Positions 1 to 64,000 of a stretch of 64,000 bases of DNA are shown here, one piece after another. A model generated the notes under the pieces. That model was given only the letters and a program-made list of their open reading frames with translations, ran no database searches and had not been told where the DNA came from. This DNA comes from Odiellus spinosus. Lineage: Eukaryota > Arthropoda > Arachnida > Opiliones > Phalangiidae. Made by a program: the position numbers and the translations under genes. Each line of letters opens with the position of its first letter. The stretch's first letter is position 1. The stretch covers positions 8,496,504 through 8,560,503 of the forward strand of contig OY987239.1 in assembly GCA_963920705.1 (NCBI GenBank), written 5' to 3'.

Positions 1-910
1 TTCACCACACTAGTAGCAATTAAAACCAAACGGTTAATTTTAGGAAAAACTGATGTAAATTAATAGATCATACTTTTACGAGCTAAAATCTTTAACCTGT
101 GGCTCAAATAAGTGAAACGAAAGCTGGAAATTGCAATGAAAGAAAATTGTTCTACACTCGAGCGTGAAAGCTGAAATATACGTGCATAAAGTTTAGGGTT
201 TCTGATTTCAGGTTTAAAATTGTTGCTGTTGTAAGACTACAAATATGAACTTGAAGGTATAGTTTAATTTTCATTCTAAGACTAAGTCTGAGATGAGATT
301 AAAAATCGTCAGATAGAAAGGAGAAACATGGTTTATATATTACAGATAATTGTAATTGAAACTGTATTTCAGCTTTATTAAATTGTAAAATTAGCTCATG
401 GAGTTTAATAACTGGTTGCTATGGTGTCTCCGGATAACGAGCGAGATTGGCCGAAAATTCGTTAACAACGAGATGTCAAACTCCTCGATGCTTGTTAAAT
501 GTAAAGAAAAATTTAAGATTTGTAGCTTAATCAAGAGCAAAGGGTTTAGGATTTAATTAATTTAGGGGAGCTTGGTAAATAAAAATAACTTGATAAGATA
601 CTTCTGGTTATAGGGTTAGTTCTACACTCTATCCTTAGGGTGTAATAAATAAGGATCTAAGCCATTGATAATTTTTTCGCTATAACGTTTTTCGGGACCT
701 TTATTTGACTTAGACAACTCTCTGAAAATACGTTAGCTACCTAAATAATTAAATACAAATTAAAGTGAGTGTAAGGATAACCACTAACCTATTTCAATGC
801 TATTTTGTCGTCTGCTAAAAATCTGTTGGTCCTCCAGAGTCCAGACCTCCACCTTTTCAAACTGAGAGAAAGCGTCTCTGTTACTATGGCGACGGGGGCG
901 AGGGTGCCAT
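1..910. other. Non-coding AT-rich spacer
   Basis: No open frame with protein-like composition and no inverted repeat that I can delimit. Nothing recognised. Confidence 0.5.
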
Positions 911-1213
911 ATTTTCCACGCTATGACACTTTTCCACGCTATGACACTTTTCCACGCTATGACACTTTTCCACGCTATGACACTTTTCCACGCTCTGACA
1001 CTTTTCCACGCTCTGACACTTTTCCACGCTATGACACTTTTCCACGCTATGACACTTTTTTCCACGCTATGACACTTTTTTCCACGCTATGACACTTTTT
1101 TTCCACGCTATGACACTTTTTTTCCACGCTATGACACTTTTCCACGCTATGACACTTTTCCACGCTATGACACTTTTCCACGCTATGACACTTTTCCACG
1201 CTATGACACTTTT
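911..1213. repeat. 18-bp minisatellite, 16 units
   Basis: Sixteen head-to-tail copies of an 18-bp unit reading TTTTCCACGCTATGACAC. Two adjacent units carry CTCTGACAC in place of CTATGACAC. In the middle of the array the T-run at the start of the unit is longer than four, so the period there rises to 19-22 bp. Both strands are open across part of the array (a TFPRYD hexapeptide on +, SVIAWK on -) only because 18 is a multiple of three; I do not regard these as genes. Confidence 0.95.
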
Positions 1214-4200
1214 TCTAAGCCAATCAGACCAGAATCCTACTATCTAGAACCATTTTTCCTACTATTTTTTGGAAGAAACGAGTGTTGGAACAAACGAGCA
1301 TTGGGAGTAACGGTCATTGGATGTAACGAGCGTTGGATGAAATGAGCATTGGAAGTAACGATAGTCACTCTTAATAACGTACAACTGGAGTCGAAATGGA
1401 TATATTAAACTGGTCCCGTCTAAATTTTTTATGAGTTGTTATAATTAATCAGTCCCAGGGACCAGGGACCCTCTGATTTTGTATTAAAAAAAGTGGTCCA
1501 GGTAATAAACAGGACAGGTCTTATTTCGCAGACTGGTGAAAAACGTAAAGAGCTCCGTACGGAAAGAAAAATAATAGCTTCGCAAGTTTCAACAATTATT
1601 AACGCAAAACCTGTAATTCTCAAAGGCTCGGAATTAATTAGTAAATTATCCGTACATACATAATTAAATGTGGTTAAAAAATCAGGAAGCTGGACCGTAA
1701 ACTAAAAACTTTAGGCAAGAATTTGTAACTCCCCTCGACTTTCTACCTATACACTTTAGTGCTTTTTAGACCCGACTTTTGGGGTAGTTATATCCTTTTT
1801 TATAACACATGCCAATTTTTTTCTTTGCCGGGGATTCTACAGCGCGTGATCAAGGAGGTTAGATCTAGACATAGGCTTTAATTAAAGGCATGGCGGCTAA
1901 CAGATTAAGAAATAGTATTTTGGAAAAACCACTAAGTAAAGGAAAATCAGAGGTAAGCCTAATTTCATATTAATTAATCAAAATAGAAATTTACGTTGGT
2001 TTTGCTCTGTAGTCTATACAAGAGCAATCCTGCAGACGTTGAGTTTTTATGGAAGATTATTTCTAAGCCTTGGTCTTTCATATACTTTATATTATTAATG
2101 AACAAAAAATAAAGTTACTTTAATTTACATTTAAGGTTCACATCAGCGCGTTTGCGTTAGTTTTCTCTGAGCTCGTCCAATATTGTCAAAACCGAGTTAA
2201 TTCTGTTCCTGAATTGCAAACAAAGTAAGATGTTTTTTGGTCAAACCGTCTTACAAGTTACAAGGGTCTCATAGTTTTACTTTTAACCCGTCTATCATTG
2301 GAACTGTGTTAGAAGGATTGAAACAATTGGCCCTTTAAGCGAGTAGTGAATTCTTCTATTTTGTACTAAGAGTTGATTTTGATTATTACCAGATTGTCAA
2401 AATTGGGTTATCATGTTGGCGAGCGTATTACTGATGTGTTAGTTTTTCGTGAACGAAGCAGTAAGAGGGAAACCAAAATATTCCAAATCCTGCTTTTTGT
2501 TAAAATCACACTTTGGAAGGTATTTATTTGTTGTTACATATTTAACGCGAGCGCTCTTTAAAGTTTGAGAGACTCTACCTATTTTTCAAGTTTACATATT
2601 TAAAATCCCAGAGATTATCGATGATTTTATTGATTGTGTCTTAGGGTCTGTTTAGTTAAGTAGGATTAAATGCCTACTTTTAAAGCAGTCCACGTTTTGA
2701 GGATTATAGCGTATGTGTTGCAGTTTTTTTCTCTTCCTGGCGCAACACATTACCTTAAAAGTGACGCGGTCATGGTTTTTTCATTAACTTCAAATTGAAA
2801 TTGAGTATCATTTTCAGAAAGGTCTTTAACGATTTAAATTACGTATAAAATTACCGCAAGAATTAAAAATACATTTTATTATCGTCATTTTCTAAATATT
2901 TAAAAAAACAATTCTCCGCAATACTATGTCATCACTATGCTTGTGTTGCTATATCAGAGTCTATAGTTTATTCTGGCAAATGAGAAGATCGCTTTCGCTC
3001 GGCCTTTTTCGTGAAAGTACTTAATCCAGAATGAAGTACCTTTCATATGAAAATTGTACAGTCAAAGCTAGGCTGCATGCGTAAGGGAAGAGCATTTTAA
3101 AGGAGTAAGTTTCAGGACCTTTAATTATGTTCCAGTTAATAAACTACATCATTTAACTGCATAAAAATAAAAGTTGATATTTTTCTTTGGTTTTTGCTAG
3201 CATAGTTTCAGAAAAACATAAAATAGGGCTCCCACCAGGTCCCTAATATACCTAAAACCCCGTACTTTTTTTTTGAGGTCCCTAAACCACTATAAAATCC
3301 TGATTTGGTCCCTAAATCACCATAAAATCGTGATTTTTGGTCCCAAAATCACCAAATTTCTAGTAAATTTGGTTAAAAGCACCGTCGTCCTATAATATTG
3401 AACCCAAATTTTATGCTAAGTCGAAAAACTGACAGCGAGAAAAACTGAGTCAGTATGATATACTGTAATATCACGAAAAAATGTGATAAAATTAAAGTCA
3501 GATTTGTGATAAAATGCTTTTACATAAAAAACCTTTAAAAGTCATTTTGTGAAAATTATAGATCTCATTTCTTCTTAAATTGGTTTCTATTTGTTCCCTA
3601 GCCCTGATAAAATCAAGTTTTTATTTACCTTTTAATCTAAAATGATTTCTAGCCTGATTTAAACAATGAGAAATCAATTGAAAAACACTTGTTGTCAGGT
3701 TGCATTCTCCCAGAGAACCTATCATGCTTTTAAATGCTTATGATTCCGAGATTGACCTATAAAAACCTATAATTTGTGCAGTAGAAGCTTGTTATAATGA
3801 AATTGTGGGGGGAAGAACCATACCTCTTATTTCTATTTTTTGCTACGCTTTGGCTATGCAGACGATAGAGCGGGAATTCGAAAATTTTCATTTAAAGACA
3901 TTTTGTTATAATGAGATGTTTATTTTCCTATAATGCCTATATTTTTGGTAGGTTGGTTAAATTACCCTAAGAAAGCTAAAAAAAAAATTACAAAATTGTT
4001 ATTATATTTCAAATGCACGGCCTTTTGTAAAAAATAACGCCTTGATGAAGTTTCTATTATTACTCTATTTGATTCAACTCAAGCTTACTCATTCAATTGC
4101 GAATGCACTAAGCAAAGTTACTTCTCCTCTATTACTCCAGCTTAGGTATCTTTTATTTTTAAATAATTGAAAAAAGCCCCTGGGGGTGTCGCCTCATTTT

Positions 4201-4281
4201 AATCGCTGCTCGCGCCACTAAAAAGCCACTTGACTAGAAAGTAAAATAGAAGTCACAATTGACGAGAGCAGAAATTAGTCA
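1214..4281. other. Gene-free spacer with transposon debris
   Basis: No convincing coding frame on either strand. From about 3226 to 3400 there is a run of 'cctaaaacc/ataaaatc' sequence starting AGGGCTCCCACC, reminiscent of the CAGGGCTCCC element at 58.1-59.5 kb but without a matching right end. A truncated TTAA-type MITE lies at 3640-3717. Confidence 0.5.
3640..3717 (-). mobile_element. Truncated MITE, TTAA family (AGGGAGAATGCAACC termini)
   Basis: Right-end fragment ending in AGGTTGCATTCTCCC, matching the terminus of the full-length copy at 7765-8195. The final CTTTAA is replaced by unrelated sequence, so the copy is broken at its tip. Confidence 0.6.
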
Positions 4282-4438
4282 CCCTTACTCAAAAAAGTTA
4301 GTCTGATTCCGAAGAGGTCCTCAAGAACACTACTAAAGTCTTGAGGAAGTCTTTAAGACTTGACATAATGGAAGTCTTCCTCAAGACCTCTTAAGACTAC
4401 ATAAGACACCCGAAAGACTTCCCCAAGACCTCTTAAGG
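4282..4438 (-). mobile_element. MITE, CCCTTACC family, right end truncated
   Basis: Begins CCCTTACTCAAAAAAGTTAG, then GAAGAGGTCCTCAAGAACAC and the family's AAGACTTCCCCAAGACC motifs. The right terminus (ACTTTTTTCGGTAAGGG in other copies) is missing. It sits about 0.25 kb upstream of the THAP gene. Confidence 0.85.
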
Positions 4439-4644
4439 GCAGTTTGCGTGTGTACTTTAAGGTTTCATCCATCGCATTGTTTATATGTGTTATGGTAGAG
4501 CCAAACTATTAGAAAGACATATATTTGAATCTATTCAGTCATTATAAATGATGTATTATGAGATTTTTAATTGAGGCCAAACTATTTAATGCATCATTCA
4601 AATAAATGACCCTGTATTGATTCCAAATATTTGTCTTTTTCCAG

Positions 4645-4686
4645 TTTTGAGGCCTGACATTGAAAAACTTTGTTGCAAATAATACG
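4645..4686 (+). promoter_or_regulatory. Putative 5' UTR after a splice acceptor
   Basis: A pyrimidine-rich stretch ending TTTTTCCAG at 4644 lies 42 nt upstream of the THAP start codon. It looks like a 3' splice site, so the messenger probably has an upstream leader exon or a trans-spliced leader. I could not identify the donor. Confidence 0.4.
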
Positions 4687-7425
4687 ATGGGTCGAAGATG
4701 CTGCGTACCTGGATGTTTCAATGCCACGAGAACTCCAGCATCCTCAGAAATACAATTTTATGATTTTCCAACTAAACCAGATCAGCGTAGAATTTGGATC
4801 GCTAACATGGGATGCTCACAGTTTAAGCTTTTTCCCTTTCAAAAAAAGGCTACAGTATGTTCTGTTCATTTCGCAGATGATGCCTTCGCTGGTTTTCGTG
4901 AAAATAACAAATTGCAACTTAAACTTAACGCTGTTCCAACCTTATTTCCGTTGCTAGCCATTGAACGTAAAGAACCGTGTGTAAATTTTGGACAGAAAAT
5001 GTTAAGTCACGCGGAGTTGCAAGCTATTATTGATGGTCAGCGTTTGCGAGAAGTAAAAAATAATTCATGCAAAAAACTGAACGATGTTTCTGAAATATTT
5101 GATAATGTTGAAAGCAAAAAGTCCAACTTGTCTGACAGTAATGCTCGTTTGAGAACTTATAGTAAGGTGTCATCTGAGCCCCAAACATCGCGTACAGAAT
5201 CTGGTAGCACACCGGAAGTTTTTGCTTGTTTGCAGGAAGCTTCAAATGCACCTGAGAAATACGCATGTTTGCAAAATGTTTTTATAGAGGAGACTGAGCG
5301 TGAAATGTTAAATAACATTAGTTCCGAAGCTCAAAATGAATCTATGCAAAATGATAATAACACTGTTTCTCAAGGAAATGGCAGTGCTTCGAAGGCTGGC
5401 GAAAATTCCAGCGACAATGGTGATGAAATGATAGACATTAACGAATATTTGCAATGCACGTTTCACGAAAGCCAAGCTGAGTTAAAAATGGAGTGTCTTC
5501 AAGATTCCGAAAACTCTGTAAAGGTTTACAATGAAATTGCTAACATAAATCAATACTTGCATAGCGAGTTGAGTAAAAACTGTCAGAGTGTTCAGGAAAT
5601 TGAAGCCCAAAATGAAAATGACGCGCCTGAAAGCTTTTCCTGCTTTCAAACAAATTTTAACGAAGTTCAGTCTATTAGCGAAGTTCATCTGGACGAGTTT
5701 TCGTTAATACAAAACTCTCTTTGCGAAGATAAATTGCCCCAAATATTAAGTTCAAATACAAGCGATGCAAAAACTATGCAACGACCTACAGCGAATATAC
5801 GTCTTCCTACTAAGCAAATTGGTCCTCGGACTGGAAAGATTTTGTCAAAGAAACAAATTGAAAATATGCGAACAAAAATTACATGGGCTATGAATAAAAC
5901 GCAACAAACTAATAATAAAATTGAAACATCGCTCGGAAAAAGTATGCGTCTTAATCAAAAAAAAGTTCGACCAGTTGAAAAATATCAGTGTATGCTAACG
6001 TCAGGCCTTGTTAGTAAAATCAAACTTAGCCCAGAATACGAACCGGTTCCTAGCACAAGTACAGCAATCCAAGTCGACAGGAATACCTACCCTAGTTCGT
6101 CCTCAGATAGTGATTTGGATGAAGAAAAATGCAACAATAATCCCGCACAATACAAATGCTTACAAAACGAGAAAGATGAAATATTTTTGTCTCGTCCATA
6201 TAAGGATAAATTTAAAAACATACCTAGTACAAGTTCAGTTATGGGAAACATATCTAGTACAAGTTCAGATATGGAAAACATACCTAGTACAAGTTCTGTT
6301 ATGGAAAACATACCTAGTACGAGTGCAGTTATTGAAAACATACCCGTTTATGACAGCTCCCAAGTTTTTTCTATGGAAAAAACTTTCAATAATGATGATT
6401 CAAACCTGAATGACAGATCACCGAGAGATACTACCAAATATTCGCAGTCTTTTGATTCTGATTTAGAGATTGAACAAAAATTAACCTTTGAACCGTTGCA
6501 AAGTTTGCCGACCCTAGAAGATGGACCATCGCATTTACGTTTCTATAAACCGCATGATATAATTCGTTACACTGGTTTTGCGTCTTTCAATCACTTGAAA
6601 GCTTTCTATAATCTACTAATACCAGAAGCGGAAGATCTTAAAGCCAAAGATTATGATCTCAGCGATGACGAATCGGAACAGTCTAAATTGGAATCAAAAA
6701 CGTTATCACATGTCGAAGAACTTATTATTGTAATGACTCGTTTACGATTGAATTTAGACGAAAATGTTCTAGCTGATATGTATAAAATTAGTCATAAATA
6801 CGTGGTTAAAGTTCTGTTAACGTGGATTCCACTCTTAGCCACGAAGTTAGAATATCTTCCTATATTTCCAAGTAGAAACGAAGTTGATCGTACTACTCCC
6901 GCAATAATTTTACAAACTTTCCCCCATCTTAGACTTCTAGTTAATTGTGTTGAATTTTTAGTGGAGGTTTCTAATAATTTAACTAGACTCCCTATGAAGC
7001 CGAAAAAGACTTGTAAAGCTGTTATCGCAATCTCCCCCATAAGTCGCGTTGTCTATTTTTCAAGGGTGGTTTCTGGTGATATTTCTGAAGATCAGTTAGT
7101 TACGGAGAGTGGGCTTCTTGATAAATTAGATGAAGGAGATTTGATTTTATCAGGAAGTAATTTGAAGTTAGTTAAGGAACTTGATGCGCGCAATATCACT
7201 CTAACTGTGCCTGATTTTTTAAGCACCCCCGACCATTTAGCGCCTATGGTTGATAAGCTTGATGTTGATGAAATTATGAGGTTGCATTTAAAAAAATCTC
7301 TTAAGAAAATGGGTGAGTTCAAGATTTTTAGTAGTGAAACTGCTATACCGTGTACTCTGACCCCAATCGTCGATGATATGTTTATCGTGTGTTGCCATTT
7401 GGCAAATTTCACCCATTCTTCATAG
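4687..7425 (+). CDS. THAP zinc-finger protein with inactive DDE-type transposase domain
   Basis: Single-exon 912-aa protein. The start is the ATG opening MGRRCCVPGC, the usual beginning of a THAP domain; the frame is open 27 nt further upstream but has no ATG there. Residues 1-85 form a C2CH THAP DNA-binding domain (Cys5/Cys10, then CSVHF and the closing AVPTLFP). Residues 90-640 are acidic, Ser/Asn-rich and low complexity, with an imperfect 11-residue repeat (ENIPSTSSVM) and scattered C-L-Q motifs. Residues about 680-735 resemble the helix-turn-helix preceding DDE_Tnp_4 domains, and 745-905 align with DDE_Tnp_4 (THAP-carrying Harbinger/IS4-like transposases: GISP, SGLLD, VPDFL-like signposts). 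By alignment to the family pattern the three catalytic acids are Asn753, Gly823 and Lys869. No flanking inverted repeats were found. I infer a domesticated DNA-binding protein. Polyadenylation signal AATAAA at 7502. Confidence 0.88.
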   Translation: MGRRCCVPGCFNATRTPASSEIQFYDFPTKPDQRRIWIANMGCSQFKLFPFQKKATVCSVHFADDAFAGFRENNKLQLKLNAVPTLFPLLAIERKEPCVNFGQKMLSHAELQAIIDGQRLREVKNNSCKKLNDVSEIFDNVESKKSNLSDSNARLRTYSKVSSEPQTSRTESGSTPEVFACLQEASNAPEKYACLQNVFIEETEREMLNNISSEAQNESMQNDNNTVSQGNGSASKAGENSSDNGDEMIDINEYLQCTFHESQAELKMECLQDSENSVKVYNEIANINQYLHSELSKNCQSVQEIEAQNENDAPESFSCFQTNFNEVQSISEVHLDEFSLIQNSLCEDKLPQILSSNTSDAKTMQRPTANIRLPTKQIGPRTGKILSKKQIENMRTKITWAMNKTQQTNNKIETSLGKSMRLNQKKVRPVEKYQCMLTSGLVSKIKLSPEYEPVPSTSTAIQVDRNTYPSSSSDSDLDEEKCNNNPAQYKCLQNEKDEIFLSRPYKDKFKNIPSTSSVMGNISSTSSDMENIPSTSSVMENIPSTSAVIENIPVYDSSQVFSMEKTFNNDDSNLNDRSPRDTTKYSQSFDSDLEIEQKLTFEPLQSLPTLEDGPSHLRFYKPHDIIRYTGFASFNHLKAFYNLLIPEAEDLKAKDYDLSDDESEQSKLESKTLSHVEELIIVMTRLRLNLDENVLADMYKISHKYVVKVLLTWIPLLATKLEYLPIFPSRNEVDRTTPAIILQTFPHLRLLVNCVEFLVEVSNNLTRLPMKPKKTCKAVIAISPISRVVYFSRVVSGDISEDQLVTESGLLDKLDEGDLILSGSNLKLVKELDARNITLTVPDFLSTPDHLAPMVDKLDVDEIMRLHLKKSLKKMGEFKIFSSETAIPCTLTPIVDDMFIVCCHLANFTHSS
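6217..6351 (+). repeat. 33-bp coding minisatellite inside the THAP gene
   Basis: About four imperfect 33-bp units, each encoding a variant of ENIPSTSSVM plus one residue (some units read ISSTSSDM or STSAVI). The period is a multiple of three, so the frame is kept. Confidence 0.85.
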
Positions 7426-7501
7426 CTAATGTAATATGGATAACGTTTTATGTCATTCTGGGTTACGGTGTCAGTATTGTCATACTACCATTTAAAGGTT
7501 A

Positions 7502-7507
7502 AATAAA
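7502..7507 (+). terminator. Polyadenylation signal AATAAA of the THAP gene
   Basis: AATAAA 77 nt after the stop codon, followed by a T/G-rich stretch (GTGTTGTGTTTTT). Confidence 0.6.
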
Positions 7508-7764
7508 TCTTAAATTTATTAAACAAGTGTTGTGTTTTTAAAAATATATTGCGTCTCATCGCTGTTTTCCTTCCCCAATCTTGTTCAATTTAATGATTAA
7601 GGAGACTGAATCTAGACATAAAGTGTTTTTTTTTTTTTAATTCTGTTACCAAAAATGAGACTTCTTCGAGTAGTAAAACATTATAAGAGAATCTGAATAA
7701 TGCGTAAAATCAGAAATATTTCGATTTTGTCAATTAAATTTACAACCAGTCACAATGTCCTTAA

Positions 7765-8195
7765 AGGGAGAATGCAACCTAATTACAAGTGATTTTTTTA
7801 TCGATTCCTTATCTTTTAAATAGGCCTAATCCACCGATAAAAAGTTTACAATGCAAATATTAGACTAGAAATAAATTTAAAACTTAGCCAGAAAATAGGC
7901 TTAGCGGGATTCATGGAGATCCTGAATTGCGTCCGTGTAAGGTCTAGCGACCAATGAGCAAAGGCCGGTCGTTCACGCGAGATCTCCACGAGACTTACGT
8001 CACGTGCGATTGGTCGCTAGACCTTACACGCGAGGAAATCAGGAGCTCCATGAATCCCACTAAGCCTATTTTCAGGGCAAGTTTTAAATTTATTTCTAGT
8101 TTAAAATTTGTTTGTAAATTTTTTCGCTAGTGGATTAGGCCTATTTAAACAATGAATCGATAAAAAATCACTTGTTGTTAGGTTGCATCCTCCCT
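7765..8195. mobile_element. Full-length 431-bp foldback MITE with TTAA target duplication
   Basis: Flanked on both sides by TTAA (7761-7764 and 8196-8199). Termini are AGGGAGAATGCAACCT and AGGTTGCATCCTCCCT. The two arms are inverted copies over most of their length: shared pieces include ATCGATTCCTTAT-like, TAGGCCTAATCCACC, AAATTTATTTCTAG and a GGTCTAGCGACCAATG block. Almost the whole element could fold into a hairpin. TTAA targeting suggests a piggyBac or Kolobok-type transposase as mobilizer. Confidence 0.92.
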
Positions 8196-8385
8196 TTAAC
8201 AAATGTCTATATGTTTGATTTTCACGCACATTATCCAGTTTGATTTTCACCCTCTTAATTGAGTGTTGTTTTATTTTCACACGCTCTTAAGTCGTGCTGT
8301 TGTTTGATTTTCATTCGCAATAGAGTGATAACTTTCTGAATATATATGTAAAAACTTAGTAGTATTAAAAAAATTATAAAACATT

Positions 8386-8503
8386 CCCTTACCAAAAAAA
8401 AGTTTGTCTTAAGAGGTCTTGGGAAAGTCTTAAAGGGTTCCCCAAGACCTTTTTAGTGTTCTTGAAGACCTCTTCACATAAGACTAACTTTTTTCGGTAA
8501 GGG
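8386..8503 (+). mobile_element. MITE, CCCTTACC family, complete short copy (TSD TT)
   Basis: Termini CCCTTACCAAAAAAAAGTT and AACTTTTTTCGGTAAGGG, flanked by TT on both sides. At 118 bp it is among the shortest copies in the window because it has only one internal AAGAGGTCTTGGGGAAGTCTT block. Confidence 0.9.
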
Positions 8504-9295
8504 TTACTGTAGAATAGGCCAAGGCAGCTCTTTTAATCAATGGTTATGTCACTCAATGTGCAATGTTAAGCAGATTGACTCGAAAAGCCAAACAGGTACT
8601 TGACAAGTTGACATGTAGTGTAAAAACTGTTTTAAATCCCACCAATGACCAATTTCTTTAGATTGTTCTTGGCTCTCTGTAGACGGTAGTTGCTAGTGTA
8701 AATATATCATATTCTTGATCAAATTGATTTGATTTAAAGGCCTATGTATAAGCCCTTTTTGAAATGTATTGCAAGCATCATTCGCAAGCTTATCAATGTC
8801 AATATCAAACATCACACACTCAAATAATCAGCAAGATGCAATTAATGCTCCAGAATGAACTTTACTTTCTAGCCGAAAAACTTATTTACTTAGGAAATTA
8901 CCAACCTATGTCATAAATTATTAGTGTGAATCATTTTCAAGAGATTATTTCTTGAGCCAAGGGTTACCTTACGTTATCCACATGTTACTTGAAAAGTAGA
9001 TAGTTCTCTCTATAATAAACTCTTGCATCATTGTAGAATTGTATTTATTTAAAATTTTAAAGAAATGGTACCTGACTCAATTCGGGCTTTGTCAAATTGA
9101 TCTCACACAAATTTGAGAACAAAATACGAGGCTGTTGTTACATACACATGACGTCAGTTTTACTTTTCATATCATCGAATAGCGAAAGAAATAGGCTTAC
9201 CCGATGAGGAAGACTTATTTGGTCAAAATTGTCCAAATTCAGCCAGATGTGGATCAAATTTTAAAATGCACTTGGTCCACTTAATTTTGTTGAAT

Positions 9296-9590
9296 CATAA
9301 GCCTATGAATTCACCTGTAAGTTACAAACTAGGGTCGTTTTAGCGTTAAGCTAATGACTGGTCAATCTTACGACTCAAATCCATCTAGTGGTGGTAGCTT
9401 GAAATTCTCCCAATGCGTGCTAGGACATCCTGTTTCCTGTCAAGAGGAATGAGGTGTGGTAGGGAGACTTAACTAGGTTTTTCCACGAGGTGGCATAGGG
9501 CTTCAAATTTCTCTCTCTCCTGTATAGTGCTGAATACGAAAGGATCTATGGTGAACTAAAACTTACGAGTGAAGAATTAATAGGCTTATG
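9296..9590. mobile_element. Nested 295-bp TIR element (CATAAGCCTATGAATTC ends)
   Basis: Starts CATAAGCCTATGAATTCACC and ends GAAGAATTAATAGGCTTATG, inverted copies of each other. Flanks GTTGAAT (left) and GTTAAAT (right) may be a degenerate 7-8 bp target duplication, hAT-like. A second, inverted copy lies at 44487-44690. Confidence 0.75.
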
Positions 9591-9677
9591 GTTAAATTCA
9601 TGATATTCAATTTAGTAAAATTCTGTTGGAATTTTCCTATTTGGACCATTTTTGGCCAAATTAGATAAGTTTACCTC

Positions 9678-9847
9678 CCCTTATGGAAAAAAGTTGGTCT
9701 GATCTGAAGAGGTCCTTGGGGAAGTCTTTAAGACTTCCCCAAGTCTTCTTGACATAATGGAAGACTTCCCCAAGACCTCTTAAGACTACATAAGACACCC
9801 GCAACACTTCCCCAAGACCTCTTAAGACTAACATTTTTTGATGAGGG
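9678..9847 (-). mobile_element. MITE, CCCTTACC family, complete (TSD TC)
   Basis: Begins CCCTTATGGAAAAAAGTTGG and ends with ACTAACATTTTTTGATGAGGG; TC lies on both sides. It is inserted inside the larger element at 9063-10031, so it is the younger of the two. Confidence 0.9.
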
Positions 9848-10031
9848 TCTCATTGGGAAAAGGCGATTTCTTTGGTTATTTTATGGGAGCACATTGATAT
9901 GAAAAGTAAAAACTGACGTCACTGTATAAAAACAGTCTCTGGAAAATATTTCAATTTGTTGCGATTAAATTCGCCAGCTTGGCGCAAGATCAATTTGACA
10001 AGGTCTAAAATGAGTCTGGTTGTATGTCTAC

Positions 10032-11817
10032 TAAAAACAAATTGCAGGCCTTAAATATGTTTATTTTCAGGCGTTATTTGGACGCGAGGCTCCTGGAGAA
10101 ATTGAACGGGCTAACGATGACGAGAGAGTCTGTATCCTTTACACGAGTAAATAAGCTTTTGAAAATGTGTCCGGCTTTATAAAATTAGACCTTTGCTATA
10201 GGTAGGTATTTAATGGTAACATGTGCCAAGAACAAAATGGAGGTGAATTTTGTTAGAATATTAGGTTATTGTTCGCGATTTTGCCATGGCCCGGCTGTTT
10301 ATAAATTTTCTATTTGATTGATGTCTAAAGCGCTCGAGATTCGCCCTTTGATGTCATAAAATCTCGAGGGCAGAGCAGAATCAAATAAAACAGACCCACT
10401 TTATTATTTACCTTTTAGAGTTAGGCAAGAAAATGGCTATATAAGCTTTGGCTACAACATTCTCAACCAAGTTGTAACCCTCTATTTTTTGCCGTAGAGT
10501 TATTAAAGGCATTGATAATTTCCGAAATATCTTCAATAAATTATCATGGGAATTAAGACTCCACAAAAAAAAAAGATATGGAATTTGATTTTTCTAATCC
10601 CAATTTGAATTTTCAAAAATATTGAACGATCTGACTAGATCTGTGAGAAGGTCAATGACCTCGTACAGATTTTGGGCCAATTGTGGTGTAAATGGAACAC
10701 GCAAATCCGTACACGATCTGATTGAGATCTTCAAATGAAACATTGGTATAGGCTACTTACTTGAGTTCAAAGGGCACTTTCATAATTTATTGAAATGAAA
10801 CGTTCTTCGCAAACTATTATTGAACTTATCTAGGCCCTACCACCCATTTGAACATCAAAAAAAGTTTTAAGGGTTTATTTGGTTTTATTCCCCAGATATT
10901 GTCTGACAAAATCGCTTGAATTATGGGTGGAAACGTTTCCTTCCCCCATTTTTGAATATTTTAAAATCTAGATTGAATTTTAACTTAAACTAGGATTTCC
11001 CGATGTAATAGTCTATATTTTAACTGGTTAAAGTCTCATCATAAACAGTGATGTGCCGTGGGGGACCACTGTCCGATTTCACATGGAATTACCCCTATAG
11101 GAAGTTTATGTGAAATGTTTGTCCTTAATTATTTGAATTAGATTATATTAAGGATGAAGACATCCTTGTTAACAGATTTATTTCAATCCCTAAAGACAAA
11201 GGTAAGAAAATGTATTCTTGGTTTCACCATCTCAGGGCGAATAATTTTCAAGATCACTACCTCCCGTTTTCAGTAGAGGGGAGGGAAAAATGTGAAATAA
11301 ATACAGACTGCAAATACCCCTCGCTAAAACATACTATATTAGAATTCTAAATCAATAATTCATATTAATTTACTAGGGATTGTTAATTAACAAAAAATTT
11401 AACACGTTTTTCTTTAAAATACCCGAAATGGCTGATTACTTTCAGTAATTGTGTTGCCAATATGCGTGTTTCAGTCAATTGTGCCCATAAAGTGAGGATA
11501 ATATTTTCATCTGGAGATGCACTTAGATTCTCAATGAGCAAATACTGTTTTAAAAATACCTTACTAATAAAGGATAGAAGTTACTCTGGTAAAGAGATTT
11601 GGTTTAAACAATTTTTTCGAATAAGTTATAGAAATTTTTTACCACGTCCAAGTATATAAAAATTAAGTTAAAGGGAATGATAAAAACGTTATGTGTAAAA
11701 AGTGCTGCCAATTGAATTTGTCGCATCGGTTTGACGTCTTAGTCTAGTAGTTATGACCCTGTAGTTGTAAAGTCGGTGCTCCTACTGGGGTTCCAACGGA
11801 TATCGTTAAAAATGGTT
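10032..11817. other. Gene-free spacer
   Basis: AT-rich with no protein-like frame. A short open stretch at 11462-11659 has neither domain signature nor splice context and I do not call it. No clear inverted repeats. Confidence 0.45.
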
Positions 11818-12104
11818 CCCTTACCAAAAAAGTTAGTCTTAAGAGGTCTTGGGGAAGTCTTTCAGGTGTCTTATTTAGTCTAAAGAGGTCTTGGGGAAGT
11901 CTTCCATTACGTCAATAAGTCTTGGGAAGTCCTAAAGACTTCCCCAAGTGTCTAACCCTTACCAAAAAGGGTTAGTCTTAAGAGGTTTTGGGGAAGTCTT
12001 TCAGGTGTCTTAAGAGGTCTTGGGGACGTGTTAAAGACTTCCCCAAAACTTTTGTAGTGTTCTTGAGGACCTCTTCAGATCAGACTAACTTTTTTCAGTA
12101 AGGG
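11818..12104 (+). mobile_element. Compound CCCTTACC-family MITE (copy within copy)
   Basis: A left terminus CCCTTACCAAAAAAGTTAG at 11818 is followed at 11956 by a second left terminus CCCTTACCAAAAAGGGTTAG. Only one right terminus is present (ending GTAAGGG at 12104). This fits insertion of one copy into another, or unequal recombination between copies. Confidence 0.85.
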
Positions 12105-13557
12105 CTACAATGTTCTCATGGAAATTATAGATAAAATTAATGAATGACATTCCCTCAAAGAAACTGGATAAGTGGACACAAATGTTACCACCTCTTTATT
12201 AGAAACTTCTTTGTCAGTTTCCGGTAAATTACTTCGATGGTGCTGTCTTACTCTTGATTCATTCTCTCTGAGATGGTGATAATTTCTTACTAACTATACA
12301 TTTTCAATGTTTTTACAACTAAATTACAATAGGAAACTTGAACTGCGCAGCATTCGTGGCTGGAATAATTGAAGCAGTTCTTGTTGGCTGTGGATTTGTA
12401 AGTCGTACTATTTGAATATTCATTTTTAAAACAGTTGAGAGAGAGAATCATTTCTTTTTGTATTCTGATATGATCTACCCAATATTTAACTCTCTTAAGT
12501 ACAGAGAGAGTCGTCTGAATTTGCGCAGATTGCGCTGAGTTTGAAAAAGGAATATTTTTAAAATTAGTGCTTAGTAAGCAACAAGTCAAACATTTTAAAC
12601 CATTGAAAACGACAATTAAAAACAAAGGTGAAATTAAGCTATTAGTTTCATATATTTTCCACCTTCTAATGGGATCTTGAAGTAACGAAGTTTTTTTTTC
12701 ATATGATAGCGTATGCTAAGGCGAATTATAAAAGTTAAAACTAGTATTTAATTTGAAGAAACTTCATTTAAACATGGTGAAATTACTGAAATTGAGGCTT
12801 TCATCGATTTTTCATGCACTCCGATTATAAATTGAGTAGCATTTTTGGAAAGATAGTAAAAAACTGATTCAAAATGTATAAGGTGTTACATTATTATTAT
12901 TATTATTAAGAGAGGGGCGGTCGGACAAATAAGAACGTGTACTTTGACTAGTAGTCCATTGTACAACCCCAAATAGGTCAAAACTTAGCTTTACCGGGAT
13001 ATCTGAAATTTTCCAATTTCTGGTGAATAAATTCACGAGCTTGGCACGAGATCAATTTGACCAGGTCCGAAACGAGTCTACTTTAATTATTAGTGAGAAG
13101 AGTTGAAAATAGGTTTTTGAATGAATGGATATGATTACGAATTGTGAAGAAATACATTTGTAATTCGATGTTTGTTTTCTTTGTACTTGGCTTGTAGCCG
13201 GCGAAAGTTACTGCTCACTGGCACGAAGGCACCACCTTCAGCATAAGGTTTGACGATTCGGTTATTTCTAGAATCAAAGCCATGGAAAATAGATAAAAAC
13301 TTGATACTTCTTCGAATCCTCAACTATGTCACTCTTTATTTGTTACTATCTAATTCTCTCAGTAAATATTATTTATAAAGAAATTTCACTAATTTTCTTT
13401 CATGGCTAATATTGAGCCCTGGTATGTACTACTTCCAGTTTCGGTGGGATTCCCGATTATTGTTCAAAAAATAAGAAACAATTAAGGTGTATACCAGGGT
13501 AGAAACTTTGCCTTAACCATTCATAAAGAAATCGCAATAATTAGGTTTTATATTCAC
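12105..13557. other. Gene-free spacer
   Basis: No supported gene. A right-end fragment of the CCTGACTCGA-type element (GATCAATTTGACCAGGTCCG) lies at about 12990-13082. A short (ATT)n run occurs near 12890. Confidence 0.45.
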
Positions 13558-13835
13558 TTTGAATTCAAGCCTAAATAGCAAAATGGCCTAAATAGTCTGC
13601 TGGAGGCTATTTAGGCCCTAAATTGGGTTTAAATAGTGTTGTAGACTATATATAGGCCCAAATTTTGAGCCTAATTAGCAATGACCATGTGGTGAAGGCT
13701 ATATTTATACACAAAATTGTTTTAAAGTAAAAATCCGAGCCAAAATTGTATTTGGGCCTAAATAGGCTTTAGCAGACTCCAGACTAATTAGGCCTATGCT
13801 TCCTGGTGGCTATTTAGGCCCAAAATTAAGGGCTA
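13558..13835. repeat. Degenerate tandem repeat based on GGCCTAAATAGCC
   Basis: Repeated, partly palindromic words such as GCCTAAATAG, CTATTTAGGCCC and GCCTAATTAG every 40-60 bp. A related fragment lies in FREM1 intron sequence at about 20435-20515. Confidence 0.65.
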
Positions 13836-14058
13836 AAGAACCACTTTGTTTCTATAAAACATTTCTTTTTATGGGTCATTTGAATGGGTCGTATAATTCA
13901 TATAAATTACTATACTTTCAAACATATCCTATATTATCCCGGATTTCCATGAATTATCCTATAATTTATAATATACATTTCACAATCAAAAAATATTGAT
14001 ATGTCGTAATAAAATTTAATGTTTTGCATAAGCAGACCCTATTAGCCAAGATTTGTAT

Positions 14059-14413
14059 ATTGCCAAGAATAGATTCAACACAAGAATATCGAACCGTACG
14101 CTATACCTCTGGTATAACGCTAGTTTCGAGCGGATGGAGCTTACTAGGTTTGACGTTATATGCGTTTTTATTTTCACCCTATCATGAGCTTTCGAGGTCC
14201 GCGACAGAGAGCTGGCTCTGCCGGCAGCGCCTATCCCCGCAGCCTGATATCCTCCCTTCCCCCCCCCCCGCACTTATCGTGGAAAACCGCCAATCTCTTC
14301 CTGTGCACGTGACATAAGGCGCAGCGTAAGACCTCCGTAGGCTCTATCCGCTTGAGGCTAGCGCGCGGACAAAGGGATAGCTCTTCTATATTCTTGTGTT
14401 AAATCTATTCTTG
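14059..14413. mobile_element. Possible TIR element with GC-rich core
   Basis: CAAGAATAGATTCAACACAA at the left is mirrored by TTGTGTTAAATCTATTCTTG at the right. The core is much more GC-rich than its surroundings (around 14190-14370) and includes a C9-10 run. The outer flanks (GACCCTATTAGCCAAGATTT and CCTATATTTCCTATAAGGAG) recur near 39775 and 40095, so this interval may be part of a longer repeat family. Confidence 0.5.
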
Positions 14414-14793
14414 ATATTGCTTCTAACAATTAGAGCTAGAGCATCCCAAAGGAATCTCAACCAAACTCGATCTAAATGGTTTTGTGCGAATCTAAACAAA
14501 TTCAATCCTATATTTTCAAAAAATAATCCTATATTTCCTATAAGGAGCCGAAATTTATGACTGGGCGCCATGAAGACGAATTCTCATTGACATCTGCATT
14601 TCTACACTTTTTTTTGGTACGCGGAGTCTAACTTTGATCATTAACCCAGAATTACTGCAAAAACTTTGGTGAGTTTGAATATTTTTAAAGCATATTTAAG
14701 TCCAAATTGATCCGTATTCAGAGTATAGTATCCCCATTACGTAAAACTTGACAAAAACCATAGCATCGAAAGCAAAATTGCATTAATATAGTA

Positions 14794-14799
14794 TTTATT
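14794..14799 (-). terminator. Polyadenylation signal of the FREM1-like gene
   Basis: TTTATT on the plus strand (AATAAA on minus), about 130 nt after the stop codon of the FREM1-like gene. Confidence 0.55.
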
Positions 14800-14928
14800 T
14801 CTTCAATAATCAGATCAACTTGATTATACATTATTTTCTGATCCACATTAAAGATTGCGGAGAGTCAAAGACCTACAACAAGGAAAAAGTTTAACAAAAA
14901 ATAAGCGCAAAAACATTTCGCGTAGTAT

Positions 14929-17900
14929 CTAGTTAAGTAGCTTAGGCGATTTCTGGCAAATATAAGTTTGACTATTAGTATCGCAATTTCTGGCTATCCA
15001 AACGCCATCTCTTTTGGCAACTGCGCATCGGTTTTGTAAACGACGTTTACTCAATTTCATGCCTTCTTTGAAGTTTCTATAACCATTAGAAGCTGGTACA
15101 TGAGATGTATTGCCGTAACTCCATTCAATGGAACCCTTGGGAATGTACAAACCTAAAAGATAAGCAAATTAACGTAAAGTTACATCAGTGTTACAGATAT
15201 TAACCTAGTTATGGCATCTTTTGAAGCGCAGTATAATATCCATTTACCAAACTTGTTTTAATATCAGTTGTGACAGGAACGAAAAAGGGAAATATATATT
15301 TTAAGCTATACCTATCCAGTAGGGTCTTTTAGCCAATTTATTCAACCAGGCCTGATGATCCTCGGACTGTACAGCAACTAACTCTCCTTTCATTTGACTT
15401 TGGCAAACAAACTGTGCCATCGACCATGTTAGAAAATTTTTGAACCATTTGTAGCACAGCTCGTGAAAGCTCTGCCAACCTTTGTTGAGAAAACAAAAAT
15501 TGTATGGCAATCGAGATAAGTCGGCTACATTACTTAAATGTATGGTTCCGCATAAATTTGGATACATTTTTTTTATTCTATACTATATAGGAGACACTGA
15601 AAGTAAACTAAAGCTTACAACCTGACTTGATTCGGGTTGTGCCAAGCTTTTGAATCAAATCTTCATAAATTGAAAAAATTTACGAGGCAGTTTTTAACCT
15701 ATAATGTGAAGTTGGTTTTCCTTTGAAAAGAGCCTGTCAACTTTTTCAGTTTCTGAAGATTGAATTCTCGGGCTCTAGCTAGTGTAAAATTAATTTGACA
15801 AGGTCCAAATCCAGGCAGGTTGAATGCCTTCTTTAAATTAATGATCAACATCAACTTTGATCAAAAATTATCAGAAAATTTAATTTTTTTGTGTTAAAAT
15901 ACCGTAATTTGAAATATCAAACCTTTTTCACAAGATGGTGAAATTTCTATTTGATTTTGTGTCCATGGTAACCAACTTTTGCCATTGCATCGTACGAATC
16001 GTGTCGAGTTTTCCATAAATTGCAATAAACCGTAGTTAATTTCGTTGCAAGCCTGAAAATGGATGTGTTATAGGCACAGTTACGGGACAGTTGGGAAATA
16101 CTCATTACTTCATTCAAAAAAGGGTTTCTTAGGTGACCTGTAACTTGGTTTGTCGTACTTGACACGTTCTTTACACATCTTTCTACATTATTGGGTAGTA
16201 AGTTAATTAGTTGGTGTGTTTTCAGGATTACCTTAATTATCCCAAAATTAATTTAGGTCGTTTGAGTTTCAAATAACTAAAAAATTTAGTTAAAAAAACA
16301 ACTGTGCATACAAAATTGCTTACCATGGCTTGAATCGTATATATTAATGATTGCTGTGTCAGGGTAAACTACCAAGGCGTTAATAGGATTGGTTAACGTC
16401 AAAGTAAGCTGCTCCATGCTTGTTTCCAATTGATTATCCTTTATTAATTCCAAAATCCAGTCGACTGATTTGATGCCTGATAAAGTTTTCCGGACGAAAT
16501 AGAATATTTATTATCAGAAATGTATTTATGTAGAACTAACACTTCTTCCCTGAGTAAGTTAAAAACTAATTTCTAGCTTAATATTTGTGTATACATTTTT
16601 TAACATTGGATAATGCCTGGGTATTAGAAAATCACTTTTTGTTGAGCAGGTTGCAATTACCTCCCTTTAAAATCTAGATAACAGCCCTTACGATAAAAAA
16701 GTTAGTCTGATCTGAAGAGGTCCTCCAAAAAGTCTTGGGGAAGTCTTTAAGACCTCCCCAAGACCTCTTAAGACTATACATAAGACACCCGAAAGACTTC
16801 CCCAAGACCTCTTAAGACTAACTTTTTTTTTTATGGGAGATAAAGCTCAAGTTTGGCACCATTATGGACTTATACATCTGATTTAGGCCCAACGTATCTG
16901 ATAAGTAGGTTTTCCTCTACTTTGGTTCGTGACAGTGAACCTTTCCAAATTTTCCTCAATTTAACGTTAGCAAGAAGGATCAGATAAGGAGAGGAAAAGT
17001 GGGGCTGCGTTGAGTTAGAGAGAGAAGAGCCAACCTCCCACTCGGGTGGAAAGGGGGGATAGGAAATTCTCGAGGTAAACTGTTGTCACGTGGTCGCTAG
17101 CTAGCGCGTCTCATAAAGGATTAGTTTTACCCACGTGACAACAATTTACCACGAAGCATCTCTACCCCCGTCTGTCCCCCGTTCTCCCAGAGTGGGAGTT
17201 TAGGCCGACGCAGTAGGAGCCGCGCCGTTCCCACTTTTCCTCTCCTTATCTGATCCTTCTTGACGTTAGTATGTAAAGAAAAAATAGATTTAAGATGGTG
17301 TTGAACAGTCTGTGTAAATTCGTCAACTAACTTTCATTTCCATGGTTATTTCATTATAATGAAATGAGTTTGTCATTCGGCTCAGCCACCAAACAATGTT
17401 ACTCAGCGTATTTCTTGTAAATTAGACTTACCAATGTCAAACTGTATCTGAGAGGTGGTTCCTGGTTTAAAATCCTTCATAATCTCCGCAGTTCTCCCTT
17501 GCATTTCCACTGTCACAAATAAAATATCGTCTAATCGACCTTTTCTTGAAATTTCAATTGCAACGTTCCCTTCGTTTTCACATACTTCGTAGTATAGTTT
17601 TGAAAAGTGTAATTCGCTCCATGTAAAGTTGATTCTAAACAGAAAAATGGTTTGTGCGTGTGGATTTAATTTGAAAACAGCTCTGCCCCAGAATTTGTCC
17701 CTCGAAAAATCATCTTCCCTTATGCACTCAGCATACCTTTGACTATATAATGTCATCTACTAAGCAAGAACAGAAGGCGACTTTAAAAGGGCTTTAGAAA
17801 AAGCAGATTGACTTCTTAAAGCAGGGGTCTAACAGTAAGGAACTATGTAGTTTATCAAAGGTGGTACTAGATGGTGATTCAGTTTAGCTTTCAAGCTCTT

Positions 17901-20900
17901 CATTTTGGTAACCGGAGGCTTTAGCTATTGGACAGTATGGGATCATGTGCACAAGGGAGTGCTAATTGGCCGGATCTCTTTTTTTCCTAAATTCTAACGC
18001 ATGCGGCCCATACTCTTTCAAAGCAGATGACATAGTATGATTTTATAAAACAATTTTTGTCATATTTTGGCAATGCTTCAATATAAAAGTTATTATTTTT
18101 TCTTAAGTTTATGATAATGTAGATTTAGAAAAATCAAAAATGTGTTTCTTCAGTTTAATTTATCCTAGCTTATCCCTATTTTATTAGGGAGTTTTTTATA
18201 AAATTCTGGTAATAACGATGTGTTATCAAAATGCATGGTGTGCTTTTTGTTAGTCAACAACGGAGCTTGGCATTAGGAAACTCAGATGTTTCATTTAAAC
18301 TCTTGGGTTACTAACTGTTCATACCTATATGTATTTCCTTTTTGATCTTGCGCAATTATTGTATCTTCAGTGATGTCATTTCTTGACATGGAACGTAGAA
18401 TGTAGGCTATATTGTGACCCAATATTTGTTCCAACGTAAAGGATTCTACAATCGTGCGTCCATCTTTGTATAATTTGATATCTCCATGGTTTGGTCGAGT
18501 TACGATCTTGAAATTTTTATTCTCAGTATGCCCAGTTCTTGACCGATATTTTATAAGAAATCCCTTCTGATTGTTATCAAAATCCAACATTTGATCCACA
18601 TATAATTCATCAACGTTTTTTTCGCTTGTAATTATCCCATGAGGCTCCAATCTCTTCGTTAAGTCGAAACTAAAGAAATAATTCGGTAATTTATAGACAT
18701 TAAATTATTGCATCTTCGGTAATTTACCGGTGTTTTACAATGGTGAAAATAATTAAGTCTTTGCTACCATAACAGGGTGACCACAGTACCTATATTAATT
18801 TTACCTTTATTTTCAATGCGTTCAGTTTTTAAAGATTTTTTGAGAGTCATTGTCGTACAAGGAACAAAACTGAATAGGCACCAAAAGGAATAGATCCACT
18901 TTTGGAGAGCTATTCCATAGTTCCGTGGGCATTTGTAACCATATGGTAACGCTGGCCCAACTCATCTCTGATTGTTGGGGAAGGTCTTACGTCCCAGACT
19001 TTTTATAATATCTATCCATTTCTGCCAAAAGCTATGTTTTCCTTTAATTTCCTATAAATCGATTTCCTATTTTCCTAAGTTTGTGATGTGGTCACCCTGC
19101 CGTAGTATTTGGTAAATTAAAGTGACCAGAAAACCTGTTTTCAAACAAGTTAGGTTATTTGAAACAAACAATATATGTTTAAAATCAATATTTACCCCTC
19201 AAAAACATTTGTCAAAATTATTTAAAGCAACTAGCGGCTCAGGAGGAGCCCGTGTGATAGTCTCGTCCCTGATGCACGCCAAATATGATTGTTAAAGGCA
19301 AGAACTATTGGGACCCCCACATACACTTATACATCCCTCCCTTCTGCCTTTAGTAAGGTAAATTGTCCAGCTTAAAAAAATTTAGGAGATCTATAGCTGC
19401 CAGTTGCTCGCGAAAATGACAAAAACTAAGTTTATTTCGAAATCAACGTGTAGGTTCAGTTATTTCCAAAATTGATGTTTTTCAATTTTTTACAGTATTT
19501 TCTACCCTAAAAATCGTAACTAGAAATTCTTGAACCCAGGTTTTCTGTTAAATTACTAACATTTCTAGTCATTTGCACTCTAAAATTTAGATTACGTACC
19601 TGCCACTATTACGTTTAATATTTCCAAGAATCTTTACAAAGATCCTTATTTTATCCAATTCCTGATTTTGTAACTTTGAAATGACTTCAAAATTGTCTGT
19701 AGAATTGTGTGTGGGTATGGGACCACTTTGGTTGTAGGCAATACGAGCATTAACCAGATCCCAGTACGCAAAATCGGCAATGGCTACTCCAGGATCTCGC
19801 ATACTCTCCAATTGACCATAAACCGGCATTTTAGCCAATTCAAATTTTAGCGTTTCCAGATCTTTTATTTGTTCTTCAACATTGAGAATGTCTTCGTTTA
19901 AGATGGTATATCCGCCAACGAAGACCGAAATGATTGTTGATTTCAGGTTCGGTCTCTCGGGGTAGCTAATGTTGGACTCAGACTCAAAAATTATTTTAAA
20001 TGTAGCTGAAGAAGTGTTGCGAATACCATCACTGACTATGAATTCTATTTCTTCCGTCCCTGTTGTGTAGTTTGTCCTTAAGTATCTGAAATCGCCAAAA
20101 AACATTCTTATTGGGACCCCTGTGGGAAACAACTATGCCCACATATATCTTCATCACGCAGTATCTTCGTTTAAACATGTATTTGTTTCAACTTATCTTT
20201 ATTATGTATGGCATATTATTATTTGACATCTAACCCGTGCTTGCATATATGGCGAATGAATTACATGCACTTTACTGTGCCATAGTGCTATTTCGTGAAA
20301 CACTAAGGGAATTGTATTGTGAGAAATGCTGTTTAGGGAGCCGCTGTTTCAGGGAACACTACTGTGAGAAATGCTAGAGGAATTCCTGAATATTTAGCCA
20401 AAATAGCTGCAAAGTTGAGTGACGTTATCTATTTTGCCTTAAATTGGGCCTAATTAGCAAGGTACCTAATTAGCGAATCATCTATTTAATCCCATAATTT
20501 GGGCCTATTTTCCAATTCAAAACTTTATTTTACCTGACCAAATTGGAGTTAATATCTTCTTGAGAAAACTGACTGACAGAAACCGTTAGCGTCGTACTAC
20601 CTTCTAAAACCAAAACACCAAACTTGACAGTTCCTGGCGCGACGTGAAAGTTAATGAGGTTAGCTGGTGTGTCGTCATCAACCGCCAATAAATAAGACGA
20701 TGACAGGATGATTTGGGCATCACTGGGATCCGTATCATTGCCTTTCATAATTATTGGGTAATTACGAATCAAAACTGGCAACAAGTCGTCGATTGGTGTT
20801 ATTACAACGTTCAAAGTCTCAATTCTTTTAAAAACTCCGTCGTCGATGGTCAAATCGAAAGAATCTTTAAAATAAGTCAATTTTAGTTATGGTTAATGAC

Positions 20901-23900
20901 AAGAACCCATTAACAGAAAAAGAATGTGAAAAGGGATCTTATGTTTCGCTATATTACGTTCTCTGAAAAGAACTCAAGGGGATTCGAGATGTTGAAAGCC
21001 ACAAAACCATTCAACGTACCTTTAAAGTTCTCTGAATCATCGTGCTTATAGAAAGCCCTAACATTGAACGTCTCTATAGGCAAAATTCCTTCTAAGGGTG
21101 TAAAAGCTGTCCTTTGCGTAGCTGATGGTTGTGACATAACCAGAATGGCGCCAAAACGAGGTGGGGATGCCACGGAAACGAATACAGTGTCTGATGGGAA
21201 ATCTCGATCAGATACGGAAAAAATATCGGCGTGTATCATTGCCATAGCTCCCTCGTTTAAAGTAATATCTTTCTTCAGTGAGGTGATTGGGGGCTCGTCT
21301 GGAACCAGGACAATGGTGACCATATATGTTGTGACAGTTGAATTGTGTACGCCGTCTGACGCCGTTATCTGGAAGTAGTCGTATTCGGGCTCAAAGCCGC
21401 TGAAAATGGTTAAATTTGTATGAAGTGCAGGCCCTGATCATTTGTTTGTGGAACAGCATTGCTCTTAGAGCAACGCGTCCATGAAGCTATCTTTTACTAT
21501 AGACCCATAAAGAAAAATTTACTACGGTCAATGGAGTATCGTCAGAGCATTTTGGAAAATCAGTAATTTGATTGGTTTGCTTGACCTGGGGTGTTTACGT
21601 ATAGAAGTGTGTTTTTAGAAATTATATGAGAAATCGCAACTGACCAGTTTCTATTGTTTTTAGTCTGTCTAAATCGATTAAAAATAACTTGTTTCCAGAG
21701 TCTAGTATCCGTTTAAACAGAACCAAAAAAGGGGCAAGCCTATGCTATGGAGATATTCAAAATTTCTCATTTAAATTATGTGGTTTTTGCTTTCATGAAA
21801 GTTTTAGCATCCTGATGTTGTATTAAGTTTCAATATCTGAAAGCTCCTCATGAAAAGTTTTGCGACTTTAGCTATAATTTTCTAAAAATCCTAACTTAGC
21901 GATAAAAGGTGCAAATGTTTAACTTTATGTATTGACAAAATATTTAGTGACTCAGGTTGATTTCGTTATGAAACTATTCATTGGTCTCAATCAAGATTTT
22001 ACAAATGACTGGTGCACCCACTTGGCTAATACCATTCTTCTAGAAAGAATTCTAATATAGAAATGCCTGCTTACCTGTGATTCGCTTGAACATAGACAAT
22101 GTGTCTGTTAGCTAGATCGTATGTTGTAAAACGTTTTAACTGTCCATCCTCGACAATCCTCTCCGTTTCTTTGGTCGAGTTTTGTTTATTCCCTTTGACA
22201 TTGACTAAGAATCCCAGAGAAGGTTGCTTAACGACGAAACACGTCACGTTTTCGGGGTAAGTGTCTTCATCAATAACCGCGATGACCTCGTCCGAAAGCA
22301 CAACGTTGCCGCCCTCTTCAACCACTAAACTACCGTGAACTGATATCCTGGGAGCACGGTTCTCGACTGGTAGGATCACTATCCTTAGTTTCAGGACTGA
22401 CTGTTGCGTTGTCATGGATGGTACCGCTCTATCGCTCACGATGAAGGTTGCTGTGTCTGGGATAGATCTTGGCCCAATTTCAACTCCATTGTGAACATAC
22501 TCCACCTGTTAAAAAAATTCAAGTATAATAATGAGCGGTTGTACAGAAGCCACATTTATATACCTGTCCAAGTCTAACACTCTTTTGAGTGAACCTGGTG
22601 ACCCTTTTCTTGTTTTCTGTAAACCACCCATGAGTCGGTTCGTTAGTCAAAATAAAAATAAGTTCATTGTCCGTAGTGTCCACGTCTTTAGCTGCCAGGT
22701 ACTGCAGAAAAAATCATATGGTATATATGGTTTATGGTTATAGTAAACTTAAATCTGCGCAAACTGGTGTACCTCATCAGAGACAACCACCCGACTGTTT
22801 TCACGAACTTCCAGTCGATTCTTCAAACCACTTAACCACGTCGGCTGCTCGTCATCTAAGGGTTTAATGGCTACTTTCAAAGACGACGACACAAAGTGTT
22901 TTCCATCACTTAGCGCAAATACTATCTGATCTTCAAGCGTCTCCGAGCCATCATGAACGTATCTTTGATGGATGAATTGAACGTTATGTGGGATCAAGCG
23001 CACCCAAATTAGTGTGAATATACTTACTGCAATTGGAGTTTGCTTATTTCCTCTGTATATATAAGATCGCCCACTCTCAGAACACGTCCTTTTCTAAGCA
23101 AGGAGCCATGTAAGGGAACTGTCAGTATGCTCAGTTGAAGTTCACTTTCAGGAGTATCTTGGTCGTATAGTGAGATATCGTTTGAAGAAATGACTGTGTG
23201 GGAACCTTCCTCAGTTGTTAATTGGTTCAGAAGGAGAACTGGAGGCTGTAATCAAGATTTACTTTTGTGCCTAAACTCTTAAAATATTTTTATTGTTATT
23301 TAACTGCACCTGATTGTTTACTGGAAGTACAATGATGTTAAAATGTTCTTCTTGCGCGAATGGTGGGTTTTCACCATTTCGTGTGACGGAGAACGAGAAA
23401 CGAACTTTTAATGGGTAGATACCAATTTCGGAAATGGGTGGAACGTAGCCAACTTTTCGGTGATTTACTTGTTCTTGCGTGAAAGAGAACAGTTCTGGTA
23501 ATGCTCGGTTTTCTTCCAGTGATAGAGCGCTGTCTGCAGCAATAATCCTTCCACCTTCTAAAGAACGCAACAAACTCTGTCTTTAGGAGTAATAATTATA
23601 TTAATATAAAACTGTAAGTCAATTTTATCATTAAGTGTGGCAAATCTAGAATTTAGTGATTAAATATGAAGAAATTAATAAATATCAATCTTAAGGTCCA
23701 CAAATTTCCTTACCATTGGTTCTCAAAGAGTCTAAGACATGTGGAGAGTTTTTGATGGTGTACACTATGTCCCTTGGTCTGCATGACACACATTGATAGT
23801 GAAGCTTTCCTTTATCGAAGTAACCCAGTTCATTCTCTGGAGTAGACAAAGACAAGCTGCTGCTCAGTTCCTTTGCAGGTGGAATACGATTGTCAGTTTT

Positions 23901-26461
23901 GACAACTCTAATGTTGAAGAAATATGTCGGACTCTGATTTGGTGGTATGTTTGAGTCTTTTAGTATAAATTTGAACGAATCTTGACCTAACTGAAAACAA
24001 TGTGAAATTAATTTTGGGACAGATTAAATAGCTCCATAGATGGTTTGGAAAACACGTACGTGTTTGAGTAGCTAACTTTAGACTACCCTACATGGGGAAA
24101 TGCTCGTAAACCGACCCTTATAGACAAGTTTTCGATGTCTATATCTTACTCAATAGATGTCACTAAGCTTACCTGAGAGATGTCACTTAGCTTACGGGAG
24201 ATGTCACTAAGCTAATCTGAGAAATGTCACTAAGCTTACCTGAGAGATGTCACTTAGCTTACGGGAGATGTCACTAAGCTAATCTGAGAAATGTCACTAA
24301 GCTTCTCAAAACAGTGTTACCAAAAGGGCCTTGATACAAAACAACGTTACCATGAGAGCGAATTAGTTTTTTAAAGGGAGAATGCAACCTAACAACAATT
24401 GTTTTTTTTTATAGATTCCTTATCCGGGCAAGTTTTAAATTTATTTCTAGTTTAATACTTAAATTTTTTTTTTTTACTGTTGGATTGAAGGAATGAATAA
24501 AAAAACTCATTTTTTTAGGCCGGATTCTCCCTTTAATATAAAAAGCTGCTGTTCTGAGAGACATCCATGGCTTTTTGAATCTGCTGACCTACTCTCAAAC
24601 CGTTTGGTTAGGTTATACAAATGGGAAGGCCAGTTTACAATGTCCAATACATAGATAACTGAATATAAAGTTTAAATATAAAGCTGGTACCGATGGAAGT
24701 TAACTAACTTCAATTCCATTATGAATATAATGTAATAATCCGTTATCCACGTCTTGCTGAGAAAAATTGGTTAAAGATTGAGATTCCTGATGTTCAGACG
24801 AAACCTTCTTCACCAGTTGACCCAAATGAGGATTATCAACAATGACAAACAATAATTCATCTTCCGGTGTATCTTTATCGACTGACTTCAAATAGTTTGC
24901 GTCTAATTCGAAATGTGTTCCATTTTCAACTTCTATCTCTTTATTAATTAACAAAACTGGCGCGTCATCATCCACTGGTAAAATCGTGATTGGTAGTTTG
25001 CATTGTACCGAACTTTTACTGTCAAAGACTCTGAAATGAACCACATCTCGTTCTGTTTCCGTCCCATCGTGTTTATACACCACAATACCACTCGCCAGGT
25101 CGTCAGAGGTAAAGCTTAGCGTGGTACTGTTGTGCACTGACAGTTGGCCGTGTTTTAGTCCACCGTTGACGTTAATCTTGACTGGGGCTGCACTGGGATT
25201 GATTAGTTCCAAATTAGATTCGTCAATGATGGTAGATTGGCCTTCGAGAAGAATCAAGCTTTTGACCACGGATGCCCGTAGTATTTGAGTCGAAGATGGT
25301 TTAATTAATACGTGAAGAGTGACACGGTCACTAGCCAAGTATTCACCATCGAGTATGACTAAGTGAATCTCATAGCTGCTATTTGAGTCACTCTAAATGA
25401 AGAAAAAAGTTTTAAGAAAGGTGCTTTTAAATAAAAATAGTTACATTTACCTTTAACCGTGGTTGGTAAGCAATATCGAACTTTTCAATGTCAATCTGTC
25501 TGAATGAAAAAACTGGCTGACTTCTATCGGACAAGTGGACAAAGTATCCGTAACTAGTGTCTGGATCGGTCACGTTGAAAATCAAATGTTCCGACGGTGT
25601 CTCTTCATCCCGGGCCGACAGAACGTCGCCAGTTACTGGCGCCAGTATGTGGTCAGAGGCTTCGAGTAGAAGACGACTCACGAATGATGGTTTCGGTTGT
25701 AAATTGGGGAAGGCTGGTTCGATTTTCACACTGATGTAAACCCATTCTCGAACCAACTCTTTACCACTACGATCTTCGAAGAGTATTGCGACAAAATCTT
25801 TGTTGGGTGATGGAGGTTTCAAATGTTCGTATCTTAAACCGCTTTGCAAGAATGGATCACAACGTAATTTCAAAACATCAATTCTTTTTCGTTCTCGACC
25901 AGAGATAAGCTGTCCATATGCTGGCCAATCACTTTGAAAATGAGATACTTTCGCCCTGCAACTGTTCTTACGAGGTCCTGGTTTTAGTTCAATGACTGAA
26001 GAGTCAATTGGGTCAGATATGCCATAGAATTTCTTAACTCTTATGTTCTTTTTGATGGAAACCAGACTATAAGGGACATTTTGTACGAGGAATGTCAGGA
26101 CGAACGTGTTTTCGAATGTACCATTTGACGTGAAAAGGTAGACACGAAATTTAACCATGTCTCGACTTAAGATGGGCGAACCTAAATGTTCGTAAGTCAA
26201 AGTACCTTGCCGGAAAGCACAATCAAAGACGGTGGGTTCGAAAATACCCGCTCTTTGGTAGATTGGTTCGGTTGATATCATTTTCACTTTACAAGGATCT
26301 GATAAGTTTCCATGATTGATTTGTAAGTCACCCCTCGTTAATTCAACACTTCTGCCGATATTAACCGCAATATCTTTGGAAGTAATTTCTATTGGGCTTA
26401 GTTGGGCAGTTGCACGCGATATTATTAATGTCAATGAGATTATAATTTTACTTGTATCCAT
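14929..26461 (-). CDS. FREM1: FREM1-like basement-membrane protein, 18 coding exons
   Basis: Secreted extracellular-matrix protein of the Fras/Frem family, 1,896 aa by my model (human FREM1 is about 2,180). Exons in order: 26461-25451, 25392-24709, 23990-23714, 23557-23310, 23245-23028, 22962-22773, 22701-22564, 22505-22075, 21399-21020, 20864-20534, 20085-19600, 18669-18325, 17634-17432, 16476-16324, 16182-16109, 16052-15923, 15479-15312, 15152-14929. Every junction is GT-AG and all phases join without a stop; exon 15 is the least certain. The start ATG opens a signal peptide (MDTSKIIISLTLIISRATA). Exons 1-12 encode CSPG repeats recognised by YVHDGSET, YVHNGVE and YKHDDSEN followed by D-x-F-x-x-x-SDG. 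Exons 13-14 are a Calx-beta domain (YEVCENEG; LTLTNP). Exon 16 carries FVRCNGKSWLPW. Exons 17-18 are a C-type lectin fold (WSMAQFVC, YWIG, YICQ). FRAS1/FREM proteins form a sub-epithelial adhesion complex. No break is seen. Confidence 0.93.
15619..15829. mobile_element. TIR element (CCTGACTTGATTCGGG end) in a FREM1-like intron
   Basis: AACCTGACTTGATTCGGGTT at the left and GACAAGGTCCAAATCCAGGC near the right form the family's inverted ends. It lies in the intron between exons 16 and 17 of the FREM1-like gene. Confidence 0.65.
16620..16666 (-). mobile_element. Right-end fragment of the TTAA-family MITE
   Basis: Reads AAATCACTTTTTGTTGAGCA then GGTTGCAATTACCTCCCT and ends at TTAA (16667-16670). 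The left portion is lost. Confidence 0.6.
16685..16837 (-). mobile_element. MITE, CCCTTACC family, complete (TSD AG)
   Basis: Starts CCCTTACGATAAAAAAGTTA, ends with AAGACTAAC, a T-run and ATGGG, with AG on both sides. 153 bp, in the intron between FREM1-like exons 13 and 14. Confidence 0.9.
16971..17262 (+). mobile_element. Complete 292-bp MITE with 7-bp target duplication ACGTTAG
   Basis: Terminal inverted repeats of about 33 bp, starting CAAGAAGGATCAGATAAGGA and mirrored at the right as TCCTTATCTGATCCTTCTTG. ACGTTAG flanks the element on both sides (16964-16970, 17263-17269). The centre contains CTAGCTAGCG. A second complete copy in the opposite orientation is at 52354-52633. It lies in a FREM1-like intron. 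Confidence 0.95.
18773..19099. mobile_element. hAT-like nonautonomous element (CAGGGTGACCAC ends)
   Basis: CAGGGTGACCAC at the left and GTGGTCACCCTG at the right, with CCTATATT/TTTCCTATTTTCC-type sequence inside the ends. It lies in the FREM1-like intron between exons 11 and 12. The flanking target duplication is not clear. Confidence 0.75.
19226..19320 (-). mobile_element. Partial TTAA-type element (AGCAACTAGCGGCTC end)
   Basis: Follows TTAA at 19222-19225. AGCAACTAGCGGCTC then GATGCACGCCAAATATG match, in reverse, the right end of the complete copy at 50101-50499. The other end is absent. Confidence 0.7.
24136..24307. repeat. Higher-order tandem repeat in FREM1-like intron 2
   Basis: Seven or eight units of about 23 bp (GATGTCACTAAGCTTACCTG variants). 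Three unit types alternate in the same order twice (ACCTGAGA, ACGGGA, AATCTGAGAA endings), giving a secondary period of about 68 bp. Confidence 0.9.
24375..24532. mobile_element. Short internally deleted TTAA-family MITE
   Basis: Flanked by TTAA at 24371-24374 and 24533-24536. The left end AGGGAGAATGCAACCTAACA matches the 431-bp copy; the right end is CCGGATTCTCCCT. At 158 bp it keeps the arms but lacks the central block. It lies in FREM1-like intron 2. Confidence 0.85.
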
Positions 26462-26470
26462 TTTGTTGTG

Positions 26471-26480
26471 CCTGTAGTGA
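26471..26480 (-). promoter_or_regulatory. Putative splice acceptor before the FREM1-like start codon
   Basis: On the minus strand TTTCACTACAG precedes GCACAACAAAATGG, placing an acceptor-like site 9 nt before the ATG. This suggests a non-coding leader exon upstream (or a trans-spliced leader); the 26-bp satellite would then lie in the intron or outron. Confidence 0.4.
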
Positions 26481-27003
26481 AATAATCAGAAACGCAAACA
26501 GATTTTTGAAATGATTAGTAATGCAAACAGATTTTGTCATTTGAAATGTCAGAAATGCACATTTTTAAAATGATCAATAATGCGCACATTTTTTAAATGA
26601 ACAGACATTCGCACATTTTTAAATGAACAGAAATGCGCACCTTTTTAAAAGATCAAAAATGCGCACATTTTAAATGAACCGAAAGTTGCACATTTGAAAT
26701 GATTACAAATGCGCACATTTTAAAATGATCACAAATGCGCACATTTTGAAATGATCACAAATGCGTACATTTTGAAATGTTCACAAATGCGCACATTTTG
26801 AAATGTTCACAAATGAGCACATTTTGAAATGATCACAAATGCGCACATTTTGAAATGATCACAAATGCGCACATTTTGAAATGATCACAAATGCGCACAT
26901 TTTGAAATGATCACAAATGCGCACATTTTGAAATGATCACAATTGCGCACATTTTGAAATGATCAGAAATCCGCGCGTTTTAAATGATCAGAAATCTAAG
27001 CAT
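26481..27003. repeat. 26-bp satellite array next to the FREM1-like 5' end
   Basis: About twenty units with consensus AAATGATCACAAATGCGCAC followed by ATTTTG. Copies from about 26700 to 26960 are nearly identical; those nearest the gene are strongly diverged. Each unit contains two 6-bp palindromes, TGATCA and TGCGCA. Confidence 0.95.
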
Positions 27004-27208
27004 TTATGTAAAATGTGTGTTGGCCAATTATTTCACATTCTTTTATTTGTTCTTATAGAAAAAGTTTTTTTCTTTTTTTGTTTCCCCCGAAAATGTTTTT
27101 GCAAGGAATTGTTTAGTTCTGCGCCAAAGTGGTTTTAAACTTTGCGCCAAAATTGTTCGACATTTTGCAACAATTCGGGACCGAAACGTCGTCTGCTAAA
27201 GTGTTATC

Positions 27209-27456
27209 CATATAAAAAATGAATTTTTTCTAGATCCACAACCTTACAACAGTCACGCGCCAAAAATGTCAGGAATAGAAAATATTTTAACGCGCTAATG
27301 TTCGCCTTTGACTCTACAAATGTCACTCGACAGCGGAGAACATGTACCCCTGTGGCGCGTGAAATTTGTACAGTCAAAGGCAGGGAAAAAAGCTTCTATA
27401 TTGTACATCGACGTTAGAAATAATTGTGGATCTAGTTCATTTATCATATATCTATG
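27209..27456. mobile_element. TIR element (CATAGATATATGA..GATCCACAA ends), copy 1
   Basis: The right arm, TTGTGGATCTAGTTCATTTA followed by CATATATCTATG, is mirrored at the left by CATATAAAAAATGAATTTTTTCTAGATCCACAA (described here in part). Immediately outside, GTGTTATCCA (27201-27210) and TGGATAACAC (27457-27466) extend the symmetry. A related copy is at 34323-34540. Confidence 0.7.
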
Positions 27457-27466
27457 TGGATAACAC

Positions 27467-29529
27467 GTTGGTCAGGATCCCAGTATAGTATTCTAATCAA
27501 AGGTTTTTTCCGACTCGATCTTGGTTAGCTATGCCGTTACTCTACTAGGCGTTAACCACTTTTCTAGAATAAGTTATGAACTTTAAATTCTGACTTAATT
27601 CCAAGTTCCCAACTATATATAGGTGTACTTGCTAAAATGTATAGATTAATATATCGTTATTAGTTTCGCGAAAAAATTGGTCAAAGCACATCGCGTCGTC
27701 TGCTTGTTTGAAACATCGATATCACAACATGCCTAGTTTTAAAGGAGTTTATTCTCGGAATTTATTATTGCTTGAATAGTTAGTTTGAACCTTCAAAATG
27801 ATCCTGAAATTCGTGGGAAGAATCTAGACGAGTCTTGAAACTTAGTTCAAAGGGTATGGCGGAGCACGTCTAACGTGATGATTGCGAAGAATAAACGGAA
27901 GGGTAACTTACTTTTAATTTCTAGTATACTTTCTTGATTTTTATGATTGAGTGCTATTGAGATTCTGGATGTGAGGCGTGAAGCTAGTTTCTAATTAGTT
28001 TTGTTTACAATATTTAGAATTGTTCTCTTAAAACTAGTGCACTAATGATTTTCATGTCTTTAGTACTTCATTAGCCTGTTGATATATATTTGACTCACTG
28101 AAAATGCTAGTGATTATTGTAGACCTTTCTAATTTAAATATTTGCCTAATACCAAAAAATTAATAAATATATGGTATTTAAATTGCTTACTTGTAGATAT
28201 GCGCCCAATTAAAAGATGAATTTAGTTTAACATGTGTTATAATTAAAAATAGCATAGTTATCTTGATTTTATTACCACTTACTATTGAAACTCTCCTACA
28301 TAGATTAAAGTGAGTTTTCTATCAGTTTATTTTTATAAAAAATATAAATTAATTGAGTTTTGTTTGGTTGTAAATCAATATTTATAGACCACATTTCATC
28401 GTCCGGTATCTATGCCTAGTGCTTATTTCTGTTCCTGGTTGAGAAATTTCTCTTTTCATTGCTCCATGCATTTTGAAAACTGACCAGGAAATCTGGCATT
28501 GTCTCAAATTTTTAAGGTGCCCAATAACTTTTAATTTTCAAAGGGTGTTTACTGGGAAAATGTTATTTTGTAGCTAAAAGATGATTATCTAGGGCCATAT
28601 TCTCGAGCAGATAACACCTTTAAAGACCTTGTCTGATTTGACTGTTCAATTTGCTTTGGTCAACGTCGTCTGCTACGCTAGGAAAGAAGGCGACTTTAAA
28701 GGGAATTTATAAAGCCCTTGTGAAGTTGCTTTATTTTCTTTCTTAACAGACAAGTGACGACGTTAACCATAACTAATTATACATTCAAAGCTAGTCAGCG
28801 TGCATAAGGGAGGATGAGTTCGAAAAGTCTGTTTATTATTCCACTAAAGGTCACGTAGTTTGAGTGTGTAGTGGCGAACCAATTTTATATTATATCATCA
28901 AGGCATTCAAGGTCAAATTGTGTAAGATAGGTAACTATAGGCGCCACCTCTACATAGCCAAATTACGACCCCATTAAACTTCTAATCCAAAACTTATGTA
29001 AACATGATAATCGTTTTTTGTAGCGTCATTTTCTTTGTTTGAACTGTGTGATCAATAGATTTTTTTCCTAGTACTTCCTAGATGAGTTGTTACAAATTTT
29101 TTTCCTTGTATTTAGAATTTTTCCAGGTAGACGCCGAAATAGATCAATATAATTATTCGCTAACTGAAATATTTGTGTTAGTTTTTTTTCCTAGAATAGA
29201 GAATCCAGGAATTTCGCTTAGGTAATAATATTCTAAGTACAATGACAATATATAAAATAAAACACATCGACTTATAGTAATTCTCGCAAAACGTCAATGA
29301 CCGCCGATGCAAACTTATATACCTGTGCACGCCAAGTGCTGTTTTGCGTTTTTAGTTTGCTCCCCGCCCACTCGGCTGCTTTTTGCTTGTACGTAGTTAA
29401 AGTGAGATTGTCACCGTTTTTCAAATGCCTAAGAGTTATATTTTTAGTTTTATTAAAACGCCATATTCAAATTACTACGGGCGGGCTTCATTCAGTTGCT
29501 TAGGACAATTAAAAATGAGCGATTCTAAC
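27467..29529. other. Gene-free spacer with one diffuse repeat
   Basis: No supported coding frame. At 28560-28860 a dispersed repeat occurs, recognised by GACGTCGTCTGCTA/AGAAGGCGACTTTAAAG-like words that recur near 17770, 30595-30720 and 56160-56390. Confidence 0.45.
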
Positions 29530-30160
29530 CTAACCTGCGAAGCGACTTAAGTTTGTTTCCATACCAAGCGCTTTTTGGTTCCAGGTTTCCATGCAAAGCG
29601 CCTTTAAAGGCGGATGCACACGTTTCACGCTCGCGCGCCAATATAGTTCTATGAGCGTACGAGCATGAAACGCGCGAAAACTGATCTGTGTGAATCCGGC
29701 TTTAGCTTCCATGTTTGCACGCGAATGTTTCCATGCTAAGCCCCTTTGGTTTCCATATTTCTACGCAAAGCGCCTTTAATTTATATGTTACCACAAAAAG
29801 CGCCTTTAATATACAGACAACCATACCAAGCGCTTTTGGGTTCCATGTTTCCACGAGAAGCGCATTTAGTTTAGTGTGTCCATGCCAAGTGACTGTAGTT
29901 TTCATGTTTGCACGTGAAGTACCTTTGGTTGCCATGTTTGAATTTTTCCATGCGATGAGCCTTTAATTCCCATGTTTCCAGAAGGACCTTTAGTTTTATT
30001 ATTTCCATGTCAAGCTTGTTTGGTTTCCATTTGTCCACACGAAGCTACTTTAGTTTCCATGTCTGCACACGAAGCGCCTTTAAGCCGTATTCACACAGAA
30101 CTATTTTCACGCGTTTCACGCTCGCGCGCAAATGGTACATCTATGAGCGCTCGAGCGTGA
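29530..30160. repeat. Degenerate ~33-bp tandem array, interrupted by two hairpin elements
   Basis: Recurring words TTTCCATGTTTGCACG and AAGCGCCTTTA every 30-36 bp for about 0.6 kb, strongly diverged. Two GC-rich hairpin sequences interrupt it. Confidence 0.8.
29606..29703. mobile_element. Small hairpin MITE 1 (AAAGGCGGATGCACACG ends)
   Basis: About 98 bp. AAAGGCGGATGCACACG and CGTTTCACGCTCG on the left are mirrored by GAGCATGAAACG and CTGTGTGAATCCGGCTTT on the right. It interrupts the 33-bp array. Confidence 0.75.
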
Positions 30161-30196
30161 AACGCGTGAAAATAGATCCGTGTGCACCCGTCTTTA
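30079..30196. mobile_element. Small hairpin MITE 2 (AAGCCGTATTCACACAG ends)
   Basis: About 115 bp. ATTTTCACGCGTTTCACGCT on the left is matched by AGCGTGAAACGCGTGAAAAT on the right, a perfect 20-bp stem, with outer arms AAGCCGTATTCACAC and GTGTGCACCCGTCTTT less exact. Related to the copy at 29606-29703. Confidence 0.85.
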
Positions 30197-32733
30197 GTTT
30201 CAATCAAAAATATTAGACTCGCGGTTTGACATCCTTGATTTTTAGAAGAGGAATGATGTGAAGCGTGTGACGGCTCGCGGTAGGAAATATGTCTAAACCG
30301 CACTGTTATTGACCTTTCAAAACGTGTGCAAACCACTCCCTCAATTCGAATGAAGAATTTCCAGTGTTTTCTTATTTTTTGGTATGAGGCAAGATGTCGC
30401 GCGGTTCACGCTTTTCCTTGATCAGGCGCTTCGGTGTGTGTGATCGAAGAGGATATGGTGAGGGGCGCAGAAGCCACTTCGACGCTAGAAAAGGGAGTGC
30501 TCATGTGCAGTGATACCCCGTATATCATCATCCCTTTTTATTGCTTGATATATACCCCTTTTCTTCAGTCGAAGTAGCTTATTCTTTGTAGTTAAAGGCC
30601 CTATCTGCTCTGAAATTTGCCCCTTCAAAACAACCTTCCCTTATGCACACAGCCTAATTTTGACTGTACAGCTTGCTATAGTCAACGTCGTCTGTCAAGC
30701 TAGAAAAAATGCCGAATTTTTCTTGGTCAGCTCTCACTACTCCCGTCCCGGAGCACTTTGACACAATGTATTTTGAAGTGCTCCGGGAGAAGTTGGTGCT
30801 GACATATTTCTAGGAGCAGAAGAATCAATAAAAAACCAATTCATTTTCCTCTACCCCCTCCTTTTAAGGCTCTATTCTGCTACAGTCATAAAGAAGTTTA
30901 ATTCTTTTTGTAAAAAAAAAAAATCCCTCTGCGTAAAATTTGAAAAAAAAAAAAAAAAAAAAAAAAAAATTGCCGCTATTTGGAAATGTTTAGACGGGCT
31001 GGAAATAAACCCAGTTCCTTGTCTGCTAAGAAAATAAATATAATCGGGAAACTTTTATAATATTATTCTAGTATGACTGTAATTGATTGAACGGTCATTG
31101 TAAGTTTAAAATATGATAATTTCCTTTTATGTAAACCAAAAGTCAGAACTCGGAAAACAAAAATTACTTGACCGGAAATGAGCAAGAAAAATTTTGAGAA
31201 AATTTTTAAGAATGGCCTTCTACGCTTGTACTTTTAATTTGTCAGACGCACAGTAGCAAAGGCATACTCAAGGCGGAACTATGGGGACGTCAGAGTTTCC
31301 TTAACCTGTATTGGGCTTTGCCACTCTCTGATTGGTCGAGTTAGGAATTATCTTGTTGTCAGGGTTGCTGAAGCTTTGTGTTTTGTTTTGGAGCAGCCAG
31401 CTGAGGCGCTTTACAGGCGGACGTGATTGCATTAACGTGAACGACTGTGGAATGATCGGTGTTCGCGTGCGTGATCGAAATTTCTTTCGCATTGCTTATT
31501 GTTTTCCGAAGATTTTTCTTGTAAAAACAGACATTTGTGTATGAAATTTTTCTTGTTGAATTTACCCTAACGAATGGTGAGTTATTTAAGATTTTAGCAA
31601 TTTCCTAGTTCGTACTTAAAGCAGCGAACTGATTATTAAACCGGTCCAAGCTAGTTTTCATGCTGTTTTTAGGGGTCATTATTTCTTGTTCCGAACCTCA
31701 CGCCACTTTCGTTTTGTTTTTGCCAATTTTCTTTCCGCGTTTCACTGTTTTCGAAACAAATTTATTTTAATGGCATCAAGGGTTATTTAAACTGCGTAAT
31801 ATAGCCCATGTTTCGTTAAGCCTAATTGTGCTAATTAAGTTAAAAATAATAAGCATTCCTTGGTTTAAATGGGATGTATCTCAATTTCAGGGATTTTGAC
31901 ACTATCTGTCAACATTTTTTACGTTATTTATAGCTCTTACAAACTCAACTATCTCAGCATTTTTTAAGTAAACGTATGCTTTTTTTTTCTTGTTACATCA
32001 AGGGGTTAAGTACTTTTCCGCATTTAATTCCAAAGGAGAGTCTGACAAACAAACCAATTTAGTAACAAAATGAGGCCTAGTAACCAACTAATCAAACTTT
32101 ATCGTGAAGGTAATTTTCTTTACAACATTACTATAAATTCTATAAATTGCATACCCACTCTAAAAGAACTCGAATAACTCCTAATTTATGAGCATTTAAA
32201 TTAATGCAAATTTATTGTGCATTTCTCAATGCAAGCATAATCCTTGTGCCCTAATTCTGGTCAAATATTCTTGTTCTTAAATAGTAAAATTAGACAGGTT
32301 TCATAAATTGTTCATAATTAAGAGATTTTGCAGAATAGAATTAGGATATTGTGTTAAATTAAATGGTTTGGTTTTAAATCACTTTATACTTTTGGTAAAC
32401 AACTTTATTTATGAGACGTCTTGGCGATAAAATTTGGGATTTTAGATAAAATTCGCTCTTCTGGGGTACTAGTTAATCTGATTAAGGAGTTGGATGTCCC
32501 ATCGCTAAAACTATAAAGATATGGCAGATATTTTGTTCGAGAATGGTGTACGACCTAATACATTGAAAATGAAATCGATACAGATCTAATTATGAAGTTT
32601 AAAGAAATTAATCTGCCGAGATCTTGTGCTGCTTTTATTAATATGCAAAATTTCCTTAATTTGAAGGGAGAATGGAAAGTAAGGTGAAAAAAATTGGTTC
32701 CTTTTCTTTAAAAAGGCCCTATTCAGGACCAAA
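30197..32733. other. Gene-free spacer with homopolymer
   Basis: Long A-run at about 30941-30969, and further copies of the GGCGACTTTAAAG-type dispersed repeat near 30595-30720. A GTGAGT donor-like site at 31576, preceded by relatively GC-rich sequence from 31400, could end a non-coding first exon, but nothing downstream pairs with it convincingly. Confidence 0.4.
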
Positions 32734-32924
32734 CCCTTACCAAAAAAAGTTAGTCTTAAGAGGTCTTGGGGAAGTCTTTCGGATGTCTTACGTAGTCTTA
32801 AGAGGTCTTGGAGAAGTCTTCCATTAAGTCAAGAATTCTTGGTGTGGTCTTAAAGACTTCCCCAAGACCTTTGCAGTGTTCTTGAGGACCTCTTCACATC
32901 GGACTAACCTTTTTCCGGCAAGGG
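32734..32924 (+). mobile_element. MITE, CCCTTACC family, complete (TSD AA)
   Basis: Starts CCCTTACCAAAAAAAGTTAG, ends CTTTTTCCGGCAAGGG, AA on both sides. 191 bp, with two internal AAGAGGTCTTGG blocks, so one of the longer complete forms. Confidence 0.92.
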
Positions 32925-33424
32925 AAGGCTGAACATGAAATCAATTTTTAACTTGATCATGTATAAGACTTAAAGGAGTAGAAACTTGGGTTTATTAACT
33001 ACTAGACGCTTACTTTAATAAATAAAAAAGAATTAGAAAACATGGTGTTCATAAGAGCCCTCTGTCAGCAAACGGAGGCTTAAGTAAGAAGTAACTAAAC
33101 CAACTATTCTTTATCCACATAGCAGCCGTGTATGAGGTTTTGTTAGTTCCTATTTCAGCCTGTTTGTCATAAGAGGCTGGTTTTGAATGCCAGGAGTTAT
33201 AATTCCTCTATCAAATTAAATATCGTCTGCTAACTAGCACGAGGTCTGGTTTAATAATTCACCATGCGCTGATTTTATAGAACATTTGTTAGACATAACA
33301 TCCACCTTAGACCTGAGCTCTATACTCTCGGCGGTATCTGCTCTAAAATTTTCCCATCTAAAGCCATCTGGCTTTCATTGTACAATTTATGATGGGGACT
33401 TTTAAAGGACTTTACAAACTAATA

Positions 33425-33490
33425 ACTGATTTTTTTATCGATTCCTTATCGTTTAAATAGGCCTAATCCACCAATAAAAAGTTTACAAAA
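33425..33490 (+). mobile_element. Left-arm fragment of the TTAA-family MITE
   Basis: TTTTTTTATCGATTCCTTAT then AGGCCTAATCCACCAATAAA matches the inner left arm of the 431-bp copy. Both ends of the element are missing here. Confidence 0.65.
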
Positions 33491-33595
33491 CAAATATCAT
33501 CGATCAAGAATAACATTCCAGTTGTGACTTTCCATCAGAAAATATCGTAAAAGGAATTGCCTATACGATTTTTTGGGGATGGATTCCCTTACGGA

Positions 33596-33753
33596 AAAAA
33601 GTTAGTCTGATCTGAAGAGGTCTTCAAGAACGCTACAAAAGTCTTGGGGAAGTCTTTAAGACTTCCCCAAAGACTTCTTGACGTTAAGACTACAAAAGAC
33701 ACCCGAAACACTTCCCCAAGGCCTCTTAAGACTAACATTTTTTGGTAATAGGG
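33596..33753 (-). mobile_element. MITE, CCCTTACC family, complete (TSD TT)
   Basis: Begins CCCTTACGGAAAAAAGTTAG and ends ATTTTTTGGTAATAGGG, flanked by TT. 158 bp. Confidence 0.9.
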
Positions 33754-34322
33754 TTTAGTCGAGCTCAAGCTATGGCATCTCTATTTGCAGTAGCTTTCCT
33801 ACTGCTGCCGAGTAACCAAAGCAACCATTGAGTAGTTGATAAAAATAGTAAAAGACTTGGTGTTTTTTATTCTTTGATGATCAAAAAATATAACATGCCC
33901 TGTAGTGTGGCACTGATCTCTGGCAGTTAATAGGCCAAATTGGATTGGGTCCGCTACCAGCTGAAGTTTTTATTCCTTTTACTGTATTTTCTATGGTTCC
34001 ATGTTTACTTAAAAAACACTTCTTTTTTCAAACCTTTACTTTTTGTCTCTAGAAGTCGTAAGACAAAAATTTGTAGAGCTAGAAAAAAATTAACAATGCC
34101 GCGGAATGATTATAGGCATTAAACTGATTTTGTTTTCAATGAAATATTGTTTGAAATTGAATAGTGAACTAATTTTGCACACGCTATTTCTAACAAACAG
34201 CTCTTTTGGTTCATGCCCCATTTCAAAGACAAACTCCTTCGAAAAAAAATCAATTTCGTAACTTAAGTAACTGGGAATTGCTACCAAGACTCGATTTTTA
34301 AAGTTTTTAGGCGTGTTGTAAC

Positions 34323-34540
34323 CATAGATATTTAAAAATGAACTAGACCCACAACCCTACCAAAGTCATGCGCCAAAAATGTCAGTAATAGAAAATATTT
34401 TCACCCGCTAATGCTCGCCTTTGACTGTACAAATTTCATGGCGCGTGGAATTTGTACAGTCAAAGGCCGGGAAAGAAACCTATGTTGTACATCGTCGTTA
34501 AAAAGAATTGTGGATCAAGTTCATTTTTCATATATCTATG
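34323..34540. mobile_element. TIR element copy 2 with near-perfect 8-bp target duplication
   Basis: The left end CATAGATATTTAAAAATGAA is mirrored at the right (TTCATTTTTCATATATCTATG, quoted in part). Flanks are GTTGTAAC and ATTGTAAC, an 8-bp duplication with one mismatch. This suggests a hAT-type mobilizer. Related to 27209-27456. Confidence 0.85.
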
Positions 34541-34668
34541 ATTGTAACGGTCTAAAAAATATTTTTTCCTATTAAGGATGAATATTGCCACGCCATTCAA
34601 TTGTTTTGAAACCTACGGTCTGATTGGCCATTAAGTTTTTTATTTCTACAGTCTAGTATTCCTTTAAG

Positions 34669-35110
34669 CAGGGTGACCACTTTTCCTATATTTCCTACTT
34701 TTTACTATATTTTCACCTCCTTCCTATTTTCTCCTATAATTAAATTGCAGTTCCTATAATCTCCTATATTTCTACTCAAAATCTCTAGTTTAGGGTAAAG
34801 TTATAAATCATACTGTCAGCTGTGACTGTATAAGATTATTTTAGCTTAACTGTACATTTGCATTTAAAATAGTCTGTAAAATTCCATACTATTTAAGCAA
34901 TTGGATCATATTAATACCGTGTTTAAACTGGTGGCGAGAGTTGTGATGCAATAATAAACATGGTTCCTACTTTTAATTATTTTCCTATTTGATCATATAT
35001 TTTACACTAATTTCTACCTATTTTATCCAATATTTTACTTAAAATTCTTCCTATATTTTCCTATATTTCGCAAAGAAATTTCCTATATAGGATTTTCAGT
35101 GGTCACCCTG
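34669..35110. mobile_element. hAT-like nonautonomous element (CAGGGTGACCAC ends), 442 bp
   Basis: CAGGGTGACCACTTTTCCTA at the left; TCAGTGGTCACCCTG at the right. Flanks CTTTAAG and CTTTAGG are a degenerate 7-8 bp duplication. The interior is rich in CCTATATTTTCC words. A large inverted fragment of the same element lies at 55490-55795. Confidence 0.88.
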
Positions 35111-36360
35111 CTTTAGGCACAATTTTTAGTATTAATTTGGCTCGTGCGATGTCATTGATCTAAATCGATTTTTCAAATAATTTTTTAAGCCAAAAATCTT
35201 TCACCATTTGTAAAATATTAAAATTTGCTGGTGGTTGCTGGCTATTGTCTGGTTTTGACGAATCGATAAGATATAAGTAAAAGTTAAATGTCACGAGATA
35301 ATTAAACTTTGACAATAGTTGATAGATTCTGAAGAAATTGCTTTTTTTTTTTTTTTTTTTTTATATATTGCTTAAAGGAAACTGATTCAGGAAAATTATA
35401 ATTTACGCCTTGATAATAATCGGAAGATTCTTTATACGCGTGTATCGGGTGCAAAAACCTTGACTACCTTTACTCGCTCTTACTCTCTTATCAAGACAAG
35501 TCACCTCTAAAACTTCATTAATTGTGTACTTATTATCAAAAACAGCCAGACCAAGACTTTATCTACTTTTATATCATAGAGAATAAATATATTGAGGCGT
35601 TCTGCGCGGGATTGTACAATCGTATATTACCAAATAGTTCCAACCCGCGGTTTCCAAATATTTAGTTCTTGTCATGGAGAATTGTAATACCTTAAGGGGG
35701 TTATAGGGGCTCGAGAACGAGTTACATTTTTCACAAGGGGCTTTCACCAACAGACTCGCGTGTTATTGTCACTTGACACTGCTACAAAAGCAAAATGCTA
35801 AGGATCAATAGGAGAAAATTGTCTGTTGTTTTTTTCTTAAATATTTGCGAGTGAGTAAAATTAGCTGTAAATTCTGTCAGATTGCAATTATCATTATAGT
35901 TAAATCTAATATATGTTATTATCCGAAATCATGTCAAGAAATGGCGCTGATTTCTATAAGTAGAATTAAACAGTTTTTGGGCCATTTCATGGGTGGGACC
36001 AGTTTTAAATAAGTTTCTATTTTACATTTATTTTCTATGACTCTAGTATCCCTTTAAAGAGTAGGCGTTGCCATCATTTCAGAATGCTTTTAAATTTACT
36101 CGTTGATTTGCTTCATCTGTGATCAGTACATTTGATACGGGGCGAAACTATAAAGTGGATCTTGTTACTTATCTCTTGTTTATTATCAAAAATAGCGAGT
36201 AATACTTTTATTTGGAGTTCCCTTGGTGTAATTTCTATACCTGTTTCCCCTTCCAATACTTTATTATCTAGAAATTCCCTAGTATTCGTGGATGTCCAAT
36301 GTGCCTGACAAGTTGAAAAATTACCCGTGTATAAAATTAAAAAGAAATATGTTATTGTAA
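35111..36360. other. Spacer upstream of the tandem repeat-module genes
   Basis: AT-rich with a long T-run at about 35342-35362. No coding frame. It presumably contains the promoter of the gene at 36501, but I cannot identify a core promoter motif. Confidence 0.4.
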
Positions 36361-36397
36361 TCTCCTTCGTTGACGAAAGATAAGACCATTTGATAAG

Positions 36398-36493
36398 GTT
36401 TGTATTAAATCCTTCTCCGCAGCTTTTATACTTAAATGATATAATCTATATTACGTTGGAAGAAAAATATAATAAATCACCTTGTTGTTACAG
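36398..36493 (+). promoter_or_regulatory. 96-nt leader intron before the 992-aa gene
   Basis: GATAAG followed by GTTTGT, then TTGTTGTTACAG seven nt before the start codon. The equivalent arrangement, with similar exon sequence (GAAAGATAA...GATAAG), exists before the paralogue at 40620, which supports a real 5' UTR intron. Confidence 0.65.
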
Positions 36494-36500
36494 ACGCATA

Positions 36501-39479
36501 ATGGCCTCCAAGTTTTCAAAAAAAGATTCTGAGGTCGTTCAAGATTTATTACGCGATGAAGATCTAAGATTATTTCTTACTGAACTTTCAAATGTTTGTT
36601 ACGCATCGAGGCACTTCAGATTTATGCCTAAGGATGTAGCGTGTCAATTATTGGAAAGTAGAGCCTCTGAAGAACTTGGAACATTAATGAATGGAATCGC
36701 AAAAAATTTTAGAAAAGCGTTCAACGCAATTGTTGCGGAGCATCCTGAATTTCTCCCATTACTAGAAAGAAATCAAACTATATATATACCATATCGAACC
36801 AAACGTGAGGTAGATATATATTTGGATGATGGTACCGTTAGTTCGTACAGCGTATACGATCTCGCAAAGGCCTTTTTAGAATGTGAGAAAATGATTCTTA
36901 GATCAGTTTACTATCATTTCGAGGAAATAATTCGTTTAAATGATGGTTCTGAAGTTAAAATGAATGAAAATATGAAGAATTTAGGTGGTGGGGTATCGAG
37001 ACAGTTGAAGAATATGTATGGATTCAACGGCGAAAAGAAGTTGTTCAAGATTCATAACTCTGTTTTCACGCTGAGAAAGGTTGAAGGAATTAATTACGTG
37101 ATGTTAGTACCTGGAGTTGACATTGAGAATTATATTGACTCGCTCGAAGATTTGCAAGACAGAGATACAGAGGCTGTGCAGTATTTTGTTTCTGAAATCC
37201 GTAAGGTTGCGCGTGAAAGCGGTGTTATTTTCATAAAAGAATTTAACGAAATTGTCGACTTGGCCCCTGAAAAATGGATAAGTGAAATTAGTTCGAAGCA
37301 CACTGATTTAAGTAGTTTTTTTCAGACATATTCTGCAATTTTTCAACCCATTCAGAGTCTTTCAAATTCGAAAAATTTGATTGTAATTGGGTATTACATC
37401 CCTTGCGATGCAAAAATCAATAAGATTTTAGATCAGGGTACTGGTAGGACATCGGATGTTAAGAATTGTGGAATTCCACCAAGAGAGGTTAAAATTTTGC
37501 ACAAACATGTTAAACGCACAATTTACCGTGAAATTAAATGTCTTCAAAGTGTGTATGATCATATGTTTAACATTGCAGTTTTATGGCATGGGAAATTTTT
37601 TATAAGAGACTTTGAAAATTACATAAAAAATACCGCTAGGGTTTGTGAAAGAAACATTCTTAGTATAGGAGCTGAGGAATATTTGAAAATCCATTCAAAA
37701 ATATTTCCACTTCATTCCATCAACTTGTATAATTTAGTTTCAGAATCGGAATTCAAAAATTATATCTCAGAATTAAATTACAAAGCTCGTGTCATTTTTA
37801 GTGACGAGATTAGTAAACATAAAGAGTCCGTTCAAGAAACAAAACCTTTAAAATCTAGCGAGGTTTCAAACACGGTAGATTTGCAAAACGTAGAAACAGC
37901 AAATGTAAAATACTTTGCGTCTGAAATCCGAAAGGTTGCGCGTGATAGTGGTGTCATCTTTATAGATGAATTTGATGAAATAGTTGATTGGGCCCCTGAA
38001 AAATTTATAGTTGAAATTACATCGAAGTACAATGATGTAAGTAATTTCTTTCAGCAATATTCTGAAATTTTTCGACCCATTCATAGTCTTTCAAATCAAA
38101 AAAATTTGATTGTAATCGGGTATTACATCCCTAGCGATGCAAAAATACGTGAAATTTTAAATAATGGTACGGGTAGCGAATCAAATGTTACTAACTGTGG
38201 AATTCCACCGGGAGATGTTAGGATATTGCATAATCACGTTAAACGCAATATTTTACTTGAAAAGGATTGCCTTGAACATCTTTATGAACACATGTCATCC
38301 GTTGCAGTTGCATATGGGAACTTTTCTACTGGCGAGTTTCAAGATTACTTGGATAATTCTGCTAGGGATTCTGAACGAAACTTTATCCTTAAAATAGGGG
38401 TAGAGGAATTTTTAAAAATACATTCCAAATTTTTTCCACCCCAATCCATCGGCTTGTATAGTTTAGTTTCAAGATCAGAGTTCAAAAATTATATCACGGA
38501 AATGAAATACAAAGCCCGTAAGATCTTTAGTGACGAAATTAATAAACTAACAGAGCCATTTGAAGGAACCGAAATTGTTGCTAACAATTTAAAATCTAGT
38601 GGGACTGATGTAGAAATAGTGGCTATTAGATACTTAGCGTTTCAAATCCATAAGATTGCGGGAGAAACTGGAATTATTTTTACCGACGAATTACACAAAA
38701 TTATTAATAAGGTCCCTGAAATGTTAAAGTGCGAAATTGATTCAAAGTACGGTGATTTTAGTAATTTTATCCCCGAATACTTGTCAGTTTTTCAACCCAT
38801 ATTTGGCTCTTCAATTCAATCAAGTACTTTTGACACTATCGCGTATTGCCTCGCTAGGGATGAAAGAATCACCGAAATTTTAAGCCTTGATTCCTGTAAG
38901 TCGGGTATTCATTTTGTAATCTTATCAGAAGCTAAAATATTGCACACTGGTGTTTTACGTTTGACGAAGTGCCTTGAACATATTTATCAGCGTATGATAC
39001 CTAAAACGGATAGCGTCTTTACTTTAGTTCAGTTTCAAAAATATATTGACACACGAGCGTCTAAAAATGAAAAAAAACTCGTTCGCGATCAGGGATATGA
39101 AGAATTTTTGAAAAGTCATTCTATCATTTTTCCAGTTAAGTTTGATGGTCAAAATTACTACGGCAGAGTTACGCAAGACAAATTTGATTCTTGTATCGTT
39201 GAATTAATGCATTATGTTCGTAAGGTCATTAAAGAAGAGGTTAAGAAACTGAATGAAAACCAATTGAGTATCGATAATCAATTGACTTTCAATGAATATA
39301 TTTATAAGGAGCAGAATGAAGGTTACGTTGAATTTATCGCTAATGTTCTTAACAACATGCCTCATCCTGAACTGAACTTTTTAACATCATTGCAAACGGC
39401 TTTAGGTCCTTTTCATCGCAAAGTTCAAACTGATTCAACTGGACTTGTATCGTCCGTTTATTTGTATCATTTAACGTGA
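36501..39479 (+). CDS. Repeat-module protein A (putative winged-helix-like array), 992 aa
   Basis: Family not recognised with confidence. I chose the ATG opening MASKFSKKDSE because a splice acceptor ends 7 nt before it and the paralogue starts MASKSSMKDS at the same place; the frame runs 111 nt further upstream but lacks an ATG. After an N-terminal module (about 20-100) come three tandem repeats of roughly 240 aa starting near residues 224, 467 and 705. Each has an 'a' half (YF.SEIRKVAR..GVIF..EF...FFQ.YS.IF.P) and a 'b' half starting near 346, 589 and 823 (SEFKNYISE; EEFLKIHSKFFP). Helix-rich stretches closing on a short F-L-x-x-H-x-x-IF strand recall the winged-helix modules of Egalitarian-type RNA-localisation proteins; this is a fold-level guess. 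A C-terminal tail ends GLVSSVYLYHLT. There is no signal peptide or membrane segment. AATAAA at 39521. Confidence 0.85.
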   Translation: MASKFSKKDSEVVQDLLRDEDLRLFLTELSNVCYASRHFRFMPKDVACQLLESRASEELGTLMNGIAKNFRKAFNAIVAEHPEFLPLLERNQTIYIPYRTKREVDIYLDDGTVSSYSVYDLAKAFLECEKMILRSVYYHFEEIIRLNDGSEVKMNENMKNLGGGVSRQLKNMYGFNGEKKLFKIHNSVFTLRKVEGINYVMLVPGVDIENYIDSLEDLQDRDTEAVQYFVSEIRKVARESGVIFIKEFNEIVDLAPEKWISEISSKHTDLSSFFQTYSAIFQPIQSLSNSKNLIVIGYYIPCDAKINKILDQGTGRTSDVKNCGIPPREVKILHKHVKRTIYREIKCLQSVYDHMFNIAVLWHGKFFIRDFENYIKNTARVCERNILSIGAEEYLKIHSKIFPLHSINLYNLVSESEFKNYISELNYKARVIFSDEISKHKESVQETKPLKSSEVSNTVDLQNVETANVKYFASEIRKVARDSGVIFIDEFDEIVDWAPEKFIVEITSKYNDVSNFFQQYSEIFRPIHSLSNQKNLIVIGYYIPSDAKIREILNNGTGSESNVTNCGIPPGDVRILHNHVKRNILLEKDCLEHLYEHMSSVAVAYGNFSTGEFQDYLDNSARDSERNFILKIGVEEFLKIHSKFFPPQSIGLYSLVSRSEFKNYITEMKYKARKIFSDEINKLTEPFEGTEIVANNLKSSGTDVEIVAIRYLAFQIHKIAGETGIIFTDELHKIINKVPEMLKCEIDSKYGDFSNFIPEYLSVFQPIFGSSIQSSTFDTIAYCLARDERITEILSLDSCKSGIHFVILSEAKILHTGVLRLTKCLEHIYQRMIPKTDSVFTLVQFQKYIDTRASKNEKKLVRDQGYEEFLKSHSIIFPVKFDGQNYYGRVTQDKFDSCIVELMHYVRKVIKEEVKKLNENQLSIDNQLTFNEYIYKEQNEGYVEFIANVLNNMPHPELNFLTSLQTALGPFHRKVQTDSTGLVSSVYLYHLT
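37170..39220 (+). repeat. Three tandem ~240-aa coding repeats in gene A
   Basis: Repeats begin near 37170, 37899 and 38613. The first two are strikingly alike at DNA level (both contain CTGAAATCCG, GGTTGCGCGTGA and AATTTGATTGTAAT), whereas the third is much more diverged. This points to a recent internal duplication or gene conversion. Confidence 0.88.
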
Positions 39480-39520
39480 GAGTATCATAGATATTGTATT
39501 TTCTTTTGTTTATTATGATC

Positions 39521-39526
39521 AATAAA
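39521..39526 (+). terminator. Polyadenylation signal of gene A
   Basis: AATAAA 42 nt after the stop codon. Confidence 0.6.
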
Positions 39527-40521
39527 TCTTATATCACTTTTATTGCTCTCAAGAGAAACGTTATTTTTCCACCACTCATGCTTGACGCATGTTCTTACTT
39601 TATTTTTGACACCCCTAAAATTTTAGATTTCTAATGCCCTAAAACTTGATTTTAAGAGAAAATCTGAAAGAGTTATTGCCAAAAACCATATTCGAAAAAG
39701 TTAGTAAATTTTTCCCCTTACAGTTTTAAATCCAAAAATATCGCTGCGCTGTCAAAAACTTGAATGTTTCGCGTAACGAGACCCTATTATCTAAGATTTG
39801 TATATTGCTTTTCACAATTAGAGTTGGAACAACCAAACCGGGAAGGGGCAGAGCTCAAAGAAACTCTTAACGGTTTCATGCGGGTTCAGTATTTAAAATT
39901 CCACTGAGCCGTGCGTGGCTATCGCGTTTGTGAGCAAGTACTTCCCATATAGTTGGAAAATATCATTTTTAAAAGAATTTTTTGCCGAAATTTGACTTGC
40001 AAAATCCTTTATTTGAGATAATTTTAGTACTATATTATCCCAAAAAACCTAATTTTGTGTCCTGTATAATCGTATATTTTGGAAAAAATAATCCTATATT
40101 TCCTATAAGGAATTGAAATTTATGGCTGGGCTCCCTGATTTTTACATAAGCGTAACGTAGAATAGCGAATGAAATAATTTCGCTGTAAAATATTTCGTAG
40201 CTGATAAGCTGCACTAGATTCCTACTGTCTTCCAGCCCTTTTTACGTGCAATAAGTTTTAGTTTTATATTGCATAGAAAGGCTGTTAGAATATTTTTGGA
40301 GGGTTTTAGCTTTGTAGTTAGCGTCAGCACGTAGTCGCTAGTAAAGTTTCTGGTTTTAGTCTTAAAATATCATCCAAAAAGATTGTTTTTGGTGCATTTA
40401 ACTTCTTTGACATTCTCTTGTAGTCGTAAGTACTATAGCGACAAACAGGAAAATCGCATACAATATAAAAATATTCCCTTTATATCTACCGTTGGTGAAA
40501 GATAACACTCTGCTAGATAAG
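39527..40521. other. Intergenic spacer between the two paralogues
   Basis: From about 39775 to 40140 it holds a repeat shared with 14030-14580 (ACCCTATTATCTAAGATTTG at one end, AATCCTATATTTCCTATAAG near the other). The stretch just before 40521 resembles the leader exon of gene A. Confidence 0.5.
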
Positions 40522-40614
40522 GTTAGTATTAATACCTTCTCTAAAACTTTTCTAAAAATGATAATTCTAAATTACGTTGGAAAATATAATGAACTAAATC
40601 ACATGTCATTACAG
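40522..40614 (+). promoter_or_regulatory. 93-nt leader intron before the 655-aa gene
   Basis: GATAAG followed by GTTAGT, ending TGTCATTACAG five nt before the ATG. Same position and nearly the same length as in gene A. Confidence 0.65.
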
Positions 40615-40619
40615 ATACA

Positions 40620-42587
40620 ATGGCCTCTAAATCGTCTATGAAAGATTCCAACGTTCAAGAACTATCGAACGAGGAAGGAGAACGGTTATTTCTTATGGAG
40701 CTCTCAGAAGTGTGCTATGTACCAGAAACATCATTCAGATTTATTCGTAGAGACGTAGTTGGTCAACTGTTAATAGGCGGAACACTCTCTAGAAATTTAA
40801 ATCTCAGAGCTTATATGAAACAAATTTGTTCAAATCCTTGGACAGCGTTTGACACGATTGTCAAAAAATATTCAGACTTATTTCCATATCTTGAAATAAA
40901 TGAGACAATTTTCTTGCCGATTCGAACCAAATGTGAGATTCAGAGTTATTTTGACTCTGGTATTGCAGGCATTAGTACTTGTAACATAATCGACCTCGCA
41001 AGTGCGTTTTTTGATAATGAAATAATCGTGATTAGGTCAATTTGCGTTAATTTTGAGAGAATTATGCTTAAAAATCTCGCATCTGAAGTGAAGTCTAACC
41101 AAATTAAGAACGTAATTTGTGAAATACCAAAATTATTTGTTTGTATGTACGGCTTTGGGTCAGCTGAAAACATAATTCTTGCGACATTCAGAGACATTTT
41201 CGTTCAGAAAATGGGTAATGGTACTGAGGGAGCAGCTTATGTAAGCTTAAGGCCTGGACTTAACATTGAAAAATATATTGAATGTATGAATCTTGCCAAG
41301 GTGCAAAAATTGGAGAACGTAATTGTTAAATACCTTGTGTACGAAATGCGCAAAGTAGCTGGTGAAAGTGGAATTATTTTTGGTGACGAAATTGCCAAAA
41401 TAATTAATAGGATTCCTGAAAAATTATACTTAGAAATTTGTTCAAAGTATGGTTGTGTAAGAAATATCGTTTTTAAATACACGACCATTTTTCAGCCTAT
41501 TAGTAAAAATTCAAAACTAAAAAAAAAATTACAATTTGCGTATTACCTACCTTGCGATGACGAAACGCTTGATTCTAGTAAGTTATCTAAGGCTATTCCT
41601 CGCGAAATTCCACCGAAACAAGTTCTGATGCTGCACGAACATTTTTTAAACGAAACTACGTGTCTTGAACATATCTACAAGAGTATGTTACCTCAAATCG
41701 ACAGCCAGTTTACTTTAACTCAATTTGAAAAATATTTGAGAACGCGTGCTGGAAAATATGTAAAAAAATTAGTTTTCAGTTTTGGCATTGAGAAGTATTT
41801 AAAAATTCATTTAAAAATTTTCCCAGTAAAATATGGAGCGCAAAACTTGTATGGCAGAGTTTCACAGAGTGAATTTCATTCTTATTTAGATAACAAAGAA
41901 CGTATGATCTTTAGTGATGAGATTAAGAAACTAGCTGAGGCTGATGAAAAAGCTACAAACGAAGTTGATAGTCTAAAAGTTACAGCTTTGCCCAAAATTG
42001 CTAAGATATTGAACGTAGAGAAAAACCTACCTGCACGGAAAGTCGCCAAGAAATTGAACACATGTTCAAAATTAAGTCTGGAGTACGCAATACTTGATCG
42101 CATTTACGCGCATATGCTTCCTAACATCGATGAACATTTCACTTTAGCTCAGTTTAGAAAATTTGTCAAAACGCTAGTTGATGAAGAGGAAAAGAATTTC
42201 ATTCAAAGTTTGGGCTATGAAAATTTTTTGAAGCGTCATTTGAAAATTTTTCCACTTCAGTGGGAGAGCAACGGGAGTAAATTTTACTGTAGAGTTTCTC
42301 AGAGTAAATTTATGAATTATGTATCAGAATTTACAGTTTCTAACGATGAGAAAAAGGGACTAACCCAACTGATTCCAAAACCTATTGGTGTTAAAAACCA
42401 ATTAACATTCAATGAATGCATTTATATGAATAACGATGAAAGTTACGTAGATTTTCTGGCTAGTTTGCTGAAAAATCAACCTGATAGGGAGCTAAGATTT
42501 CTAACGTCTCCGTCAGATTCAATCAATCGTCAAGTTCAGACCCACTCGTCTGGACTTGTCTCCTCCGTGTTTTTGTACCCTATTTAA
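40620..42587 (+). CDS. Repeat-module protein B, tandem paralogue of A, 655 aa
   Basis: Clear paralogue of the gene 1.1 kb upstream: same MASK start, same N-terminal module (LFLMELSEVCY versus LFLTELSNVCY), same leader intron and same C-terminal tail (LTFNECIYM; GLVSSVFLYPI). The architecture is shorter: N-module, one 'a' half near residue 233 (YEMRKVAGESGIIF), one 'b' half near 348 (CLEHIYKSM; YLKIHLKIFPV) and a second 'b' half near 490 (ILDRIYAHM; FLKRHLKIFPL) without an intervening 'a'. The spacer between the two 'b' halves is Lys/Ala-rich. No catalytic motif, signal peptide or membrane helix. The function is unknown; protein or RNA binding is a guess from the repetitive helical pattern. 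A transposon begins only about 35 nt after the stop codon. Confidence 0.85.
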   Translation: MASKSSMKDSNVQELSNEEGERLFLMELSEVCYVPETSFRFIRRDVVGQLLIGGTLSRNLNLRAYMKQICSNPWTAFDTIVKKYSDLFPYLEINETIFLPIRTKCEIQSYFDSGIAGISTCNIIDLASAFFDNEIIVIRSICVNFERIMLKNLASEVKSNQIKNVICEIPKLFVCMYGFGSAENIILATFRDIFVQKMGNGTEGAAYVSLRPGLNIEKYIECMNLAKVQKLENVIVKYLVYEMRKVAGESGIIFGDEIAKIINRIPEKLYLEICSKYGCVRNIVFKYTTIFQPISKNSKLKKKLQFAYYLPCDDETLDSSKLSKAIPREIPPKQVLMLHEHFLNETTCLEHIYKSMLPQIDSQFTLTQFEKYLRTRAGKYVKKLVFSFGIEKYLKIHLKIFPVKYGAQNLYGRVSQSEFHSYLDNKERMIFSDEIKKLAEADEKATNEVDSLKVTALPKIAKILNVEKNLPARKVAKKLNTCSKLSLEYAILDRIYAHMLPNIDEHFTLAQFRKFVKTLVDEEEKNFIQSLGYENFLKRHLKIFPLQWESNGSKFYCRVSQSKFMNYVSEFTVSNDEKKGLTQLIPKPIGVKNQLTFNECIYMNNDESYVDFLASLLKNQPDRELRFLTSPSDSINRQVQTHSSGLVSSVFLYPI

Positions 42588-42971
42588 AAACGCCCAGATA
42601 ATGGTGCTACTGATGGCCTAGGCTTGCGCAACCTGACTCGATTTTAATCTTCATCAATTGAAAAAATTCCTGAGACTGTTTTTACAAACCCGTCATATCG
42701 TTTTACTTATTTCAAAACACACCCATAGAATAACAATCAGGAAAAAATCAAAAATGGTCCAAAATGAAATATTCAAACAGAATTCGAGACCGAAATGAAA
42801 AATCTGAAATCAACAAAAGTGTCTTTTGTTGAATTTAGGTTACTTTATTTGATCGAATTTAGTTTTAATTTTTCAATTTTGGTTCCATTTATTTTGGACC
42901 TTTTTTTGACCAAATTAGATTTTTTTTCCTCATTGGGAAATCCAATTTCTTTGGTTGTTGTATGGGAACGC

Positions 42972-43157
42972 CCCTTGCGGAAAAAAGTCTGATCTGAAGA
43001 GGGCTTCAAGAACACTACAAAAGTCTTGGGGAAGTCTTTAAGACTTCCCCAAGACTTATTGACATAATGGAAGACTTCCCCAAGACCTCTTAAGACTACA
43101 TAAGACACCCGAAAGACTCTTACAAGACCTCTTAAGACTAACTTTTTTTGGTACGGG
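42972..43157 (-). mobile_element. MITE, CCCTTACC family
   Basis: Starts CCCTTGCGGAAAAAAGTCTG, ends ACTTTTTTTGGTACGGG. Flanking dinucleotides differ (GC/AC), so the target duplication is not preserved or my left boundary is off by a base. Confidence 0.85.
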
Positions 43158-43197
43158 ACATTTCAAACTGACGTGCATAAAACTTATCCCTTACCCA

Positions 43198-43296
43198 AAA
43201 AAGTTAAGAGGTCTTGGGGAAGTATTTGGGTATTGGGGTGTTGGGGAAGTCACTCTCGAGGACCTCTTCAGATCAGATTAAAGTTTTTCGGTAAGG
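43198..43296 (+). mobile_element. MITE, CCCTTACC family, short rearranged copy
   Basis: CCCTTACCCAAAAAAGTTAA to AAAGTTTTTCGGTAAGG, with a heavily deleted interior (99 bp). Confidence 0.8.
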
Positions 43297-43710
43297 AATT
43301 TAATCGCAAATTATTCCAACTCCTATAGATTAAATTCGCAAGGTCATTTTGACAAGGTCCAAATCGAGTCAGGTTGCATGTTTTTTCGTTGGTGTGTAGC
43401 TACGCATAATGCAACAATCAAGGTTCTTGTTATGTTTAAACAGATTTAAAGAATATAAGTTTTGTATATTTTACTTTTTGTGAAAATATGATCGAACCCT
43501 TTGGTAGTTTACATAAATCAGCTGTTTATAGACAGAGGATCCTAAATAACTGAATCCAATGTTAACCTAAAACTCAAAATGGTGTAAGGTGTCGCTATTT
43601 GCATTTGTTTAATAGATTTATTATTTTGAATAAATTAAATTATTCTTACAAACATGTTTTTGTATTTTGATTTTCATTGAAATTTTTATTGATTTTAACA
43701 AGAATCCATT

Positions 43711-44005
43711 CAGGTTCCATAAGAATATGGGAGCATAGCTTTAGCCTCTGGTACCATCCTCCCAAACTTTGTAACAAAAGTTCGTCAGCAATTTTCGCAA
43801 CATTTGTACGCTTAGATCTTTTTTCGGTCGGCTCCATTTTTATTACCCAAAATATTATGTCAAGGTCGTTAGTGGCGCGGGTTAATAATAGATTTCAGGA
43901 GCGATTTACTTGAAAAATCGATTCGAAGCGGACGAACTTTTTCTACAAAGTTTGGGAGGATGGTTATTGAATCTCGGCCCTCCCATATTCTTATGGAACC
44001 TGAAT
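43711..44005. repeat. Foldback repeat of about 295 bp
   Basis: ATTCAGGTTCCATAAGAATA on the left matches, inverted, TATTCTTATGGAACCTGAAT on the right; CCATCCTCCCAAACTTTGTA is likewise matched by ACAAAGTTTGGGAGGATGG. The middle contains ATTTTCGCAA and AAAAATCGATTCG sequences. Likely another nonautonomous element. Confidence 0.75.
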
Positions 44006-44486
44006 GAATTCTTGATTTTAATGTATCATGTGTTGTCATCTATAGCAAATCTTAGAATTTTTTAAAATAAACAGTCTAAGAGGATTTTTCCAAGGCCAAC
44101 TCTTTAATCATATTTGAAACTACATAAAATTGATAATAATTTATTTATGGGCCGTATTTAGAGTAGTAGCGATACGATAGACGTACAGTCAGCTTGATAT
44201 CTACCAAACATTTTAATAGTTTTTCTTACTTTAGATTGGAATCGATGAAAAAAAATTTAAGGACCATTAAACCTCTTTTCCAAATGACGTACACTTAATT
44301 TAGTTAGACCAGGTCATTTGAAACAAATCCACTGTTAGTTCAAAAGTATCAATATTAACCCATCAAAATCCATATTAAAACTTCTTTAGATTACAAAGCA
44401 ATTCAATAACCAATCACCACTGAAAACAAGTTTGCAGCCAGTTTGGATTCTCCCAAACTCGAGACATTTTATTATAGTTATTGTGT

Positions 44487-44690
44487 CATAAGCCTATTAA
44501 TTCTTCACCAAGTAAGTTTGAGTTCCCCATAGAGCCCTTCGTATTCAGCACTATACAGGAGAGAGATAGAAATTTGAAGCCTTACGCTGGCCACCTTGCG
44601 GAAAAACCTAGTTAATTCTCCCTACCCCAACTCATTCCTCTTGACAGGAAACTGGATGTTCTAGCACGCATTGGGCTAACGGTATTTTCT
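44487..44690. mobile_element. Partial copy of the CATAAGCCTAT element
   Basis: CATAAGCCTATTAATTCTTC then GTATTCAGCACTATACAGGA and TTCCTCTTGACAGGAAAC match the reverse complement of 9296-9590. The second terminus is missing. Confidence 0.75.
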
Positions 44691-45038
44691 ACTGTTTTAA
44701 CTCGGAAATTCTTGAACAAAGGCTTCCAGGTCCCTTTAATAATAAAACTACAACTTTCACCAATTAGTCTTGAAAATGAAATGGAATCGGAGTAGTATTA
44801 GGGTAAAAAAAATATATATATTGCAACAGAAAAAAATATGTAAAATTAATAATTAATCCTCTTGAGGTTGGGCACATAATGTGTTTTGTTTTCACGCATT
44901 GAAGTATTAATTCCAGAAATTCTGATAAGTATTTTTAAACAGTTCTGATAGATTTTTGTGGAATGCCTGTAGAGGTTGGAGGAGCGTCTCTGATTTGTCA
45001 CAATAATAGAGGGAGCCGTAGTGTCTTATCGCGTCAAT

Positions 45039-48000
45039 ATGACTGCCGGAGCCCATCACAATGAGAAAGATGAAACTGATAAAAGTGGCAGCAGTCAAGA
45101 AGGACATCTGCGACAGGAGGAGACTGCAGAGCGCAAGGACAAGAAAAATAGTGGTACGTATAAGTTTTAGTTACACTCAGAATGGAGTGATATTCTTTAT
45201 TCGCTCGATTATTTGTACACATGCTGGATAAGATGGGGAATCTCAAATGGGATAAAAAGGTCATTGGATTTAGGATTAATGAGCCTAAAAGGTCAGGGAA
45301 AAATAGAGATCAAGAAAATGTATAGGCTGACATTTATTTTAAACTGAAGATATTCGCCTAAAGATTCAGTTTGAGATAACTATCAAACATGTTCCTCTAT
45401 CTTTTCAATCTTTTTTAATTAAATTTAATTATTTATTGGGTAAGTCTTTCGGATGTCTTAAGTAGTCTTAAGAGGTCTTGGGGAAGTCTTTCGGGTGTCT
45501 TATGTAGTCTTAAGAGGTATTGGGTAAGTCTTTCGGGTGTCTTAAGTAGTCTTAAGAGGTCTTGGAGAAGTCTCTCGTTATGTCAAGAAAACTTGTGCGA
45601 GTCTTAAAGACTTCCCCAAGACTTTTGTAGTGTTCTTGAGGACCTCTTCAGAGCAGACTAACTTTTTTCGGTAAGGGTGGCTACGAGTATTTTGTTACTT
45701 TCTCATGTTAATGAGGAAAAGAGCTTGATCAAAAGCAATCAAGCAAAAATCAAGTTTTTAAGTATCTATATTCTTTGCAAAATAGGTTCAAAAGCAAAGC
45801 CAAACTGTGATATGAACGCGTGGGAAGATAAGAAACGTAACAACTCAGACCTCTCTAGTGGCGAAACTTTCCCAATGCTGCCGTCAAATTCAGTTTCGGA
45901 AATTCCAATGAGAGGTGGTATTGTCCGCAGTCACTTTCCTTACCACACCAACGCCTTGTGTGGATTGCCTTCGACTCACACTGTGCCCTCCACGCGAGTC
46001 AGTTGCGACGACCATTCGCTACTATCTTCTTCCAGTTCGCTAAGGCAATCTTGCTACCCTTACTGTTCCGCCAGAAATGTCAATAGTCGTTGGATGTCTT
46101 TTAGAGGTAATTATTATTGTTGGAAGTAGGACTTGGTGTTTGGAAAATATTTTACCATTTGATAAGGTGGTGCAAAAGATAAAAAATTAATATAAGAGAT
46201 AATAATCTTAATTCAGTTTTGATAAAACAGTATGGTTAATTGTAAATAATTGAAAAATTAGAGATAATTGATAATTTTCACCAAATGTTTTTTGTATGGA
46301 CAAAACTTAATTAGCTTTTTTATTCACACAAAGGCAGCTCAGTTCCGCCTGGCATCGAAGACTTTCAAAGCAGCGCATCATCTACAACACCAAAAGTCAG
46401 TGGCTGTTCGGTTTTACTTGATAAGTCAATTGATCTCATTGAACTAACCAACGAAGATGATCTAGTTTCGCCCAGTGAACCATGCGACTGCTCCGATAAA
46501 CAGTTAAAAAAATGGCGTTTTTCGCAGAACAAGTGCAAAAGTCTCGATTGCGCTAATAAATATCTTCCAAGTGTATCTTGTCTCTCTAATGTCGCTGAGA
46601 ATTTACCGAAATCGCGAATATGCTATAGTTCAGACGGATTTGAGTGTAATCAAGCCTCGCGCAGTTCCGTAGACTGTGATAATAGTCTAATTCCAGATTA
46701 TATGACATCCAATCTTGCTAACGAGGCAAGTGGTGGATTTAACCGTGCAAACTTTGATGAAGAATTTCGTCTACGTAGTCTGAGTTTAACTCCGACTGTA
46801 AATTTGGCGATATTTGAAACGGAATCATATTCTAGCGACGATGATAATAATGGACTAAATAGAAGCGATTCCATCAACTGTGATTTTGACAACGTCTTTT
46901 CTAGTTCGAACAGTTGTTTAAATAATTTAGATAATTCGCAATTAGGCGTGCAAACCGTTTCGGCGCCTTTGCTCAATCGAACTATTCCGTGTTCGCCATC
47001 GGCCGCTCAATTGAGTCTAGCGAGTAGCATGACCGACGGAGGAGCACCCATCTGCAAGATCTGTCACATGACATCGAAAGACGGGGATCCCTTGATTTCG
47101 CCTTGTCGTTGTTCAGGAACTATGCAGTATATTCATTGCGGATGCTTGATGGTGAGTTCATTTTGCAAAGTTTATTGGTTATTTCTTGTTATATATCAAA
47201 AAGAACCCATTGATTACCCAAGAATGTGTCAGTAAAAATAGGGCCACAGTGCCAAGATCTCAGCCCCTCCCTTATTTCTCTATTCACTCTTAGTTACTCC
47301 CTATACGAAATATAGTTTTCGTGTTACATTTTAGAGCAAAATAGACCTGTGGGCTGTGATTGAAAGCTATATGGGCAAAGTCCCAATCACGGAGTATATG
47401 ACACTGATGGGCGGATTTAGTTGTAATGGTTCCATTTATTCTGGTCTCAATATTTTACAATATTCTACACCTTTTAGAGCTAAAACTCTCCTCACAATAG
47501 CAATTTAATACACTGACTTTACTGCGTATAAATTGTTTCATCTCACTAAAAATTTAAGTTAAAAAGTTTTGTTGAATCATGTAGTATAACAAAACAAAAA
47601 TATATGCTACAAATATTTTTGTATTTTTTTTTTTTTTTTTTTTTTTTCGCCTGCACAATGCGAGTGAGCCTTGCGGGTTTCAAGAGGTTAAATGAGCTGG
47701 GCAATTGGCTAGTCAAGAGGAGAGTAAAGTCAGCTGTTAATCCGTTATAATGCAATTTTGCGCTTGGAGGTGGGGGGGGGGGGGAAATATGCACCCTCTA
47801 ATTTGAAAATCAAACTCAAACCAAGAATTTCCATACTGAAAAAAATTAGTCTTAAGAGGTCTTGGGGAAGTCTTTCTGGTGTCTTATATAGTCTTAAGAG
47901 GTCTTATGGAGGTCTTTCATTGTGTCAAGAAGTCTTGGAAAAGTCGTAAAGATTTCCCCAAGACTTTCGTAGTGTTCTTGAGGACCTCTTCAAATCAGAC

Positions 48001-49690
48001 TAACTTTTTTGGGTAAGGGATTAATTCTGCCTAGTGCAGGTAAGAACTTCCCATAACAGTTCTAGATATGTTTCCCTGGGCCAGTGCCCACTTGGTCATG
48101 ATGACATCAAGGAAAGATAAGATCCTATGTATTATTGATACAATAGTGTAAATTTTAATTTAATAACCCACTTCATAAACTTTTTCTTGTAAATTATTTT
48201 TATAACCTATTAATGTAGATGAATTCATTATATTCTCTTGATATATATATATTTTTTTTCTTTTAGCACTGGTTGGAAATTTCCAGCAAAAAATCACGAA
48301 AGCCACCGAGCTGCGAATTATGTCAATATCAGTATCATTGGCACAAAAAGTTTAAGGTTAGTTATTTTTACAGTAAATATAAAGTTTAGGCCCAATTATG
48401 TCCAATAGGAACCGCACTAATTAGGCCAAGGACTTTTTTTTTTTATTTTTTGCACAAAGGCCTTGCCTTCGCAACTTTTAACACAAGTTATTAGTGACTT
48501 GTTCTGGTAAAAGTTCTGTTCCATTAAAGAGACCAGGAAGTGCCTAATTCTTCTTAATTTACTCCTCGTCAATTGAAACAATCTCCAAATTTCAAAACAA
48601 TTCAATGACGAATCAGAATTAAAACCTAGTTTCCAGCCAATTAAAGATTCTCGAGCTCCATCAGAGTGTAACCAAAATTAACGCAAAAATTGCGTGCGTA
48701 CAACAAATAGTTATGGATTAGGCTTATCATAAAATAACCAGATAGAGCGTAAAAGGTAATTAATTCATTATTACATCTAAAATAATATCGTTTTCACTTT
48801 GATAACTCATTTTATTATAGTTCTTATTTATTTAAATATCTAGAAATTAACGGATTTCAGGTTAACTTATTTTGCTCACGTGATAAACTCTGTTCTCTGA
48901 TTGGCTATTGAATTGCTTTTCAAAATGTCAAAAACTACCTTTATTTGTAAATCAGTTTTGAATGTTTCACGAAGTACCCTTACCAAAAAAAGTTATCAAG
49001 AGGTGTTGGGGAAGTTTTTTGGGTGTCTTACGTAGTCTTGGGGAAGTCTTAAAGACTTCCCCAAGACTTTAGTAGTGTTCTTGGGGACCTCTTTAAATTA
49101 GTGAAACTTTTTTCAGGAAGGGTAGGTCAATTTATTACCAAAAGTGATGTTTTCTCCATTTCTCGAAATTCTTGAACCCATGTTCCCTGGTCCCTTTAAA
49201 AAACACTAAATTAGGTTAAATTATATATTTTCTCGTATGTAGCATTCTAATTTCGCATCCGTATTTGCTTTTTGTATAACTATATTCCAGGGATCCTTGA
49301 TTGGGTATACATAAAACTTTTGATTTACTCACGATATTAATTTAGGTTCGTCACTGGCAATTTCCTCACTGTTCGAGACGTGACAAAGTTCTTCACGTAT
49401 TATTTTTCATTTCGGTTATGATCATGATCGGTTGCGCTACAATCACGATCATGTGTTTCAAACAAGACAAAGGCACCAAAGTTGACCCAGATCGCACGGA
49501 ACTGACAGATTCTGAAATTGTGACTCTAGTGTGTGGTGTTCTCTTCTTTTTAGCTTTTTTCGTGGCCATGTATGTTGAAGTAAAAGCGCGAAATACGATA
49601 TATAAGCTCTTGGTGCGCTTTGTGTACTTAAATCAACAATGGTACATTGATGAGTACGAGAAAAAAGAGAGTGCTCCCGTATCCGTTTGA
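45039..49690 (+). CDS. MARCH-type RING-CH membrane E3 ubiquitin ligase, five coding exons
   Basis: Exons 45039-45153, 45786-46106, 46334-47151, 48267-48356 and 49346-49690; all GT-AG, phases consistent, 562 aa. Residues 1-420 are hydrophilic and Ser/Asn-rich with no domain I recognise. The RING-CH finger spans the exon 3/4 junction: CKIC, CRC, then HCGC and CELC give the C4HC3 zinc ligands, with the typical HWL after the histidine-cysteine loop. Exon 5 encodes two membrane helices (VLHVLFFISVMIMIGCATIT; VTLVCGVLFFLAFFVAMYV) and a cytosolic tail with NQQWYIDEYEKK. This is the MARCHF topology: both ends in the cytosol, ubiquitylating membrane proteins for endocytosis or degradation. The NQQW tail recalls MARCHF4/9/11 while a long N-terminus also occurs in some MARCHF1/8 forms; I leave the subgroup open. 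The start is the first in-frame ATG of exon 1, followed by HNEKDETDKSG; further upstream coding exons cannot be excluded. Confidence 0.88.
45437..45677 (+). mobile_element. MITE, CCCTTACC family, left-truncated, three 42-bp units
   Basis: Three head-to-tail 42-bp units (AAGTCTTTCGGGTGTCTTAT...AGAGGTCTTGG) precede the common right arm, which ends CTTTTTTCGGTAAGGG. The left terminus is missing. It lies in MARCH intron 1, about 110 bp before the exon 2 acceptor. Confidence 0.9.
47831..48019 (+). mobile_element. MITE, CCCTTACC family, in MARCH intron 3
   Basis: Starts CCATACTGAAAAAAATTAGT, ends AACTTTTTTGGGTAAGGG. The left tip is degenerate. Just upstream lie a T-run (about 47625-47647) and a G10-ish run near 47772. 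Confidence 0.85.
48977..49122 (+). mobile_element. MITE, CCCTTACC family, complete (TSD TA)
   Basis: CCCTTACCAAAAAAAGTTAT to CTTTTTTCAGGAAGGG, flanked by TA on both sides. In MARCH intron 4. Confidence 0.9.
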
Positions 49691-50096
49691 ATGGACAGTT
49701 TATGACCGTGAAAAATTCATTTTGTAAATGCTTGGTAAGTGTATACTAGTGTAGATTTATCGGTGCGGCTAATTTGGGATGCGGTAATGAGACCATTCTT
49801 GTCAAATTTGATCCGTGAATAATGAAGTTGATGTAACAGTTTTTATTAGTTAATATTCAATTGATAGAAATATCATAGACACATTATTTTGTAATGAAGC
49901 GAATACAAGGTAAAAAAATGATGGGATGATTTTGACTCCAAGCTGTTACATTTAAGGGTTGCTGTAGTTGCCAAGGAGTATAACAGATTATCCAATGAAA
50001 CCGTCTTGGGATTTCCGGTCTCCTATTTGCAATTTTTAACCAATTCATTTTATTACATCACATTTGTTATTTTTGTAATTATTTAATTTTAAAAAC
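49691..50096. other. 3' flank of the MARCH gene
   Basis: No coding frame, no perfect AATAAA close to the stop that I can pick out, and no repeat structure recognised. Confidence 0.4.
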
Positions 50097-50100
50097 TTAA

Positions 50101-50499
50101 AGCAACTGGCGGCTCTAAGAGTATCTTATAAATTTCTATTTTTCTGCTCCATAATTAATTAACCTTACCAAAGGTAGAAGCGTAGAATAAGGGGTTTCAG
50201 CCTGGACACGCGACATTCAGCTATCTCTGCCTTCCACTGTAGTTTGTCATATTTTTTAAATAGTTGGGGATCTAGGTGGGGCAGTTCACGGTAGAGATAG
50301 TGGGAAGGAAGAGCCCACCACCTAAACGTACTAGTACCGCCTCTATCGGCAATAACAGTTACTAATGACGTAGAGAGCACGTCGAGTGGTCAGGGTGAAA
50401 CCGTTTCTTAGTCTATTGGCTCCTGCCTTTGACAAGGTATATTTGGCGTGCATCAGGGAATAGACTTTCACGCGAGCTCCTTCAGAGCCGCCAGTTGCT
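50101..50499. mobile_element. Complete 399-bp MITE with TTAA duplication (AGCAACTGGCGGCTCT ends)
   Basis: TTAA at 50097-50100 and 50500-50503. Termini AGCAACTGGCGGCTCT and AGAGCCGCCAGTTGCT are perfect inverted repeats; the interior is not a hairpin. A fragment of the same family is at 19226-19320. Confidence 0.92.
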
Positions 50500-50503
50500 T
50501 TAA

Positions 50504-52346
50504 ATTGACAGTCAAGAGCTGAAGGTTCCCAAAATCAATGCTCTTCAGCTGAAACCTCTGAAATTATCCACACATTTTATAGTTTGAGAAAATGGCTACA
50601 GTTGATCATATATTTCAATAACCGAGCAGCGTTTTTGGTTGCAAACCTTACCCAATACTTGCCAGATGGTGCTGAGGTTTTGGTTGACCAATTACTAAAA
50701 TTATTTGTCCATGGAGGAAGCCCATATCAGATTATGATAACTCTGCATGGGTAGTTTTTTAGGATTATTTGAGTGAACTCATAAAAATTATTAATTAATT
50801 GAAAAAAGGCCGAGTATGATTTTACTAATATAAAGAATAAAAACTTGAACGGTTTTAAAAAAAAAAAGCCTTACTACAAATTTTGCAAGGCTAACTTTGA
50901 CAAGAATGGTTTCATTTGAAAGCTCTCATTGAGTGCTTAACCTAATTGAATCTGTAACTGTAGTATATTCTTGGATCCTTGAAATTTCAGCGTATACAAA
51001 CTACGCTAACCATTATCTTCACAGTTAAGTTTTCGCCTAACTTTGCGCGTTACAGTTTCTTTAAGCGAAACATTTTCTTTATGTAATTGTATTTACTTGT
51101 GTTTAACGCTTCTAATTTTATAGTTAAAGGTCTCTTTATGAAAATTTTAAGCATTGCGTAAAAAGTATGACGGATGTAACCATGACGTTGCCTTCTCGCA
51201 AATATTTAATCATTAATATATCCTGTGTCTTAATGGGAAGATGCCAATATTTTAATTGAATGTTAGAGGTGTTTGGTGCGTTTGAAACTGATTGGCTTGA
51301 GATTATGGATTGAAATTAAGACTGATAGAAAATTACACTTTTATGAAAGGTTTTACAAAGTAAAACTTTGACATTAGTCTTGAACCTAAGACCATTAAAC
51401 CCCTGGACAAGAAAGGCATCGCTCTAAGGCCATCTACAGAGTGTCAAGCGAATTTACACCACCAAGTGGAGAAAATCCGCAATTTCAGACCCATTTCTCG
51501 TTTTCGGTGCTGACAATTTTTCCCTTTTCTAACCCTTCTTTAATCAAGTTTGAGAGGAGTTAACTACTATTGCTACCTACGAGGTATACTAGTGTGTACT
51601 TCCGTCGTAGCTTAGATCTTTCTCTGTCGTCTCTCGTTGGCACTAGCAATTTCAGTGCTTGCTTTGGTAGTTGGACGCAAAGTTAGCCCTCGTTCTAGTC
51701 ATAGGTCTTACAAGGCAACTCTTACAAGGACAAGCCTAGGCAAGCTTTAGCCTAGAGAGAAAAAGCTCTGCAGATCAGAGGACATATTTCGGATGCTTTT
51801 TAGGGCTGGAATTTTTTTTTTTTTTACAAACTGTACAACCTTGTTATCTGCTTTCTTGTCCATATGTTTAATGGTCTTAGCTTGAACATGGTGCATACCT
51901 AGATCAAAGTCCACTGCAGGGGGGAGTTGATGATTTAGAGCCCGATTTAATGTACCTATAGTCCAATAATACCATAGAAACAGTACGCACCACACACCTC
52001 TTATTATCATCCAAGAGACGTCGCGAACACGGGAAAAAAAAAATCTAAGTCAATTTAATTAACTAAAAACAGCATTTTTTCTTTTTGAGTTTTTAAATCA
52101 ATTGCATAGCCAGTCAGTGAGACTAAATAATATAAAGGTGTTAAAACATTTTGCAATTTAAAAATGATTTTGTACTTATAAATATAGAAATACGTAAGTA
52201 ATGCAAGACCATGTAAGAATGTTTGCCACCTTTATTGCAATCAGATGCGAATGTTTATCACCCTGTCCTCTGTCTCGTTGGATTTTGTCCCTGGTTAGTG
52301 GTATACCTAAACAGGCCTAAAGTTAAGAGAATTTTCTCTAAAGAAC
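50504..52346. other. Gene-free spacer
   Basis: No supported coding frame on either strand and no delimited repeat. A-runs occur near 50857 and T-runs near 51812. Confidence 0.4.
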
Positions 52347-52353
52347 ACGTAGT

Positions 52354-52633
52354 CAAGGAGGATCAGAGAAGGAGAGGAAATGTGGGGACGGCGCGGATCC
52401 TACTGCGTCGGCCTAAACTCCCACTCTGGGAGAACGGGGGTAGAGACGTTTCGTGGTAAAATGTTGTCGCGTGGGTAAAACGAATCCTTTATGAGACGCG
52501 CTAGCTAGCGACCACGTGACAACAGTTTACCTCGAGAATTTCCTATCCCCCTTTCCACCCGAGTGGGAGGTTGGCTCTTCTCTCTCTAACTCAACGCAGC
52601 CCCACATTTCCTCTCCTTCTCTGATCCTCCTTG
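52354..52633 (-). mobile_element. Complete 280-bp MITE with 7-bp target duplication ACGTAGT
   Basis: Ends CAAGGAGGATCAGAGAAGGA and TCCTTCTCTGATCCTCCTTG; ACGTAGT on both sides (52347-52353, 52634-52640). Its reverse complement aligns along its whole length with 16971-17262, including GCTGCGTTGAGTTAGAGAG and CCTCCCACTCGGGTGGAAAG. Confidence 0.95.
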
Positions 52634-52640
52634 ACGTAGT

Positions 52641-54789
52641 TTTGTATGTTACATTCCCTCTAAAACCGGTGCGAAGAGTTTTTTCAATAACCAAGTTTGC
52701 TTTGAGCTATTTAAATAAAAGAATGTGGCAAAGCAGTTTTCAATACTATGGAACTTATGGTCTTGCTTTACTTACAATAGAAGTTATTGTTGTCAAATCA
52801 TGCAAAAATAGGCCATTCATAGGGTTACTGACAATTGCCTGTCAATTACGCTATGGACTATGTAGCACAAACAGGTGGGTTGAACTTAAGTAAGCCCTCT
52901 TGAATATTATTATTCCAGGCATTGCTTGGTCTACTAAAATATATTTCCAGTTCAATCTTGTATCTTTTGGTCATTTTTTGACAGGAGTGATTCTAAACAA
53001 AGAACTTTTGTCAAATGATTCATAGGCCTAAATGAAACCACTAGTAAAATGTTTTTTCTTAGGTCACTACAAGCTACATTAAAACCTAGGAGGATATAGG
53101 GGTTAAGGAGAGTTGAACTGCCCGTTCTTAAATCTCAAGTTTCGGGCAGGGTGAGACACTCACGCCAATCTAGTTGCCTTGGCTATGCGCATCGTGTGAT
53201 CACGAATTCTCAACTCTTACTAATAGACAACGAGTTGATGACCCGTGCTAAACTAGTTGCGCTTAAATGTACTACTGAATTAAGGGAAAATGGAGGGGGG
53301 GGGAAGCTAGTAGCTAGCGGCTGGAAAGTGGTAATCGTGTTTCAATGCGAAAACAGGCAGGCCAACTCTCCTTCACCCCTATATTCTCCTAGCTAAAGCT
53401 ACTCTTTGGTCACTAAATCAACTTATTTTCCAATAAATTCTGAGGAGTGGTAATAAGTTTTAAACAGTCTCTTTACTTTTAGTCAAGGTAAGAAGTTGAG
53501 AATTAATAATTCTACAATTTAGCTGTCGTCTGTCTCTGTAAAAAGACTGCCACTATTTGAATAGTTTCGAACTGCCCCAGGTTTATTTATTCAGGTTGGG
53601 AGATGAATGGGGGAATATCTATTTGTGGTTTATTATTGTCATTAATTGGTTCCTATTTTCGAAGTTTCGGTTATTATTTTCACCTAATTCAGCTTGAAAA
53701 GGTGTATAATTTGAATTATTTTAAAGCCTTTTTCGGTGGAGCCCTGCAAGTAAAAGTAGACACGCAACCTGACTCGATTCAGGCCTTGTCAAATTGATCT
53801 CTAATTTAATTTTTAAAACCAACGCTTACGTAATTTCTCGTGATTAAGTTCGCGAGTTTCTAACTTTGGTCCCCTAGTCTGAAAGATATCAAACTTATGT
53901 TAAAACCACTCTCAGATGAAGGAAAAAAACACGGAAGAATTAGCTTGGGAAAAAAAAACCTCGCCTAATCCCCACTACTCTAACATTCTTATTGCCAATG
54001 AAATATTTTGTGTGGTTTCATTTATGAAATTAAACTGTGGTTAACCAGCCTAAAATAACATTTGCTTAGAAAATAATCTAGGCATATTTCAACTAAATTT
54101 TTTGTATGTCTACAAACTAGACATTTCAATTAACGCGTCAGTAACCCTATTGAATGTACGAGAAAGTAAATGCAATATGTCAGAAGGCGTGGTTTTTGTA
54201 CGATTCAATAAGTGTATCCACGATATAAAATTTGTTGGTACTTAATTATAATTCATAAAATAAGGAGATAATATCTTAATGCAAAAAAAAACTGTATGGT
54301 AAACAAAATTTATCATTTTTTATACTGGTTGATAAAATGTGCCGACCACTTTTTGTCAAAATTATTAATAAAAAAAAAGGGAAAATGTTTTAAAATATAA
54401 TTTTTATGGTTTCAGATACGGTACTTATATCATAATCACGTTAGGGATTCTTTCTACAATCCTATAATTTTGATTTAGTATGATATAATTTCCAATTTTT
54501 AAAGTAGACATGCCACCTGACTTGATTCCGGGACAGTCAAATTGATATAAGGATGTAAGGTGTTCTGCTCATACACCGAGTCTCGCCAGTCATATGATGA
54601 AGATGTGTTGCTACTCCTTTCCACTTCGTACTAGGATGCTGTCCTATCTTGACTTGATGTTAAAGGAAGACTGAAGAAGATGCGGTAATTTGATTAGTTA
54701 AAATACTTGAACTGCGAAAAAACTGTATTTTAAATTTCGAACTTGCAGGTCAACCAACATTTTTAATGCTCTGAAAAAAGGGGAGGCGA
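52641..54789. other. Gene-free spacer with element ends
   Basis: Isolated ends of the CCTGACTCGATTC-type element at about 53755-53815 and 54505-54560. Nothing that looks coding. Confidence 0.45.
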
Positions 54790-54908
54790 CGCTTGCCGAA
54801 AAGGTTAGGCATAAGAGAAGCCTTTCAGGTGTCATATAAAGTCTTTATGATGTCTTTGTAGTGTTCTATAGGATCTCTTCAGATCAGACGAACTGTTTTC
54901 CGTAAGGG
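54790..54908 (+). mobile_element. MITE, CCCTTACC family, diverged but complete (TSD GA)
   Basis: CGCTTGCCGAAAAGGTTAGG to CGAACTGTTTTCCGTAAGGG with GA on both sides; 119 bp. Confidence 0.85.
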
Positions 54909-55325
54909 GAGCCAAGCCAATCTAATCTCGTCTTTATATTCCACTATTATATATACAAGCGGCAAGTCCTCAAAAGGTGGCGCCACATTTACCACAAAAA
55001 TCGATATCAATTGAAGCAAAAGTATTCGGAGACTGAGGCGCCATCTAACATAAAACAAGACTTTACCTACATGGAACATGGTGGAAAATTTCAAAAAGTC
55101 AGGGGTGGAGGGTAAACCCTGACTTTAAACCTTAATATTTGAATAATTAAGCGGAGTAAAAAATATTTGAGTGAAGGAAGACATTTTTATTACTGTTCTA
55201 TGAACAATAGGGCTTCCGATTTTTCCTTCAGTCATCTTTAAACTTCTGCTAATTGCCTAGTCTTTTAAACTAGTAACATAAGTTCATAACTTATGTTCTA
55301 CAAGTATGTCACTTCTATTGTTTTT

Positions 55326-55486
55326 CCCTATCCCAAAAAAATTAGTGTTATCTGAAGAGGTCCTCAAGAACGCTACACAAGTCTTGGGGAGGTCTTTAAG
55401 ACTTCTTTACATAATGAAAGACTTCCCCAAGACCTCTTAAGACTACATAAGACACCCGAAAGACTTCCCCAAGACCTCTTAAAACT
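55326..55486 (-). mobile_element. MITE, CCCTTACC family, right end replaced
   Basis: CCCTATCCCAAAAAAATTAG at the left; after CCAAGACCTCTTAAAAC the right terminus is replaced directly by the hAT-like fragment that follows. Confidence 0.85.
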
Positions 55487-55489
55487 TAT

Positions 55490-55795
55490 AGGAAAATAAT
55501 TAATTAAAAGTAGGAACCATGTTTATTATTGCATCACAACTCTCGCCACCGGTTTAAATATGATCCAATTACTTAAATAGTATGGAATTTTACAGACTAA
55601 TTTAACTAGAAAATGTACAGTTAACCTAAAATAATCTTATACAGCCACAGCTGACAGTATGATTTAGAACTTTACCCATAACTAGAGATTTTGAGTAGAA
55701 ATATAGGAGATTATAGGAATTGCCATTAAATTGTAGGAGAAAATAGGAAGGAGGTGAAAATATAGGAAATATAAGAAAAGTGGTCACCGTGCATG
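55490..55795 (-). mobile_element. Inverted fragment of the CAGGGTGACCAC element
   Basis: Reverse complement of the left two-thirds of 34669-35110: AAAGTAGGAACCATGTTTAT, then TTGCATCACAACTCTCGCCA, ending AAGTGGTCACC. The other terminus is lost at the junction with the preceding MITE. Confidence 0.88.
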
Positions 55796-57017
55796 AATCT
55801 AGAAAATCTATATAGGATTGAAGTACTCAAATCCAAAAGTACGTAAAGTAAAACCATCAAACTACCAATTTTAATAGTTAAGCATCTCTAAATTTTAAGG
55901 CCAGGCCACATCTAGTCTCTAGTTGGCTGGGTAGTTATATCCTTTTTTCTAGAAATGTTTAGGCTTTCGTTGATTATCTGATTGCCTATACAAGCCTACA
56001 TAGTTATTTTGACTAGCTCTAAATAGGAAAATTAGCTAATTGACATACTTATAGAAGTTAAGTTTTAGCTTATGGTAGTAGCCCATATATACTGAAATTT
56101 TCCCCTTTAAAATGCTCTTCCTATGCAGACAGGCTAGCTTTGACTGTACAATTTGCTATGGTCATAATCGTCTACTAGGCGACTTTAAAGGGGATTTAAA
56201 AATCGCATATAGTCCCTTTAAAGGTCCTATCTGCTCTGAAATTCACCCCTTAAAATGCTCATCCGTTCTTCACTCAGCTTAGCTTTGACTGTACAATTTA
56301 TGTACAACATTGTCTGCTAAGCTAGAAAAAAGGCGACTTTAAAGGAGATTTTAAAGCTGTAATTAGTCCCTTTAAAGAGTTTAAAGCCGCCAATAAAAAT
56401 AAAGAGTCGTGACCGTGTCAGGAACGGAAATAAGCGCAGGACACTGTTCGATAAATTTTCCAAATGTCCCATAAAATCTCAATTTTCAGAGGGGCTACTG
56501 GACATTTGTCCAATAAGAATAACCATGCGGGAAATGTTGGGTTTTGGACCTTTGTTGGATGGAGCGGCAGGGGCGTGTGACGGTGTCTCATAAGGGCGGA
56601 GCAAATCATGGTATGGCAAGAATTTGAAAGGCTGTAAGTCCCCTGCCTTTTTCAGTCTCGGGAGCCGCACGAGCTTACCTTGTTACCCCACTTAAGAAGC
56701 CGTAGACCAGGGGGTCGGAAATTCTTAGATATTTAATAGTTTTGTCATTTAAAATTTGTAACAGTGGACTGTAAAGTTAACCAAAATTTTGATTTCATAA
56801 TGTTACCAAAACCAAAACTCACTAATTATATACAGTCCGAATTTAATTTTTACTAAAAGCTGTCTGCTACTTCGTCTGTTTCTAAATAAGGTTAGATTTG
56901 TTATACACGTGGTTTGGTTAGGGCAATTTTGGGACTGGTTGTTATTGTCAAACGATTCATTAATTTTAAACCTTACTTTTATTTACCAAATATGAATTTT
57001 GTCGATATTATTTAGGT
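55796..57017. other. Spacer upstream of WDR36
   Basis: Two head-to-tail copies of a dispersed repeat at about 56085-56390 (TTTGACTGTACAATTT, GTCTGCTAAGCTAG, GGCGACTTTAAAGG). No coding frame. The promoter of WDR36 should lie here, but I see no diagnostic motif. Confidence 0.45.
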
Positions 57018-60000
57018 ATGAATGCCAGTAAAATATTTCAGAGTTACCGGGCATTAGGTTTTGTCAGTAATCATGTCCCGTTAGTCATCAGATTTGTTAA
57101 AGTTCGGAAAGAACATTTACTATCAACAGTTGTTGATCGCTGTTTTCATACTTATGGGGTGAGTAATTCTCAATTTTATTTAAATTAGTCTTACAGAAAT
57201 TCTAGGTTTTTGTTAGCCAAGCAAAGCAAATGGTGATTTTTGTTTTTTTCTCTTTTGATTTTTGCAGAGTGATCATTTAAAGTTACTGACAATAAGTAAG
57301 TTTATTTGTTGTGCCCAAAGCTTTATAGTGTCTCATAAGAATATAGTCGATCTGCTTTTTAATTGTAACGGAAATTACTGTTTGATAATAAGTGGGGACG
57401 AGCCTGATTTTCAAATTTAGATTAAGAGGAAAGAGTTTCCACAGATACCTCACAGTGTTGCAATGATTGGGAAATTGCATATATGTTTCTTATTTAAGAG
57501 TGGGAAATTTATCATATGTTGAGAATTTAACTCATTGGTATTCGATAAAATTTCAAATTGTTCTTGGTCATTTCATTCTGATTAGAGCAGACACTCTAAA
57601 CCAGGCATTTTTCTTAAGATGGTAGCGACAAATTTTGAGAGTAAAGAACGCATGTGTGGGTGTTAAATTTTCTCATCTTCATTTTTCCCAAAGGTAATCC
57701 ACATGATGGCGATATTACGTGTATAGCAGGAGATTCCCGATACGTGTTCACTGCCTGTGATAGAACAGTTTTTGCTTGGAGAAGGGGAAATGAGGTTTGT
57801 GATGTCTTTATTCCCTTCTATCGAAGGTAAAGTCGACACTCAACCTTACTCATTTTGGACCTCGTCTAATTGAACTTGCTCGAAACACGTGAATTTCCTT
57901 TTCAAGAATTGAAATAAACCTGCGAGTTTGGTGACGTGGGTTGTAACCAGGAGAAAAAGAGTTGGAGGAAATGGAAGGTGCCTTTAGGGATATTTTCTAA
58001 TTATTATAAATTATCCTTCCTTTCTGAACTCTTCCTTCGGTCTCCTTTCCTCCAAGTGTGTTTCTTATCACATCTTTCAGAAAGACAGGGCTCCCAGACC
58101 ACCTATACTACCTATAATTACCTATAATTCTGAAGTGATCCTATGAAACCTATAATTTCACTTTTTAACCTATAATACCTATTTTTTGGGCAATTTGTTC
58201 AAATTCGCTGATAAAATTCGAAATGAATGATCCATATAACTATAAAAATTATACTTTTGCTTGAAAAAGTGCAAATGTTCACAAAAACCAAAGCTGTGGC
58301 AGAAAGGTTTCCTCTCCTAGGTCACTGGTAATTATTACTCTATTTTATTAGAGGTTAGGTCGGGTTAGGTAGACTTCCGGGAGGGGGCCTGAGTAGCCAG
58401 TAGTGCCAAAGAAATTCAGATGGACAGGTCTAGAGGCTATAGACCCTATATTGCATTACTTGTCAGCCAAATCCATATTTTTTGACACTAAAAAACTATA
58501 AAAAGTCCTAAATTGATATTTTTGGACCAACAAATAACCTATATTTTGGCTTTTAAAACCTATAATACTATTTTTTTGGGCTATGCACTGGTAGCCCTGG
58601 AACATAGTTCTGGATAGACGGATTTATGGATAACTTTTAACACGCGTGCTGTAAATAGTGAGGAATGACATCATGTGATTAGTTTTAACCAGAAGTAGTT
58701 ACATGGAAAAATTAGGAATCTTCAATTAATAGGATATTTCTCATTGAAACCCATGTAAAGAAGATTCGATGCATGCCATTACAATTTTGGACAGAACATA
58801 ATTCTGGATACACTGATTTATGGATAACTTTTAACATGCGTACTGTAAATAGTGAGGAATGACGTCATATGATTAGTTTTAACCAGAAGTAGTTACATCA
58901 AAAATTTGGAATCTTCAATTATTAGTATATTTCTCATTGAAACCAAAGTAAGAAGATTCGATGCATGCTTTCACAATTTTTGGGCAGTCAGGGCTCCCAA
59001 ACCACGTATAATACCTATAATTACCTATAATTCTGAAGTGATCCTATAAAAACCTATAATACATATTTTTCGGGTAATTTTTTCAATTTCGCTGATAAAA
59101 TTCGAAATGAATGATCCATATAACTATAAAAATTATACTTTTGCTTGAAAAAGTGCAAATGTTCGCAAAAACCAAAGCTGTGGCAGAAACGTTTCCTCTC
59201 CTAGGTCACTGGAAATTATTACTCTATTTTATTAGTAGTGCCAAAGAAAGGCAGAGGGACTGGTCTAGAGGCTAAAGAACCTATGTTGTGTTCCATGTCA
59301 GCCTAACCTACCTCTAAAACCCCTATTTTTTTGACACTAAAAACCTATAAAAAGTCCTATAAATGGATATTTTTGGACCTATAAATAATTTATAATTTTG
59401 GCTTTTAAAACCTATAATACCTATAATTTTTTTTGGGCTATGCTCAGGGAGCCCTGGAAAGATCTATCCCTCTTTTATTTTACATTAAATTTTAATTTTA
59501 TGAGGGAGCAGAGCTGGCAACGTGGAGTACTGCTGAAAAAGTTCTAGAAGATTCTTAAGTGTCGTCATCTATCCAGCAAAAATAATTTTACAGCAGGACC
59601 CACCGTGCATGGTTTTACTTTTTAGCAGCAGGGCTTTTTAGCCTTTTCTATGGCGCAAGCTGTGCAACGTGTTTCACACGATTGCAATTGGACGAGGCCC
59701 AAAATGAGTCAGGTTGCATGCCTATTTTAAAATTGAGTTCAGTCAGTTCATCTCTGTTTGATCAAGATGGTAGTAATTCTTTCCCTAATTTTCACTCTTC
59801 ACTAAAAATTGTTGTTAAAAAGGAAAATTCGTAATTTTTAGACAGTTAAAATTGGATATAAGAGCTATTTTGTCTTTAACATTATTTTCATAGTTGGAAC
59901 ACAAATATGTGGGCCACGAATTCTCTGTTCATCTGGTCATGCCCTTTGCGGCACACTTATTAACTGTTGATGAATCCAACGAGTTGCGCATATGGGACAT

Positions 60001-63000
60001 CAACTCTGAAGGTAGTTTTAGATTTGTTTAAACCTTGTTTATCCTAATTTATAATCTCTTTGCAAGCTCTAAATCCATTAAATTAAATAGGCCTGAAATC
60101 AAGCTTTATCCCCTGAATCAGGCTTAAGGGACCCCTAAATCCTACTTGAGGGGCACCCAAAATATCCCCTGAATCAGGCTTAAAGGGCCCCGAGATAAGC
60201 TTTAGGGGCCCGGAGAAATACACTATATCAGACTCTAAGAACCCCAAGATAGAGCTTTAAGGGCCCCTAGATCAAGCTATAGGTGCCCTTAAAAAATCCC
60301 CTGACTCAGGCTTGGAGGGGCCGGAGATCAGTCTTAAGTACCGGAAATTATATTACAATGCTAATAAATTAATTATTGTGACTGCTTCTGCATTGTTAAG
60401 AAGAACAGTTGAGTAGCATATTCTGAAAGATCATTATAGAACGATTTAAAAAATATATACATATGTCATAGAAAAAATTACCTCAACAGGAAAATTATAA
60501 TTCTACATTTATATTCAAAATTCTACATTTTATACAAATCTGTCAACCGATTATTTAATTATATTGAAAAGAAAATTATAGGCTACGTGGCGAATCAGTC
60601 TGATGTCAATGGGGAACAGTTATTGGCTGGAAATATGCATTGGTTTATTAAGGGGAGGTGGGCTTCAATCAGTTGGAGTTTGGTAGAATTGCTCCTGGTC
60701 GACTACAGATTAAGGAGAGAATCTCTGGTTTTCTCTAGTAATACTATGGGTGATATACCAAGAAAAGGGAGAATAGAGGGAATGTTATGTCCCAGGAAAA
60801 CTGCTCTTGTCACCTTCACTAGGAAGAAGGTACAAGAGTCAGTTAACGATATACATGTATCCTTTTTTGGGTCTTTCCTAGCAAAGTCCACTGAGATTAG
60901 GTACCTAGGAGTGCATGACTTTAGACTTACCCATTTATTATTCTTACAGAATGCGTCAATGAGTTGAGTTTACCCTTGGAGACATTCAAAGTAACTGCTA
61001 TTCTTCACCCCAGCACGTATCTAAATAAAATATTGTTAGGCAGTGATCAAGGCTCGTTACAATTGTGGAATATCAGAACTTTGACATTGCTTTACACCTT
61101 TAAAGGATGGAAAAGTTGCGTTCTCGTGCTTGAACAGGTTAAGATTCAGACACAGATTTTTAAGATTATAATTTCCATTGCGATTTGCAATTATAAAGTA
61201 GCTCCAAATATGTCTTGATTCGGGCATCATCAAATAGATCTTGCCCCAAGCTCGCGAATATAATCTTCAGAAATAGAAAAAATTACCGAAGCTGCTTTTT
61301 CTTTTCCCAAAGAATAACGAAATGAGGAAAAATCAATCAGTTAGTTCAAAAATCCCAACAGAATTCGACCAAATAGACCAAATGAGATTACCAGAACTCA
61401 ACAAAAGTGGACCAATATTTAAAATGCCTTTGGACCGCTTTTGTTGAATTCAGATTATTCTGTTGGAATTTTTCATCTTGGACCTTTTTTGACCAAACTA
61501 GAAGATGTTTTCCTGATTAGGTTAGCCAATTTCTTTGGTAATTCTAAGGAAACACATTGTAATGAAGAATAAAACCATTTCACGCGTATGTAAAACAGCC
61601 TTGGGAATTTTTTAACTTTCAAAAGATAAAGTTAGCGAGAACAATTTGACAAAGCCCGAATCGAGTTGCGTGTCTACTTAAACATGTTCCGCACTTTTGT
61701 ATAGGCTCCTGCAATTGATGTGGTAGCAATTGGTTTGACATCGGGAGAAGTTTTCTTGCACAATCTGAAATATGACGAGACTGTTGTCAAATTCACGCAG
61801 GAATATGGACCTGTCATTGGAATATCTTTTAGAACAGGTAAAATATGCTTGACTTATGCTTATGTTTAACCTTTCAGTTAATAATTTGGCCTAAAACAAT
61901 CATTTGACACTAAGAGGTTGTGAAATGAACTTTGTTTTAGCTCAAAATTAAGAAATTGGGCAACAATTAATTACTCTTTGAGCTGGTCACAAAGGGTAGG
62001 TTCTCCATAAGAAAAAGTTAAAACACTGGGCTCTATCTCTAGATTCTATAGATTTAGTTTGGAAAAATACAGATCTACCATTAATTTATCAGTTTTTGGA
62101 CCTGGTCACAAAGTTAGGTCCTTCGTAGTCTATAAGCATGGACAGAAGCCGATGAAACCCTCCTTTGAAGTCTATTACTCCCAGGTCTTGTCTACCCCTC
62201 TCTGTATGGGTTATTCTCAAAAGGCGCGATCCGTACGCCTCCTAACGGTAGATGTTTTTGGAGCGGGAGCTCGTCGAGCGAATATCTCTAGCAGCCTTGG
62301 AGTTCGTCCAAAAACGTCGTCGTTTGTGGAGAGAGAGAATTTCCAATTTTACGTAGACAGGGGGGATGAAGTAGGACCCCTTCTAACTCGTAAAATTGTG
62401 AATTTTACCCATACAGAGAGGAGCGCTATATGGAACATTGGAGTAGTAGACTTCAAAGGAGGGTTTCATCGGCTTCTGGCATGGATTAGAACGAATCTAT
62501 AGGATTAATTGAGTTGAATTATCAGTTTTTTATATTTTTTTTTCTGATTACCAAGATGAGGTTCTTAGAGTACAGGAAGTTTACCACCTAAAATAGGCAG
62601 GGATCTGACTGGAGTCATGAAGGACCAACCCGTTGTGGACATCACACAATACTCCCGGTCACCAAGATTGGGTCCTTGGTAGTTTCAAAACATATGTTAG
62701 GACCCTGGCTAGCCCATCAATACCTTGTTACCTGTATTGACAATTTTTGGACCTGGTCACCAAGGTTGGGTCCTTGGTAGTTTCAAAGCATAAGTTAGGA
62801 CACTGGGGTTGTACATCAATAACTTTAGTCACATAAAATGTCAAAACTTAATTTTTAATTAAATTTTTTGTTCCCAGTCACAAAGACTTGTGATTTATTA
62901 AATAAACCTAGAATTAAACGGATTTTGGCATTTAAAACCCGTTACATTTTAAGGATACAATTATTCACACAAAATACCTGAAAATTATAGAAATTTTTCT

Positions 63001-63993
63001 TCTGTATTAATTTTCACGCAGATAACACTCCTCAAATGGCCACAGCGAGTCCTGTGGGCCACGTAGCAATCTGGGACCTAGAAAATAAAAAACTTCATAG
63101 CCAAATTCGCAATGCACATAGAGGAGCCGTCACTGGGCTAAAATTTTTAGCCAGTGAACCGTGTTTAGCTACTACCTCCCCCGATAACTCCTTGAAGATA
63201 TGGATCTTTGACCAATCGGATGGGAGTGGCCGTTTACTGAAGCAAAGAGAAGGTCATTCGGCTACGCCTACCAAGATTCGCTTTTACGGTGCTAGTGGAA
63301 ATCATATTCTCAGTGCCGGACTGGACAGCACGTTAAGAGCTTTCTCCACCAAAGGTGATAATTTGAATAAGAATTTGGGACAAGCTTCTTATAATCGCAA
63401 GTTGACCAAGAAGAAAGGACTTATGAATGACCCTCTTAAACTAACACCCATCACTGATTTCACCTGCGGTAAGTACAAAATTTATAATTTCATAATAATA
63501 CTACTGGGAGGAAGCTCGGTTATACGACTTAGTATACGTGACTGGTAGTAAACTTAGGGAGGCAATATTTAGTTGTCATTGTAAAAAGTAGGTAGGCTCG
63601 TAGCTACTCTACTCTAGCTTAACACTAAATAATTAGGTTGAAAGATCTATAGTAATAAAGAATTCTTCCAGTGATGTGTTCGACATCGACATTTTTTTAT
63701 TTTTTTTGAGGTTGAAATTAACTTTTGGCAGACAATTTTGAGATTCAAAGCTATTTTTGAAAGACAAATTTGAGATTCAAAGCTAACTTTGAAAAACAAT
63801 TTTGAGACTTAAAGCTAATTTTACTTGCATTTCAATTCTTTGTCTAGAAACAACTAGGGAAAAGGAATGGGACAGCGTAGCCGCATGCCATAGGAGCAAG
63901 AACGTTGTGACTACGTGGTCTTTTGAAAAATGTCGAATGGGGGAACATAAACTAAACAGTCAAACTGATCGATCTAATAAGAATATTGCCCTG
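57018..63993 (+). CDS. WDR36: WDR36/UTP21 WD-repeat protein, first eight exons (3' partial)
   Basis: Nucleolar beta-propeller protein of the small-subunit processome (UTP-B), needed for 18S rRNA maturation; function from the family. Exons 57018-57158, 57268-57295, 57694-57794, 59894-60011, 60950-61137, 61705-61837, 63022-63468 and 63848-63993; all GT-AG with consistent phases, 434 codons so far. Exon 8 ends at a GTAAGA donor seven bases before the window edge, so the rest lies outside. Family signposts: SYRALGFVSNHVPLVIRFVK at the N-terminus, ITCIAGDSRYVF, LRIWDINSE, ILHPSTYLNKILLGSDQGS, LQLWNIRTLTLLYTFKGW, VVAIGLTSGEVFLHN, HVAIWDLENKKLHSQ, NSLKIWIFD, GHSATPTKIRFYG and ILSAGLDSTLRAFS. Exon 2 is a 28-nt microexon. 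TATTATTTAG ends two nt before the ATG, suggesting a spliced leader exon. Introns 3, 4 and 6 are long and repeat-filled. Identity is secure; exon 2 rests on phase and reading alone. Confidence 0.93.
57832..59724. mobile_element. 1.9-kb TIR-flanked interval with nested elements, WDR36 intron 3
   Basis: The left end CACTCAACCTTACTCATTTT with GGACCTCGTCTAATTG is mirrored at the right by CAATTGGACGAGGCCC and AAAATGAGTCAGGTTGCATG. It belongs to the family at 9063, 15619, 42622 and 61199, enlarged by the composite element at 58086-59456. Confidence 0.7.
58086..59456 (+). mobile_element. Composite of two CAGGGCTCCC elements around a tandem duplication
   Basis: Two direct copies of one element (58086-58599 and 58989-59456) each begin CAGGGCTCCCA and end with CCCTG, and share interior text such as AACTATAAAAATTATACTTT. 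Between them are two tandem ~193-bp units (58600-58792, 58793-58988) sharing GATTTATGGATAACTTTTAA. GAAAGA flanks the whole composite (58080-58085 and 59457-59462) but not the inner borders. The TIR resembles hAT elements. Confidence 0.8.
60085..60345. repeat. Degenerate tandem repeat in WDR36 intron 4
   Basis: Recurring words CCCCTGAATCAGGCTTAA, GGGGCCC and AGATCAAGCT every 35-50 bp. Confidence 0.7.
60760..60940 (+). pseudogene. Relic of a LINE-type reverse transcriptase
   Basis: Within an open frame in WDR36 intron 4, CPRKTALVTFTRKK followed about 20 residues later by STEIRYLGVHDFRLTHLL resembles the 'N-P-x-K-T-x-x-V-x-F-T-R-K ... YLGV-x-x-D-x-x-L-T' signature near the end of non-LTR reverse transcriptase domains. 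Only this fragment is visible; the rest of the frame is not RT-like. Dead remnant. Confidence 0.6.
61199..61677. mobile_element. TIR element in WDR36 intron 5
   Basis: ATATGTCTTGATTCGGGCAT at the left and AATTTGACAAAGCCCGAATC then GAGTTGCGTGTCTAC at the right are inverted. About 480 bp, with no obvious later insertion, so it gives the best view of this family's interior, which includes CTTTTGTTGAATTCAG and TTTGGACCGC. Confidence 0.75.
61838..63021. repeat. Repeats in WDR36 intron 6
   Basis: A ~60-bp word (GGACCTGGTCACCAAGGTTG ... CTTGGTAGTTTCAAAGCATA) occurs at about 62095-62140, 62655-62715 and 62745-62805. A 147-codon open frame at 62059-62502 overlaps the first copy; it has no recognisable domain and I treat it as non-coding. 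Confidence 0.6.
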
Positions 63994-64000
63994 GTAAGAA

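Follow-up and report, generated by a model that had tools for sequence, protein, structure and literature searches.

Two tandem genes of Odiellus spinosus encoding arrays of predicted winged-helix modules with a possible kinship to Egalitarian

Results

Two adjacent genes built from shared modules

The window analyzed here, a 64-kb stretch of the 443-Mb genome of Odiellus spinosus, carries two adjacent genes, A and B, which run in the same direction and whose reading frames contain no internal stop (Table 1; all coordinates are positions within the window). Both genes share an N-terminal part, modules of two kinds (a and b) and a C-terminal tail. Pairwise alignment showed that residues 1–465 of A are 38% identical to gene B (E 1e-77), that the a-b unit of B is 44% identical to residues 704–919 of A, and that b2 and tail of B are 43% identical to b3 and tail of A. 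Within gene A, a1b1 and a2b2 are the most alike pairs, with 143 identical residues among the 218 aligned. These alignments agree with the sequence-only reading of this locus, which had described adjacent exons of 992 and 655 residues with common modules, arranged as N+(a,b)x3 in A and N+a,b,b in B; its coordinates were exact and the module order was borne out.

Table 1. Positions of genes A and B, their modules and the conserved blocks preceding them
Feature	Coordinates	Strand	Description
Conserved block before gene A	36368..36508 (36368..36500 up to start codon)	+	Candidate leader intron ~36398-36493 (GT...AG) or promoter/leader
Gene A	36501..39479	+	Single coding exon, 992 codons + stop, 992 aa; N1-N2-(a,b)x3-tail
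A N1	36555..36836	+	Possibly diverged a-type winged helix; model not confident (pLDDT <50); weak a-profile link, through B N1 only
A N2	36837..37136	+	Probably diverged b-type winged helix; wHTH in model, pLDDT 51-80
A a1	37149..37424	+	Winged helix in model, pLDDT 59-85; match to PF23713 WH_Egal when scanned alone
A b1	37509..37784	+	Winged helix in model, pLDDT 76-93
A a2	37887..38144	+	Putative winged helix by homology to a1
A b2	38241..38510	+	Putative winged helix by homology to b1
A a3	38607..38876	+	Winged helix in model, pLDDT 51-83
A b3	38955..39224	+	Winged helix in model, pLDDT 68-91
A C-terminal tail	39246..39476	+	RKVQT...VYLY at 39417-39467, weakly resembling the Egalitarian dynein-light-chain site
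Conserved block before gene B	40490..40627 (40490..40619 up to start codon)	+	Candidate leader intron ~40522-40614
Gene B	40620..42587	+	Single coding exon, 655 codons + stop, 655 aa; N1-N2-a-b-b-tail
B N1	40677..40955	+	Possibly diverged a-type winged helix
B N2	40968..41285	+	Homologous to A N2
B a module	41301..41567	+	Homology to A a modules
B b1 module	41640..41903	+	Homology to A b modules
B b2 module	42066..42341	+	Homology to A b modules
B C-terminal tail	42360..42584	+	RQVQT...VFLY at 42528-42578

Across seven comparisons, A against B included, dN/dS ranged from 0.30 to 0.57 and dS from 0.54 to 1.47; the ratios are rough, because dS was about 1 or more in six of the seven. Judged from dN/dS below 1, the frames of both genes look constrained. 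The modules are of mixed charge: the a modules of A are acidic (pI 4.8–5.0) and A b2 has a pI of 5.9, and A b1, A b3, B a and B b1 are basic (pI 8.9–9.5).

To the N-terminal parts we applied profiles made from the repeats. The profile of the five b modules scored 16.8 bits on A N2 and 0.0 on B N2, against a maximum of 4.4 in 400 shuffles of A and B and of 7.4 in 600 shuffled Egalitarian (Egl) domains. The profile of the four a modules gave 7.4 bits on B N1, where the shuffle maximum was 6.9, and 0.8 on A N1. It is thus probable that the N-terminal part is an old a+b pair that has diverged, with stronger support for the b half than for the a half; the winged helices would then number about eight in gene A and five in gene B. 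Under this paired scheme, A would consist of four a-b pairs and B of two pairs plus one b.

A conserved block lies before both start codons

The blocks that precede the two start codons share 75% identity across an alignment of 144 gapped columns; their local alignment score is 92, and none of 100 shuffles exceeded 26. They are more alike between A and B than the synonymous sites of the N-terminal coding part, where the proportion differing is 0.645, a comparison in which the gapped alignment somewhat flatters the blocks. WGATAR sites occur twice in the A block and three times in the B block (expected, 0.39 per 150 bases). A leader intron had been proposed at this place. The conserved block itself is real and has GT...AG borders, placed by eye, that would suit a leader intron of some 95 bases; a conserved promoter, a conserved 5' leader, a spliced leader or gene conversion would explain the block equally well.

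Predicted fold of the modules

We obtained two AlphaFold2 models, from alignments of window sequences alone with 5 rows each, which together cover six modules of gene A: N1, N2, a1 and b1 in the first (overall mean pLDDT 62.1), a3 and b3 in the second (64.1). The pLDDT ranges given in Table 1 are ten-residue means. The order helix-strand-helix-helix-helix-strand-strand came out in five of the six modules (N2, a1, b1, a3 and b3), the first wing strand of a1 being only two residues long; A N1 and the tail showed no resolved structure. In these models the arrangement is a winged helix-turn-helix (wHTH) with one added helix, and by homology a2, b2 and the modules of gene B would be winged helices too. 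Egl domains are described as winged helix-turn-helix folds with one extra helix (PMC13186709). Both models place long helices between modules, and a1b1 and a2b2 share a conserved a-b linker.

Fold and sequence searches point weakly to Egalitarian

For A 1–465, Foldseek (E up to 10) ranked Egl-BicD chains 3rd, 8th and 15th among the best 50 of 458 matches; for A 702–992 such chains took 7 of the best 50 rows of 403 matches, rank 1 included. Entries from Egl made up 1 of 50 VIA-align entries for the first model and 8 of 50 for the second. No PDB fold match of either model, Egalitarian chains included, had an E of 0.001 or better. By predicted fold, Egalitarian is among the best-placed named relatives, but not significantly so. 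Modules resembling those of Egalitarian or LOTUS proteins had been suggested from the letters alone; the winged-helix topology and the placing of Egalitarian partly support the suggestion, and its LOTUS part found no match, the OST-HTH/LOTUS profile being unlisted in Pfam scans of genes A and B and of the 10 of 13 modules scanned. According to PMC13186709, Egl domains are closely similar to the wHTH fold of LOTUS/OST-HTH proteins (Oskar, TDRD5/7, Limkain); no Tudor or NYN domain was among the Pfam matches of genes A and B or of the scanned modules either.

In the Pfam scans, WH_Egal (PF23713) matched gene A with an E of 6.7e-4 and 20.6 bits against a cut-off of 27, the best stretch being a1, and did not match gene B. 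Among the 10 modules scanned singly, one matched this family (a1, 14 bits). The sequence-only reading had named the Egalitarian family in advance; it gains this match in A, below the cut-off, and nothing in B. Egalitarian would be the best named relative by what is a weak sequence match. Other sub-cut-off matches, to AAA in gene A (E 0.005) and to DUF5854 in the B a module (E 0.003), show how weak Pfam matches like that to WH_Egal can arise. A search of the genome with PF23713 returned four places, neither gene A nor gene B among them.

We also compared the modules with the Egl domains of the same genome. With hhalign, N1 reached a probability of 11 one way and 3.2 the other way, and a, b and N2 at most 2.5, with reversed or shuffled controls up to 6; the module groups showed no clear separation from these controls. 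An Egl-domain profile scored at most 6.3 bits on the modules, against 7.5 for the best whole-protein shuffle. In view of these weak Pfam, hhalign and Egl-profile results, A and B were not assigned as members of Egalitarian; their descent from Egl is plausible, short of statistically secure sequence homology.

The exonuclease domain PF01612 was absent from the Pfam matches to gene A or gene B at E up to 1. Cdt1 and MCM profiles were unlisted in the scans of genes and modules, though single domains superpose, and NCBIfam gave no match to either gene. A sequence search of the PDB returned no match for gene A, none for alignment A1 and three for alignment A2 (a ribosomal protein, an effector and a DUF364 protein), which were not taken as kin at E 0.12–1.7.

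The C-terminal tails

Both tails finish with RxVQTxS[TS]GLVSSV[YF]LY and a few further residues. The pattern [KR]x[TVI]Q[TV] occurs once per protein, at the same tail position in A and B. The RxVQT core fits published motifs for binding of the dynein light chain LC8, in which position -3 is R or K and position -1 is T, V or I (PMC3078936). Strings of the LC8 type number 8 in 52,029 residues of six-frame ORFs, which makes the string weak evidence by itself.

We then compared the last 40 residues with an Egl motif from two species (this genome and fly), a motif-confined test chosen after the resemblance had been noticed. Of 2000 shuffles for each tail, 10 reached the score of A and 82 that of B; when the columns of both tails were shuffled jointly, the score was reached 29 times in 3000. 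With the motif of this genome's Egl alone, the score was reached by at most 53 of 5000 shuffles for A and by 540–1140 for B. Against the whole Egl C-terminal frame, the scores of the two tails were reached by 626 and 764 of 2000 shuffles, which is not significant. A two-tail profile failed to set the Egl frame apart from the rest of the 303 frames at the Egl locus, and the Egl motif profile run over the whole proteins gave -2.6 bits for A and nothing for B. These comparisons suggest that the tails weakly resemble the dynein-light-chain site of Egalitarian.

Other copies in the genome and surroundings of the genes

The search with PF23713 located, on contig C12, a 543-residue frame that contains three WH_Egal domains and matches fly Egl with an E of 1.5e-98. 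A downstream frame matches the fly Egl C-terminus, its motif QTLSTGD[VI]VITK included. Thus, genes A and B coexist with a normal Egl. PF01612 scored 20.3 and 18.6 bits in two frames of this Egl, just below the cut-off of 23.6. A further locus, L009 (G000:C12:12095250-12098435), has one WH_Egal domain (39.7 bits), which unlike the modules of A and B is not repeated, together with a weak match to the cold-shock domain CSD (20.4 bits, cut-off 27).

Protein searches found no further copy of A or B in the 443-Mb genome, counts that are lower bounds; one extra match, at E 4.7, is at chance level. No relative was confirmed among 108 pattern stretches in viral contigs or among 148 in bacterial and archaeal genomes.

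The neighbors recognized in the window, namely a THAP/DDE-like frame, a Frem-type gene (opposite strand), a RINGv protein and WDR36/Utp21, are all ordinary for an animal genome, and nothing among them explains A and B. Scans of the 64-kb window for tRNAs and with Rfam found none. The THAP/DDE-like frame (4651-7425, 924 residues) has an N-terminal THAP and weak C-terminal HTH_Tnp_4/DDE_Tnp_4 matches, is probably transposase-derived and contains a 30-base tandem repeat at 6215-6344. Exons of the Frem-type gene lie at 19590-26485 on the minus strand, where five of the six minus-strand frames scanned matched Frem_N/Cadherin_3, and a tandem array is present in this region at 24155-24304. A dispersed 21-base repeat, AAGAGGTCTTGGGGAAGTCTT, was found with at most 3 mismatches at 33 places between 4372 and 55480 on both strands (shuffle mean 0.00, n=100). 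Its copies, often paired 42 bases apart, lie outside genes A and B, some of them directly past gene B (43018-43226).

Discussion

Egalitarian (Egl/Egal-1; PF23713; PDB 9RVY and related entries) has tandem winged-helix modules with the extra helix that is likewise present in the models of A and B. It has three such modules, compared to about eight in A and five in B, and an exonuclease part, whereas A and B have no exonuclease match and stay below the family cut-off. The a-b linkers of A and B are conserved and appear helix-rich, in contrast to the flexible, poorly conserved linkers of Egl (PMC13186709); the C-terminal dynein-light-chain motif finds a weak likeness in the A and B tails. As described in PMC12579938, a planarian Egalitarian-like protein has retained its N-terminal modules as well as the C-terminal motif, and its central region is 16.9% identical to the exonuclease-like domain, with no clear active site. 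Planarian egal-1 and spiralian Egalitarian-like proteins, unlike A and B, have three N-terminal modules and are recognizable by BLAST against fly Egl, according to the same source. Among the papers listed by searches of the open-licence PMC literature, none was described as reporting arrays of more than three Egl domains, which is no proof of absence. The pair had been put forward from the letters as an undescribed protein system. The domain kind looks known, an Egl-like winged helix, and the array itself is unusual; an unusual array of a seemingly known domain kind is the better wording.

In our preferred reading, which we hold to be an even call, A and B are tandem-duplicated genes for rows of about eight and five Egalitarian-type winged helices, largely in a-b pairs, with a conserved tail and multivalent binding. 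Such rows most likely originated when an a-b pair, inherited from an Egalitarian-like ancestor or from a sister protein with winged helices, was duplicated repeatedly. Each pair would form a semi-rigid unit like ED1-ED2 of Egl, a chain with several pairs would engage RNA stem-loops or protein partners multivalently, and the tail may recruit LC8. Alternatively, the modules could be winged helices without Egalitarian descent, belonging to a lineage-specific multi-winged-helix scaffold or to a chromatin- or DNA-binding protein, and the Egl matches would then reflect the commonness of tandem winged helices. We see this as a real possibility that leans toward doubt: WH_Egal is listed in the Pfam scans and the Cdt1 and MCM families are not, Egl chains of two domains come up repeatedly with the a3-b3 half, and the tail has its likeness to the Egl C-terminal motif. 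That A and B are functionless orphan or decaying frames, or an artefact of assembly or gene finding, appears very improbable to us; the presence of just two copies in the genome and the lack of relatives in the viral, bacterial and archaeal collections scanned would suit this explanation, but the 992 and 655 open codons and the low dN/dS over all seven comparisons argue against it.

In fly Egl, as reported in PMC13186709, a stem-loop is read by ED1 and ED2 from two Egl chains together with ExoHD and XAD, helix 2 of ED1 and of ED2 each lying in a minor groove and His31, Cys35, Ser127 and Gln128 contacting the bases. In our by-eye alignment these helix-2 residues have no evident counterparts in A and B, and the modules are mixed acidic and basic; therefore, the function of A and B is one that we infer. 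A protein no longer able to bind RNA, serving as adaptor or scaffold with modules that bind proteins and a tail that holds LC8 for dimerization, would account for these missing counterparts as well as for the acidic a modules and the b2 of A. The basic A b1, A b3, B a and B b1 speak against such a loss, as does the fact that the nucleic-acid contacts of wHTH domains vary in sequence, and we consider it quite unlikely.

Returning to Egalitarian-type rows, paired modules in series might either bind stem-loops in cis or act as a protein scaffold. Fly Egl needs two molecules to recognize a stem-loop, the ED1-ED2 linker being too short for a single one. A and B might instead represent an unrecorded branch of Egalitarian-derived adaptors that dropped the exonuclease, multiplied the Egl-domain pair and reads a stem-loop within one polypeptide, a rather unlikely proposal in our view; such a branch would carry several RNAs, or one multi-stem RNA, per LC8-bound dimer.

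We read A and B as fast-evolving Egalitarian-like winged-helix arrays that perhaps serve as RNA- or protein-binding adaptors. Egl-type domains have recently been shown to read double-stranded RNA (PMC13186709). Proteins made up almost wholly of such domains, as A and B may be, with more modules and without the exonuclease, would be natural test pieces for the role of these domains on their own, and also for the diversification of an mRNA-transport adaptor.
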